NCBI GenBank assembly: GCA_012031225.1
Contig: JAAUTZ010000013.1
Location: 1 to 53,095, forward strand
Source of the DNA: Chloroflexaceae bacterium
GTDB lineage: Bacteria; Chloroflexota; Chloroflexia; Chloroflexales; Chloroflexaceae
Reading direction: 5' to 3'
Length of the DNA: 53,095 nt
The notes beneath the pieces are model-generated. The model saw only the letters and a list, made by a program, of their open reading frames with translations, was not told where the DNA came from and ran no database searches. How positions within the stretch are numbered: the first letter of the stretch is position 1; each line of letters begins with the position of its first letter. The translations under genes were made by a program, and so were the position numbers. This document shows positions 1-53,095 of the stretch, in pieces.

Positions 1-32
1 GGTCAGGTATCGGGGGGCGGGTGCTAGTGGGG
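1..32. repeat. Heptamer repeat remnant at window edge
   Basis: The first bases contain GGTCAGGTATC and GGGTGCTAG, which match the degenerate GGKGYYA heptamers that fill the gaps between the phage-like genes downstream. It probably continues to the left of the window. Confidence 0.5.
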
Positions 33-75
33 GGGATGAAGATGGGCAAGGGTTTGGAGCAGTTGCGGGGAGGGT

Positions 76-590
76 ATGGAGTACGAGCGCGAGGCGATGT
101 GGGCGCAGCAGGAAGGTGAAGGGAGTCAAGCGTATGCGGCATTTGGGGTGTATTGCGAATTGGGGGCGCGGCGTTCGCTGAAGCGGGTGGCAGCGCAGTG
201 TGGCATCCGCGAGGCGGTGGTGCGGCGGTGGTCGCGGGCGCATGCGTGGCGGGAGCGGGTGCGGCGTATGACCGCGAGCAGGAGCAGCAGGCGGCGGCGG
301 CAGAGGCTCCGCGCTGGCGGGAGCGGATGGCGGCAGAGGTGGAGAACGAATGGCTGGCGGCGGAAGCGATGATGGCGCGGGGCAATGAGATGTTGGCGAG
401 TTCGGTGGAGGCGACGCGCTGGACGTGGCGGGATGCGATTCTGCTGATTGACCATGCGGCGAAGGTGGCGCGGCTCGCGTTGGCGGCGGGCTTGGATAGC
501 ACGGCTCCCGCCGATGTGACGGTGAAGGTGGAGTATGTCAACGAGGCAGACGGTGCGGCAGACGGGGCATCGCCGGATGCCGAGCGGTGA
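76..590 (+). pseudogene. Phage terminase small-subunit-like protein, broken by a frameshift
   Basis: The first half starts at ATG 76, behind a purine-rich GGGGAGGG ribosome site, and carries a helix-turn-helix-like stretch (about residues 33-60, ending in WSRAHAWRERVR) typical of small terminase subunits that bind packaging-site DNA. Near 262-267 the frame must move by -1 to continue into DREQEQQAAAAEAPRW and the rest of the protein, which ends at 590. Adding one base gives an open frame of 171 residues. The gene lies directly before the large terminase and overlaps its start, the usual order. The N-terminal half of the second frame (from 153) is a shadow and was not used. The assignment rests on position and the HTH-like region; sequence conservation in this family is low. 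Confidence 0.6.
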
Positions 591-1785
591 GGTGCGGGTC
601 GTATTGCCGGCATTGCACCCGGCCCAGCAGCATGTGCGGGCAACGGCGCGGCGGTTTAATGTCGTGTGCTGTGGGCGACGCTGGGGCAAAACGACGCTAG
701 GGATTGAGCGGCTGCTGGTGGCGGCATTGGCGGGGCAGCCGGTGGCGTGGCTTGCACCGACCTACCGCATGCTGGGTGAGGTGTGGCGGCAGCTGGTGGA
801 GCGGACGGAGCCGATTACGCTGCGGCGCAATCAGCAGGCCCACCGGCTGGAGCTGCTGACGGGCGGGGTGATTGAGCTGTGGAGTATGGAGCATCCCGAC
901 CGGCTGCGGGGGCGGTGGTATGCGCGGGTGGTGCTGGATGAGGCGGCGATGCTGCGGGATGCGGCGCAGGTGTGGCAGCAGGTGGTGCGCCCCACCTTGA
1001 CGGATCGGGGCGGGGATGCGTGGTTGCTCTCGACCCCGCGTGGGCACAACTTCTTTTGGCAGTGTTATCAGCGAGGACAGCAGCATGACGGCGAATGGCA
1101 AAGCTGGCAGATGCCTACAAGCAGCAACCCCTACATTGCGGCGGCGGAGTTGGCCGCGGCGCAGCGCGAGTTGCCCGCAGACAGCTATGCACAGGAGTAT
1201 GCCGCCCAGTTTGTGGAGACGGGGCGCGGGGTGTTTCGGGGCGTGTTGGCGGCGGTAGGGGCTACGCCGGAAACAGGGGCAACGGCGGGGCACGCCTATG
1301 TGATTGGGGTGGATTGGGGGCGGCAGCAGGATGCTACCTGCTTTGCGGTGCTGGATAGCACGCGGCGGTGCTTGGTGGCTCTGGAACGTTGGCCCCAGCG
1401 CGACTATGGCGAGCAACTAGAGCGGCTCCGCGATCTGGCCCGACGCTTTGCGCCGGATGTGATTCTGGCTGAGCAGAACGGGGTTGGGCTGCCCTTGATT
1501 GAGCAGTTGCAACGAGCGGGCGACCTACCGATCCAGCCCTTTACCACGAGCAATGCGAGCAAGGCGGGGCTGATTGAGCGGCTGGCCTTGGCACTGGAGC
1601 AGGGGCAGTTGCAGTTGCTGGATGATGCGGTGCTGTTGGATGAGTTGCAGCAGTTCAGCGCGGAGCGGTTGCCGTCGGGGGTGGTGCGCTACACTGCGCC
1701 GCCGGGCCATCACGATGATTGTGTGATGGCGGTGGCATTGGCGTGGCACGCCGCCGGTTCAGCGTCGGATCTGGTGCTGTGGTGA
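577..1785 (+). CDS. Phage terminase large subunit (TerL)
   Basis: This is the ATPase and nuclease that pumps and cuts phage DNA into proheads. In 402 residues I see Walker A GRRWGKT (33-39), Walker B VVLDEA with D121/E122, the coupling motif LLSTPRG (150-156), and a RNase H-like nuclease domain with acidic residues at D246 (GVDWG), E299 (AEQNGVG) and D380/D381 (HHDDCVMA). All catalytic groups are intact. I chose ATG 577 over 535 because the extra upstream residues are the small-subunit end read out of frame, and 577 gives a 14-bp overlap with that gene. The next gene is the portal, so this is a standard packaging module. Confidence 0.93.
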   Translation: MPSGEVRVVLPALHPAQQHVRATARRFNVVCCGRRWGKTTLGIERLLVAALAGQPVAWLAPTYRMLGEVWRQLVERTEPITLRRNQQAHRLELLTGGVIELWSMEHPDRLRGRWYARVVLDEAAMLRDAAQVWQQVVRPTLTDRGGDAWLLSTPRGHNFFWQCYQRGQQHDGEWQSWQMPTSSNPYIAAAELAAAQRELPADSYAQEYAAQFVETGRGVFRGVLAAVGATPETGATAGHAYVIGVDWGRQQDATCFAVLDSTRRCLVALERWPQRDYGEQLERLRDLARRFAPDVILAEQNGVGLPLIEQLQRAGDLPIQPFTTSNASKAGLIERLALALEQGQLQLLDDAVLLDELQQFSAERLPSGVVRYTAPPGHHDDCVMAVALAWHAAGSASDLVLW

Positions 1786-1790
1786 GGGGG

Positions 1791-1837
1791 CCTGAAACCT
1801 GACCCCTGAAACCTGACCCCTGAAACCTGACCCCTGT
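1791..1837. repeat. Heptamer array (CCTGAMM) between terminase and portal
   Basis: A period-7 array alternating CCTGAAA and CCTGACC units fills the gap. It ends just before the GAGAGGAG ribosome site of the portal gene. Only one orientation is present here. Confidence 0.85.
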
Positions 1838-1853
1838 GAGAGAGGAGCAGAAG

Positions 1854-2969
1854 ATGTACACCATGTTTGATGGGGCATCGCGCAGTATGGCGGATTTGGT
1901 GCGCGATGAGACTGCGCCCCTGACGGCGGTGCAGGCGTATAGCTGTGTGCCCTACCTGTATCGTGCGGTGGATGTGCGGGCGAAGGCGGTGGCGGGGATG
2001 CCCTTTTGCCTGACGCGCCTGAGCGATGGAGCCGATCTCGGCGATACCCCAGACGGGCGGCGGGTATTGGCCCAGATCCGCACGCGCCTGTATCAGACCG
2101 AAGCGGATCTGTGTTTGCACGGGGAAGCCTTCTGGCTGAAGCAGGTGAGCCGTGCCGGTGCGCCGCTTGCGCCGCGCCGGGTGCTGCCGCGCAGTATGCT
2201 GCCGCGCTACGATGCTGTGCAGGGGATTGTGGGCTATGAGCGGAGTACGGCGGCGGGCCCGCACGGCTACGCGCCGGACGAGGTGATCGCGTTTGGGCAG
2301 CCGAACGTGGTGGGCGAATTGGGGGCGGGCACCCCGCCCGCGCAGGTGGCACTGGCGGCGGCAGCGGTGCTATACCAGTTGGATCGTTTTAGTGAGGGCT
2401 TCTTCCGGCGGGGGGCGATTCGGGCCACGCTGTTGACGGTGGAAGGCAACCCTAGCCGCGCTGATCTGGAGCGGCTGGAGATCTGGTGGCGGCGGCTGGT
2501 GACGGGCGTGCGGCGGGCGTGGGAGAGTGTGGCGATCCGCAGTAGTGTGCGTCCGGTGGTGATTGGGGAGGGGCTAGAAGCTCTCGCCAACCAGCAGCTT
2601 ACGGCGCAGCTACGGCAGGATGTGGGCGCGGCGTTGGGCGTGCCGGAGACATTGCTCACGGCGAATGCGGCGAACTATGCGACGAGCCTTGCGGATCGGC
2701 TGAACTTCTACGATATGACGATTGTGCCGCAGACGCTGCTGATTGCCGAGTCGCTCAATACGCAGTGGCTCGCTAGTTGGGGCATGCAGTTTGCCTTTAT
2801 GCCCCAGCAACTCGAACTGTATCAGGCGGCAGAGGTGCAGAAGGCGCAGCAGATCGCCGCGCTAGTGGGCGAGCCAGTGTTGACGGTGAATGAGGGGCGG
2901 GCGTTGCTAGGCTATGCCCCACTGGAGCAGGCGGCCGGCGGCGAGGGCGATGGGCAAGGGGTCAGGTGA
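1854..2969 (+). CDS. Phage portal protein (HK97 type)
   Basis: The portal forms the dodecameric ring at the capsid vertex through which DNA enters. The 371-residue protein has the early motif AYSCVPYLYRAVDVRAKAVA (about 25-45), a central region with DEVIAFGQPN, and the portal signature around LGVPETLLTA followed by YATSLADRLNFYDMTIVPQ (about 265-305). A short C-terminal VNEGRALLGYAPLE matches the usual end of HK97-type portals. ATG 1854 is preferred over GTG 1836 because a clear AGAGGAG lies upstream. The last codons and the stop run into the heptamer repeat (GGGGTCAGGTGACA), so the C-terminal tail appears to be repeat-derived. Confidence 0.9.
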   Translation: MYTMFDGASRSMADLVRDETAPLTAVQAYSCVPYLYRAVDVRAKAVAGMPFCLTRLSDGADLGDTPDGRRVLAQIRTRLYQTEADLCLHGEAFWLKQVSRAGAPLAPRRVLPRSMLPRYDAVQGIVGYERSTAAGPHGYAPDEVIAFGQPNVVGELGAGTPPAQVALAAAAVLYQLDRFSEGFFRRGAIRATLLTVEGNPSRADLERLEIWWRRLVTGVRRAWESVAIRSSVRPVVIGEGLEALANQQLTAQLRQDVGAALGVPETLLTANAANYATSLADRLNFYDMTIVPQTLLIAESLNTQWLASWGMQFAFMPQQLELYQAAEVQKAQQIAALVGEPVLTVNEGRALLGYAPLEQAAGGEGDGQGVR

Positions 2970-3048
2970 CAGGTGTCAGGGGGAAGCGAGTGACCAAGAT
3001 CAGGTGTTGCGCCTGTTTCATCTGAGACCTGAACCCTGTGACCTAGAA
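2957..3048. repeat. Facing heptamer arrays between portal and protease-capsid gene
   Basis: GGGGTCA, GGTGACA and GGTGTCA units on the left face TGAGACC, TGAACCC and TGTGACC units on the right. The result is an imperfect inverted repeat that could fold into a stem. The left arm overlaps the portal stop codon. Confidence 0.75.
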
Positions 3049-3063
3049 GAAAGGAGTTGGTGC

Positions 3064-4629
3064 ATGCTCCAAATCCACAACCGCTCGCCGGATGGGGCGG
3101 GCCCAGTGCGGGTGGCGGGCTACGGGATCATCTTTGGCGGGCACGATCTGCACGGCGATCAGTTTACGCCTGCAACAGATTTTGGGCTGCTGCGCGAGGT
3201 GCGCGGCATGGGCGTGTATTACGATCACGGGCAACGCACGCCGCGCCAGCCGATTGGCACGGTGCGCCACGTCCACGCCGATGCAGTGGGCCTATGGTTT
3301 GAGGTCGAGCTAGATCGCCACTGCGCCTACCGCGATGCGCTGCTGAAGCTGATCGAACGCGGGGCGTTAGGCTTCTCGACGGGTGCGTTGGCGCACCTCA
3401 TCAAGCGGCAGCAGCAGACGATCACGCGCTGGATTATTGGCGAGATCTCACTCACCCCCGCCCCCGCCGAGCCGCGTTGCTTGGGGGTGCAGGTGGCGGA
3501 TACGACGAATGGACACGATAGCGGACGCATACATCAGAAAGGATTGGGCCCGATGCAAACGAACGAAAGCAATGCGACTGGGGGCGAGCATACCGCACTG
3601 ACCCAGATCAGCGATCAACTCGAAGCTGTTGCGGCACGGATTGAGCGGGTGGAGCAGGTACTAGATGCGCCTGTGGGGAGCAGTGCCTACCTGTTGCCGA
3701 GCCAGAGCAATGCCGCCAGCGAGGCTGCGCTGAAGTCGTTCACGCGCTATCTTCGCAGTGGCGTGAAGGCTGCCCTGCAAGAGGATACGCTGGGCGAGGG
3801 TGGCTACCTTGTGCCGCCGGCCTACAGCCGTGAATTGGTGCAGGCACTGGGCACGATGAGCGTGCTACGCCAAGCGGGGGCGCGGGTGCTACGGATTGCG
3901 GGGACGAATAGTATGAAAGTGCCCGTGCTGAATGCCAGTAGTGCGGCGGTGCTGACACTGGAAGAAGGCACATTCAACGAAGCGGAGCCGACCTTTGAGC
4001 AAGTTGAGTTTAAGCCCTACAAGTACACGCGGCTGGCAAAGGTGAGTGATGAACTGCTCGCGGATAGCGGCGTAGATATTGTGGCAGGGGTGCTGTTGCC
4101 CGACTTCGCGCAGGCTTTCGCCAAAGCCGAGAATACCGCCTTTGCGACGGGCACGGGCACCAACCAGCCGCAGGGCGTGGTGACGGGCGCAACGGTGGTG
4201 GATACGGCGACGGCGGCGACGTTTGCGGTGGATGACATTTTGCGGCTTTACCACGCCCTGCCGCAGATCTACCATCAGCAGGCGGTATGGCTGATGAATG
4301 ATGCGGTGGCGCAGGTGATCCGTAGCTTCAAGGATAGCACGGGCAACTACTTGTGGCAGCCGGGCTTGGCTGAGGGCACACCGGATCGCCTACTGGGGCG
4401 GCCTGTGTATCGCCTGAATACGATGAGCAATCAGCTCACGGCGGCTCAGAAGATCATCGTGTTTGGCGATCTGAGCTACTACTGGATTGTAGATTTTGGG
4501 CAGGAGACGCTCAAGCGGCTGGAGGAGCTGTATGCTGCAACGGGACAGGTCGGGTTCCGGGCCTACCGCCGCGTGGATGGGCGGGTGGTGCTAGCGGATG
4601 CGTTGCGGGTGTTGCGCGTGAAGGCGTAG
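3064..4629 (+). CDS. Prohead protease fused to HK97-fold major capsid protein
   Basis: One 521-residue frame joins two head genes that are usually separate. Residues 1-150 are an HK97-type prohead protease (S78-like), with the candidate catalytic His at 55 (YYDHG) and Ser at 105 (GFSTG). Residues about 165-210 are a coiled delta/scaffold segment (LTQISDQLEAVAARIERVEQ). Residues about 220-521 are the capsid fold, with GEGGYLVPPAYS, KVSDELL, TGTGTNQPQG and a C-terminal IVDFGQETLKRLEELYAATG. ATG 3064 follows an AAAGGAG site; the upstream in-frame stretch is repeat sequence. A second ribosome site and ATG at 3553 would release the capsid half alone as 358 residues. The protease matures the prohead by removing the scaffold segment. 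Confidence 0.92.
   Translation: MLQIHNRSPDGAGPVRVAGYGIIFGGHDLHGDQFTPATDFGLLREVRGMGVYYDHGQRTPRQPIGTVRHVHADAVGLWFEVELDRHCAYRDALLKLIERGALGFSTGALAHLIKRQQQTITRWIIGEISLTPAPAEPRCLGVQVADTTNGHDSGRIHQKGLGPMQTNESNATGGEHTALTQISDQLEAVAARIERVEQVLDAPVGSSAYLLPSQSNAASEAALKSFTRYLRSGVKAALQEDTLGEGGYLVPPAYSRELVQALGTMSVLRQAGARVLRIAGTNSMKVPVLNASSAAVLTLEEGTFNEAEPTFEQVEFKPYKYTRLAKVSDELLADSGVDIVAGVLLPDFAQAFAKAENTAFATGTGTNQPQGVVTGATVVDTATAATFAVDDILRLYHALPQIYHQQAVWLMNDAVAQVIRSFKDSTGNYLWQPGLAEGTPDRLLGRPVYRLNTMSNQLTAAQKIIVFGDLSYYWIVDFGQETLKRLEELYAATGQVGFRAYRRVDGRVVLADALRVLRVKA
3536..3555 (+). promoter_or_regulatory. Internal ribosome site and start for the capsid half
   Basis: AGAAAGGA (3536-3543) sits nine bases before an in-frame ATG at 3553, exactly at the protease/scaffold boundary. 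Translation from here would give a separate 358-residue capsid protein, so one frame could supply both a fusion and an excess of free capsid subunit. This is inferred from sequence only. Confidence 0.6.
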
Positions 4630-4633
4630 GGGG

Positions 4634-4871
4634 CAGGTGTCAGGTGCTAGGGGTCAGGGGTCAGGGGTCAGGTGCTAGGGGTCAGGGATCAGGGGTCAGG
4701 TGCTAGGTGGTAGGTGCTAGTTCTACCCTTCATACCTATGACCTGACACCTATTGCCCATTGTCAATCACCAGCCAGCCAACAGCATCGAGCTTTATACC
4801 TATAACCCGACACCTGACACCTATAACCTGACACCTGACACCTATAACCCGATACCTGACACCTGACACCT
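4634..4871. repeat. Large facing heptamer arrays before the connector gene
   Basis: The left arm (about 4634-4720) is built of GGTGTCA, GGTGCTA and GGGGTCA units. The right arm (about 4734-4760 and 4794-4871) is built of the complementary TGACACC, TATAACC and CCCGACA type. A non-repeat spacer lies at about 4760-4793. The arms together form a long imperfect inverted repeat in a 276-base gap that otherwise holds no gene. Confidence 0.9.
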
Positions 4872-4905
4872 TGTGCTAGGGATAAACAGAAAAGGAGCAA
4901 CATTT

Positions 4906-5439
4906 GTGTATCTCAGTGTTGCGGATGTGAAAGCCTATCTCGGCATTGCGCCCACGCACACCGGCGATGATGCCTTGCTGACGGTGCTGCTCGAAGCGGC
5001 GGTGAGTGCGATTGAGCGGGCGTGTGATCGGCAGTTTGCAGCGGCACCGGCAACGACGCGCAGCTTCGAGGCGGCCCAGCACGCAAGTCGCACGCTGCTC
5101 TATCTTGATGCCGAGCTAGCCCAACTTGCGAGCATTGCCAATGGCGATGGGCAACCAATCGAGCTGCACCACGTCCTGCTGCTGCCGGATGAGCCACCCG
5201 CGTTAGCATTGCTGCTGCGCCCTGAGGCGGGCTTGGTGTGGCGCGGCACGGTGCAGGTGGGCGGGTATTGGGGCTATAGCCTCAGCCCACCTGCGGCGAT
5301 TGTGCAAGCTACCCGCGAGTATGTCGCCTACCTTTATCGTGGCTACGATCAGCAGGTGCAGCAGCCTGAACGGGGCGACCTGCACCGCCTACCCGCGCAT
5401 ATCCGCGAGCTACTCGCGGGCTACCGGAGGTTGCGCTAA
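4906..5439 (+). CDS. Phage head-tail connector (gp6-like)
   Basis: The protein of 177 residues starts YLSVADVKAYLGI and has DALLTVLLEAAVSAIERACDRQF, the hallmark of gp6-type connectors that sit under the portal and close the head. The rest includes a beta-rich middle and an ATREYVAYLYRGY helix near the C-terminus. I chose GTG 4906, which follows AAAGGAG (4891-4897) by eight bases. An earlier in-frame start at 4873 lies in repeat DNA. The stop overlaps the next ATG (TAATG), so the two genes are translationally coupled. Confidence 0.8.
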   Translation: MYLSVADVKAYLGIAPTHTGDDALLTVLLEAAVSAIERACDRQFAAAPATTRSFEAAQHASRTLLYLDAELAQLASIANGDGQPIELHHVLLLPDEPPALALLLRPEAGLVWRGTVQVGGYWGYSLSPPAAIVQATREYVAYLYRGYDQQVQQPERGDLHRLPAHIRELLAGYRRLR

Positions 5440-7175
5440 TGTGGAGCATCATCAGTTCTGATGGGCAAACGGTGAGCCTTGCCGCGCTGAGTGTGCAGCT
5501 TGCACACAGCACCGCCCGCACGGCTGTGCCGCCCGCCATGCCCGAACTAGGCGAGTTGCCGCCTGCGCCATTGTTGACCCTGCACCTGCACAGCCGCACG
5601 CGCCACAGCGATCTGCCTGCGCTGCGCCGTCGCCTGCTTGCGCTGCTCAATCCGGCGCAGGCTGGGGCCACGCCAGCGCGGGTGCAGTATGGGCTGGGCG
5701 GCACGGCTTTGGAGCTAGCGGTGCGGTATGCGGGCGGCTTGGATGATCTGCCGCACGATCACACCCTGACGATCCAGTTTGTGCCAGATGCCCAAGCGTG
5801 GCACAGCACCGCCAGCACTACGCAGAGCATCGTTTGTGCTAGCAGCATTGCCAACGCCGCTTACCTCTTGGAGCAAACGCCGGATGGGGTGTGGCAGAGT
5901 AGCAGCAGCTTGAACGGGGCCGTCAATGCGCTGCTCGTGTTGCCAGATGGCACGCACTTGATCGGGGGTGAGTTTAGCGGCTACGTGCGCCAGCGTAGCC
6001 ATCCGGCGGGCGCGTGGCAGACGCTGGCTGGGCTGAATGGCGCGGTGACGTGTTTGGCGGCACTGGGCGATGGGCGCATTGTGGCGGGCGGTTCCTTTAC
6101 CACCCCCGCCAGTGCGCTGGCGCTGTGGGCCGGTAGCGCGTGGCAGGCGTTGGGCGTGCCCGCGCTAGTGCCATTGGCTATGGCCGTGAGCTATAGCGGC
6201 ACGCTGTATGTCGGCGGCATAGATCTGGGGGCGGGTAGTAGCGTGCTGGCGTGGGATGGCAGCGCGTGGCAACCGCTCGGTGCGGGGCCGGGCGGCGCGG
6301 TGCATGCGCTGCTGCTCGATCAGAACGATACGCTCTATGCGGGCGGTAACTTCGCGGGCGGGGTAGCCTATTGGCAACTTGGTGCGTGGGTCACGCTGGG
6401 TGGGGGTGTGGCTCGTATCCCTGCTAGCGCACCCCCGACGGTCTCCGCGCTAGCGGGTGCGCCGGATGGCAGCATCTACGCGGGCGGCGATTTTGCGCTG
6501 GCGGGCGGTGGCTCTGCGCCCAACCTTGCCCGTTGGACAGGCTATAGTTGGGAGCCGCTCGGCTTGGGGCTGAGCGGCACGGTGCGCTGCCTTGCCGGAG
6601 CTGCTGCACGGAACGGGAACGGCGGGCTGCTCTGGGCGGGTGGGGCATTCACGGCGGCGGGCGGGCGCACCCTCCCGGCCCGGCTGGCGGGCTGGAATGG
6701 CGCAGAGTGGCTGCCGGTGCCAATCCGGTTGCACCCCAGTGTTGCGCCGCAGGTGGTGGCACTGGCGCAGCTGCCGGATGGCACGCGGCTGGTGGGCTAT
6801 GGCGGCAGTGGCATGGCCCACGTCCCCGCCATCAGTACCATCACCAATCACGGCACCGCGCCCGCCTATCCGGTGCTAACCCTCGCAGGCGCGGGAACGG
6901 TGCAGCAGCTGGCCAATCTTCGCACCGGGGCAACGATCACCTTCGCCAATCTGAGTTTGAATCCGAATGAGCAGCTCACGTTGGATCTACGCCCGGCTAC
7001 ACGCGGCGTGCATAGCTCGCTGCGCGGGAGCCTAGCGGGCGCACTCGTGCCCGGCTCCGATCTGGGGGCGTGGTGCTTGCTGCCGGGCGAGAACCGCATT
7101 GCCCTGTTTGCCGATCAGCCCAGTGCCACGCTGGAGTGGCACTCACGCTACTGGAGCTATGCCGATGCCGAGTAA
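5439..7175 (+). CDS. Dit-like distal tail protein with inserted beta-propeller
   Basis: This 578-residue protein looks like a siphophage distal tail (Dit) protein split by an insertion. Residues 1-140 are the N-terminal tail-tip domain. Residues about 470-578 resemble the usual Dit C-terminal domain, with NPNEQLTLDLRP, SDLGAWCLLPGENRIALF and LEWHSRYWS. Between them (about 145-465) lie seven repeats marked by GG at 176, 217, 259, 302, 349, 401 and 455, spaced 41-54 residues apart, in the pattern LPDG-IYAGGxF-W-G-W-LG. That fits a seven-bladed propeller. Such a domain on a tail tip could bind a cell-surface ligand (inference). The gene overlaps both neighbours. Confidence 0.75.
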   Translation: MWSIISSDGQTVSLAALSVQLAHSTARTAVPPAMPELGELPPAPLLTLHLHSRTRHSDLPALRRRLLALLNPAQAGATPARVQYGLGGTALELAVRYAGGLDDLPHDHTLTIQFVPDAQAWHSTASTTQSIVCASSIANAAYLLEQTPDGVWQSSSSLNGAVNALLVLPDGTHLIGGEFSGYVRQRSHPAGAWQTLAGLNGAVTCLAALGDGRIVAGGSFTTPASALALWAGSAWQALGVPALVPLAMAVSYSGTLYVGGIDLGAGSSVLAWDGSAWQPLGAGPGGAVHALLLDQNDTLYAGGNFAGGVAYWQLGAWVTLGGGVARIPASAPPTVSALAGAPDGSIYAGGDFALAGGGSAPNLARWTGYSWEPLGLGLSGTVRCLAGAAARNGNGGLLWAGGAFTAAGGRTLPARLAGWNGAEWLPVPIRLHPSVAPQVVALAQLPDGTRLVGYGGSGMAHVPAISTITNHGTAPAYPVLTLAGAGTVQQLANLRTGATITFANLSLNPNEQLTLDLRPATRGVHSSLRGSLAGALVPGSDLGAWCLLPGENRIALFADQPSATLEWHSRYWSYADAE

Positions 7176-8514
7176 CTACACCCTCTGGCTGTATAGTGCG
7201 TGGGGCACACTGCGCGGCGTGTTGCCGGATGTGTTGCACCTGCGCTATCGGCGGGTGGTCAACCAAACCGGCCACTACCGCGCCGAGCATGTCGCCAATC
7301 GGTTGCCGTGCCGCATCGTGGTGCGCCACTCTGCCGCACTGCTACCGCTGCTCGAAGCTGATAGCCGGATCGAGATTTGGCGCGATGGGCGGCTCGAAAT
7401 GGAGACGTGTTGGCTGGTGCAGCGGGTGCGCGTGCGGCATACGGCGGGCGGTTCCGCCGTGATCGAGATTGGCGCAGTGCCGGCACTCAGCCTGCTGGAG
7501 CGGCGCATTGTGGCGTATGCAGTGGGTAGCCCGCAAGCCGAGCGCACCGCCCCCGCCGATGTGCTGCTCAAGGCACTGGTGCGTGAGAATTGGGGCAGTG
7601 CCGCCAGCGATCCCACCCGCAACCAGAGCGATTGGCTGCGCGTAGCACCGGATGCGGCCAGTTTGGCGACAGGTGGGGCGGCTCCTGTGATTGCGCTTGC
7701 CACAGCACGGCAAGTGCTGCTCGATGTTGCCCATCAAGCGAGTGCCGCCGCCCACGCCGCAGGCACGCTGCTCCGCTTTGATGTGGTGCGCCACACGCCC
7801 GCGATGCTCGAATTTCGTACCTATCTCGGCGCACGCGGCACAGATCGCACCCATCCGGCGCGGCAGTTGGTGCTTACGCCGGATACGCCGGGCGTGCAGC
7901 AGATCAGCTTCAGCGACGACTATGAAGATACCATTTCGCTGGTGTATGCGGCTGGGCAAGGAGCCGAACGCACGCGCCAGATCGTGACGTTGGGCGACCC
8001 CGCCCGCATTGCGCGGAGTCCGTTTGCGCGGCGCGAGCGATTGCTCGATGCGCGTACCGCCCACGACGACGCGCAACTGGCGACAGCTGCGCAGCGTGCG
8101 CTTGCGAATGGGCAGCCGCGCCAGACCGTGCAGGTGCAGCTTCGCAGTGTGGCGGGCTTTGCCTACGGGTGCGAATGGGCGTGGGGGGATCGGGTGCTGG
8201 TGGCGGTGGCGGGGCGGGTAATCCCCGCGACGATCACGACGGTTGAGGTGCAGGTGACGTACAGCGTGGCGGGGGTGCAGGAGCAGATCACCGCGCTGCT
8301 GCATGCTGATGCGCTCCCGCTTGCCCCAGCTAGCCCTAGCGTCACCGCCACCGATGAAACCGAAATTACCTTTCAGCAGATTCAGCGGGGAGCCGTGCCC
8401 GCCGTTAGCCAGCTCACTATCCCGACACAGGCCCAGTTGCTCATCTACGGGCGGTATCTCGTGGCAGGGCGGCTTGAGCTAGAGGCGGCGGCGCAGTTGG
8501 TGGTGCTGAATTAG
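7165..8514 (+). CDS. Siphovirus Gp37-like tail-tip protein
   Basis: This is a 449-residue beta-rich protein resembling the ReqiPepy6 Gp37-like family, which normally follows Dit and forms part of the tail tip or baseplate hub. Supporting features are the N-terminal YTLWLYSAWGTLRGVLPDVL, a middle segment with RQVLLDVAHQASAAAHAAG, FRTYLGARGTDRTHP, and SDDYEDTISLVYAAGQG. The C-terminal 60 residues end in a small hydrophobic beta segment. ATG 7165 is chosen because TGGAG lies eight bases upstream; ATG 7159 is the alternative. It overlaps the Dit stop by 11 bases. It is the last phage-like gene before host genes on the opposite strand. Confidence 0.7.
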   Translation: MPSNYTLWLYSAWGTLRGVLPDVLHLRYRRVVNQTGHYRAEHVANRLPCRIVVRHSAALLPLLEADSRIEIWRDGRLEMETCWLVQRVRVRHTAGGSAVIEIGAVPALSLLERRIVAYAVGSPQAERTAPADVLLKALVRENWGSAASDPTRNQSDWLRVAPDAASLATGGAAPVIALATARQVLLDVAHQASAAAHAAGTLLRFDVVRHTPAMLEFRTYLGARGTDRTHPARQLVLTPDTPGVQQISFSDDYEDTISLVYAAGQGAERTRQIVTLGDPARIARSPFARRERLLDARTAHDDAQLATAAQRALANGQPRQTVQVQLRSVAGFAYGCEWAWGDRVLVAVAGRVIPATITTVEVQVTYSVAGVQEQITALLHADALPLAPASPSVTATDETEITFQQIQRGAVPAVSQLTIPTQAQLLIYGRYLVAGRLELEAAAQLVVLN

Positions 8515-8522
8515 GGGGGGCA

Positions 8523-8576
8523 GGTGCTATGCTAGGTGGCAGGTGGTAGGTGGCAGGTTTCAGGTGACAGGTAACG
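8523..8576. repeat. Left heptamer array at end of phage-like module
   Basis: Units GGTGCTA, GGTGGCA, GGTGGTA, GGTTTCA and GGTGACA follow the last phage-like stop codon. They face the array at 8678-8761. Confidence 0.85.
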
Positions 8577-8588
8577 AGCCGAGCCAAT

Positions 8589-8633
8589 CACGAAGAACAC
8601 GAAGGGCATGAAGAACTCGAAGGATACGATGGT
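8589..8633. repeat. Nonamer tandem repeat
   Basis: Five degenerate 9-bp units (CACGAAGAA, CACGAAGGG, CATGAAGAA, CTCGAAGGA, TACGATGGT) lie between the two heptamer arrays. The unit differs from the heptamers in sequence and period. Confidence 0.8.
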
Positions 8634-8677
8634 ATGGGTTGTCTTCGATGTAGCGTATGCCTTGCTTGCGTACAAGC

Positions 8678-8761
8678 TGACACCTGTCTCCTGAAACCTC
8701 GCCACCTGCCACCTGATACCCGACACCCGTCACCTAGCACCTAGCACCTGCCCCCGTCACC
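8678..8761. repeat. Right heptamer array at end of phage-like module
   Basis: TGACACC, TGAAACC, TGCCACC, TGATACC and TAGCACC units run up to the stop codon of the convergent DsbA-fold gene. They are the reverse complement type of the array at 8523-8576, so the pair could form a stem between convergent genes. Confidence 0.85.
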
Positions 8762-9421
8762 TTACGGATTGGGGCGTTTGATCTCTGCCAGCCACCGCCG
8801 CCCGGTAAAGCTCTGGCGCAGGTTCAGAAAGAACGGCAGCGCATCTTCCAGTGGCGGCACTTCTTCCAGCTTCAGGTAGATCGCATTCTTATCATCGAAG
8901 CAGATCGTCGGCACACCAAAGGCACTGTACTTCGCTACACCTTCGGTGTGATCGCGGCGCAGTGCATCAAGATGCTTGGGATTGTAGAAATCGGCGAGGA
9001 ACTGGTTCAGGTCGAGGCTGGCCTCGAGGGCAACAGCTTCGAGCTTGCGCCGATCAGTTAAGCGAAAGCGGGGGCTGAGGCTATGCTTGTGGATTGCGCT
9101 GAACAGGTGTCCCCGAAAACGATTGAATGCCTCATCGCCCTGCTGCCGGGCGGCCTCTGCCGCCCAGAAAGCCAGCAAGCCGCGATGGTCGCTGTTCCAC
9201 TCTGGGCTGGGGTAGGTGTAGTTTTCCGGTTGCTCCCAGATCTTCCAATCGTCCACGGCGGCAGGCAGATTGCTCTGCTCCAATGAGAAGTATTTCCAAT
9301 TGACGATGAAGTTGCGTTCGCCGAGCTTCTGCTTGACTTGATCGAGCCAGATCGCAGCCCGATTGGTGTAGGGGCACATAAAATCAATGAATACCGTAAT
9401 TTCGATGGGGTGTTGTGCCAT
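8762..9421 (-). CDS. DsbA-family thioredoxin-fold protein
   Basis: The 219 residues open with ITVFIDFMCPYTNRAAIWLDQV, the beta strand, active-site loop and helix of the DsbA/FrnE/HCCA-isomerase fold. A helical insertion follows, then a cis-Pro loop AFGVPTICFDD near residue 170. The active-site loop is CPYT, with one cysteine rather than CxxC, so a disulfide-exchange role is uncertain and an isomerase or transferase role is possible. No signal peptide is seen, so it is likely cytoplasmic. AAGGAG precedes the ATG. It is convergent with the phage-like module and probably not part of it. Confidence 0.8.
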   Translation of the reverse strand: MAQHPIEITVFIDFMCPYTNRAAIWLDQVKQKLGERNFIVNWKYFSLEQSNLPAAVDDWKIWEQPENYTYPSPEWNSDHRGLLAFWAAEAARQQGDEAFNRFRGHLFSAIHKHSLSPRFRLTDRRKLEAVALEASLDLNQFLADFYNPKHLDALRRDHTEGVAKYSAFGVPTICFDDKNAIYLKLEEVPPLEDALPFFLNLRQSFTGRRWLAEIKRPNP

Positions 9422-9465
9422 TGGTAGTTCTCCTTGATCTATCCTATGCGGTGTTGCGCTAGCAG

Positions 9466-11583
9466 CTATTCACGATTCCGACTCCGGTAGACCTGACTGC
9501 CCTCCTCAATATGCCACGCACTGCGGGCATTCCCCGTAAGATCACACTCCTCGATCCGGCCCATGCTTTGGTCATGCACCCAAATTGCCACAATCCCGTG
9601 CTGCTGCACTTTGCAGTGGCGCAGGGTTGGGTTGCTGCCCTGCCGTATATCCACGCCAACCCGTTCACTGCTAACGATAGCACAATGCTCGAAGAAGCCG
9701 AAACTATGCTCGGCAATCAAGACTCCGCGCTGACGTTCGTGGTGGATGTGGGTTGCCCGTACAATCGGATTGCTACCCTGCACAATCCCGATGCCAGCTT
9801 TGCCATTGTTGGAAATATCGCACGCATCAATAAAGCCCGCGCCGTGCTCAGCTACCAGAATACCATAGCCCTGCGCGTGGTCGCGGATCGTGCAGCCGCG
9901 AATCAGCGGGTTGCTGCCCTGCTTCAGCTCAATACCGGCCCGGCCATTATCGAAAATATCGCACGCCTCGATCACCCCACTGCTCTGTTCGGCAATCGAG
10001 ATGCCGTGATGTGCGCCCGCATACATACGACATCGGCGCACTGTCGGCGCACCGCGACTACGGATCGCAATGCCTGCGCCGGCACTCCCCTGAATGTCGC
10101 ACTCCTCGATCACGCCGCGCCCCTGCTCGCTCACGCGAATACCCTCGCCGCGCGCACTGTGGATCTGACACCGCCAGATCAGCGGATTGGCAACCTCGCC
10201 CTGTATTGCAATGCCCACCGCCCCGCCAGCCACTATCGCGCAGCGTTCCAAGATCAGCCGCCCCTGCCCAATCTGCACCACCGCAAATTGGGTCTGCTTG
10301 GGGGTAGCGGCAACACTCCGCAAGGTTAGCCCGCGCACCACGGCATAGTCGGTCTTCATCAGCAGGCTGCTGCTGCCCTGTGCCTCAATCACAATATCGT
10401 CCGGTAGCCCATCGCCGAGCAGTTCAAGGGGCTTATCAAGCACGACCTGCTCGGTGTACACGCCGGGCCGAATCACGATGCGCGAATTTGGTTGGGCATT
10501 CTTGATCGCCGCGCCAATCGTCTGGTAGAAGCCCTCGTCGTGTTGGGAGACAATCAAGACCGCCAAAACCGGAATCTCAGTAATCGAAGGGCGCACCATG
10601 CTGTGGTGCAGATCTGGCTCATCGGCTTCGAGCGGATCGGTCTGGGGCGCGAGATCAGTTGGTTGCGTGGGGGCTGGGGGCGCGGCGACAATGGTGGCCA
10701 TGCCGCTACTATTCAAGTTGCCGGTCGGCTGGGAAGTCATCCGCGCCGAGCGCAACGCGGCTCGCATCAGGCTGGCCCCACTGAAGCGGCGCGTGATGCC
10801 ATTCGCCAATGCGGTATCGAGGACTGCCGCCACCGCCGCCGGAATAGCCGGATTGAGTTGGTGCGCGGGGATCAGTGGGTCGGGCTTGCCCCCCAGAATA
10901 GACACGGCCCGGCTGAGCGAATTGGCTGGCGGCTCGCCGGTGAGCAGGTGATAGAGCGTTGCGCCGAGCGAATATACATCGCTGCGGGCATCCGTGCCCG
11001 TGCCTTGGATCTGTTCAAACGGGGCATAATCGGTGGTGTAGGCCCGCACACTCTGCCCACTCGACGTGTTGGTATTCACGAGGCTTTTGGCTAGCCCGAA
11101 ATCCAGCAGGATGATCTCGCCGCGTGAGGTGATCTTCAAGTTTTGCGGCTTGATGTCACGGTGGATCACAGGGGGGGCGCGGTGGTGCAGATACTCCAGT
11201 GCATCGAGCAGCCGATCTGCCCAATCCAACACCTGCTGCACCCGATCTGGCGTGGTGAACGCATCCGGCTGGCGATCCAGCAACGCCCCCAGATCTTCGC
11301 CGTCAATGTGCTGCATCACCAGAAAGCGGCCTTCGGCATCGCCAAAGTAATCGCTGACGGTGGGTAAGGCGGGGTGGCGCAGGCTAGCGAGCAACCGCGC
11401 TTCACGCTCGAAGGCTTTCTGCATGCGCGGCTGCTCCAGCACAATCTGCTTCAGAGCCACCACATTGCCAAGCCGTTGATCCACCGCACGATAGACTGCG
11501 CCCATGCCGCCGCGTGCGATCAGTTGCTCAATCAGGTAGCGTTCCTGTAAAACTGTCCCGACTGGGAGTACCCGTTGTTTCAT
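9466..11583 (-). CDS. Ser/Thr protein kinase with C-terminal right-handed beta-helix
   Basis: The kinase domain (residues about 15-275) has the glycine loop ARGGMGAVY, Lys45, the catalytic HRD (141-143) with HRDIKPQNLKI, and DFG at 161-163, so it should be active. A proline-rich linker (about 290-330) leads to a parallel beta-helix (about 345-695). That domain begins with a pectate-lyase-like segment (TIGAAIKNAQPNSRIVIRPG) and continues with roughly 23-residue CASH/NosD-type repeats such as GSNPLIRGCTIRDHAQGYG. I see no transmembrane segment, unlike most PknB-type kinases, so it appears cytosolic. The beta-helix may bind partners or carbohydrate-like ligands (inference). Confidence 0.9.
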   Translation of the reverse strand: MKQRVLPVGTVLQERYLIEQLIARGGMGAVYRAVDQRLGNVVALKQIVLEQPRMQKAFEREARLLASLRHPALPTVSDYFGDAEGRFLVMQHIDGEDLGALLDRQPDAFTTPDRVQQVLDWADRLLDALEYLHHRAPPVIHRDIKPQNLKITSRGEIILLDFGLAKSLVNTNTSSGQSVRAYTTDYAPFEQIQGTGTDARSDVYSLGATLYHLLTGEPPANSLSRAVSILGGKPDPLIPAHQLNPAIPAAVAAVLDTALANGITRRFSGASLMRAALRSARMTSQPTGNLNSSGMATIVAAPPAPTQPTDLAPQTDPLEADEPDLHHSMVRPSITEIPVLAVLIVSQHDEGFYQTIGAAIKNAQPNSRIVIRPGVYTEQVVLDKPLELLGDGLPDDIVIEAQGSSSLLMKTDYAVVRGLTLRSVAATPKQTQFAVVQIGQGRLILERCAIVAGGAVGIAIQGEVANPLIWRCQIHSARGEGIRVSEQGRGVIEECDIQGSAGAGIAIRSRGAPTVRRCRMYAGAHHGISIAEQSSGVIEACDIFDNGRAGIELKQGSNPLIRGCTIRDHAQGYGILVAEHGAGFIDACDISNNGKAGIGIVQGSNPIVRATHIHHERQRGVLIAEHSFGFFEHCAIVSSERVGVDIRQGSNPTLRHCKVQQHGIVAIWVHDQSMGRIEECDLTGNARSAWHIEEGSQVYRSRNRE

Positions 11584-11729
11584 ACCTGTGCAGTTCTTTC
11601 AAGGCAGCGATGCGATCAGCCACAAGTGGCAGTACATAAAACGGGTAACGCAAGTGCCAGTAGGCACAATTAAATCAGATTCGCCTTCAGCCGCTAGAGT
11701 ACCACCCGTTGGGAACTGCGTCAAGGCTT

Positions 11730-11767
11730 GGCGCGGCGTGTCAATCGCATCAGTGACACGCCGCGCC
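11730..11767. terminator. Strong hairpin downstream of pyruvate kinase
   Basis: A perfect 14-bp inverted repeat (GGCGCGGCGTGTCA with its complement) surrounds a 10-base loop, 24 bases past the pyruvate kinase stop. There is no T-run on either side, so it may act as a rho-independent-like stop or an mRNA-stabilising stem. Confidence 0.6.
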
Positions 11768-11791
11768 GGTTATCTCTGCGCCGCGTGCCGC

Positions 11792-13213
11792 TTAGATTTC
11801 GACGATCTTCAGGAAGTTGGTCTTGCCCCGTTTGGCAATCGGGTGGCCTCCGGTCATAATCGCCAAATCACCCGGATTGGCGTACCCCAACTCCATCAGC
11901 GTCGTGCGGACATTCTTCTCAAACATCTCCACCGTATTGGCAAATTCCACCAGCAGCGGGGTCAGCCCCCACAACAACGCCAGCCGCCGATAGACGTGTT
12001 CGCTCTCGGTAAAGGCGAAGATCGGCACACCGGGCCGTTGCTGCGATACGAGCTGCGCGGTTGTGCCGGAGGTGGTAAAGACCACAATCGCCTTGATCGG
12101 CATCGTCCGCACAATCGCTGCCGCCGCTGCGGCAATCGCCAACGGCGTAGATGGATCGCGCAGCGCGGCTAGCCCGTGCGTCACATCCTCGTGCATGCAG
12201 CGTCCGCTCTGCTCGGTGGTCTTGGCGATCAGGTGCATCGTCTGCACCGCCTCAATCGGGTAGCTGCCTTTGGCTGTCTCGCCGCTCAACATCACCGCAT
12301 CCGTGCCATCAATGATCGCATTGGCCACATCGCTCGCTTCGGCGCGGGTCGGGCGCGGGTTGTGGATCATCGACTCGAGCATCTGCGTGGCCGTAATCAC
12401 GGGCAAGCCCTGCTGATTGGCCTGCTCGATGATCTGCTTCTGGATGATCGGCACCTCGGCCGTGGGCATCTCGACCCCTAGATCGCCCCGCGCCACCATC
12501 ACCCCATCCGTGACGGTGAGGATTTCCGCCAGTACCTCAATCGCTTCGGGGCGTTCGATCTTGGCAATCACGGGCACATGCTTGCCAGCCTGCCGGATGA
12601 GGTCCTTCACGCGCTGCACATCGGCGGCGGTGCGGACAAATGAGATGGCCACGTAATCTATGTCAATCTCCAGTGCAAATAGGAGATCGTCTACATCCTT
12701 CTTGGTCACGGCGGGCGCACTCACCCACACGCCCGGCAAGTTGATGCCCTGATACTCGCGTAGCTCGCCGCCGTGGACTACCTCCGTCAAGACATCGGTG
12801 CTGGTAGTGCGCTGTACGCGCAGCTCGATCAGCCCATCCGAGAGCAGGATGCTGTTATCGGTGCGCACGTCAATCGGCAGCATATCGTAGGTCGTGCTGA
12901 CAAGCTCGGCATTGCCGATGACTGGGCGCGTGGTAATCGTAAAGGCTTGCCCAGCACGCAGCATCACCGGCGAGCCATGCTCCAGTGATCCGGTGCGAAT
13001 CTTCGGACCTTGCAAGTCGGCAAGTACGGCCACCGCTTTGCCGGCACGGGTAGCTGTAGCCCGCACGATTTCAAGGCGGCGGGCGTGTTCTTCATGGGTT
13101 CCGTGTGAGAAATTGAGGCGGGCCACATTCATCCCCGCATCAATCAAGGCTTCGATCTGTTCGGGGCTAGAAGTCGCTGGTCCAAGCGTCGCCACAATCT
13201 TGGTATAGCGCAT
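11792..13213 (-). CDS. pyk: Pyruvate kinase
   Basis: This enzyme converts phosphoenolpyruvate and ADP to pyruvate and ATP at the end of glycolysis. The 473-residue protein starts MRYTKIVATLGPATSS and includes NVARLNFSHGTHEEH, the ADLQGPKIRTG motif, the active-site signature VPVIAKIERPEAIEVL, ARGDLGVEMP, the ATQMLESMIHNPRPTRAEASDVANA region and DAVMLSGETAKG. The C-terminal allosteric domain (about 345-473) is present. I chose ATG 13213 because GAGGAGTA lies just upstream and the family starts here; longer in-frame readings upstream are low-complexity and unlike the family. Confidence 0.96.
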   Translation of the reverse strand: MRYTKIVATLGPATSSPEQIEALIDAGMNVARLNFSHGTHEEHARRLEIVRATATRAGKAVAVLADLQGPKIRTGSLEHGSPVMLRAGQAFTITTRPVIGNAELVSTTYDMLPIDVRTDNSILLSDGLIELRVQRTTSTDVLTEVVHGGELREYQGINLPGVWVSAPAVTKKDVDDLLFALEIDIDYVAISFVRTAADVQRVKDLIRQAGKHVPVIAKIERPEAIEVLAEILTVTDGVMVARGDLGVEMPTAEVPIIQKQIIEQANQQGLPVITATQMLESMIHNPRPTRAEASDVANAIIDGTDAVMLSGETAKGSYPIEAVQTMHLIAKTTEQSGRCMHEDVTHGLAALRDPSTPLAIAAAAAAIVRTMPIKAIVVFTTSGTTAQLVSQQRPGVPIFAFTESEHVYRRLALLWGLTPLLVEFANTVEMFEKNVRTTLMELGYANPGDLAIMTGGHPIAKRGKTNFLKIVEI

Positions 13214-13412
13214 GCGTTTGTACTCCTCATTTGCGTCGTGGGATGGTTGATCCCCTTGCGTTTCTGCTGAGCTGTCGGTGCGGTAGGTGCCATCAGTGCA
13301 GGCAGTCTCCGGTGTACCCTCTGTGCTACTCGTAGGTGGCATCGTTGCCCTCGTTTCCGTGTGTATGCTGGGGGCTGCCGAGTGCATGCGCCCCAGATCG
13401 CCAATAAGAATG

Positions 13413-13437
13413 CACCGCCACCATTGGTGGTGGTGCT
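13413..13437 (-). terminator. Terminator-like hairpin after comEA
   Basis: On the minus strand GCACC-A-CCACC pairs with GGTGG-C-GGTGC around a three-base loop, followed by a T-rich stretch (ATTCTTATT). It begins two bases beyond the comEA stop. Confidence 0.5.
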
Positions 13438-13439
13438 GC

Positions 13440-14072
13440 TCAAGGTGAGGTCGTCTGAATGAAGGGACGGATCTGCTCCAAGAGATTGGGGCCAATCCCC
13501 GCTACGTATTCCAATTCATCTGGGTGCTGAAAGTCGCCGTAGTCTTGGCGATGCAAAATGATCCGGGTGGCAAGCGTCTCCCCAATGCCCGGCAAGCTGG
13601 TGAGTTCGGCCATGCTTGCGGTGTTGATGTTAATGAGGGTGGGCGGGGGCGGCGGTGCGAGCGCATCCGCTTCAGCGGGGGCGGCTTCGCCAAGCGGGGC
13701 CGCGAGCGCAGGTGGCGGCTGCACTGGAATGATGATCTGCTGGGCATCTTCAAGCCGGGCCGCTAAATTGACCCGCGTCTGATCGGCAGTTGCCAGCAAG
13801 CCCCCCGCAGCCTGCACCGCATCGGCGGTGCGTGCATCGGCGGGCAGCTCATACACGCCCGGCTGCACCACTGCCCCAGAGATATGCACAATGATGCTAG
13901 TGAGTGGCGTTGATGTTGGGATCGCCACGGTGGCATGCAACAGCACACTCGTTGGTGGTGCTGCCGTGTGCGCTGGGGTGTTCCGGCTTAGGGCGAATAG
14001 CAGGCCAAGCCCACCAAGTAACATACACACTCCTCCAAGCAACCATGCCGTTCGTTGTGCTGTGTCAGGCAT
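13440..14072 (-). CDS. comEA: ComEA-like DNA-binding protein
   Basis: ComEA proteins sit at the outer face of the membrane and bind incoming DNA during natural transformation. The 210 residues show an N-terminal membrane anchor (about 10-30), a SLBB domain (about 58-115; VHISGAVVQPGVYELPADAR and an AAGGL segment), a proline/alanine linker, and a C-terminal double helix-hairpin-helix (about 146-205; ININTASMAELTSLPGIGET and YVAGIGPNLLEQIRPFI). ComEC is not in the window. SLBB-HhH proteins of this form are often annotated simply as helix-hairpin-helix proteins, so a transformation role is probable, not proven. Confidence 0.88.
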   Translation of the reverse strand: MPDTAQRTAWLLGGVCMLLGGLGLLFALSRNTPAHTAAPPTSVLLHATVAIPTSTPLTSIIVHISGAVVQPGVYELPADARTADAVQAAGGLLATADQTRVNLAARLEDAQQIIIPVQPPPALAAPLGEAAPAEADALAPPPPPTLININTASMAELTSLPGIGETLATRIILHRQDYGDFQHPDELEYVAGIGPNLLEQIRPFIQTTSP

Positions 14073-14406
14073 ATCATCCCCATCCTTGCTATAGCATAGG
14101 GGTGCGCCGCATCCGTTTGATGTAACACCGGCCCGCGTGCGTGCGCTGCCCTGTTTACGCGAGAGAATGTGGTATCATGCATTATGCAGAAACACAAAAA
14201 CTTAGTATGCTGGTGTCCCTACGAAACAGGATCGTTCTGGCGTTTAAACTATTACCCAATCGGTACGTTGCTTGTTTCCGCCTCTCTATTATAGCATGCG
14301 GAAGCAGGAAAGAATATTCGACCAGCTATATGCACCAAGTTGCACACAGCCAACATTGCGCAGGTGATGCGTGCAGTGGGGCAGGCCGAAAGCTGAGGCA
14401 CGCGCA
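14073..14406. other. Divergent intergenic region, comEA / cyclase
   Basis: These 334 bases separate two divergent genes and are less GC-rich than the flanking genes. A weak plus-strand promoter candidate has TTGCTT at 14268 and TATAGC at 14290 with 16 bases between. No gene or clear structured RNA was seen. Confidence 0.35.
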
Positions 14407-17400
14407 ATGAGTGTCGCCTTGCTTGCTTCGCTTGCGGCATTCACCCCAACGCCGGTTGCCGAAGATGTTTTTGCCGAACGGCTGACGAGCCTTGCCCCGC
14501 AGGCCCAACACCAGCTCGGGGCGGTGCTATTTGCCGATATTAGCGGCTTCACGGCCATCACCGAAGCCCTTGCGGTGCAATCGCGCAAGCGCGGGCAAGA
14601 TGGCAGCGAGGAGCTATCGTCGCTCATCAATCGTTATCTGACGCGCATGATTGACCTGCTCGAAGATTACGGCGGGCAGATCGTCAAGCTCAGCGGCGAT
14701 GCGATTATGGCATGTTTTGTGAACCGCGCCGCCGCATGGGGCGATACAGAAACCGACCAAGCCCACTGGATGCACCAGCTTGCTGCACAAGCAACCCGCG
14801 CCGCGATTGCCATGCAGCAAGCCATGCACGAATTTGAGCGCGTAGATACCAGTGTGGGGCAGCTCCGGCTAGGGCTGAAGATTGGCATTGGCGTGGGGCA
14901 GATGCTCGCGGTGCATGTCGGCGGTGAACGGCGACGCTGGGAATATGTGCTGACCGGCGATGCGGTGGTCCAAGCTGTCCAATCCCAAGCCGCCGCCACC
15001 AGTGGCATGGTGATCCTTGCCCCACCCGCCGCCGCCCTCGTTGATCCTTCGACGGCGATGGGGCAGTCTTCCGTGATCTGGAACCCCGACTATCAGTCCG
15101 ATCTGGCTTTGCTCGAATTAGAGCCAAGTCCCGCCGCGAGCTACGCCAGCAGTGGGCGGGTAACGTTTGCGTGGGAGCAGCTCAGCCCCGCCCGCCAAAC
15201 CGCCAGCGAACGCCTGCTGCGGGCCTATGTGCCAGCTTCGATTGCCCGTAGCCTCGAAACCAATCTGGCGGTGTGGCTCGCCGAACTGCGCCGCATCACC
15301 GTCATGTTTATCGGGGTGCAGGGCATTGATTACAATCGGCCTGATGCGTTGGATCGGCTCCAAACGCTGGTCTCCACTATTCAGCGGATTACCTATCATT
15401 ACGAAGGTAGCCTCAACAAAGTGCTCTACGATGACAAAGGCTCGGTGATTATGCTGCTATTTGGCGCACCGCCCCTCTCGCACGAGGATGACCCGCAACG
15501 TGCGCTGGGCTGCGCTTTTGAGATCCAACAGGCGGCGCAGGCGTGGCCTGCCGAAAGTGTCTCGATTGGGATTACCACCGACAATATCTTTGCGGGCCCG
15601 ATGGGATCAGCCACGCGCCGCGAGTATACCGTGATGGGCGACGGCGTGAACCTTGCCGCCCGCCTGATGCAGGTAGCGGGTGCAGGCGAGACGCTGTGCA
15701 GTGAACGCACCTACCTTGAAGCGCGGAACGTGTGGAACCTTGAACCGTTGCCGCAGCTCAAAGTCAAAGGCAAAACCGAAGTGATTCGCCCCTACCGTTT
15801 CGAGGGCGAACGGCTGCGTGGCGCAATTGAGGAGGGCGTGCCGCTCGTTGGGCGGAGCCGCGAAGTAGCCATCCTCAACACGATCCTCCGCCAAGTTGAA
15901 CAGGGGCGTGGGCGCATCCTCTCACTGGTGGGCGAGAGCGGGATTGGCAAAACGCGCCTGATGAATGAAGTGATCCAGCTGATGCGGGAGCGCGGCAGCC
16001 CCACCGCAACCTTGCGCGGCGTAGCCGAAAGTGTGGGCCAGCAGACCCCGTACCTTGTGTGGCGCGAGATTCTGACCGACTATTTTGGGCTGCTGAATAT
16101 GCGCAACCAAGCCCAACGAGCCAGCAAGGTTGTCGAGCGGGTGATTGCCATTGATCCTGAATTAGAGCCGCGTCTGCCACTGCTCAACGATATTCTCGAT
16201 CTGGAGCTGCCCGAAACGGCAACTACCCGTAGCCTCACCCCGCGCCAACGCCGTGATAGCCTTGCCTTTCTGATCGTGCAGTTGTTGCTGGCGTACACAC
16301 AGGGCAACGTGCTGCTGTTGCTGCTTGATGATATGCAGTGGGCGGATAGCCTCTCGTGGGAACTGGTGCTGGATGTTGCCCGCGTGGTCGGCTTGCGCCC
16401 CGTCCTGCTGATGCTCGGCTACCGCCCGATGGAACATGCACTGACACTGGGCGAGAGCGAACCGAGCAACAATATTGTGATGCAAGAGCTATTCGAGATG
16501 CCCATGCATCAGACGATTGAGCTAGCCCCGCTTGAACGTGAAGCCGTCGTATACATGGTGTCTGCGGGCTTCGACAATCTGCCCCTTACGCCGGAGTTGC
16601 TGCACTGGCTCAGTGAACGTGGGCAGGGCAATCCACTCTTTATTGAGGAGACGGTGAAAGTCTTGCGCGAGCAGGATACCGTGCTCTTTGATGAGCAGCA
16701 GCAGGCATGGCATTTTGCCAGTGCCGTCCGGATGCATGCGGTGCCGCCGACACTTAAGGGTGTGATCCAGACTCGCCTTGATCGCCTCGATCCGAGTGCC
16801 CAGTTTACCTGCAAAGTTGCCTCTGTCATCGGGCGGGTGTTTGCAGAGCGGGCATTGCAAGCGATCTATCCGCTTGCCGACGAGGTTCCGCGCATCCCAG
16901 AGCATCTCGCCGAGCTAGCCAGCCTTGAGATTACGCGCCTTGAAGCCCTCTTGCCCGAACGCCGCTACCAATTCAAGAGTGCGCTGATGCAAGAGGTTGC
17001 CTATTCGAGCCTGCTGCACACGCAACGCCAAGCCTTGCATCAGGCTGTGGCGGAGTGGTATGAGCGTGAACACGCCGATGACCTTGATGGGATTGCGCCG
17101 CTGCTTGCCGATCACTATGGGGCCACAGAGCAGTGGAAACGCTTCTTGTTCTTCGCCGAGCGAGCCGGCCAGCTCGCTCTGCGCCGCTATGCGAATAGCG
17201 AAGCCTTGAGCTACTTCGCCCGCGCGATTGAGGTGTTGCGCCGCGAAGATACGCTGCGAGGTTCAGCCGAATACCAACGGCGGCTCTTCTTTCTGCTGCT
17301 GCAACGCGCCGAAGTCTACGAGCTGACGAATGCCTACGCCCAACATCTGCGCGACCTGCGTGAGCTGGAGCAGATCGCCACCAACGTCAAAAATGTGCGC

Positions 17401-18705
17401 TGGCAAGCACAGGTACAGGTGGCGTGGGCCCGCTACTACCACATCCGGAATATGTATGACGATAGCGATCAGGTGGCGATGGCGGCCCTGCGGCTGGCGC
17501 AGCGCAGCAGCGATTGGCAACTCTCTGGGCAGAGTATGATCCTGCTGGCCCGTTCGGCAGCATTGCGCGGGGATTATCGCAAAGCCCTTGATTGGGCATT
17601 GCAGGGCTACAACGATGCCCGCCTTGCCAACGATCAGCAAGCCCAAGCCAACGCGCTGGATTTTCTCGGCTTGGCGCATATGCAGCTCGGCGAGTATGAG
17701 CGGGCGGAACGCTACTTCCTGCAAGCCCTGCACCTGCGCCACGCCAACGGCGATCAGTGGGGCGAAGGCGAAAGCCTAATGCAGCTGGGCAACCTTGCCG
17801 AACGGCTGGGGCAGCCGCGCTCCGCGCTCGAATATCATCAGCAAGCCCTCACGCTTCTGCGAAGTGTCGGCAATCGGCGCGGCGAAGCCGAAAGCCTACG
17901 CAGCATTGGCACGGCCTATCAAGCACTCGGCGATCTGGGCGTGGCGCAGGAGTTCCTGCATACGGCTCGCGCCATCTCCGAAGCGATTGGCGATACCTAT
18001 GGCGAAGCCGTGTTGCTAGCGAGTATGGGCGGCATCTCGAATGCCTTGTCAGATTTTGAAGCCGCCCACCAACACGCCGAACGGAGCCTGCAATTGGCCC
18101 GGCGGCTCGGCAATCGCCATGTCGAGGCGCAGGCCCTCGACATGCTCGGCAATGCGACCCGCGGCTTGGGCGATTATGCCACTGCCTATGAGCTGCACCG
18201 CCATGCCTACACGCTTGCCCACGAATTGGAACTGCGCCGCCAAGCCGCCTACGCGCTGCACCACTTGGGCGAATGGATGTGGCACACCGGCGACTATGCC
18301 GCCGCTGTTGTGTATTGGGATCAGGCGGCAGGCGTGCGTGAGGCAATCGGTGAAACCGCCTTTCAGCAAGCAAGCCGCGCCCGCCAAGCGCACGCCCTTG
18401 CACAGCTGGGCGAACACGCCGCCGCCCGCCGCATTGCCGATCAGGTCTGGGCGACGTGGGGGATCACCCCCCCGCCCGGCGAGACGGAGGATGAACTGCG
18501 CGAGGGCTACCTCTCGCTGTATGAGACGTGGCAATGCCTGCACGAACCCGAACGCGCTGCAACGGCATTAGCATGGGCCTATCAAGCGGTGCAAGATCGT
18601 GTCGTTCGCATCAGCAATGCGACAATCCGCACGAGCTTTCTTCAGCGTGTGGCCATCAATGCCGCGATTCTGGCGACGTGGCAGCGGGTTATGAATGAAG
18701 CCTAG
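14407..18705 (+). CDS. Class III adenylyl cyclase of soluble-AC type with AAA ATPase and TPR domains
   Basis: In 1432 residues there are two cyclase domains, C1 (about 36-235) and C2 (about 290-470), an AAA/STAND ATPase (Walker A GESGIGKT at 509-516, Walker B LLDD near 639-642) and a long TPR array (about 960-1390). The active site is split. C1 has the metal-binding Asp44 (FADISGF) and Asp98 (KLSGD) but no transition-state pair. C2 lacks the first metal Asp (Gly303) but keeps Lys338, Thr408, Asn415 and Arg419 (YTVMGD, VNLAAR). This is the layout of mammalian soluble adenylyl cyclase, including the DDKG and EYTV motifs of its C2. It predicts cytosolic cAMP synthesis by one polypeptide, perhaps bicarbonate-responsive. 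ATG 14407 was chosen over GTG 14371. Confidence 0.88.
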   Translation: MSVALLASLAAFTPTPVAEDVFAERLTSLAPQAQHQLGAVLFADISGFTAITEALAVQSRKRGQDGSEELSSLINRYLTRMIDLLEDYGGQIVKLSGDAIMACFVNRAAAWGDTETDQAHWMHQLAAQATRAAIAMQQAMHEFERVDTSVGQLRLGLKIGIGVGQMLAVHVGGERRRWEYVLTGDAVVQAVQSQAAATSGMVILAPPAAALVDPSTAMGQSSVIWNPDYQSDLALLELEPSPAASYASSGRVTFAWEQLSPARQTASERLLRAYVPASIARSLETNLAVWLAELRRITVMFIGVQGIDYNRPDALDRLQTLVSTIQRITYHYEGSLNKVLYDDKGSVIMLLFGAPPLSHEDDPQRALGCAFEIQQAAQAWPAESVSIGITTDNIFAGPMGSATRREYTVMGDGVNLAARLMQVAGAGETLCSERTYLEARNVWNLEPLPQLKVKGKTEVIRPYRFEGERLRGAIEEGVPLVGRSREVAILNTILRQVEQGRGRILSLVGESGIGKTRLMNEVIQLMRERGSPTATLRGVAESVGQQTPYLVWREILTDYFGLLNMRNQAQRASKVVERVIAIDPELEPRLPLLNDILDLELPETATTRSLTPRQRRDSLAFLIVQLLLAYTQGNVLLLLLDDMQWADSLSWELVLDVARVVGLRPVLLMLGYRPMEHALTLGESEPSNNIVMQELFEMPMHQTIELAPLEREAVVYMVSAGFDNLPLTPELLHWLSERGQGNPLFIEETVKVLREQDTVLFDEQQQAWHFASAVRMHAVPPTLKGVIQTRLDRLDPSAQFTCKVASVIGRVFAERALQAIYPLADEVPRIPEHLAELASLEITRLEALLPERRYQFKSALMQEVAYSSLLHTQRQALHQAVAEWYEREHADDLDGIAPLLADHYGATEQWKRFLFFAERAGQLALRRYANSEALSYFARAIEVLRREDTLRGSAEYQRRLFFLLLQRAEVYELTNAYAQHLRDLRELEQIATNVKNVRWQAQVQVAWARYYHIRNMYDDSDQVAMAALRLAQRSSDWQLSGQSMILLARSAALRGDYRKALDWALQGYNDARLANDQQAQANALDFLGLAHMQLGEYERAERYFLQALHLRHANGDQWGEGESLMQLGNLAERLGQPRSALEYHQQALTLLRSVGNRRGEAESLRSIGTAYQALGDLGVAQEFLHTARAISEAIGDTYGEAVLLASMGGISNALSDFEAAHQHAERSLQLARRLGNRHVEAQALDMLGNATRGLGDYATAYELHRHAYTLAHELELRRQAAYALHHLGEWMWHTGDYAAAVVYWDQAAGVREAIGETAFQQASRARQAHALAQLGEHAAARRIADQVWATWGITPPPGETEDELREGYLSLYETWQCLHEPERAATALAWAYQAVQDRVVRISNATIRTSFLQRVAINAAILATWQRVMNEA

Positions 18706-18720
18706 CCCCTTTACACCTGC

Positions 18721-18750
18721 TTGACGCTTTCGGTATACTGAGGGTATCGA
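18721..18750 (+). promoter_or_regulatory. Candidate sigma-70-type promoter for the L,D-transpeptidase gene
   Basis: TTGACG (18721-18726) and TATCGA (18745-18750) are separated by 18 bases, about 100 bases before the start codon. The -10 box matches poorly, so this is tentative. Confidence 0.35.
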
Positions 18751-18850
18751 ACAATACCCGCGAGGATGACGTTCATACGGGTAAGTTCGAGCTTGCCCAT
18801 CCATTAAAAGCTGCGCCGTTTGGGGTGTTGGCTGGTAGAAGGAGACCCGA

Positions 18851-20002
18851 ATGAATACACACCAACTCCGCTTGTTCGCCACTGGATTTACCCTCTTGTT
18901 CTGCACGGCACTGATTGTCCTCAGCTTCGCCAGTGTCGAAGCCCGCCCACCGGTTGCCGATTTCCAGCCCGCGCTTGCCCCGCACGAAGCCGCGCTGCGG
19001 GTATCTGCCGCGCAGGATGCGCTGCACCAGCAACGCAGCGAAAGTAGCAATCTGCCCTTGCTCAGCTCGGTCTACTTTGCCGAGACAGGCCACCACCTGA
19101 GCAATCGCAACGGCTTCCTGAGCTTCTGGGAAGCCAATGGGCGGATCGAAGTTTTGGGCTACCCGATCACCGAAGAGATCATCGAGGGGGATCGGATTGT
19201 GCAGTATTTCGAGCGGGCGCGGCTGGAGCTGCACCCCGAATACGCGGGCACGCTCTGGCAGATCCAGCTCGGTCGCCTCGTGGTCGAGCAACTGCCGTGG
19301 ATGTGGCACGCACCGGTTGCCGATCCGCAGCTGCCCGGCGTAGTCTACATCCCAGAGACGGGGCATACCTTGACGGGGGCTTTCCTCAACTACTGGGCAA
19401 CTCGCGGCGGCGCACGGATCTTTGGCTTCCCAATCACCGAGCAACTGCTGGAGAATGGCCGCCCGGTCCAGTATTTCGAGCGTGTGCGGATGGAGTATTT
19501 CGCTGAGTATGCGGGCACTGCCTACGAGGTCACGCTCACCGATCTGGGCCGCCAGATGGCGTGGCAGCGCGGCTTGCCGACGGCTCCCGTCGCCCAATAC
19601 GAAGTCGCGCCCCAATGGGCCCCGCCGCCGCCCGTGCGTTGGATTGATGTCAGCATTGGGCAGCAGTGGCTGTATGCCTATGAAGATGATGTGCTGGTCT
19701 ATTCGGCTCCCGTCACGACGGGCAAAGATGGCTTCAATACCCCGCTTGGCAACTTTGCGATCTACGACAAACTGCCGCTCCAGACGATGCAAGGCACGGC
19801 GGGCGGCGAATCGTGGTATGTGCCCGATGTGCCGTGGGTGATGTACATCTACGGTGGGGTTGCCCTGCACGGAACCTATTGGCACAATCTGTTTGGGAGT
19901 GGCTATCGCATCTCGCACGGCTGCATCAACTTGACGATTGCCGATGCCCAATGGCTGTACAACTGGGCGGGGATCGGCGTGCCGGTGAGTGTGCGCTATT
20001 GA
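18851..20002 (+). CDS. Secreted L,D-transpeptidase with two surface repeats
   Basis: L,D-transpeptidases of the YkuD type form 3-3 cross-links in peptidoglycan or attach proteins to it. The 383-residue protein has an N-terminal signal or anchor helix (about 8-27). Two homologous repeats follow (about 75-150 and 165-235), each with the pattern ETGH-L-FL/W-GYPITE-VQYFER-RLE. The catalytic YkuD domain (about 260-383) has HGTYWHN and SHGCINL with the nucleophile Cys358. AGAAGGAG precedes the ATG. The repeats resemble LGFP-type cell-wall modules and may bind the wall (inference). All catalytic residues are present. Confidence 0.92.
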   Translation: MNTHQLRLFATGFTLLFCTALIVLSFASVEARPPVADFQPALAPHEAALRVSAAQDALHQQRSESSNLPLLSSVYFAETGHHLSNRNGFLSFWEANGRIEVLGYPITEEIIEGDRIVQYFERARLELHPEYAGTLWQIQLGRLVVEQLPWMWHAPVADPQLPGVVYIPETGHTLTGAFLNYWATRGGARIFGFPITEQLLENGRPVQYFERVRMEYFAEYAGTAYEVTLTDLGRQMAWQRGLPTAPVAQYEVAPQWAPPPPVRWIDVSIGQQWLYAYEDDVLVYSAPVTTGKDGFNTPLGNFAIYDKLPLQTMQGTAGGESWYVPDVPWVMYIYGGVALHGTYWHNLFGSGYRISHGCINLTIADAQWLYNWAGIGVPVSVRY

Positions 20003-20040
20003 TATTGATGTGCGGATCGGTGCTAGCACCGCCTTTCCCA

Positions 20041-20070
20041 TTGCACACCGCCCCCGAAAACGGCTATAAT
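20041..20070 (+). promoter_or_regulatory. Promoter giving a near-leaderless transcript
   Basis: TTGCAC (20041-20046) and a perfect TATAAT (20065-20070) are spaced 18 bases apart. The next ATG is at 20081, so transcription would begin within a few bases of the start codon, and no ribosome site is visible. Confidence 0.65.
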
Positions 20071-20080
20071 ACCCAGTAAG

Positions 20081-20664
20081 ATGACAGGATATGATGCAGC
20101 CGAACTGGGCCTAATTGACCATTTCTTTCACTGGTGTTTCCAGCACTGGCTCACCGTCCTCACGGGGGCGTTGCTGCTCTACAGTGGGCTACCGTGGCTG
20201 GTGCCGCTGCTGCTCGCCAATGGCTACACCGATGCGGGCAATCTGCTGTTTGCCTTGTATGGCCCGCTCTGCCACCAAGCACCGGGCAGTTCCTACTTCT
20301 GGCTGGGACATCAAGTGGCGTATTGCCACCGCGACACAGCAATCTATACCACGCTGCTGGCGATGAGCTTGCTCTACGCGCTGCTCCGCCCCGTCATCGG
20401 CTCGCGCCCGTTGGCGTGGCGTGGCTGCTGCTGCTGCTGATCCCGCTTGCCCTTGATGGCGGCACGCACATGCTCGGCACGCTGATTCCGACGCTCAATC
20501 TGCGGGCCCCCAACGATGCGGTTGGCGCGCTGAATTGGTGGCTGCGGACAGTTACGGGCGCGCTTGCCGCCGTCGGGTTCGTCTTAACAATCTACCCGCG
20601 CCTTGATCGTGACCTGCGCGGGATTGGCATACCGGATGAGTTTGATCGGCTGCCGTACCGTTAG
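20081..20664 (+). pseudogene. DUF2085 membrane protein, frameshifted
   Basis: The first frame gives a membrane protein with an early TM segment and the DUF2085 core, LCHQAPGSSYFWLGHQVAYC, with four or five helices expected. It runs into a stop after SRPLAWRG. The family sequence continues in the -1 frame from about 20417 (VAWLLLLLIPLALDGGTHML) to the stop at 20664. Adding one base gives 194 codons. The usual CARCTGIY motif is CHRDTAIY here. It opens an operon with a TlpA-like thioredoxin and a second DUF2085 gene. The function of the family is not known. Confidence 0.7.
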
Positions 20665-20701
20665 CGGTGCGCCTGCTGATCCGCTAGAAGGAGTAGTCGT
20701 A

Positions 20702-21349
20702 ATGACCCAACCTGAGCCTCAAACACCTACACCGCCGCCGCCAGCCCCGCCGCCGTTCTATCTCAATCGCACCCTGCTCGTGAGTCTTGGCGGGGCGGCC
20801 CTGCTCCTGATTGGGCTGCTCTTGCTGCTGCGCCCAGTCGCCTCTGAGCCGCAACTCAGCGTGCGCCCCGCCCCCGATGGTCCGGCGATCATTGCGCCGC
20901 ATAGCCACATCCTTGAGACGAACGGCGCGATCCCGCAGATTGGCCGCGTTGCGCCGGATTTCAAATTCGTGCTAGCCGATGGCAAGGAGATCAAGCTCAG
21001 CGATTATCGCGGGCAGAAGGTGATCCTCAACTTCTGGGCTTCGTGGTGCGCCCCGTGCAAAGCCGAAATGCCCGATCTCCAGAACGTCTACACGGATTAT
21101 CGTGAGCGGGGGGTGGTGATCCTTGCGATCAACAAAGAAGAAGACCTCGCTACGGTAGAACAGTTTGCCGCAGAGATGGGCTTGAGTTTCCCGATCATTG
21201 CCAATGAAGATGGCGACATCAGCCGCCAGTACGGGGCCTTGGGGCTGCCGACGACCTACTTCATCAACAGCGATGGCACGGTTGCGTTGCTCCGCAAAGG
21301 GGTAATGGATGAAGCCTTCATCCTGCGCGAGCTAGGGCAGCTACGATGA
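20702..21349 (+). CDS. TlpA-like membrane-anchored thioredoxin
   Basis: This 215-residue protein is a thiol-disulfide reductase of the TlpA/ResA type, acting outside the membrane on cytochrome or other protein thiols. It has a proline-rich cytoplasmic tail, a single TM anchor (about 22-43), then the thioredoxin domain with VAPDFKFVLADGKEIKLSDY, the active site FWASWCAPC (near 115) and the cis-Pro loop GLPTTYFI. AGAAGGAG (20686-20693) sits eight bases before ATG 20702. The stop overlaps the next start (ATGA). It lies between two DUF2085 genes, and rex follows, which suggests a redox or respiration-related job. Confidence 0.9.
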   Translation: MTQPEPQTPTPPPPAPPPFYLNRTLLVSLGGAALLLIGLLLLLRPVASEPQLSVRPAPDGPAIIAPHSHILETNGAIPQIGRVAPDFKFVLADGKEIKLSDYRGQKVILNFWASWCAPCKAEMPDLQNVYTDYRERGVVILAINKEEDLATVEQFAAEMGLSFPIIANEDGDISRQYGALGLPTTYFINSDGTVALLRKGVMDEAFILRELGQLR

Positions 21350-22188
21350 GCCAGCCGCCGCGCTACGAGCCGCTGGTGTTGCCAGTGGCCGCGCCTGCGG
21401 CCGTGCCCCAGCCGCAGGCGCGGTGGGTGCTGATCTTTCTGGGGGTGGCCGGCACGTTGCTCGCAGCCCTGCTGTTTATGCCCGGCTTGCCGTTGCAGTG
21501 GAAGATGTATGCGGTGGTGCATGGCATCTGCGCCCAAGAGCATAACATCTTCCTTGCCAATATGCAGTTCCCGATCTGTGCCCGCAACACCGGCATCTAT
21601 ACCAGCTTCCTGCTCACGCTTGGCTACTGCTTCGGGCGTGGGCGCGGGCGGGCAGGCACGCTGCCGCACTGGTCGGTGCTAGGGGTGCTGGCGCTATTCG
21701 TCGTGATCATGGGCATAGATGGCTTCAATTCGCTCTTTGCGGATCTGGGTTTGCCCACCCTGTACATGCCCCGCAACGATCTGCGGACGCTAACGGGGAT
21801 GGGCATGGGCATCACCATCGGGGTCGTCATGCTGCTGATGCTCAACCTTGCGCTGCGGGCGGATCTCGATGAGCAACAGCCACCGCTCCAGCACGTTGGT
21901 GATCTCGCCGCAATCCTGCTGCTCAATCTGCTGATCCTCGCAGTGATCTACGCCAACCTCGATCTCTTCTACTGGCCGCTGGCATTCCTTGCCTTCACGG
22001 GCATCACAGGCATGCTCTACCTGATCATGCTGATGCTCACCGCACTGTTGCTGGGCTACGGCGGGCAAGTCACGCAGGTGCAGCAGCTTGCCCGCCCGGC
22101 CGTGTTCGCGTTCATCCCCACCGCTATCGTCTTGGGCAGCATGGGGGCGTTGCGCTTTTGGCTCGAAGCGCAGGGCTTGATGCTCTAG
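21346..22188 (+). CDS. DUF2085 multi-pass membrane protein
   Basis: The 280 residues contain a TM segment at about 28-48, the DUF2085 core with HGICAQEHNIFLANMQFPIC and ARNTGIYTSF (about 62-92), then four or five more hydrophobic helices to the C-terminus. The conserved Cys/His/Arg motif suggests metal or redox chemistry, but no function is established. It overlaps the TlpA-like gene by four bases, so the two are made together. It is longer than the broken DUF2085 protein two genes upstream and keeps the CARxTGIY motif that the other lacks. Confidence 0.82.
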   Translation: MSQPPRYEPLVLPVAAPAAVPQPQARWVLIFLGVAGTLLAALLFMPGLPLQWKMYAVVHGICAQEHNIFLANMQFPICARNTGIYTSFLLTLGYCFGRGRGRAGTLPHWSVLGVLALFVVIMGIDGFNSLFADLGLPTLYMPRNDLRTLTGMGMGITIGVVMLLMLNLALRADLDEQQPPLQHVGDLAAILLLNLLILAVIYANLDLFYWPLAFLAFTGITGMLYLIMLMLTALLLGYGGQVTQVQQLARPAVFAFIPTAIVLGSMGALRFWLEAQGLML

Positions 22189-22273
22189 GCGCGGCCCATC
22201 TTGACGGTATCGCCTGCGAGTGCTACACTTCACCAACGGTGTATGGCAGCAGCAAGCAGAAGCTGAGGTGTGT

Positions 22274-22924
22274 GTGGAGCGTGATACCATCCCCCCTGAT
22301 GTGGTTGTGCGACGATTGCCCGTCTATGCGCGAAGCCTGCGCTACCTGCTGGCAGAAGGCGTGCGCTCGATCTCCTCCCAAGAACTCGGCGAACGCATCA
22401 ACATGACAGCCGCCCAGATCCGCAAAGACCTCTCCTATTTCGGCGAATTCGGCAAGCAAGGCATCGGCTACGATGTGGAACGCCTGCTGGCTCAAATTGA
22501 GCAGATCCTCGGCTTGCAGCAGGAGTGGCCCGTTGCGCTCGTCGGCTTGGGGCATCTCGGTCAGGCGGTGGCCCGCTACGATGGCTTTCGTTCACGCGGG
22601 CTGCACATTGTTGCGCTGTTCGACAATGATCCGGCGAAGATTGGGCAGGCGTTCATCGAGGGCATTACCGTCCAGCACACCAATGAGATTGCAGCTACCG
22701 TGCCCGTCCGCAACATCCGCGTCGGGATTGTGGCCGTGCCCGCCGTGTATGCCCAAGAGGTGGCGCATACCCTGACGAGTGCAGGCGTGCGGGCAATCCT
22801 CAACTATGCCCCGATTGTCCTGCAAGTACCCGCTGGGGTCTGGGTGCGCGAGATTGATCCGGTTGTTGTGCTGCACAGCATGACGTTTTACCTCGCCCGC
22901 GACGCGAGCCTCCAGCGCGACTAA
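22274..22924 (+). CDS. rex: Redox-sensing transcriptional repressor Rex
   Basis: Rex binds operators when NADH is low and releases them when it rises, controlling fermentative and respiratory genes. The 216-residue form has a winged-helix domain (1-80) with the signature [20 protein letters not shown], then a Rossmann domain with [16 protein letters not shown] and FDNDPAKIG, and a C-terminal swapped helix ending LARDASLQ. I favour GTG 22274, behind GAGG, because it gives the family length; in-frame GTG codons at 22220 and 22268 are alternatives. No clear TTGTGAA-type operator was seen nearby. It ends four bases into the convergent DUF507 gene. Confidence 0.93.
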
Positions 22925-23202
22925 AGCACCAGCTTCTCATCATTGATGATCTTCTGGCGCATCTTGCGGTAGAGGTCATCGTACTTCAGGCGTTGGGTGG
23001 TAATCTCATATTTATAGGCCTGCAAGATTTTGTGGACTCGCTCATCGAGCCGCTCCTCGACCATCAATTCATCGGTGATAATCTCGACTATCGCATGGCG
23101 CAGTTCGGCATCGCTGCCTTGATACAGCACCCCTTCCACTTCCATCAGGTAATCGAGCAGCATATCGGCGTATTCTTCAACCTTCGCGGGTGATAGTTTC
23201 AT
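22921..23202 (-). CDS. DUF507 family protein
   Basis: This small, charged, all-helical protein of 93 residues begins [19 protein letters not shown] and has [20 protein letters not shown] and [13 protein letters not shown], matching DUF507, a family of unknown function. There is no signal or membrane segment. A GGAGATCCTG ribosome site precedes the ATG. It is convergent with rex and upstream of no obvious partner. Confidence 0.8.
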
Positions 23203-23290
23203 CAGGATCTCCTCGGTGTATTTTGGCGTATGCCTGCGCTAGTATCCGTATCCATTGACAGGATCTTCTGCCCGCTTCTGTCCGCTTCCG

Positions 23291-24364
23291 TCACCGCCCG
23301 CGGCGGCGCAGCAGCACCACGAGGAACAGAAGCCAGCCGAGCCAGCTCAGCATCAGGCTGAAGTGCCGCGCCACAAGCAGCACTAGGAGCAACGCGAACC
23401 GCAACGTGCGAACAACCAAGCGCGGGCGGAGGGTGACCCGCGGCTCTTTGTCCCAATTGATCGTGGCGATGCGCGGCAGCATATGCTGGGCGACACAGCC
23501 CTCCAGCGAGAAGATGTAGATCGTATCGGTGTAGCGGGTGGCAAGCAGCATATCCCGTTCGAGGGCGGCCCATGCCAATGCAAGCGACTCGACCTCTGCG
23601 AGTTGGGGCGTATCTGCGCCGCGCATGGTTGCCGAGTGGGTGTAGCCAATCCCGATACAATCGGCGGCCATGCCATAGCTGCTAATCAGTGCGCCGCCCA
23701 TATCGTTGCCGAGAGCCTCAATCGGGAGGCTGCTGTGGCACATCAACACTTCGAGGTCTACTGGGAGATCGGGCACATCCAGCGCATACTGCACGAAGCT
23801 CGTGCCCGCCCGCCGATCATCCACCATCAGCGGGAGCTGGTAGGTATGCACCGCGTAGCCAGCGTGATGCATGTGGTCAATCAGGCGCAGGTAGGCCTGA
23901 CTGCCCGGCCCAAACAGCGCATTGTCGTGCATGCGGAGAAACCACCGCCCCACGTCGCGCAGGCGCAGGTGGTGCAGCCGCGAGAGGTCATCGGCGGGGG
24001 GCAGCATGTGCATCCCGACTGCGGCAAAGTGCAGGGTGTTGCTGTTCGCCCAATCACGGAAGGCGTGATAGTGTGCGATGGCTTGGGGGTAGTTCTGCAA
24101 ATTGAAGCCGTAGCCATCCACGGCGGGGAGCAGCATCCATGCCACCGTGTAGATCTGGTGGGCATTGAGCTGGCGCACGAGCGCGGCGCGGATGGGACTC
24201 ATATCGCCAATCGCCATCGCCAAGCCGTAGCCGTGCTGGGCGAAGGTGTGCAGCAGCTGGTGCTGCTCAAACAGGGTCGCCAAACTTGGGCCGTCTAGCT
24301 CAGTGGCAAAGATCAGGCGCGGCTCCGGCGGCACTAAGGCTAGGCTAGGGGCAGGCGCATCCAC
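23291..24364 (-). CDS. Membrane-anchored protein of unknown function, TIM-barrel-like
   Basis: I do not recognise this 357-residue protein. It has alternating strand/helix segments, such as RLIFATELDGPSLATLF, YTVAWMLLPAVDGYGF, LHFAAVGMHML and YAVHTYQLPLMVDD, in the manner of a glycosidase- or deacetylase-like TIM barrel. A Gly/Ala-rich stretch GALISSYGMAADCIGIGY follows. The last 50 residues are hydrophobic (LLLVLLVARHFSLMLSWLGW) and end in RRRGR, so it is likely held in the membrane by its C-terminus with the main domain on one side. GTG 24364 follows TGAGGAG by five bases; GTG 24370 is the other option. Confidence 0.65.
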   Translation of the reverse strand: MDAPAPSLALVPPEPRLIFATELDGPSLATLFEQHQLLHTFAQHGYGLAMAIGDMSPIRAALVRQLNAHQIYTVAWMLLPAVDGYGFNLQNYPQAIAHYHAFRDWANSNTLHFAAVGMHMLPPADDLSRLHHLRLRDVGRWFLRMHDNALFGPGSQAYLRLIDHMHHAGYAVHTYQLPLMVDDRRAGTSFVQYALDVPDLPVDLEVLMCHSSLPIEALGNDMGGALISSYGMAADCIGIGYTHSATMRGADTPQLAEVESLALAWAALERDMLLATRYTDTIYIFSLEGCVAQHMLPRIATINWDKEPRVTLRPRLVVRTLRFALLLVLLVARHFSLMLSWLGWLLFLVVLLRRRGR

Positions 24365-24451
24365 AGGCACTCCTCACTTGCCGCACAGGGCGGGCGCGAA
24401 TCTCTCTACGGGTATTATAGCGGAATCTGCGCGGCGAGGGGCAGGCTGCAC

Positions 24452-26235
24452 CTAGCCCAACCACGCGAGATACAGCCGCCGTTGCTCGTCGCTGGGCTGC
24501 TCAATCGGCGTGATTTGGACTGAGTCGTGCGGAGCCGGGGCAAGCACCACCGGAATCTGCAACAGCTCGTCGCGCCGAAAGACACTCAGCGTCACCTGCG
24601 CGTTGGGGCGTTGCTCGTACAGGCGTTCGCGCAGGCGTTGCTCATTCACGCGGAAGCCGTTCAGGGCCACCAGTTCATCGCCGGCATACACCCCCGCCAG
24701 ATGTGCGGGCTATCGGCTTGCACGCTTGTCACGAGCGTCTGCCCGTGCTGGTCGCGCACATTCAAGCCCAACCACGCGGGTGGGGGCGCATCATCGCTGT
24801 GCAGCGCATAGCCCCACTGCACCTGCAAGCCGACATAGCCCAACACGCGGCTCAGGTCGAGCAGCTCGGTCCCGGTGATATACCGCCGAAAGAACTGGCG
24901 CCACCAGCCCTCGTGTGCTCCGAGCAGCGTCTCAAGCACATGCAGCAGCCCGTCTGGTTCGGGGATGCCAGCACTGCTCGGTGGGTAGTGCTGATTGAGG
25001 TAGCGCAGTACATCATCGAAGCTGTATGCGCCGCGGGTGCGTTGGCGGATCTCCAGATCCAGCATCAGCATCACCAGTGCGCCTTTGAGATAGTAGGAGA
25101 CGCTACTGTTGTTACTGTTTTCGTCGGGGCGGTAATACTTGATCCACGCATCAAAGCTACTCTCGGCAAGGCTTTGCAGTGCTTGGCCGGGCACACGCCG
25201 CAGCTTGAGCAGATCCTCACCCAGCAACTCCAGATAGCGGGTGGCCGACATCAGTCTTGCCCGCACCAGCAATAGCCGATCATAGTAGCTCGTCACCCCC
25301 TCTACCAGCCAGAGTTGGGTGGTGTAGTTCTCGTGGCGGTAGTCGAAGGGTCCGAGTGGAGTCGGGCGGATGCGTTTGATATTCCAGACGTGGAAGAACT
25401 CATGCGATTGCAACTCCAGAAAGCGTTCGTAGTTGCGGCGCGGCTGAAACTGAAACCGATCATACAGATTAGTCACACTATTGCGGTGTTCCAGCCCGCC
25501 GTAGCCCGTCGCCAGATGGAGGATGAAGGTATAGTGCGGGTAGGGCAAGCTGCCGAACAGATCGCGCTGCGTCTCGACAATCGTGCGCGTATCTTCCAGA
25601 ATGCGTTGGGCATCCTCGTTGCCGTGCCCCCAGATCGCAATCTGATGCGGCTTGTGATCCACTTCAAAGCGCAGCAGGCGGTGTGTGCCACACTCCACTG
25701 GGCAGTCAATCAACTCGTCATAATCTTGGGCGCGGAAGGACACCCGCTGGGGATGAGGGGATGTGGTTGCGTCTTGGGCGGCATCTAGCCCGCACGTCAC
25801 CTGCCAGCCCCAGTCGGTAGGCGGCTCAACGATCAAGCGCACCGGCTCGTGCCGCGCATCTGGGCTATACATAAACACGGTGGCCCCATTGAAATAGCCG
25901 TGCGAGCCATCGAGGTGGCTCGTCCGCACGGACAACTCGTGGGCATACACGGCATAGCGCACCACCACCCCGCGCACGCCCGCTGTCTCCACCTGCCAGC
26001 AGTCTTTGGCAACTTTGCGCCACGCCAACATGTGGTGGGGGTTGTCTTGCGTGTGTGCTGCAAACTGCTGCACATGGCGGGCGTAGTCGCGGATCAGATA
26101 CGAGCCGGGAGTCCATGCGGGCAGCAGGAACGTGGTGGTTGCCTGCTCTAGCGCGGTAAGCGTGATCTGCACCTGATACAGGTGGGTGTGGGGTTGCGGC
26201 ATCTGGATCAGATACGTTAGGCGGGGGCTGTTCAT
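24452..26235 (-). pseudogene. M61-family peptidase with PDZ domain, frameshifted
   Basis: This is a glycyl-aminopeptidase-like M61 metalloprotease. The N-terminal beta domain (1-170) is followed by a thermolysin-like domain with GYGGLEHRNS and the zinc motif SHEFFHVWNIK (H278, E279, H282), plus WLVEGVTSYY. Near 24700 the frame breaks. One added base in the CCCG just there restores SPAHLAGVYAGDELVALNG, the first strands of the C-terminal PDZ domain, and the PDZ then runs to 24452. With that base the gene is 594 codons long. ATG 26235 is chosen over 26241 because AAAGGAG fits its spacing. No signal peptide is seen. Confidence 0.85.
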
Positions 26236-26435
26236 GCACATACTCCTTTATCATAGGGCGGTGCCCTGTATTGCCGGCAAGGGGTGGGCGTAACGTGGCG
26301 GCACTCCTGATGTTGATTATACGGCATCGGACCAACTTCAAGAGATCTGCCAGTTTATGCCCCAACCTGCTCCAGATTTGTATATTTTTACCAGTAGTTT
26401 CTACGCCTTTCTCCCCAAAAAACCCTCGATACCCA

Positions 26436-26444
26436 TGCTATAAT
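26436..26444 (+). promoter_or_regulatory. Extended -10 promoter
   Basis: TGCTATAAT (26436-26444) is a full extended -10 element. No good -35 lies upstream, as is common for this class. The predicted start at about 26451 falls directly before the first stem of the structured RNA. Confidence 0.55.
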
Positions 26445-26451
26445 CACACTA

Positions 26452-26656
26452 CTACCTGACAAAATCAGGTATGCCTGTGCAGTTGCCAAACGTGGCCCAG
26501 CCGCCACACCTACCCCGTAGGTATCCATTGGCAAGGCTGCCGCAGGATTGTCGGGAAGCCCGACGGTGATCGTACCCGCCAAAAGCAGACGATACCGCGT
26601 GACTCACCATAGTCACTCAACTGAGCTTAACCCACTCGCAGCAGTGCGTAATCGCA
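26452..26656 (+). ncRNA. Structured leader or small RNA, class unknown
   Basis: Seen directly are these stems: ACCTGA/TCAGGT (26454-26470); a long closing stem with CCTG/CAGG (26474, 26543), CAG/CTG and TTGCCAA/TTGGCAA (26483-26489 with 26528-26534), enclosing GTGGC/GCCAC (26492-26507) and ACCTAC/GTAGGT (26508-26522), which makes a three-way junction; GTCGGG/CCCGAC (26550-26564); GTGACT/AGTCAC (26599-26616); and TGCG/CGCA (26645-26656). GGTGA at 26565 could instead pair TCACC at 26604, so alternative folds exist. I could not match it to a known riboswitch, 6S, SRP, tmRNA or RNase P consensus. Confidence 0.5.
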
Positions 26657-26750
26657 TCGTTGGCGAACCGTGTTGACGTTCAGCCGATGGCAAACCCAAG
26701 CAGCCACCGCCGTAGGGTGCTGTGTGCCATCATCACAAAGAGGTAGCGGT

Positions 26751-27974
26751 ATGGATGGTATCTGGAATAATAAGTATGCGCGTGGTACGAATCTCGTGAC
26801 AAGTTCGATCATCCGTGATCTGTTGCACTTGACGCAGCGACCAGCGGTGATTTCATTTGGTGGCGGCTTGCCCGCCCCGGAATGTTTCCCCATTGCGGCA
26901 ATCCAAGCCGCAACCAACGAAGTGTTTGCTGAACAGCCCCTCGCCGCCCTGCAATATGGGCCAACTGAAGGCTTCATGCCGCTGCGGGCGTTTGTCGCTG
27001 AGCATATGGCTGCGCTGGGCGCGGGAATTAGTGGCGAGCAGGTGCTGATTACCAGTGGCTCGCAGCAGGCCCTTGATCTGCTGGGGCGGCTGATGATTGA
27101 CGCTGGTGCGCCTATCCTCGTCGAAGACCCCACCTATCTCGGCGCATTGCAGGCATGGCGACCACACGCCCCCCAGTTCATCACCGTGCCGGTAGACGAG
27201 CAGGGTGTGCAGGTTGACGCTCTGGAGCGGATCCTCCAGAGTGGGGTTCACCCGCGCTTCTTCTACATCATGTCATCCTTCCAGAACCCGATGGGCGTAT
27301 CGCTCGCAGATGAACGCCGCCACGCCTTGATCGCCTTGGCGGCCCGTTATCGCCTGCCGATCATTGAGGATGACCCCTACGGCGAACTCTACTACGACGG
27401 CAACCGCCCCACGCCCCTCGCCGCGATAGATATGCAGATGCACGGCGAACTGCGCCACGTTGCCTATCTCAGCTCTTTCTCCAAGCTCCTCTCGCCGGGC
27501 ATGCGCGTGGGTTGGATTGCCGCCTCACCGAGCCTACTGGCAAAAGTTGCCCAGCTCAAGCAAGGGATCGATCTGCATACCAGTAGCCTCTCGCAGAGTG
27601 TGGTATATACGGCTTGCCGAGATGGGCTGCTCGCCGCGCATGTGCCCAACATCCGCCAAATCTACCGCGAACGGCGGGATACGATGCTCAATGCCCTGCA
27701 CCGCACGATGCCGCGCACCGTGCGCTGGACGCACCCGCACGGCGGCATGTTCATCTGGGTCACACTACCACGCTACTTCGATGCCACGGCTCTGCTCCAA
27801 ACCGCACTCGAATATGATGTTGCCTATGTGCCCGGCACCTGTTTCTATGCCAATGGGGGCGGCAGCAATAGCCTCCGGCTCAATTTCTCCATGCCCACCG
27901 TCGCCCAGATCGAAGAAGGCATTGCCCGGCTCGGCACAATGCTGCACACCTTGGCCCACGAGAAAGCCGCCTAG
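26751..27974 (+). CDS. PLP-dependent aminotransferase, LysN/MocR-like class I
   Basis: The 407-residue fold-type I aminotransferase resembles 2-aminoadipate aminotransferases and the catalytic half of MocR regulators. It has AVISFGGGLPAPECFP, LQYGPTEGFMPLRAFVA, TSGSQQALDLLGRL, VEDPTYLGALQAW, IEDDPYGELYYDG and the PLP-lysine segment AYLSSFSKLLSPGMRVGWI. No DNA-binding domain is attached. Substrates could be aminoadipate, branched or aromatic amino acids; sequence alone does not decide. ATG 26751 follows AAGAGG. It lies about 100 bases downstream of the structured RNA, which may control it. Confidence 0.9.
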   Translation: MDGIWNNKYARGTNLVTSSIIRDLLHLTQRPAVISFGGGLPAPECFPIAAIQAATNEVFAEQPLAALQYGPTEGFMPLRAFVAEHMAALGAGISGEQVLITSGSQQALDLLGRLMIDAGAPILVEDPTYLGALQAWRPHAPQFITVPVDEQGVQVDALERILQSGVHPRFFYIMSSFQNPMGVSLADERRHALIALAARYRLPIIEDDPYGELYYDGNRPTPLAAIDMQMHGELRHVAYLSSFSKLLSPGMRVGWIAASPSLLAKVAQLKQGIDLHTSSLSQSVVYTACRDGLLAAHVPNIRQIYRERRDTMLNALHRTMPRTVRWTHPHGGMFIWVTLPRYFDATALLQTALEYDVAYVPGTCFYANGGGSNSLRLNFSMPTVAQIEEGIARLGTMLHTLAHEKAA

Positions 27975-28000
27975 CTCACCGCCGCTTGACAACCTCTCCG

Positions 28001-28023
28001 CCGAACGGGGGCTTCCCGTTCGG
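28001..28023 (+). terminator. Hairpin after the aminotransferase gene
   Basis: CCGAACGGG pairs perfectly with CCCGTTCGG around a five-base loop, 26 bases past the stop. There is no strong T-run. Confidence 0.6.
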
Positions 28024-28094
28024 TGAACGTTCCTCAAATTCTCACCACAGAGCGTATCTGCTGCGCGTATAATCCAATTGGCAGCAATTTGCCA

Positions 28095-28124
28095 TTGGCA
28101 GATTACTGCTGATAGATATACAAT
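28095..28124 (+). promoter_or_regulatory. Promoter of the exopolysaccharide co-polymerase gene
   Basis: TTGGCA (28095-28100) and TACAAT (28119-28124) are 18 bases apart. TGGCA and TGCCA just upstream form a small palindrome that could be an operator. The leader to ATG 28268 is about 135 bases. Confidence 0.55.
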
Positions 28125-28267
28125 AGACTTGACACGGATGCTATGAAGCGATTGTGCCCGTTCTTGCCCACCCCGTTCGGCACAGCTTTGGTGTCCTTCT
28201 AAACTATTACAACAGGTATGCCGTTGCTCTGCTCTGTGCATGATAGCGGCTTGGAGTACCATCCACG

Positions 28268-29599
28268 ATGAATATACGTCTTTACATAGAGATCTTGTGG
28301 CGACGCAAGTGGGTTTTGATTGTGCCGCCGATAGTTGCGGTGGTGGTTGCCTTTTTCCTGACGCGAGCAATCACACCGACTTACACCGCCGCCGTTACCC
28401 TGCGCGTCGCTACCTCGCCCTCGCGCACAGTGGATTATGGTGAATACCTCTATAGCTCACGCGTGATGAATACCATTGCGACGATGATCCGTAGCCGCCA
28501 AGTTCTTGAGTTGGTGACGGCTGAGTTTGATGCTAGCCCTAGTGATGTTAGCGTCAGTACCGATTTCCCCGCCAATACTGAACTCTTGCGGATCGTCGTT
28601 GAATCCGAAGATCGGGTGCTTGCCGCCAACGTTGCCAATGCGCTAGCAGCACAGGCCATAGATGCCTCGCGGGAGCTACGCCGAGCTAATGTCATGAGCC
28701 TCTTTTCTCCCGCCACCTTGCCCGAACGCCCGTCTAGCCCGAATCTCTTGATGAACCTTGTGCTGGCATTTATTGTTGGAGCGTTTGCCGGAGTTGGGAT
28801 CGCCTTCTTCGTCGAGAACCTCGACAATACGTTGCACTCCACAAGCCAGATTGAGGATGTGACTGGGCTAGACCTGTTGGGTAAAATTCCACCCTCCTCC
28901 AAGAAACAACGCTACGTGTGGGAGCACGAGCTATCGCCGCCGAGTGAAGCCTTCCGGCGCCTCCGCACCCGCATCATCTCGGCGCGTGAAGGGCACGATT
29001 GGAAAACAATTCTCTTTACGAGCGCACAGCCCAGTGAAGGGAAGTCTACCATCGTGAGTAACCTTGCGTTTGTCCTCGCCCAATCGCGCTATCGCGTCCT
29101 CGTCATTGATTGCGATCTGCGCCTGCCGCGGATCCACACCATCTTCGGCATTGCCAATGAACGCGGCTTGAGCGATCTGCTGCATGGCAATTGCAGCCTC
29201 ACCCAAGTAATCCAAAAGACCCGCTACGACGGTGTGTGGGTGATCCCAAGCGGCATTGCCAACGAGCATCCTGACATCCTCTTGAACTCGCCACGCCTTG
29301 CGCCCCTGCTAGCGCAGCTCGCCGAGCAAGTAGACTTTGTGCTGCTTGATACGGCGGCGTTCTTAGCCGTCAGCGATGCGGCGATGCTCGTGCCACATGC
29401 CGACAGCGTGGTGATGGTGGTGGCGCGGGCCCAAGCGCAGCAGGGCATGGTCCGCTCGACGTGTGAGCAGCTGGCGGGGCTGAACGCCAACGTGATCGGG
29501 GTGGTGGTGAATAAGGCCGAAGAGGATGGCACGGGGATGTATACTGAATACTACCGCAAAGCTCCCCTCGCTATGTCGCGCCAATCGGGGAAAGCCTGA
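28268..29599 (+). CDS. Wzz/Wzc-type polysaccharide co-polymerase and tyrosine autokinase
   Basis: This protein sets chain length and drives export of capsule or exopolysaccharide. The 443 residues hold an N-terminal Wzz domain between two TM segments (about 16-32 and 161-182), followed by a cytoplasmic BY-kinase. The kinase has Walker A SAQPSEGKST (252-261), Walker A' VLVIDCDLRLP (278-288) and Walker B FVLLDTAAFL. A short tyrosine cluster near the C-terminus (YTEYYRK) is the likely autophosphorylation site. The periplasmic loop is short (about 125 residues), unlike proteobacterial Wzc, and kinase and Wzz are fused, unlike CapA/CapB of Firmicutes. It is the first gene of the exopolysaccharide locus. 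Confidence 0.92.
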   Translation: MNIRLYIEILWRRKWVLIVPPIVAVVVAFFLTRAITPTYTAAVTLRVATSPSRTVDYGEYLYSSRVMNTIATMIRSRQVLELVTAEFDASPSDVSVSTDFPANTELLRIVVESEDRVLAANVANALAAQAIDASRELRRANVMSLFSPATLPERPSSPNLLMNLVLAFIVGAFAGVGIAFFVENLDNTLHSTSQIEDVTGLDLLGKIPPSSKKQRYVWEHELSPPSEAFRRLRTRIISAREGHDWKTILFTSAQPSEGKSTIVSNLAFVLAQSRYRVLVIDCDLRLPRIHTIFGIANERGLSDLLHGNCSLTQVIQKTRYDGVWVIPSGIANEHPDILLNSPRLAPLLAQLAEQVDFVLLDTAAFLAVSDAAMLVPHADSVVMVVARAQAQQGMVRSTCEQLAGLNANVIGVVVNKAEEDGTGMYTEYYRKAPLAMSRQSGKA

Positions 29600-29787
29600 G
29601 CTGGGTACGCGCTCGTTATGCCGCTGCAACTGGGTGGGTGATTTGGTATGCGAAAGTAAAGACGGACTGCGATGCACCATGTTTTAGCGGGGTTTATCCT
29701 AAGGAGAAACATGCGAAAACGGCGACGTACATGGTTAAAATAAAATTAAGACGACAGGCACATCCCCCTGCTTCACTCGGTATAGAA

Positions 29788-29823
29788 AAATACACCAAAT
29801 CTGTACCGTTTTTTGGTGTATTT
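29788..29823. promoter_or_regulatory. Perfect 12-bp inverted repeat, operator or terminator
   Basis: AAATACACCAAA (29788-29799) and TTTGGTGTATTT (29812-29823) flank the 12-base loop TCTGTACCGTTT. The loop sequence recurs with one change at 49008-49019. The repeat lies 36 bases before the -35 box of the next promoter. Confidence 0.6.
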
Positions 29824-29858
29824 CGCCAAAGGTATACCAAGAACATACCGAATATATG

Positions 29859-29887
29859 TTGATCTACGCTGACCATCGTGATATGAT
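29859..29887 (+). promoter_or_regulatory. Promoter of the sugar-phosphate transferase gene
   Basis: TTGATC (29859-29864) and TATGAT (29882-29887) are 17 bases apart. GGTATACC and CATACCG lie just upstream of the -35 box and may be regulator sites. Confidence 0.55.
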
Positions 29888-30010
29888 ATGAGCGAGAGAT
29901 AAAAGCACCTGCTTCTAACATACTACGAATTCATAGATTTGCCCGTGAGGTGCAGCAAGGAACGTTACGAAGTAATGACGCGATGTGGACGCACGACTGA
30001 GAGAGGTACG

Positions 30011-30862
30011 ATGCAGCAGGGCGGAACACAGCATACGACTATTTCGGTGGCAGAACAAACAGTTGAACGTTATGAGCGGTATGGGGAGGGTGTTATGATC
30101 GGTGAAGTTATTCGTGGTGACGAAGTTCGCGTTCCATTCATCACTCGTGAAAACGAAAGTGTATCTATCATAGCTGGTAACACCAGCCCTTCAGAAACGC
30201 TCGCATACATTGCCAAGCGCAGCTTCGATGTCATTGCGGCGATCATCCTGATCATCGTGCTTGCTCCAATTATGCTCTTGATCACGATGCTGATTAAAAA
30301 AGACTCGTCCGGCTCAGCGTTCTTTGTACAGCAGCGGGTTGGTTCTCGCCGCCGTGTGCGCGATGGCAAAGTGGTGTGGGAAGTTGAGAATTTCCCCTGC
30401 TACAAGTTCCGCACGATGGTCTCGAATGCTGATCAGAAGTTGCACCAAGAGCATATCAAGAAGTTTATTGCAGGCGATCTGGCGGCTGAGGAGCAGAGTG
30501 ACCCGGCTCGCTTCAAACTCAACAGCGATCCGCGCATTACCCGCATTGGGCACATTCTTCGCAAAACCAGCCTTGACGAATTGCCCCAACTCCTGAATGT
30601 TCTACGTGGCGAGATGAGCCTGATTGGCCCCCGTCCCGTGCCGACCTATGAAGTGGCAATGTATGATTTGTGGCACTACGAACGATTGGCAGCTCTGCCC
30701 GGCATCTCTGGGCTGTGGCAGGTGAAAGGTCGCTCGCAGGTCTCGTTTGAAGAAATGATGCTGCTAGATATTGAGTACGTGCGAAGCCAATCGCTCATGT
30801 TCGACATCAAGATTATGCTGATGACGGTACTGGTTGTTGTGCTAGGGCGCGGCGCACGCTAG
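30011..30862 (+). CDS. Initiating sugar-phosphate transferase (polyprenyl-P, WbaP/WcaJ type)
   Basis: This membrane enzyme moves a sugar-1-phosphate onto undecaprenyl phosphate and so starts repeat-unit synthesis. The 283 residues have a variable N-terminal tail and one hydrophobic helix (about 75-98; [19 protein letters not shown]). The catalytic domain follows, with [34 protein letters not shown], the motif [12 protein letters not shown] and [12 protein letters not shown]. It is the short form without the four-helix N-terminal domain. ATG 30011 follows GAGAGAGG. It has its own promoter. Confidence 0.92.
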
Positions 30863-30938
30863 CAATCCAATCATCAAATGATTAGCTCTGGCTAGCACCC
30901 ACCGTAATCTTTAACCTCTTGTTCTTGTTCCTCGTCAT

Positions 30939-30980
30939 AGCAGACCAGTTTGTACCATAATGGGCTGGTCTGCTTTCTGT
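30939..30980 (+). terminator. Rho-independent-like terminator after the sugar-phosphate transferase
   Basis: AGCAGACCAG (30939-30948) pairs perfectly with CTGGTCTGCT (30965-30974), with a CCAT/ATGG inner stem and TTCTGTT after it. Confidence 0.75.
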
Positions 30981-31111
30981 TGCACTGCGATTTGTCGGAT
31001 GGGCTGGAGTGTGGCATGATATAAGGGGATGCGCGGCATGCTCCGTTGGGCAGAGGAAAGCAATCCATATGGTTCAACTGGTTTAGCGAGTAATCTGGAG
31101 GAGATGAAAGA

Positions 31112-32131
31112 ATGAGTGAGAAACCTACGCTAGGGATTGGCGTTTGCGGTTGTGGCTACTGGGGCATGAACTATGTCCGCATCTTTTCGGAACTGCCCGA
31201 CACCGAAGTCATCGCCGTCTGCGATCAAGACCCAGCCCGCTTGCAGGCCGTACAGCAACGTTTTCCCACCGTCAAGCTCTGTACCAATATGAATGAGTTG
31301 CTCCAGATGGACGCGATCCAAGCGGTGGTGATTAGCACCCAAGCCAGTGCCCATGTGGGGGTTGCCGAGCAAAGCCTGAAAGCTGGCCGCCACCTGCTGG
31401 TAGAGAAGCCAATCACCACGACGGCTGACGATGCCCGCCACCTGATGCAGCTTGCGGAACAGGAAAACCTGATCTTGATGGTGGGCCATACGTTTATGTA
31501 CAATGCTGGCGTGCGGAAGGTGAAAGAGTACCTTGACCAAACCGAGCGGATCTACTATATGTATGCCCGCCGCACCAATCTCGGCCCAATCCGGCGCGAT
31601 GTGAATGCGCTGTGGGATCTTGCCCCGCACGATGTCTCGATCTTCAACTTCTTTATGGGCACTAGCCCAGAATGGGTCAGTGCGGTTGGGGCGAATGTCC
31701 TCCTCAATGATCGGGCTGATGTGGGCTTCGTCGCCCTCGGCTACCCCGATGGTGTCGTGGGGCATATCCACGTGAGCTGGGCTGATCCGAACAAGGTGCG
31801 CGAAGTGGTCGTGGTGAGCAGTGATCGCCGGATCGTCTTTAATGATGTTAACCCGCAGGAGATGGTCCGCATCTTTGAGAAGGGGGTAACGGTAAAAGAT
31901 CAGGCAGAAAGCTATGGCGAGCATAACTTGCTGATGCGTGATGGTGATATTATCAGTCCCCGCATCGAACCGAGTGAACCATTGAAAAATCAGTGTAAAC
32001 ATTTCGTTGAATGTGTCATGACCGGCACGCATCCGCAGACTGACGCACAGGCGGGGCTGGATGTGGTGCGGGTGATGCAGGCCATTGATCGTTCACTGGA
32101 GCGGAACGGCGCACCGGTTGCGCTGGATTAA
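31112..32131 (+). CDS. Gfo/Idh/MocA-family sugar-nucleotide oxidoreductase (WlbA/WbpB-like)
   Basis: The NAD-dependent enzyme of 339 residues probably oxidises C3 of a UDP-sugar. It has the Rossmann start IGVCGCGYWGMNYVRIF, VISTQASAHVGVAEQSLKAG, the family lysine motif HLLVEKPI (near 97) and the substrate segment WDLAPHDVSIFNFFMG. A DegT aminotransferase follows at once and a WbpD-type acetyltransferase lies at 47046, so the set predicts a 3-acetamido-3-deoxy sugar nucleotide. A strong GGAGGAG precedes ATG 31112. The exact substrate cannot be read from sequence. Confidence 0.9.
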   Translation: MSEKPTLGIGVCGCGYWGMNYVRIFSELPDTEVIAVCDQDPARLQAVQQRFPTVKLCTNMNELLQMDAIQAVVISTQASAHVGVAEQSLKAGRHLLVEKPITTTADDARHLMQLAEQENLILMVGHTFMYNAGVRKVKEYLDQTERIYYMYARRTNLGPIRRDVNALWDLAPHDVSIFNFFMGTSPEWVSAVGANVLLNDRADVGFVALGYPDGVVGHIHVSWADPNKVREVVVVSSDRRIVFNDVNPQEMVRIFEKGVTVKDQAESYGEHNLLMRDGDIISPRIEPSEPLKNQCKHFVECVMTGTHPQTDAQAGLDVVRVMQAIDRSLERNGAPVALD

Positions 32132-32153
32132 TGCCAAGCTCATTGGGGTTGCG

Positions 32154-32159
32154 TATAAT
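32154..32159 (+). promoter_or_regulatory. Possible -10 box before the DegT aminotransferase
   Basis: A TATAAT lies 23 bases after the oxidoreductase stop, but no good -35 is present. It may be an internal promoter. Confidence 0.3.
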
Positions 32160-32229
32160 AACAGGAGCGCACAGCTATGTGTGTTGCTGCAAGGCGGGGG
32201 AATGCCCCCTACGAAAAGGAGCATGAGCG

Positions 32230-33354
32230 ATGACCACTGGTGTAATTAGCCAGATCCCGTTTGTGGATCTTGCGGCACAGCACGCCCCGATTGCTGCTGA
32301 GCTTGAGGCGATCTTCCGTGCCAGTATCACCAAAACCGATTTCATCTTGGGCAAATCAGTGAGCCAATTTGAGGAAGCCTTTGCCACCTACTGCGATGCC
32401 CCCTATGCCATCGGGATTGACAACGGCACGGCGGCTTTGGAAATGCTGTTGCGAGCCTATGACATTGGCCCCGGCGATGAAGTGATCACCGTAGCGAATA
32501 CATTCATTGCTACCGTGCTCGCCATTTCTAGTGTGGGCGCAACGCCTGTGCTGGTAGATATTGATCCAGTTTCGTACAACATGGATCCAGCCAAGCTCGA
32601 AGCTGCGATCACCGAACGCACACGCGGGATTGTGGCGGTGCATCTCTATGGGCAGCCTGCCGATATGGACCCGATTCTGGAGATTGGGCGCAAGCATAAC
32701 CTGCTCGTGATGGAGGATGCAGCACAGGCCCACGGCGCATATTACAAGGGCAAACGCTGCGGCGCACTCGGCGATGGGGCGGCATTCAGCTTCTACCCCG
32801 CCAAGAATCTGGGCGCGTGTGGTGATGGCGGCGCGCTGGTTGTGCCCACTGCCGAGCTTGCCGAGCGAATCAAGATGCTCCGCAACTATGGTCAGCGCGA
32901 GAAGTATCACCACGTTACGCTTGGCTTCAATCACCGCTTGGACACCTTGCAGGCGGGCATCCTCAGCGTCAAGCTGCGCCACCTCGATGGGTGGAATGCG
33001 GCCCGCGCCCATCACGCCCATCACTACAATCGCCTCTTGGCCGACATGCCCGGCATCGTTGCGCCCACCGAAATGGACTACGCCCAAGCGGTGTGGCATC
33101 TCTATGTGGTGCGCGTGGCAGATCGGGATGGGCTACGCGCCTATCTACAGGAGCAACACATCGGCACTGGCATCCACTACCCGATCCCGTGCCACCTGCA
33201 AGAAGCCTACACCTATCTGGGCTATCCCCGCGGCAGCTTCCCCGTGACGGAAGCCTACGCCGATCAGATCGTATCCTTGCCGATGTACGCCGAAATGACC
33301 GACGATATGGTCGAGTATGTCGTCGAACATGTCCACCGCTTTATCAGCCAGTAA
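32230..33354 (+). CDS. DegT/DnrJ/EryC1-type sugar aminotransferase
   Basis: This PLP enzyme of 374 residues transfers an amino group to a keto-sugar nucleotide. It shows IPFVDLAAQHAPI, GIDNGTAALEMLLRA, GDEVITVANTFIAT, MEDAAQAHGAYYKGKRCGAL and the PLP-lysine motif SFYPAKNLGACGDGG. HYPIPCHLQEAY near the C-terminus is typical of WbpE/FdtB/QdtB types that make 3-amino sugars. It sits 98 bases after the oxidoreductase and should act on its product. AAAAGGAGCATGAGCG precedes the ATG. Confidence 0.93.
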   Translation: MTTGVISQIPFVDLAAQHAPIAAELEAIFRASITKTDFILGKSVSQFEEAFATYCDAPYAIGIDNGTAALEMLLRAYDIGPGDEVITVANTFIATVLAISSVGATPVLVDIDPVSYNMDPAKLEAAITERTRGIVAVHLYGQPADMDPILEIGRKHNLLVMEDAAQAHGAYYKGKRCGALGDGAAFSFYPAKNLGACGDGGALVVPTAELAERIKMLRNYGQREKYHHVTLGFNHRLDTLQAGILSVKLRHLDGWNAARAHHAHHYNRLLADMPGIVAPTEMDYAQAVWHLYVVRVADRDGLRAYLQEQHIGTGIHYPIPCHLQEAYTYLGYPRGSFPVTEAYADQIVSLPMYAEMTDDMVEYVVEHVHRFISQ

Positions 33355-33376
33355 GCGAATCCATCCGAACGCACAC

Positions 33377-33409
33377 GGGGCGCACAGGTAGCCTCCGCCT
33401 GTATGCCCC
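33377..33409 (+). terminator. Hairpin between aminotransferase and polymerase genes
   Basis: GGGGC and ACAGG pair with CCTGT and GCCCC with a two-base internal loop and a nine-base top loop. There is no T-run. It may attenuate transcription into the next genes. Confidence 0.45.
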
Positions 33410-33439
33410 CAGCACACGCGGTTTACAATAGGGAACACG

Positions 33440-35014
33440 ATGACACTCTGGCACAACCTTAGCCAGATCCGCTCCGCCCCGTCGCTGTTGCGGATTGACA
33501 ACCTGATCCATCGCTACGTCACCCACCAACTCTTTGCGCCCACCCGCATTGGGATCACCGTGCGGGTGCTGATAACGGTGCTGATCGGGATGGTGATTGG
33601 CGTGGGCGTAACTGTGGCGGGTGATATGTCTTCTAGGAACCGCCTGATGGTGCTGGTACTCATGCTGCTGCCCTTCGCCATGATGCTGGTCAACAATCTG
33701 CGGCTGGTGATGCTGGCGGTCATCCCCTTCGAGACAGCCATCCCGCTGGATACGAACCTCAACTACCGCGATGATCTTGCCGTCTATAGTGCCATTGCTG
33801 GTTTCAATATCTCGATCACGGCGATTGCCCTTGTAGCCCTATACTTCTTCTGGATCACGCAAATGCTCTCGCAGCGCGGCGAGTTGGCGCACCTGTTCCC
33901 GCGTGTCAGCATGCCCCATCTAGGCTACTTCCTCGCTACGCTGTTATCGCTGCGGGTGGCGGCTGATCCGAGTATGACCCTGAATGAAGTGATCCTCATT
34001 TTCTATGCACTCCTGATGACGACCTATATCATTAGCACCTTTAGCCGCCGCGAAGAGTTGCAGTTTATGATGATCGTCGTGTGTGCTATCCTTGTGTTGC
34101 AAGGCTTGCTCATGATCGCCGTGTTTCTGCTCCGCAACGATATTCGCGTGGGCCCCCTCTTTGTGCGCTACGATAGCCACACCTCCCGCGTCGGGGGCAC
34201 GCTCGGCTCGCCTAACGGAGCCGCTACCTATCTGGTGATGCTGCTACCAATCACCGTTGTAGGCATGGCCATGTTCCAGAAACGCTGGCTCAAGCAGCTT
34301 GCCACTGCCGCCTTCCTACTCGGTGTGGTCGGCTTATTCCTGACCCAATCGCGGGGCGGCTTGATCGGCTTCACGATCTCAATGGTGATCCTGAGCCTGA
34401 TGGCAGCAGCGCGGGGCTGGATGAAGCTCAAGTGGCCCCTGATGATCGCCTACGTAGGTATCGTTCCAATGGTTATGCTCGCACCGATCCTGTTTGCCCG
34501 CTTTATGCAAGATGACGGTGGCTCAGCCGAATCGCGGGGGCCACTGGCCGAGATCGCCACGCGGATGATCGCGGATCACTGGGTTTTTGGCGTAGGGGCA
34601 AATAACTTTGCAATTGTGAAAGATTACTACATCACGCCGGAATTTGCCGATGAGTGGCTCTCCACCGTACATAACCACTTCCTGCGGGTCTGGGCGGAGA
34701 TGGGCATTATTGGCTTAGTAGCCTATCTTGTTATGATCATCACCACACTCTATATCGGCTTGCTGTGTTGGGAGATGCGCGGCATTGATCCGCTGATGGG
34801 CATGCTTGCAATTGCCCTCAGTGCGGGTATTCTGGGGGTTCAGTTTCAGTTGGCATTTGAGCTGTTCAATGCCCGCACGCCAGTGCATACGTTGTGGTTT
34901 ACATCAGCCCTCGTGATTGCCTCATACAACATCGCCCGCCGCGAACGGCGTGATCTGCACGCCGCCCAGCAAACGGCACCACCTGCTGCCCTTGCAGCCG
35001 AGCAACGGTTATGA
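33440..35014 (+). CDS. O-antigen ligase/polymerase-type membrane protein (Wzy/WaaL family)
   Basis: This is a 524-residue protein with about twelve hydrophobic helices, and it probably joins repeat units outside the membrane. The Wzy_C/O-antigen ligase signature is seen in the large loop and nearby helices: RVGGTLGSPNGAATYLVML, LTQSRGGLIGFTISM, GVGANNFAIV and STVHNHFLRVWAEMGIIGL. The N-terminal 35 residues are cytoplasmic. It overlaps the flippase start by four bases (ATGA). As no lipid A genes are present, a polymerase role is more likely than ligation to lipid A, but the family does not separate the two by sequence. Confidence 0.88.
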   Translation: MTLWHNLSQIRSAPSLLRIDNLIHRYVTHQLFAPTRIGITVRVLITVLIGMVIGVGVTVAGDMSSRNRLMVLVLMLLPFAMMLVNNLRLVMLAVIPFETAIPLDTNLNYRDDLAVYSAIAGFNISITAIALVALYFFWITQMLSQRGELAHLFPRVSMPHLGYFLATLLSLRVAADPSMTLNEVILIFYALLMTTYIISTFSRREELQFMMIVVCAILVLQGLLMIAVFLLRNDIRVGPLFVRYDSHTSRVGGTLGSPNGAATYLVMLLPITVVGMAMFQKRWLKQLATAAFLLGVVGLFLTQSRGGLIGFTISMVILSLMAAARGWMKLKWPLMIAYVGIVPMVMLAPILFARFMQDDGGSAESRGPLAEIATRMIADHWVFGVGANNFAIVKDYYITPEFADEWLSTVHNHFLRVWAEMGIIGLVAYLVMIITTLYIGLLCWEMRGIDPLMGMLAIALSAGILGVQFQLAFELFNARTPVHTLWFTSALVIASYNIARRERRDLHAAQQTAPPAALAAEQRL

Positions 35015-36483
35015 GAAAACTTGTCACCAACATCATCGCCCTGCTCACGAGCGACCTGCTCAATCGGGCCACGACGTTTGTCGTCTATGCCCTCGTCGCC
35101 CGCTATCTCGGCGACTTCGGCTTTGGGCAGATGTCGCTCGCGCTGCTCCTGCTCTACACCTTCTATGTCTTTGCGGGGCTAGGCTTACGCATCTACATCA
35201 CCCGCGAAGTCGCCCGCGATCTCAGCCTCACCAGCCGCTATCTGGTCAATGGCAGCATCTTAGTCTTCTTGGCGGCCCTGTTGTCGCTAGGGGTGCTTGG
35301 GCTGTTTGTCATCCTGATGGGCTACACCCCTAGCACCGCACTCCTGATTATGGTGGTGGGCCTAGCGATTGTGCCGTATTCCCTCTCATCCGTCAACGAG
35401 GCCATCTTTCAGGCGTGGGAAAAGATGCACCTGATTGCCTACGCCAACATCCCGCACAATATCGTCAAGGTAGGGGCAACCTTCGCGCTGCTTGCGGCCG
35501 GCTATGGTGCGCTCGAAGTGGGCATTGCCCTTGTTGCGAGCTACTTTCTTACGCTTATATTGGCGTGGGTGTTTACGCTCCAGATGGTTGGGCGCACGGG
35601 GATCCAGTGGCACGTAGACCTCCCCTTTATGCGGACGACCCTGATCAACGTCCTGCCCTTCTTGGGCTTGGAGAGCGTGATTGCGATCTGGACGAGCCTG
35701 AACGCACTGCTGCTCTCGCGCTTCGGCAACGAAGTTGATGTGGGCTACTACAATGCCGCCATGCAGATCCTCGTACCGGTCAATCTAGTGCTGTACAGCA
35801 TCGTGATGAGCCTCTTTCCGCGTATGGTGCGCGAATTTGATCAACACTCCAGCGATCTGCAACGGGTCTACGAAGACTTGATCGAGCTACTCCTCATCAT
35901 CACCCTGCCAGCGGTGGTGGGCTTGATGCTGCTTGCCGAACCAATCCTGCTGCTGCTGTATGGCAACGCCAGCTTCGCCAATGCCACCGTCATCTTGCAG
36001 ATTGTGGCGTGGAGCCTCGTGCCGCTTGCACTCAACCGCGCACTTGGGCAGGTGCTGCTGGCAACGATGCAAGAGCGCGTCACGTTGCGGATCGTGGTGA
36101 TTAACACGATCATCAGCCTAATCTTGGGGCTAATCTTAATCAATCTCTATGGCGTGGTGGGCGCAGCGATTGCAACACTGGTGACGCGCCTAATCAACCT
36201 CGCCCAGCAATACCAGCCCGTGTCGCAAGTGCTTGGCTCCGTTGGTTTGGTTAAGAGTAGCTGGAAGGCGGCACTGGCGAGTGTGGGTATGGGTATCGTG
36301 CTCTACGTCTTTGCAGATCGGCTCAATTTACTGCTTGCGATCTTCACCGGAGCGGCACTCTATGCCACCCTGTTGAGCCTGATCATGCTCTGGTCATATG
36401 GCGGAATTAAAGGGATACAGGCACACTATCACTATTTGCAAACACGCGGGATCAAGCCGGCTCCGTCAGGACAGACGCTTTAG
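35011..36483 (+). CDS. Polysaccharide flippase (Wzx-like, MOP superfamily)
   Basis: This 490-residue protein with twelve to fourteen TM helices moves lipid-linked repeat units across the membrane. The start NIIALLTSDLLNRATTFVVYALVARYLGDFGFGQMSLA is typical of Wzx/RfbX, and MQILVPVNLVLYSIVMSLFPRM and LILINLYGVVGAAIATLVTR fit the second half. It is translationally coupled to the polymerase gene. Confidence 0.9.
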   Translation: MRKLVTNIIALLTSDLLNRATTFVVYALVARYLGDFGFGQMSLALLLLYTFYVFAGLGLRIYITREVARDLSLTSRYLVNGSILVFLAALLSLGVLGLFVILMGYTPSTALLIMVVGLAIVPYSLSSVNEAIFQAWEKMHLIAYANIPHNIVKVGATFALLAAGYGALEVGIALVASYFLTLILAWVFTLQMVGRTGIQWHVDLPFMRTTLINVLPFLGLESVIAIWTSLNALLLSRFGNEVDVGYYNAAMQILVPVNLVLYSIVMSLFPRMVREFDQHSSDLQRVYEDLIELLLIITLPAVVGLMLLAEPILLLLYGNASFANATVILQIVAWSLVPLALNRALGQVLLATMQERVTLRIVVINTIISLILGLILINLYGVVGAAIATLVTRLINLAQQYQPVSQVLGSVGLVKSSWKAALASVGMGIVLYVFADRLNLLLAIFTGAALYATLLSLIMLWSYGGIKGIQAHYHYLQTRGIKPAPSGQTL

Positions 36484-36502
36484 CAGCAGAAAGGAGAAGC
36501 AT

Positions 36503-37585
36503 ATGCTCGAAATGTCACAGGCTTCCACACCACAAACGGAACCGCACGGCAATGGTATTAGCTCAGGGCAGCCGTTGCGCGTCCTGATTGTTTCGGCGTT
36601 GTACCCCAAGCCCGACAATCCGGCGTATGGGGCGTTTGTCCGGGCCCAAGAAGACACCCTGCGCCAGCACGGAGTAGACGTGAGCCTGCTCATCATTCGC
36701 GGCGATTCGACTTTCGGCAAGTATTCCAAAGGGCTGCGCGAACTACACGCTCGGCTCGAAACCGAAACCTACGATGTCCTGCACGCGCACTACAGCTACC
36801 CCGCCGCAATCGCCCGCACGCAGCGCAAAGTGCCGCTCGTGATGACGTTGCACGGGAGTGATCTCTTGGGGCGGATCGGCGATAGCGGCACAACAACCCC
36901 GATCTCGGTCCTTGATCGCAAGCTGGCCCAGAGCCTCGCAGTCGTGTGTGATGCTGTCACGGTGCAGAACCAAACGATGGCCCGTATGTTGCCCCGCAAC
37001 GATGCGTTCATCGTGCCGATGGAGATCAATCTCCAGCTGTTCCAGCCGATGGATCGGACTGCCGCCCGCCAGCAATTGGGGCTTGATCCGACGCGGCGGT
37101 ATCTCCTGTTTGGAGCCAATCCACAGGAAGCCCGCAAAGGCTTTGCATTTGCGGGAGCGGTGTATGAGCGGCTCAAGCAACGCTTCCGCGATCTCGATTG
37201 GCTGGTGATCTACAAGGAGCCACCCGAACGGCTGATGCTCTACCTGAATGCCGCCGACGCGCTGATCTTCCCCTCGTTTCAAGAAGGCTCGCCGGTTCTG
37301 GTCAAGCAATCGCTGGCGTGCAATCTGCCGGTGGTCGCCACGGGCGTAGGCGATATTCCCGAATTGCTGGGCGGGGTGGCGGGCTGTGCCGTCTGCCCGC
37401 GTGACATTGACTGCTTTGGGCAACACCTTGCAACAGTACTCGAACATCCGCATCGCGTGGAAGGGCGCAGCGTCGCCGAGCGGTTTAGTCCGGGTGCCAC
37501 CTTTACCAAACTTATGGAAGTGTATACCTATGCCATGCGCCGCTTTGAGCAGCGTACCAAATCTTCAAAAGGTAGCACCCAGTAA
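36503..37585 (+). CDS. GT4-family glycosyltransferase
   Basis: The cytoplasmic GT-B enzyme of 360 residues adds one sugar to the repeat unit. The N-terminal lobe has RVLIVSALYPKPDNPAYGAFVRAQ, VLHAHYSYPAAIAR and VMTLHGSDLLGRIGD. The C-terminal lobe has LLFGANPQEARKGFAFA, the nucleotide-sugar site FPSFQEGSPVLVKQSLACNLPVVAT and GDIPELLGG. AGAAAGGAG precedes ATG 36503 by seven or eight bases. The gene starts 19 bases after the flippase stop. Donor and linkage cannot be told from sequence. Confidence 0.9.
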   Translation: MLEMSQASTPQTEPHGNGISSGQPLRVLIVSALYPKPDNPAYGAFVRAQEDTLRQHGVDVSLLIIRGDSTFGKYSKGLRELHARLETETYDVLHAHYSYPAAIARTQRKVPLVMTLHGSDLLGRIGDSGTTTPISVLDRKLAQSLAVVCDAVTVQNQTMARMLPRNDAFIVPMEINLQLFQPMDRTAARQQLGLDPTRRYLLFGANPQEARKGFAFAGAVYERLKQRFRDLDWLVIYKEPPERLMLYLNAADALIFPSFQEGSPVLVKQSLACNLPVVATGVGDIPELLGGVAGCAVCPRDIDCFGQHLATVLEHPHRVEGRSVAERFSPGATFTKLMEVYTYAMRRFEQRTKSSKGSTQ

Positions 37586-37596
37586 AGGAAACGATC

Positions 37597-39615
37597 ATGT
37601 GTGGTATTTGTGGAGTGTACAGTTTCAGCCGCCACGCGCCCGTTGCGCCACGCCTGTTGCAGGCGATGCAGCAGGCGTTATTCCACCGTGGCCCAGACGA
37701 CGACGGAGCTTACCTCGATCATCAGGTGGGGCTAGGCTTAGGCTTTCGCCGCCTCAGCATCATTGATCTTGAAGGGGCCCGCCAGCCCTTGTTTAACGAA
37801 GATCAGCGGATTGTGCTGACCTTCAACGGCGAGATTTACAACTACCGCGACCTCCAAGATCGCCTGCTCCAGCACGGGCATCGCCTCCGCACCAATGGCG
37901 ACGGCGAGGTGATCGCCCACCTGTATGAACAGTACGGCACCGCCTGTGTGCAGCATCTGCGCGGCATGTTTGGCTTTGCGCTGTGGGATGCCCGTCAGCG
38001 GCGGCTGATGCTGGCGCGGGATCGGCTCGGCATCAAGCCGCTGTATTACACCGTGCAGGATGGCACGCTGATCTATGCCTCTGAAATCAAGGCGATCTTG
38101 CAGCACCCGCACGTAGCCCGCACGCTCAATCTTGATGCGCTCAAGATGTATCTGGCGATGCGCTACGTGCCTGCGCCCCACACCATGTTCGCTGGGATCC
38201 ACGCCCTGCCGCCGGGCCATATCCTGCTCTGCGATGCAACGGGCGTGCGCGTTGAGCAGTATTGGGATATTCCCTTTGTCGAGCAACCGGATACCCAGCG
38301 TAGCGAAGGTGACTATGCCGAAGAACTCGAAGCCCTGCTGCACGACATTGTGCAACAGCACCTCATCAGTGATGTGCCGTTCGGCGCGTTCCTCAGTGGC
38401 GGCGTAGATTCTAGCACCATCGTGGCCTTGATGACGCACTTTCTGGATGAGCCAGTGCAAACCTTCTCGGTCGGCTTTGCGGGGCCGTGGGCAACACACA
38501 GCGAATTGGATTTTGCCCATCAGGTGGCCCGCCAATACGAGACCCACCATCGTGATGTGATCCTTACCCCGCACGACATCAGCGATGCGGCAGCGCGGGT
38601 GATCTGGCATCTCGATCAGCCTATCGGCGATGAAGCCACCGTCGCCAACTATATGGTGGCCGGGCTAGCCAGCCAACATGTCAAGATGGTGCTGACCGGC
38701 GAAGGCGGCGACGAACTCTTTGCCGGCTACGGGCGGTACGAATGGGAGCAGCGCGGAGCTGCTCTGCGCCGCCTGCCAGTTGCGCTGCGGGCAACGGCAC
38801 TCGGTATGAGCCGCCTGCTAGAAGGGCGGCGCGGGGCAAAGATTGCGCTGTATGCCCTGTCGCACAGCGATGAAGCCCAGCGCATGCGGAATTGGTTCCC
38901 GATGTACAATAGCGATATGCTCGCGGCCCTGATCGAAGGGCAGCCGCTCGAACAGCACCGCACCCAGCACAATGCGGAGCAGATGTTTCGCCACTACCTT
39001 GACCGTGCCGGAATCAGCGATCCGATCAACCGCATGCTGTATGTGGATACGTGGATGTGGCTGGTGGATGATCTGCTGGCACGCGGCGACAAAACCAGCA
39101 TGGCCCATTCGCTGGAAGCGCGGGTGCCCTTCCTCGATCACAAGCTGGTCGAATTTGCGGCCCACCTGCCCAGCCACCTCAAGGTCAATCAGCTTCAGCG
39201 CAAGTACATCCTGAAAAAGGTTGCCGAACGGCTCTTGCCGGATACCATCGTCTATCGCAAGAAGCAGGGCTTCCCGCTGCCTATGACCGAGTGGTTCCGC
39301 ACCGAGCTACGCCCCTTCGTCCACGATCTCCTGTCGCCGGAGCGCATCCAGCAGCGCGGCTTCTTCAATCCGGCGTATGTCGCCCAGTTGCTGCACGAAC
39401 ACGATACCAGCATTGCCGATCACAGCTTGCAGCTCTGGGGCTTGGTGAGCTTGGAGCTATGGCAGCAACAGTTTCTAGACCGGGCCCCGCTCGTGGCACC
39501 GCAGCCCGAATGGGGTGCGGCTGATGCGGCGCGGATTGTGCGCCCCATTGCTGATGAGTATGCCCCAGAGCAGCGCGAGGGATTGCGTGAGCGCAGTGTC
39601 GGTGAATTCTTTTGA
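37597..39615 (+). CDS. asnB: Asparagine synthetase B-type glutamine amidotransferase
   Basis: The 672-residue protein has an N-terminal glutaminase domain starting with the catalytic Cys2 (MCGICGVY), with RGPDDDG and FNGEIYNY. The C-terminal synthetase domain has the PP-loop FLSGGVDSSTIVALM, SVGF, LTGEGGDELFAGYGRYEW and ARVPFLDHKLVEFA. AsnB paralogues are common in exopolysaccharide loci, where some amidate uronic acids or other carboxylates; that would fit the AlgD-like dehydrogenase next door, but free asparagine synthesis is not excluded. AAAGGAAACG precedes the ATG. Confidence 0.93.
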   Translation: MCGICGVYSFSRHAPVAPRLLQAMQQALFHRGPDDDGAYLDHQVGLGLGFRRLSIIDLEGARQPLFNEDQRIVLTFNGEIYNYRDLQDRLLQHGHRLRTNGDGEVIAHLYEQYGTACVQHLRGMFGFALWDARQRRLMLARDRLGIKPLYYTVQDGTLIYASEIKAILQHPHVARTLNLDALKMYLAMRYVPAPHTMFAGIHALPPGHILLCDATGVRVEQYWDIPFVEQPDTQRSEGDYAEELEALLHDIVQQHLISDVPFGAFLSGGVDSSTIVALMTHFLDEPVQTFSVGFAGPWATHSELDFAHQVARQYETHHRDVILTPHDISDAAARVIWHLDQPIGDEATVANYMVAGLASQHVKMVLTGEGGDELFAGYGRYEWEQRGAALRRLPVALRATALGMSRLLEGRRGAKIALYALSHSDEAQRMRNWFPMYNSDMLAALIEGQPLEQHRTQHNAEQMFRHYLDRAGISDPINRMLYVDTWMWLVDDLLARGDKTSMAHSLEARVPFLDHKLVEFAAHLPSHLKVNQLQRKYILKKVAERLLPDTIVYRKKQGFPLPMTEWFRTELRPFVHDLLSPERIQQRGFFNPAYVAQLLHEHDTSIADHSLQLWGLVSLELWQQQFLDRAPLVAPQPEWGAADAARIVRPIADEYAPEQREGLRERSVGEFF

Positions 39616-39632
39616 TAGAGGAGAGGGTTAGG

Positions 39633-40949
39633 ATGAAGATTAGTATTTTCGGCTTAGGCTACGTTGGCTGTGTCTCGGCGGCGTGTCTGGCGCACGAAGG
39701 GCATACCGTGATCGGCGTAGATGTCAATCCCGTTAAGGTGGAATTGATCGCGGCAGGCACGTCGCCGATCATCGAGCCGGGCTTGCAGGATCTGATCGCC
39801 GAAGGGGTGCGCGAAGGCCGCCTGACGGCAACGCAGGACAGCACCGCTGCGATCCATGCCACCGACCTGAGCCTGATCTGCGTGGGCACACCGAGCCATG
39901 AGAATGGCAGCCTCAATCTCCAATACCTCGAAAACGTCTGCCACGAGATCGGCACGGCCCTCGCCACCATGGCGGCCTACCACGTCGTCGTGGTTCGCAG
40001 CACCGTGCTGCCCGGCACCGTGCTAGAGCGGCTGCTGCCGATACTGGAGCGGGCCTCCGGCAAGCACGTCGGCGCAGATTTCGGGCTGAGTATGAACCCT
40101 GAATTCCTGCGCGAGAGCAGCGCGATTGCCGACTACTACAGCCCTAGCCATATCGTGATTGGTGAGTACGATCAGCGTAGCGGTGATCTGGTGGAAGTCC
40201 TGTACACTGGCATTGATGCACCGCTGGAGCGGGTGAGCATTCCTACCGCCGAGATGGTTAAGTATGTAGACAACGCCTTCCACGCCCTGAAGGTGGTGTT
40301 TGCCAACGAAGTCGGCAGCATTGCCAAAGCGCACGGCATTGATGGGCGCAAGGTGATGCAGATCTTCTGCCAAGATACGCGCCTGAATCTCTCGCCGGTC
40401 TATCTGCGCCCCGGCTACGCCTTTGGTGGTTCGTGCCTGCCGAAAGATGTGCGGGCCTTGACCTACCGCACCAAAGAACGCGACATTGATACGCCCATGC
40501 TTAACTCGCTGCTCGGCAGCAACCAACGCCACATCCAGCGCGGGATCCAGCTGATTGAGCGCATCGGCAGCAAAAAGGTGGGGGTGCTTGGCTTGAGCTT
40601 CAAAGCCAATACCGACGATACCCGCGAAAGCCCGATGGTGGTGCTGATCGAGACCCTCGTTGGGCGCGGCTATCATGTCAAGGTGTATGATGAACACGTC
40701 CACCCAGATCGGCTGATCGGTGCGAATCGGGAGTTTCTGATCCGCGAACTGCCGCATATCGTCTCGTTGATGACAGAGACGGTGGATGAACTGCTGGGCG
40801 CGGTAGATGTTGTCGTGATTGCCAATGGCAGCAAAGCCTTCCACGATGTGCCTGCTAAGCTACGCGCAGATCAGACACTGGTTGATCTGATTGGAGCCGT
40901 AAACACAGATGAGCTACAACAAGGACACTATGAAGGTATCTGCTGGTAA
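39633..40949 (+). CDS. AlgD-like nucleotide-sugar 6-dehydrogenase
   Basis: The enzyme oxidises C6 of a nucleotide sugar to a uronic acid in two NAD-dependent steps. The 438 residues start MKISIFGLGYVGCVSAACLA, have VVVRSTVLPGT, NPEFLRESSAI, the active-site FGGSCLPKDVRALTYR with its catalytic Cys, and LGLSFKANTDDTRESP. The C-terminus ends YEGICW. The spacing, the SPIIEPGL segment and this ending closely match GDP-mannose 6-dehydrogenase (AlgD) rather than the UDP-glucose enzyme, though UDP-sugar substrates remain possible. ATG 39633 is chosen. Its end overlaps the next gene by 20 bases. Confidence 0.88.
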   Translation: MKISIFGLGYVGCVSAACLAHEGHTVIGVDVNPVKVELIAAGTSPIIEPGLQDLIAEGVREGRLTATQDSTAAIHATDLSLICVGTPSHENGSLNLQYLENVCHEIGTALATMAAYHVVVVRSTVLPGTVLERLLPILERASGKHVGADFGLSMNPEFLRESSAIADYYSPSHIVIGEYDQRSGDLVEVLYTGIDAPLERVSIPTAEMVKYVDNAFHALKVVFANEVGSIAKAHGIDGRKVMQIFCQDTRLNLSPVYLRPGYAFGGSCLPKDVRALTYRTKERDIDTPMLNSLLGSNQRHIQRGIQLIERIGSKKVGVLGLSFKANTDDTRESPMVVLIETLVGRGYHVKVYDEHVHPDRLIGANREFLIRELPHIVSLMTETVDELLGAVDVVVIANGSKAFHDVPAKLRADQTLVDLIGAVNTDELQQGHYEGICW

Positions 40950-42144
40950 ACGCATTCTGATGCTGTTGGAGAACTGTACCTACCGCGAGGATAACCGTGT
41001 GCAACGCGAAGCCCGCACGCTCACCGAAGCGGGCTACAGTGTCACCGTGATCTGCCCGCGCCACCCCGATTATGCATGGCACGAAGTGGTGGATGGGGTG
41101 CGGGTCTATACCTTCCCAGAGCCACCCGACGGGAATGGCTTGGTGGGCTACCTCGCTGAGTATGGGCAGGCGGGTGCAGGTTCGGCCCTGCTGGCCCATT
41201 TCATCTATCTATCTGATGGCTTTGAGGTCGTGCATGCCCACAATCCGCCGGACCTCTTTGTCTTCATTGGGGGGCTGTACAAGCTGCTCGGCAAGAAGTT
41301 CATCTACGATCACCACGACCTCAGCCCAGAGATGTACTACGCCCGCTTTCGTGGTCAAGGAAACCCGCTCGTGCATCGCGTGCTAGTCTGGCTCGAACAG
41401 CTCTCGTGTCGCACTGCCGATCATGTGATTGCTACCAATGAATCCTACAAGCAACTCCAGATCGAACGTAGCGGCATCCCCGCTGAAAAGATCACCATCG
41501 TCCGCAATGGGCCCGATCCCAAGCGGGTGCGGCTCGTTGCCCCAGATGAACGGCTGCGGGCAATGGGCAAAACGATTATCGGGTATGTGGGGGTCATGGG
41601 CTATCAGGATGGAGTGGATTACTATTTGAGGGCCCTGCACCATCTGGTATATAATCTTCATTGTACTAACGTCTATAGTGTCTTAATCGGTCAAGGTGAT
41701 GCATGGCAGGAGTTGCAACACCTCGCACAGGAACTCAACCTCACCGAGTATGTCTGGTTTACTGGGCGGGTGAGTGATGAAGAGCTAATGCGTTATCTGT
41801 CATCGGCGGATATGTGTGTCGGCCCTGATCCGAAGAATGACTTCACGGATCGCTCGACCATGATCAAGATGATGGAGTTTATGACCTTGGGCAAGCCGAT
41901 TGTGGCCTTTGATCTGACCGAACATCGGAACTCGGCTGGTGATGCTGCGCTGTATGCCGAGCCAAACGATGAAGCCGATTTTGCCCGCCACATGCTCCGC
42001 TTGATCAATGATCCCGCCCTACGCGAAGCAATGGGGCGGATTGGGCAGGAACGGGTCCGTTCGCAACTGGAGTGGCGGCATCAGGCCCCGCACCTCCTCG
42101 ACGTGTATCAGCAGCTTTTTGCGGAGGAAGCCGTCCCAAAATAA
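40930..42144 (+). CDS. GT4-family glycosyltransferase
   Basis: This is a GT-B fold enzyme of 404 residues. The N-lobe has RILMLLENCTYREDNRVQREARTLT, FEVVHAHNPPDLFVFIGG and KFIYDHHDLSPEMYYARF. The C-lobe has KITIVRNGPDP, IGYVGVMGYQDGVDYYLRAL and the acceptor/donor segment MIKMMEFMTLGKPIVAFDLTE. The DHHDLSPE motif is common in fucosyl- and N-acetylhexosaminyl-type GT4 enzymes, but donor specificity is not predictable. AAGGA lies four bases before ATG 40930; ATG 40909 is the alternative. It overlaps the dehydrogenase gene. Confidence 0.9.
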   Translation: MKVSAGKRILMLLENCTYREDNRVQREARTLTEAGYSVTVICPRHPDYAWHEVVDGVRVYTFPEPPDGNGLVGYLAEYGQAGAGSALLAHFIYLSDGFEVVHAHNPPDLFVFIGGLYKLLGKKFIYDHHDLSPEMYYARFRGQGNPLVHRVLVWLEQLSCRTADHVIATNESYKQLQIERSGIPAEKITIVRNGPDPKRVRLVAPDERLRAMGKTIIGYVGVMGYQDGVDYYLRALHHLVYNLHCTNVYSVLIGQGDAWQELQHLAQELNLTEYVWFTGRVSDEELMRYLSSADMCVGPDPKNDFTDRSTMIKMMEFMTLGKPIVAFDLTEHRNSAGDAALYAEPNDEADFARHMLRLINDPALREAMGRIGQERVRSQLEWRHQAPHLLDVYQQLFAEEAVPK

Positions 42145-42173
42145 CCGATGCTGAAGAACGGGGGTCTCAAAAC

Positions 42174-43490
42174 ATGCTACGGAAACTACACGGTGCGGCG
42201 CATTGGCTCAAGCGGCGTAGCCCGCAGTATGTGGTGCTGCGGCTCTACAACTTGATTCAACGGTATGGCTTGACCACGGCCAAAGCCCGCAACCGCGTGA
42301 TTGACTGCATCCTGCTGCTGCGCCGCTACGGCTGTGCGCCCACGTTCCCCACGCCGGGGCGGGTGGTCGAGCGCAACCCCGATTTCTGCCACGCGATCCA
42401 GCAGATGGGTGCCGAGCTTGCCATACATGGCTATGATCATATAGACTTCCACAGCCTCTCGCAAGCTGAGGCACGCTGGCAATTTGATCGGGCCATCGCC
42501 ACCTATCAGCAGGCGGGGGTGGGTGCGAGCGGCTTTCGCTGCCCCTATCTGAGCTATTCCGAACGCCTGCTGGAGGCACTGCCGGCGGGGCAACTGTGCT
42601 ACAGCAGCAACACCGCCGTGCTGTGGGATGAGGTCAATGATCAGCCGCAGGCCAAGCCCGGGGCTATCTATACCAACCTGACCGAGTTTTATGCAGGTGC
42701 TTCGTCCGCCCACACCCTATCTGTGCCCCATACCTTGCCGAATGGGATGATCGAGATCCCCGTCTCGCTGCCCGATGATATGCAGATCTACGATGGGCTG
42801 CACGCGGGGCGCAAGGGGCTGGCCCTCGCATGGCTGGACATCCTGCGCCACAGCTACCAGCGCGGCGAGATGTTTACGCTCCTGTTCCACCCCGAACTGT
42901 ACTACCTGTGTGCGCTGGCCTTTGAGCGGCTCCTGATCGAAACCCGGTCCGTGCGGCCGGGCATTTGGGTAGCGCGGCTGAGTGATATTGCCGCGTGGTG
43001 GCACGAGAAAGCCGACTTCCGCGTAGCAATGACGCACCCTGCCGAGCAGCTCGAACTGCACTTCACCTGTAGCGAACGGGCCACCATCCTTGCCCGCCAT
43101 CTGCCCCTCGCGGGCCCCACCCAGCACTGGCGCGATGCCTACCAGCAGGTGTTGACCCATAGCGTCTGTGTGCCTGCCGCGCCGCTCCCGCTGCTCGGCG
43201 TGGCCGATGATGTGCCTGCCGCCACTGCCGCGCTGCTCGCCGAGCAAGGCTACCTGATCCAGCGCGGCGCGGCTGCACGCGACTGTGCCACCTACATTGA
43301 TGCCGCCCTTGTCCAGCGGATGGCTACCCCCGTCGCCTTGATTGCCTACATCGAGCATCTCACCACACCCCTGATCCGCTACTGGCGTTGGCCTTCTGGC
43401 TATGCCAGTGTGTTATCGTTTTCCGGTGATCTGGATGCCCTGAGCCTGATGGACTACGCCGCACGGATTGTTGGTAAAGCCAAAGCGTAA
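42174..43490 (+). CDS. Polysaccharide deacetylase-like protein with unusual motif order
   Basis: The 438-residue protein has a NodB-type core: APTFPTPGRVVERNPDF, motif 2 ELAIHGYDHIDFHSLS (metal His residues) and motif 3 GFRCPYLSYSE, then a C-terminal part of the barrel ending at TLLFHPELYYL. The usual first motif (TFDDG or HDVD) is missing before these. A strand with an Asp pair, SVLSFSGDLDALSLMDYA, comes instead at the extreme C-terminus. That could be motif 1 in a circularly permuted order. It probably removes acetyl groups from the polymer. It lies 29 bases after the glycosyltransferase and 17 before the FemAB-like gene. No signal peptide is evident. Confidence 0.75.
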   Translation: MLRKLHGAAHWLKRRSPQYVVLRLYNLIQRYGLTTAKARNRVIDCILLLRRYGCAPTFPTPGRVVERNPDFCHAIQQMGAELAIHGYDHIDFHSLSQAEARWQFDRAIATYQQAGVGASGFRCPYLSYSERLLEALPAGQLCYSSNTAVLWDEVNDQPQAKPGAIYTNLTEFYAGASSAHTLSVPHTLPNGMIEIPVSLPDDMQIYDGLHAGRKGLALAWLDILRHSYQRGEMFTLLFHPELYYLCALAFERLLIETRSVRPGIWVARLSDIAAWWHEKADFRVAMTHPAEQLELHFTCSERATILARHLPLAGPTQHWRDAYQQVLTHSVCVPAAPLPLLGVADDVPAATAALLAEQGYLIQRGAAARDCATYIDAALVQRMATPVALIAYIEHLTTPLIRYWRWPSGYASVLSFSGDLDALSLMDYAARIVGKAKA

Positions 43491-43507
43491 CGCGAGGAGA
43501 GCCAGCC

Positions 43508-44599
43508 GTGAGCCACTTTGCACTGGTCGGGACACTGGAGCCAGAGCTGTGGGAAGCCTTTGTGCAGCAGCACCCCAAAGGCACGATCTTTCATACGTCA
43601 GCCATGTATGCGGTCTTTCAGGCAACCCAGCACTACACGCCCTACTTCCTTGCCGCGATCAACCCGCACGGCGCGGTGATTGCCCTGCTGCTCGCGGTGC
43701 GGATCCAGACCTTGCCCGATCCGCTCGGTTGGATCTCCTCGCGCTCGATCTGGTATGCCGAGCCACTCTGCACCGAAGATGATCTGGGCCTTGCCGCCCT
43801 CACTGCACTGATCCGCCGCCACGATCAGGATATGTGCCACCGTGTCCTATTCACCGAAGTGCGCCCGATCTGGCCCGCTGGTGCCGAGCGGGAAGCACTG
43901 GAGGCATGCGGCTATACGTATTACGAGTATCTCAACTTTATGCTCGACTTGACGCGCCCGCCAGAGCAGATCTTCAATGGCATGATCAAATCCTGCCGCG
44001 CCGATATTCGCCGGAGCAAGAAGCGCGGCTTGATCGTGGAAGAGCAGAATACCCCCGCCGGTCTGGATCTGCTCTACCACTTTGCCAACCTCAGCTATGA
44101 TCGCTCGCGGGTTCCGCTCGCAGATCGTAGCCTCTTTGATGCGGCCCTGCGCCTGCTTCCACCCGGCGTGGCGCGGATCTTCGTTGCCTATCACGAGGAT
44201 GCCCCGCTCGCCGCCGACATCATCCTCTACTACAAGCAGCTTGTCTATGCATGGTATGGTGGCGTGCAGCGCGTGCGCGGCGTATCCCCAGTCGAGTGCT
44301 TGACGTGGCACGGCATTGAGCAGGGCTGCACAGCTGGCTACACCCACTACGATTTCGGCGGCGCAGGCGTGCCCGATGAGCCGTATGGGCCCCGCGACTT
44401 CAAAGCCAAATTCGGCGGCGAACTCGTCAGCTATGGCCGCTACCGCAAAGTCTACGATCCGCGTAAGCTCGCCCTTGCCGAACACGCCTACGAGCTGCGC
44501 CGCATCCTGCAAGAACACTGGCACACCCTGCACCAGCGCATCACAACGAAAGGCGAATCGCATGCACCGCCCGCGACCCCACCAACGGAAGGAGCCTGA
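43508..44599 (+). CDS. FemAB/GNAT-type acyl- or aminoacyltransferase
   Basis: The 363-residue protein has the double-GNAT FemAB layout: an N-terminal lobe with KGTIFHTSAMYAVFQATQHY and a C-terminal lobe with MIKSCRADIRRSKKRGLIVEE, RIFVAYHEDAPLAADIILYY and YDFGGAGVPDEPYGPRDFKAKFGGE. FemAB-like genes in exopolysaccharide loci are thought to modify sugars with amino acids or acyl groups. GTG 43508 follows GAGGAGA by seven bases. The 3' end overlaps the next gene by 38 bases. Confidence 0.82.
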   Translation: MSHFALVGTLEPELWEAFVQQHPKGTIFHTSAMYAVFQATQHYTPYFLAAINPHGAVIALLLAVRIQTLPDPLGWISSRSIWYAEPLCTEDDLGLAALTALIRRHDQDMCHRVLFTEVRPIWPAGAEREALEACGYTYYEYLNFMLDLTRPPEQIFNGMIKSCRADIRRSKKRGLIVEEQNTPAGLDLLYHFANLSYDRSRVPLADRSLFDAALRLLPPGVARIFVAYHEDAPLAADIILYYKQLVYAWYGGVQRVRGVSPVECLTWHGIEQGCTAGYTHYDFGGAGVPDEPYGPRDFKAKFGGELVSYGRYRKVYDPRKLALAEHAYELRRILQEHWHTLHQRITTKGESHAPPATPPTEGA

Positions 44600-47030
44600 G
44601 CTAATTCACCGCCCCCTACCCACGCTGCTGCTCATCGCCATGCTGCTGCTAGCGGCATGCGCCCCGTCCGCCCCGCCTGTGCCGTCAGCCCGGCCCACCC
44701 AAACAGCAGTGCCGCCTTCCGACTCGGTGTCGGTACTCTCGACAGGGCGGCCAGATGCCCCCTCGCCGCCCCCAGCCGCCATCCCGCCGCACCCGCGCCT
44801 GTTCGTGCAGGGGCGGGCTGCCGCCAGCTTGCAAGCCCAAGCCGCCACCACCCACGCCGCAATCTGGGAGCCGATAGCCACCTTTGTGGCTGGGCGCGAA
44901 GGGCAACTGCCGCCCGCCGCTCCACCTGCCGATACGAGCATGAGTGCGTACCGCACCTATGGCAATGTGCTGCTGGCCGATGCGTTTGTGTGTTTGGTCA
45001 CAGAGGCTGATGCGCCTTGCACCCTCGCCCGCGAGTCGCTGCTGATCTTTGCGGGCTGGCAACAATGGGATGTAGACGCGAAGCGCGATCTAGGGCACGC
45101 GCATATGCTGCAAGCCAATGCCCTCGCCTATGATTGGCTGTATCCTCAGCTCGCCGCCGCCGAGCGCGACACCGTGCGGGCGAGCCTTGCACAGCGGGCA
45201 GACGAGCTGTACCTTGCGGCGAGTAGCCCGTATGCGGAAGCATGGAATAATTGGTGGCCAACGTCGCCCATGCAGAACCACTACATGATCAAACACGCCG
45301 CGCTCGGCACGGCTGCCCTCGCCCTGCTCGATGAGCACCCCGCTGCCGAGCAGTGGCTTGCCCTCGCGCAGGCCCGCCTGAGCATCCTCACGGCGTTGCT
45401 CGAAGGCATCGGCGATGGGACATGGCACGAGGGCATCTCCTACCAACACTACGGCTTGACGCAGGTGCTCCCCTTCTGGGTCAATCTGCGGGCCGTGCGC
45501 GGGGTAGACCTGATCCCGCACACGTACATGCAGTCCTATGGCGCGTGGCGGGTCTACAACCATTTGCCGCAGTCGTTGCGCTTCATCATGCCGCACGGCG
45601 ATTTCGAGTGGGATTGGATTGCCACCGGCTTGGCGACCAATCTGCTGCGCTACGTCGCCGCCAATTACAACGACGGCCCAGCCGAATGGTTGGTGCAGCA
45701 GATCGAGCAGGACATCGGGCGCAGTGCCAATCAGTTCCAAACGGCGTGGTATGTGTATGAGTTTCTCTACTACGATCCGGCCGTGCCCGCCACGCCCCCC
45801 GATAGCCTGCCACTGGCGCGGGTCTTCCCCGATCTGACAGCCGTGATCTGGCGCACCGGCTGGCAGCCCGATGATCTCGTGTTTGGCTTCAAGGCGGGTG
45901 GCTACGGGGGGCAATTCGCCTACACCAGCTTCGTCAATGGCGATTCGCCGTGGCCGCAGCCGTGCGAACCGTTGGCGTGCCAGCTCAACATTGGCCATAG
46001 CCACCTCGATACGAATAGCTTCACGCTGGCCCGCGGGCGCACATGGCTCGTGCCCGAAGACGTGGGCAATGGGCAATATCAGACCGAACATCACAATACG
46101 CTGTTGATTGACGGGCAAGGGCAGTTCCGCCCAGATCGGCAACGCTTCGACCGCGATCCGGCGGAGTTTGCCGACAGCGTGGGTAGGCTGCTCAGCACCA
46201 CCCACACCGCCGCCCTCGATCACCTTGCTGCTGATGCCACCCAACGCTACCGCCAGATTGACGGGCTAGAACGGGTGGTGCGCCATGCGCTGTTTGTGCG
46301 CCCGCACTACTTCCTGATTGTGGATGATCTTGCTGCGCCTAGCCCGCACACCTACACATGGCTAGCCCACACCCCGCAGCCGCCCACCGCCGAGCCGGAT
46401 GGCTGGCTCCGCAGCGATGCCGACGCAGAGCAGGTGCTGGGCATATTGCCGCTTGCGCCCGCCGATCTCAGCATCACCACCACCGCCACCACACCACCTG
46501 CCGTGCAGATCAGCCCTGCCGCCGCCACTGCTACCACGCGCCTTGCCCATCTGCTCTACCCGACAACGGCGGCGGCGTGGGCCGAGCGTCCGCAGGTGCA
46601 ACTGCTGGAAGATACCGGCGTGGCATTGGCGGTGCAGGTGCAGCACGCCACTGGACATAACGATACGCTCCTGCTGCGCTACGCTGATCCGGCGGGCGAT
46701 GCGACGGGGGCGGCGGTGCAAGTTGGGGCGTGGACGTTCGATGGGCGGGTCGCGTTGGTGCAGCGTGCGCCCGATGCTGCCCGTATCGGCACGCTGGTGC
46801 TGATTGGCGGCACGCGCCTTGTGCAGGGCGACACGCCCCTGATCGAGCTACCGGAACCTGCATCTGCCCCCATAATCGTGTATGATACAGGCAGTGCTAT
46901 AGACATCGAAACTGCATCCCCGCTCCCGCCCGCAACGCGCATCCAAGCTACACCAAACGTCACGGCTGTGCGCGAGAATGGCGTGCCGCGTGCGTTTACG
47001 TACAATGGCACACAGATCGAGCTGCAATAG
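44562..47030 (+). CDS. Heparinase II/III- or alginate-lyase-like lipoprotein
   Basis: This is a predicted outside-facing polysaccharide lyase of 822 residues. The N-terminus has a lipobox (MLLLAAC) after a hydrophobic helix, then a Pro/Thr/Ser linker. An alpha-toroid domain (about 90-420) contains MQNHYMIKHAALG and GTWHEGISYQHYGL. The following beta-sandwich has the heparinase II/III region with NIGHSHLDTNSFTLARG, TEHHNTLLIDGQGQF and RHALFVRPHYFLIVDDL. It would cleave uronic-acid-containing chains, so it may trim or recycle the polymer made by this locus, as AlgL does in alginate systems. ATG 44562 follows GAAAGGCG; the start is less certain. Confidence 0.82.
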   Translation: MHRPRPHQRKEPELIHRPLPTLLLIAMLLLAACAPSAPPVPSARPTQTAVPPSDSVSVLSTGRPDAPSPPPAAIPPHPRLFVQGRAAASLQAQAATTHAAIWEPIATFVAGREGQLPPAAPPADTSMSAYRTYGNVLLADAFVCLVTEADAPCTLARESLLIFAGWQQWDVDAKRDLGHAHMLQANALAYDWLYPQLAAAERDTVRASLAQRADELYLAASSPYAEAWNNWWPTSPMQNHYMIKHAALGTAALALLDEHPAAEQWLALAQARLSILTALLEGIGDGTWHEGISYQHYGLTQVLPFWVNLRAVRGVDLIPHTYMQSYGAWRVYNHLPQSLRFIMPHGDFEWDWIATGLATNLLRYVAANYNDGPAEWLVQQIEQDIGRSANQFQTAWYVYEFLYYDPAVPATPPDSLPLARVFPDLTAVIWRTGWQPDDLVFGFKAGGYGGQFAYTSFVNGDSPWPQPCEPLACQLNIGHSHLDTNSFTLARGRTWLVPEDVGNGQYQTEHHNTLLIDGQGQFRPDRQRFDRDPAEFADSVGRLLSTTHTAALDHLAADATQRYRQIDGLERVVRHALFVRPHYFLIVDDLAAPSPHTYTWLAHTPQPPTAEPDGWLRSDADAEQVLGILPLAPADLSITTTATTPPAVQISPAAATATTRLAHLLYPTTAAAWAERPQVQLLEDTGVALAVQVQHATGHNDTLLLRYADPAGDATGAAVQVGAWTFDGRVALVQRAPDAARIGTLVLIGGTRLVQGDTPLIELPEPASAPIIVYDTGSAIDIETASPLPPATRIQATPNVTAVRENGVPRAFTYNGTQIELQ

Positions 47031-47045
47031 AAAGGTGTTTCACGT

Positions 47046-47705
47046 ATGACCGCGCTGAATGATGTGTATATCCATCCCCAAGCCTTGTGCGAAAGCGACC
47101 AGATTGGCGCAGGCACACGCATCTGGGCGTATGCCCACATTCTCAAGGGAGCCGTGATCGGCATGCACTGCAACATCGGCGATCACTGTTTTGTCGAAGG
47201 CGGCGCACAGATCGGCAACTATGTGACAATCAAGAACGGCAACATGGTCTGGGAAGGGGTCACGCTGGAAGATGGGGTATTCGTGGGCCCCCATGTGTTC
47301 TTTACCAATGACCTGTACCCGCGCTCGCCGCGCTACCCGCTCACGGGGCAACGCTACCAAGATAAAGGCTGGCTCTTGCCCACGCTCGTCAAGAATGGAG
47401 CCTCGTTGGGGGCGGGCGCAGTGATTATCGCGGGCATCACCATCGGCGCGTTTGCCCTCATCGGCTCCGGCGCAGTCGTCACCCGGAGCGTGCCCGCCCA
47501 CGCCCTGATGCTGGGCAACCCCGCGCAACGGGTCGGCTGGGTGGGCTACAGTGGTGCGCCACTCGTATTCAATGCGGGCATCGCGCTCGATACCGACGGG
47601 TATCAGTTCCGCTTGATCAACAACGGCGAGGCTATCGAGCCAGTCACGCCAGCCGTACCAGCCGCACCAGTCGCGGCTGCTCCGCCCCCTACCATACCGG
47701 AGTAA
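47046..47705 (+). CDS. Left-handed beta-helix N-acetyltransferase (WbpD/WlbB/QdtC-like)
   Basis: This is a hexapeptide-repeat enzyme of 219 residues that acetylates the 3-amino group of a sugar nucleotide. It begins DVYIHPQALCESDQIGAGTRIWAYAHI, has GNYVTIKNGNMVWEGVTLED and the family segment FVGPHVFFTNDLYPRSPR, and then ASLGAGAVIIAGITIGAFALIGSGAVVT. With the oxidoreductase at 31112 and the aminotransferase at 32230 it completes a 3-acetamido sugar pathway, although it lies 14 kb away. The last 45 residues add a Pro/Ala-rich tail not typical of the family. AAAGGTG precedes the ATG. Confidence 0.9.
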   Translation: MTALNDVYIHPQALCESDQIGAGTRIWAYAHILKGAVIGMHCNIGDHCFVEGGAQIGNYVTIKNGNMVWEGVTLEDGVFVGPHVFFTNDLYPRSPRYPLTGQRYQDKGWLLPTLVKNGASLGAGAVIIAGITIGAFALIGSGAVVTRSVPAHALMLGNPAQRVGWVGYSGAPLVFNAGIALDTDGYQFRLINNGEAIEPVTPAVPAAPVAAAPPPTIPE

Positions 47706-47713
47706 CCCTACCA

Positions 47714-48901
47714 ATGAACAAGCCCACCGCTGCCCGCCCTACGGAAGAACGCATTACCGCGCTCGATACGCTGCGCGGCTTTGCCATCTTTGGCATTCTG
47801 GTCGTCAATATCCTGTTGTTTGGCACACCCTACGATGTCTACGATGGGGTCTGGACCCAGCCGCTTGATCTGGTGGCGGCGGGCTTTATGTTGGCTTTCG
47901 CCGAAGGCAAATTCTACCCCGTCTTTTCGTTCTTGTTTGGGCTAGGCTTCATGCTCCAGATGGATAGCGCGGCGCGGCGCGGCACCAATTTTGTGCCCTT
48001 CTTCATCCGGCGCATGCTGATCCTGTTTGGCTTCGGGCTGGTGCATGCCCTGCTCTTCTCGCACTTTGACATTCTGGCCGTGTATGCCCTGCTCGGCTTG
48101 GTGCTGCTTGCGCTCCGCAATGCGCCCAATCCAGTGCTGCTGGGGCTGGCCCTGTTCAGCCTTGCGCTGCCATTCGGGGTGCGCCTGCTCGGCGGGCTAG
48201 ATTACGCCGCACTGGGCTTCACTGGCTACAGCGATGCCGAGCGGCTGGCGATCTACCAGCAGGGCAGCTTTGCCAGCATCTTTGTCGCTCGGCTCACCGA
48301 TCTGGCCGAATACTACCTCTCGGTGATCGAAGTCTCGGCGGGCAAAATCTTTGCGATGTTCCTGCTCGGCGCGTGGGTCGGGCGGCAGGGCTACTTGCAA
48401 TACCCCACCCAGCATCGCCGGCTGCTGTTGGTGGTGCTATGGGGCGGGGCGATCATCGGCATCAGTGGCGGGCTGATCTACGCCGTCACCACCCTGAGCG
48501 GCTGGGAAGCCGCTAGCCGCCTGCTCAGCCTTGGGCTGCGGCTCTACCTTGCCGCCAGCGATCTGGCTCTCGCGGCCTTCTATATCGTTGGGGTCACGCT
48601 GCTCTGCCAGCACGCCGCGTGGCAGCAGCGGCTGGCCCCGCTGGCCGATGTGGGGCGCATGGCCCTCACCAATTATATTGGCCAATCGGTGCTGGCAACA
48701 ACAATCTTCTATGGCTACGGCTTGGGGCTATTTGGGCAATTCGGGGCGGCAATGTTACTGTTGCTTGCGGTGGTGATCTTTGCCCTGCAAGTAATATTTA
48801 GTCGGTGGTGGTTGCAGCATTTCCGCATGGGCCCCCTCGAATGGCTCTGGCGCAGCTTAAGTTATGGTAAAACAACGCCACTACGCCGTGTCGTAATCTA
48901 A
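47714..48901 (+). CDS. DUF418 (YeiB-like) membrane protein
   Basis: This is a 395-residue protein with about ten TM helices. The opening RITALDTLRGFAIFGILVVNI is typical of DUF418/YeiB and related acyltransferase-3 proteins. KFYPVFSFLFGLGFMLQMDSAARRG, PFFIRRMLILFGFGLVHALLF and the DUF418 C-terminal block ADVGRMALTNYIGQSVLATTI, YGLGLFGQFG and SRWWLQHFRMGPLEWLWRSLSY follow. It may acylate the polymer or lipid carrier (inference). It starts eight bases after the acetyltransferase stop and ends the locus. Confidence 0.88.
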   Translation: MNKPTAARPTEERITALDTLRGFAIFGILVVNILLFGTPYDVYDGVWTQPLDLVAAGFMLAFAEGKFYPVFSFLFGLGFMLQMDSAARRGTNFVPFFIRRMLILFGFGLVHALLFSHFDILAVYALLGLVLLALRNAPNPVLLGLALFSLALPFGVRLLGGLDYAALGFTGYSDAERLAIYQQGSFASIFVARLTDLAEYYLSVIEVSAGKIFAMFLLGAWVGRQGYLQYPTQHRRLLLVVLWGGAIIGISGGLIYAVTTLSGWEAASRLLSLGLRLYLAASDLALAAFYIVGVTLLCQHAAWQQRLAPLADVGRMALTNYIGQSVLATTIFYGYGLGLFGQFGAAMLLLLAVVIFALQVIFSRWWLQHFRMGPLEWLWRSLSYGKTTPLRRVVI

Positions 48902-48917
48902 CGATAGTGTGGTGGTG

Positions 48918-48938
48918 ATCTTAACATATCGTTAAGAT
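48918..48938. promoter_or_regulatory. Perfect 8-bp palindrome, operator or weak terminator
   Basis: ATCTTAAC (48918-48925) and GTTAAGAT (48931-48938) flank five bases, 16 bases after the DUF418 stop. There is no T-run. Confidence 0.45.
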
Positions 48939-49045
48939 TGAGTGAAACAAGAGCATCCTACATCTTTTGAGATAATTTACGCAGAAAGTGTAGAATTCTG
49001 TACTGAATCTATACCGTTTCTTTTACAACTTAGCCCAAAAGTTTA

Positions 49046-49075
49046 TTGACACTCGTTAATCTGTCGTGCTACGAT
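49046..49075 (+). promoter_or_regulatory. Promoter of the large surface protein gene
   Basis: A perfect TTGACA (49046-49051) and TACGAT (49070-49075) are 18 bases apart. The motif at 49008-49019 lies 26 bases upstream and could bind a regulator. Confidence 0.65.
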
Positions 49076-49258
49076 GATGTAGCGCGATAGGCATATTGTC
49101 CTATCCGTGCTAGCCCATGTCTTATGCACGCACCAATTTGTTCTGATTATTGAACTAGATTGAACGAGATTGAACCAACGGTTCCAGCGCAGCCTCTTGC
49201 GAGGCGGGGATGCTGGACGAATGAACTACCATCAAAACACAAGCGGGGGTTGTACCTT

Positions 49259-52200
49259 ATGAGCTATCCACTCAATACCAAACTTATGCGGACATTTCGC
49301 CTGTTCAGCACGCTGCTGATCCTTGGCTCAATTTTCAGTTCAATCTTCCTTGTCACCCCGCGCCCAGCGGCAGCCGCGGATGTCACCTTTACGGTGACGA
49401 GTTTCGCCGATGTGGTGGATTCTAGCCAAACTGGCTGTACCGTTACTGTACCCAGTGAAGGCACGCAATGTACCCTGCGGCAGGCTGTGCGTGCGGCAAC
49501 GCGCACACCAGCAGGACGCACGATTGCGATCAACCTGCGGGCGGGGGTGTATAACCTCACGCTTACAGGCACAGGTGAGAGAGAGTCCCTAACTGGTGAT
49601 CTCAACATTCGCCGTAGCAATATCATCATCAATGGGGCCGGCAAAGGTGTTACAATCATTGATGGTGGAGCCATCGAACATGTGTTTCGGGTAGAGTCTG
49701 CTGGTGGGATTGTTACCCTTACTTTAAACGACCTAACGATCCGCAATGGGCGCGCACCGTCTGGTTCTGGTGGTGGTGGTATTTTTGTACGGCACGGCAA
49801 CCTCGTGCTCAACAATGTCGAGATCCTCAATAACACTGCTCTGGGTGGGGTTAATTCTGGCAGTGGTGGGGGTGGGATTCTCATTGCTGACGCATCTGGC
49901 GATACACCGACATCAAACATCAACACGCTGACGGCCAACAACATCACCGTGAGCGGCAATGTAGTGCAGCGTAATTCATTGTCCGGCAACGGCGGGGGCG
50001 GTATCTCAATTTTGACCAACGCCGTGGCCACAATCCGCAACAGCCAGATCACCAACAACACCACCGCCTCACGCGGCGGCGGCTTGTACATAGACGGCAA
50101 CACAACGAGCAAGGCCACCGTCACGCTAGAGAATGTGCAGATCGAGAACAACCGCGCTGAGAACCCAACCTACACGCGGGCTGTCGCTGCCAACGATACC
50201 AACAACGACCGCCCCAATGGGCGCAACGGCGGTGGCATTCTCAACTTGGGCGACCTTACCTTCACGGGCGGTACGCTCAAGAACAACGTGGCCCAAGTGG
50301 ACGGCGGCGGGATGTATGCCTTCGATGCCACCACCCTGATTGATGGGGTAGATGTCTGGGAGAATATCGCCCTCTATCGCAAAGGCGGCGGCTTCTACAA
50401 CTATGCCGGTATCCTCACCATCCGCAACAGCGACCTATATGCCAACGAAGCGCGTACAATTCCCTTCGGGCTTCAGAATGCCTACCCCGTGCTGGATAAC
50501 TTCGCCTTCCCAGCTGGTGGGCTTGAACCGAACACAACCAACCCGACGCGCCTCGACTCGAACCGCTGGAGTGTGCGCCTTAATTCAGCCGGAGACGGGC
50601 TAGGCCGCATCAACTTTGGCGGCTCAATGGAGGCTATTCCGCTCGGTGAAGACCTGAACGGTCTGCGGCGCACCTTCCAACGTAGCTACGCCCGCGGGGA
50701 TGTCTTTCGCGGCGGCTTGTATGGCTTTGAGGTCGAGCCGGGCAACACGGCACTGGGCTTCCAGCCAGTGACTAATTTTTATGGAGATCCGGTCTTCGCG
50801 CCCAATGCGGGCAATGTGCGCCTGCGCCTGCAAAACACCACCGGCAGTAATATCACTAGCTACACCGTGAACTACGACATCTGGACGCTGAACAACGCGC
50901 AGTGCGCCAGCCACGTAGATTTCGTGTATAACACAGCTACCACGTCTACACCATCTGGGACAGGTGATGGGACATATATTGATACGGTCTTCGATCCGGG
51001 CTTTGCCAACCGCTATGCCTCAACGGGCGGCGTGAACCCGCCCAACCCGAATGCCACCAACTGGGTACGCACGCCCAAGTCGCTCACGGTGACGGGTTTG
51101 AATGTGCCATCAAGTGGCGATAACTGGCTGCACCTGCGCTGGAACGTGTACTACGCCAGTGGCTGCACCAGTACGCAGCAGGCCGATCAGGTGGCGATTG
51201 ACAATGTGGTCGTGACCGCCAATAGCCAACCCCTGCTGAATGCGAACTTCAACACCTACGCTCGCACCGGCTTCGGCAACGTCGAATACCCGGTATACTA
51301 TCACGGCGTGGGCGGTGCGGTGGCCAACGACTTCGGCGGCACGCTGCTCTTCTTTGATAGCACCGTGCGCGGCAACACGGCGGTGATGCAGGGCGGTGGT
51401 GTGTATAACATTGGCAATAACAACAATGATGAGAATGCTACCGTCGTTCTCAACAATACCACCTTCCGCGATAACGCCGCACCCGGCGCGTGGCTCCGGT
51501 TTTACACCGACCAGAACCCGAAAGTAACCGGGCAAGGCGGCGGGATCTACAACGAAGGCAAAACCGAGCTGTACAACAGTAGCATGTTCAACAACAGCAC
51601 GGCCACCGATGGCGGCGGCTTCTACAACAACGGGCGGCTCGTGCTGGCCAACAGCTTGGTGGATAGCAACGCCGCACTCTACACCCAGCCCGATGGCAGT
51701 GCCTTGGGCAATGGCGGCGGCATCGCCAACTATTTCTCCGGCATCCTGACGATCAACGACTCGATGATCATCAACAACGAGGCCAACAATCGTGGTGGTG
51801 GGATTGATACCTTGAGTGGCAATCCGGTGACGATCAACAACTCCACGATTGCCAACAACACGGCGTATCTCGGCGATGGTGGCGGCATCTACAACACCGC
51901 CCGTACCCGCGTCGGCGGCGGCGACAATCGTCGCTGCTGTGATTGGTCCTCCACCTTGACGCTCAACAATGTGACGGTCAGTAGCAACCTTGCCGGCAAC
52001 CGCGGCGGCGGGATCTACCAAGATGTTGAGGTAGACATCAGCGTCTGGATCCGCATCACCAATGGCACGATTGTAGATAACTTTGCCCAGTGGAACGGCG
52101 GTGGCTTGCACTTCGATTTCAGTAGCACTAACAATAACCGCCGGAGCTGGATGCGGAATACGCTGGTTGCCAACAATCAAGTTGGGGCGGCGGGTGGGGG

Positions 52201-53095
52201 CGCACAGTGTGCCGGTAGCCAACAGATCGGTTCAGGCGAATTGACCGCCGATACGGCCAAAGGCTTCAACATCATCAGCGATAGCTCGTGTACGAATGCC
52301 TCTGTAGCAAAAGATGACTTGATTGGCGTGAACGTGACGTACAACGCGCTCGCCAACAACCTTGGCCCCAAAGTGGGCGCAAGTAGCTACGAGCGCACCC
52401 TGCTCACGCACAAGCTGACCGGCGGTGAGAGCAACCCCGCGCTCAACCGCATCCCCACCGCGAGCAGTTCCAATGGCTGCCCCACCACCGATGCTCGCGG
52501 CTTCCCGCGCCCGCGCACCACTGCCGATCAGTGCGATGTGGGTGCGTATGAGATTTCGCCGCCAGTGGCCGTCAACGACTCGGTTAGCACTCCGATTGCT
52601 ACCGCAATCACCTTCGATGTTACGACCAACGATTTCGCCCCCGATGGCGTGATTATTGCGAACACCGTGGCGGGCCCCCTGATTAGTCCCGATCCCTTGC
52701 CAACAGTACAGACTTCGCCGATTTTGTCCAACCTTGTGACCCGCAACCAAGCGGGGCGGTTGGTGAACAATGGCGATGGAACCTTCACCTTCACGCCGCG
52801 CTACGTGGGGATGCCGGGCGGCGCAACAAGCGGCGGCAGTAGTATTCTGACCGACTTTGAGGGCTTGCTCACCTTCCGCTACCAAGTCCGCGATGACTCT
52901 GGTGCGCTCTCGCAGCCGGGCTTCGTCTTTGTGTATGTGGGACAGGATGTGCCCCCACAAGTAGCCGAGTGTCTGCCGCCCGACGATCAGCTCGTCAGCC
53001 CGTGGGGTTCGCTCGATATTGGCGATGCCGCGATCCGCCCCGGTCGCAGTGTGCAGGAACTGAACGGCGCATTTGCTACGGTGTGTGGTGCGGGG
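49259..53095 (+). CDS. Large secreted beta-helix surface protein, CSLREA type (3' end outside window)
   Basis: At least 1279 codons are open to the window end. Residues 1-40 form a signal peptide with likely cleavage at PAAAA/D. A CSLREA-like segment follows (VTSFADVVD to QCTLRQAV, about 44-82), then parallel beta-helix repeats rich in GGGI-N-G and NN motifs (about 85-405). A jelly-roll-like non-repeat block with W and Cys residues lies at about 407-677, then more beta-helix (to about 1000). A choice-of-anchor Q-type ending DARGFPRPRTTADQCDVGAYE (about 1078-1098) leads into a cadherin/tandem-95-like domain (VAVNDSVSTPIATAITFDV). The protein is exported and probably adhesive; the anchor is beyond the window. 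Frames opposite it are shadows. Confidence 0.88.
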   Translation, partial: MSYPLNTKLMRTFRLFSTLLILGSIFSSIFLVTPRPAAAADVTFTVTSFADVVDSSQTGCTVTVPSEGTQCTLRQAVRAATRTPAGRTIAINLRAGVYNLTLTGTGERESLTGDLNIRRSNIIINGAGKGVTIIDGGAIEHVFRVESAGGIVTLTLNDLTIRNGRAPSGSGGGGIFVRHGNLVLNNVEILNNTALGGVNSGSGGGGILIADASGDTPTSNINTLTANNITVSGNVVQRNSLSGNGGGGISILTNAVATIRNSQITNNTTASRGGGLYIDGNTTSKATVTLENVQIENNRAENPTYTRAVAANDTNNDRPNGRNGGGILNLGDLTFTGGTLKNNVAQVDGGGMYAFDATTLIDGVDVWENIALYRKGGGFYNYAGILTIRNSDLYANEARTIPFGLQNAYPVLDNFAFPAGGLEPNTTNPTRLDSNRWSVRLNSAGDGLGRINFGGSMEAIPLGEDLNGLRRTFQRSYARGDVFRGGLYGFEVEPGNTALGFQPVTNFYGDPVFAPNAGNVRLRLQNTTGSNITSYTVNYDIWTLNNAQCASHVDFVYNTATTSTPSGTGDGTYIDTVFDPGFANRYASTGGVNPPNPNATNWVRTPKSLTVTGLNVPSSGDNWLHLRWNVYYASGCTSTQQADQVAIDNVVVTANSQPLLNANFNTYARTGFGNVEYPVYYHGVGGAVANDFGGTLLFFDSTVRGNTAVMQGGGVYNIGNNNNDENATVVLNNTTFRDNAAPGAWLRFYTDQNPKVTGQGGGIYNEGKTELYNSSMFNNSTATDGGGFYNNGRLVLANSLVDSNAALYTQPDGSALGNGGGIANYFSGILTINDSMIINNEANNRGGGIDTLSGNPVTINNSTIANNTAYLGDGGGIYNTARTRVGGGDNRRCCDWSSTLTLNNVTVSSNLAGNRGGGIYQDVEVDISVWIRITNGTIVDNFAQWNGGGLHFDFSSTNNNRRSWMRNTLVANNQVGAAGGGAQCAGSQQIGSGELTADTAKGFNIISDSSCTNASVAKDDLIGVNVTYNALANNLGPKVGASSYERTLLTHKLTGGESNPALNRIPTASSSNGCPTTDARGFPRPRTTADQCDVGAYEISPPVAVNDSVSTPIATAITFDVTTNDFAPDGVIIANTVAGPLISPDPLPTVQTSPILSNLVTRNQAGRLVNNGDGTFTFTPRYVGMPGGATSGGSSILTDFEGLLTFRYQVRDDSGALSQPGFVFVYVGQDVPPQVAECLPPDDQLVSPWGSLDIGDAAIRPGRSVQELNGAFATVCGAG

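Follow-up and report, generated by a model that had tools for sequence, protein, structure and literature searches.

The 53,095-nucleotide stretch of Chloroflexaceae DNA analysed here (the window) begins with a phage-type structural module in which packaging, head and adaptor genes are followed directly by two tail-tip genes, and no tail tube or tape measure is recognised among them. Our preferred reading, to which we give a probability of about 0.48, is that the module derives from a siphophage and may have been retained by Chloroflexales hosts as a very short-tailed, GTA-like particle that packages DNA, as gene content and sequence comparison suggest. More tentative, and on balance doubtful, is the fuller proposal that a siphophage became a host-kept, short-tailed packaging particle that spread through the Chloroflexales and represents a GTA type operating on adaptor, Dit and hub alone.

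The window corresponds to bases 1–53,095 of the 57,731-base contig C170, which belongs to a genome (G000) of 4.2 Mb and 97% completeness. Window position 1 is the contig end, and nothing is readable to its left; the contig starts near GGGTCAGG/CCTGACA-type repeats, which may explain the assembly break. A first-pass annotation had assigned packaging, head and tail-tip genes to positions 76–8514, and both the gene content and the coordinates hold according to Pfam and phrog profile matches. Its further claim that host genes follow directly on the other strand is likewise borne out by the feature list, where these are a DsbA gene and then a kinase:

76–590, plus strand: terminase small subunit (TerS; phrog_6299, E 1e-14 on the first part)
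535–1785, plus strand: TerL (PF17289, E 1e-10; PF03237; phrog_2, E 1e-42)
~1854–2969, plus strand: portal (PF04860, E 3e-27; phrog_2662)
3064–4629, plus strand, likely start at 3064: S78 prohead protease and HK97 major capsid protein in one fused ORF (PF05065, E 2e-69; PF04586, weak; phrog_10/2263)
4630–4872, no strand: spacer of GGGTCAGG-type repeats
4873–5439, plus strand: head–tail adaptor, or connector (PF05135; phrog_442, E 1e-17; alignment)
5439–7175, plus strand: Dit-like distal tail protein into which a 7-bladed beta-propeller is inserted (phrog_5577/106/33)
~7159–8514, plus strand: tail hub of the Sipho_Gp37 family, gp27/VgrG-like fold (PF14594, E 2e-17)
8762–9421, minus strand: host DsbA-family protein, right flank (PF01323)
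9466–11583, minus strand: host Ser/Thr kinase, right flank, syntenic in genomes G001 and G011

TerS is frameshifted in the G000 assembly, where it occupies two frames (76–372 and 153–590), possibly through a sequence error in this MAG; it is a single intact ORF in the sister species G001 and is open in the available part of L098. The listed portal ORF runs from 1836, and an ATG at 1854 is preceded by AGGAG. As had been claimed earlier, the catalytic residues of TerL and of the protease are intact. The ATPase and nuclease motifs of TerL (GRRWGK, DEA, D260, E313 and D394/D395) are all present, with motif residues invariant across relatives, and the S78 protease retains its His, its Ser and the Glu of “GEISLTP”, which are conserved in tube-less relatives. 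The best solved sequence relative of the capsid is that of RcGTA (6tba, E 9e-24), and the adaptor profile gave no clear match to solved structures. Neither a stopper, terminator, tube, chaperone or tape-measure gene nor a lysis, integrase or repressor gene was recognised between the module genes or before DsbA, and the window holds no tRNA. A defence library search gave no match for the module, the neighbouring kinase matching kinase-type models only; this kinase has a long, repetitive C-terminal part with the look of a beta-helix. In a phage collection searched with TerL, distant relatives alone were found, with <34% identity among the matches listed.

The two proteins at the distal end of the module were also compared by fold. 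The single-chain AlphaFold model of the Dit-like protein (pLDDT 86) places a 7-bladed propeller at about residues 148–457, between N- and C-terminal parts, and profile searches match the C-terminal part to Dit and minor tail families. In Foldseek, the single-chain model of the hub (pLDDT 78) matched gp27-like hubs known from baseplates, tail tips and VgrG, with E values to 5e-16. On this basis both proteins are read as tail-tip parts, and the idea that either conceals a tail tube was rejected.

In siphovirus prophages, a tube and a tape measure lie between the adaptor and Dit genes; both are absent from this position in the window and in the related loci. About ten further loci with the same tube-less set were found in five Chloroflexales genomes and in metagenome contigs, so that the full list comprises the window, G001, G011, G016, G018, G040, L077/L099, L078, L079, L241 and L243. 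Most of the genomes are MAGs, several of the loci lie on MAG contig fragments, and the copy in G011, a low-coverage assembly, has frame breaks. The gap between adaptor and Dit is filled by short or fibre-like ORFs, or by none, in all of these loci except L243, where the gene order is shuffled. Profiles for the tube and tape measure were built from tailed relatives, some of which also served as test rows. They gave matches upstream of Dit in 18 of the 21 tailed relatives and none in ten tube-less loci. In two of the three remaining tailed relatives, adaptor and Dit are >3 kb apart; the third is cut off.

Genome-wide searches gave a similar picture. The tube profile, the tape-measure profile and PF10145 had no match anywhere in G001, G011, G016, G018 or G040, whereas tailed genomes were matched; the completeness of the negative genomes is 86–99%. 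In G000, the tape-measure profile and PF10145 likewise found nothing, and the tube profile gave a single match, on the 4.4-kb contig C146 (L236), which comes from a distinct tailed phage that has a tape measure of its own. This match is a caveat for the absence result in G000 and not for that in the other genomes. Together, C146 and C152 (L055), each of ~4 kb, carry tube and tape-measure genes and an additional protease-capsid gene, all from one or more separate tailed phages.

The hub itself is not confined to tube-less elements. It is present in 10 of 82 genomes of the order, some of them tailed, and a search of 400 genomes across the phylum added two hub matches to that of the window: one is accompanied by a tube and tape measure, and the other lies on a 3.6-kb contig that is cut off before the tube region. 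Tailed relatives such as those in G049 (C367), G065 (C6) and G071 (C61) have a homologous propeller Dit and hub, and in G049 homologous head genes as well; unlike the window module, which has neither, they have a tape-measure gene ahead of Dit, plus a tube where one was detected.

Phylogenetic analysis places most tube-less elements together. In the Dit tree, ten tube-less rows fall on one side of a branch with support of 99/97, and in the hub tree six of seven such rows form one clade (98/97), the placement of L079 not being resolved. A quick TerL tree agrees in part, its tube-less group also taking in a few contigs whose tail status is unknown. The clustering in the Dit and hub trees fits one loss, and on these sequence comparisons a single loss of the tube block is favoured, though it is not proven for every member. 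The window shares with G001, G011, G040 and L079 a one-base overlap between the adaptor stop and the start of Dit; across these five lineages the overlap appears to be an operon junction kept over deep divergence.

Comparison of synonymous and non-synonymous changes had been proposed in the first-pass annotation. By the simple Nei–Gojobori method, applied to the single species pair G000 and G001, dN/dS is 0.06 for TerL, 0.11 for the portal, 0.09 for the protease-capsid, 0.18 for the adaptor, 0.17 for Dit and 0.20 for the hub, versus 0.02–0.19 for ten host genes. Values of dS are 0.22–0.36 for the module and 0.24–0.51 for the host genes. The module genes are thus under purifying selection, like host genes. 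In addition, the module ends beside the same DsbA gene in both species, a link that in G001 is made by two contigs overlapping at the hub end. Purifying selection on phage-derived structural genes and inheritance with the host, which are expected of a GTA, are therefore both seen here in dN/dS, dS and the shared locus. The spacers of the module (1–75, 1786–1853, 4630–4872 and 8515–8760) contain GGGTCAGG/CCTGACA-type repeats that also occur in many other places in G000, and the arrays differ between G000, G001 and L098; such host-type repeats fit long residence. The earlier annotation had offered a reduced prophage, a GTA-like particle or a domesticated particle, and it is domestication that gains from the locus shared with G001, the purifying selection and the single tube-less cluster. 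Occurrence in one strain with flanking attachment repeats, which it had named as a contrary outcome, is not what was found.

The location of the module differs between genomes, as does its internal order. In G011, kinase, DsbA and dipeptidase genes adjoin without a module between them, and the module lies elsewhere in that genome. The site occupied in G000 and G001 is therefore empty in G011, which suggests that the module moved or was gained more than once. A dipeptidase-like ORF, the next gene after DsbA in other genera, was searched for in G000 and not found. In L099 and L100, the TerS of the module adjoins a host Rrf2 gene; the Rrf2 site was considered as the locus of the window and rejected, other genes being present there in G000, G001 and G011. 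In G018 the module is split: TerS and TerL lie close to purine genes on a separate contig, and host genes flank the remainder, from portal to hub. The order in L243 is adaptor, capsid, fibre-like, portal, Dit and hub. Thus the gene set appears to be kept where order is not, and the tube-less cluster spans two host families at differing loci.

Flanks that are visible in relatives bear on what may lie to the left of the window. No integrase, replication gene or repressor was recognised among the scanned flank ORFs of the G018 and G040 loci, and no att-like exact repeats of at least 14 bases were found across the compared flank stretches of either. A full tail and lysis set just upstream, the other outcome that would have told against the first-pass annotation, is not seen in these two: in G040, a holin (PF05105) and an amidase (PF01510) lie shortly before the terminase, without a tube or tape measure, and a pectate-lyase-like tail spike lies downstream. 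The absence of neck, tube, tape-measure, lysis, integrase and repressor genes noted by that annotation stands for the window, and for lysis genes it does not extend to the whole family, given the holin and amidase of G040. Tail-fibre-like proteins adjoin the tip genes in G018 and L077; none is seen in the window. Several other features of these loci were observed. In the hub ORF of G040 (L022, 7960–10008), the hub is fused to a long N-terminal extension that has the look of an esterase/hydrolase domain. Upstream of TerS, both G011 and G018 have a small zinc-ribbon-like ORF (L019, 125–349; L054, 7497–7730), which seems to resemble the Com proteins of Mu. Finally, a second TerL fragment on contig C110 of G011 (L061, 149–1066) is nearest to the G018 TerL in the tree and is followed by host-like ORFs, with no recognised portal.

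TerL pumps DNA via the portal into the protease-matured head, and beneath the portal lies the adaptor ring. The distal end of the tail tube is normally capped by Dit and hub, and siphophage assembly needs a stopper, tube and tape measure. Under the preferred reading, a siphophage structural module would have shed the genes for neck, tube and tape measure, and hosts would have kept the rest, namely TerS, TerL, portal, protease-capsid, adaptor, Dit-propeller and hub, often with fibres or spikes. TerL would then fill the heads with DNA, and the Dit ring and hub would sit directly under the adaptor ring to give a stubby, podovirus-like tail, the simplest geometry without a tube. The receptor would be bound through the propeller or fibres, and particles would exit by lysis, with the genes for it beside the module in G040 and presumably elsewhere or absent in others. 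Such particles would most likely carry host DNA from cell to cell in the manner of GTAs. The good conservation of TerL and portal makes DNA packaging the likeliest selected function and a GTA-like role the likeliest use. Points against a retained particle are the lack of a recognised stopper to hold packaged DNA, the TerS frameshift in G000, the patchy distribution and the difference in locus between genera.

Some of these points would also suit a decaying prophage remnant, in which one old deletion was followed by slow loss and the intact ORFs are incidental; the TerS frameshift, the patchy presence, the spacer repeats and the TerL fragment on C110 of G011 are all consistent with it. Decay is nevertheless unlikely, as dN/dS is well below 1 in all six genes compared, the gene set has survived deep divergence, shuffling (L243) and splitting (G018), and the adaptor–Dit overlap has been kept. 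A domesticated particle used not to transfer DNA but, for example, to kill, to act as a decoy or to adhere via its propeller tip would account for the large propeller, the lectins among its fold matches and the lack of known DNA-ejection parts, but we regard it as very unlikely, since the conservation of TerL and portal noted above points to DNA packaging.

Two further explanations are each quite unlikely. A short-tailed virus lineage that lost its tube as a virus, rather than in a host, and is seen here as integrated copies would explain the presence of one cluster in two host families at different loci, as well as the lysis genes and tail spike of G040. It sits poorly with a locus shared by two congeneric species, the host gene beside TerS in L099 and L100, the absence of recognised integrase, replication and repressor genes beside flank-visible loci, and contig size, all tube-less viral contigs found being <10 kb whereas those of tailed relatives reach 82 kb. 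The other is a helper-dependent satellite that produces and packages heads of its own and takes its tail from a tailed phage resident in the same cell, in the style of cf-PICIs or Streptomyces satellites. The gene set does resemble the packaging and head modules of cf-PICIs, which are without tails (PMC10690885), and G000 also contains C146, a piece of tailed phage with tube and tape-measure genes, as well as a second capsid gene on C152. Yet the module keeps Dit and hub, which would come with a borrowed tail; neither an integrase nor a replication gene is recognised beside the G018 and G040 loci; and G001, G011, G018 and G040 have no tube or tape-measure match.

A lineage without stopper, tube and tape measure in which packaging, portal, adaptor and tip genes stay under selection would imply either that a Dit–hub tip can sit directly on a head, which would offer a way for long tails to evolve into short ones, or that hosts keep DNA-packaging particles for another use. 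The module would also be a candidate gene-transfer particle for the Chloroflexales, where the papers found report few phages; short, incomplete prophages have been described in Chloroflexales MAGs (PMC8597652). A search of an open literature library, which is weak evidence of novelty, found no description of such a tube-less set.

Among known systems, RcGTA is similar in that phage-derived head genes are kept by the host, and its capsid is the closest solved sequence relative of the module's capsid. RcGTA encodes a tube, a tape measure and a complete neck, all of which are missing from the module; of a GTA-type delivery tail, the module has the tip and adaptor, without neck and tube. The cf-PICIs encode terminases, portal, protease, capsid and connectors and no tail (PMC10690885). 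The module likewise has its own terminase, portal, protease, capsid and connector, and differs from cf-PICIs in its conserved Dit-propeller and gp27-like hub, its shared locus in two species and the lack of a recognised integrase or replication gene beside the G018 and G040 loci. The Streptomyces satellites Mulch and Flayer have capsid, packaging and adaptor genes without a tail, and MiniFlayer has short tail fibres (PMC10690885); unlike the module, Mulch and Flayer are known satellites of virulent phages. In Lactococcus lactis TIFN1, siphophage-derived particles are released tailless (PMC8752148). That element is a prophage of a single species, in contrast to the module, which belongs to a cluster that spans genera and has lost its tube block.
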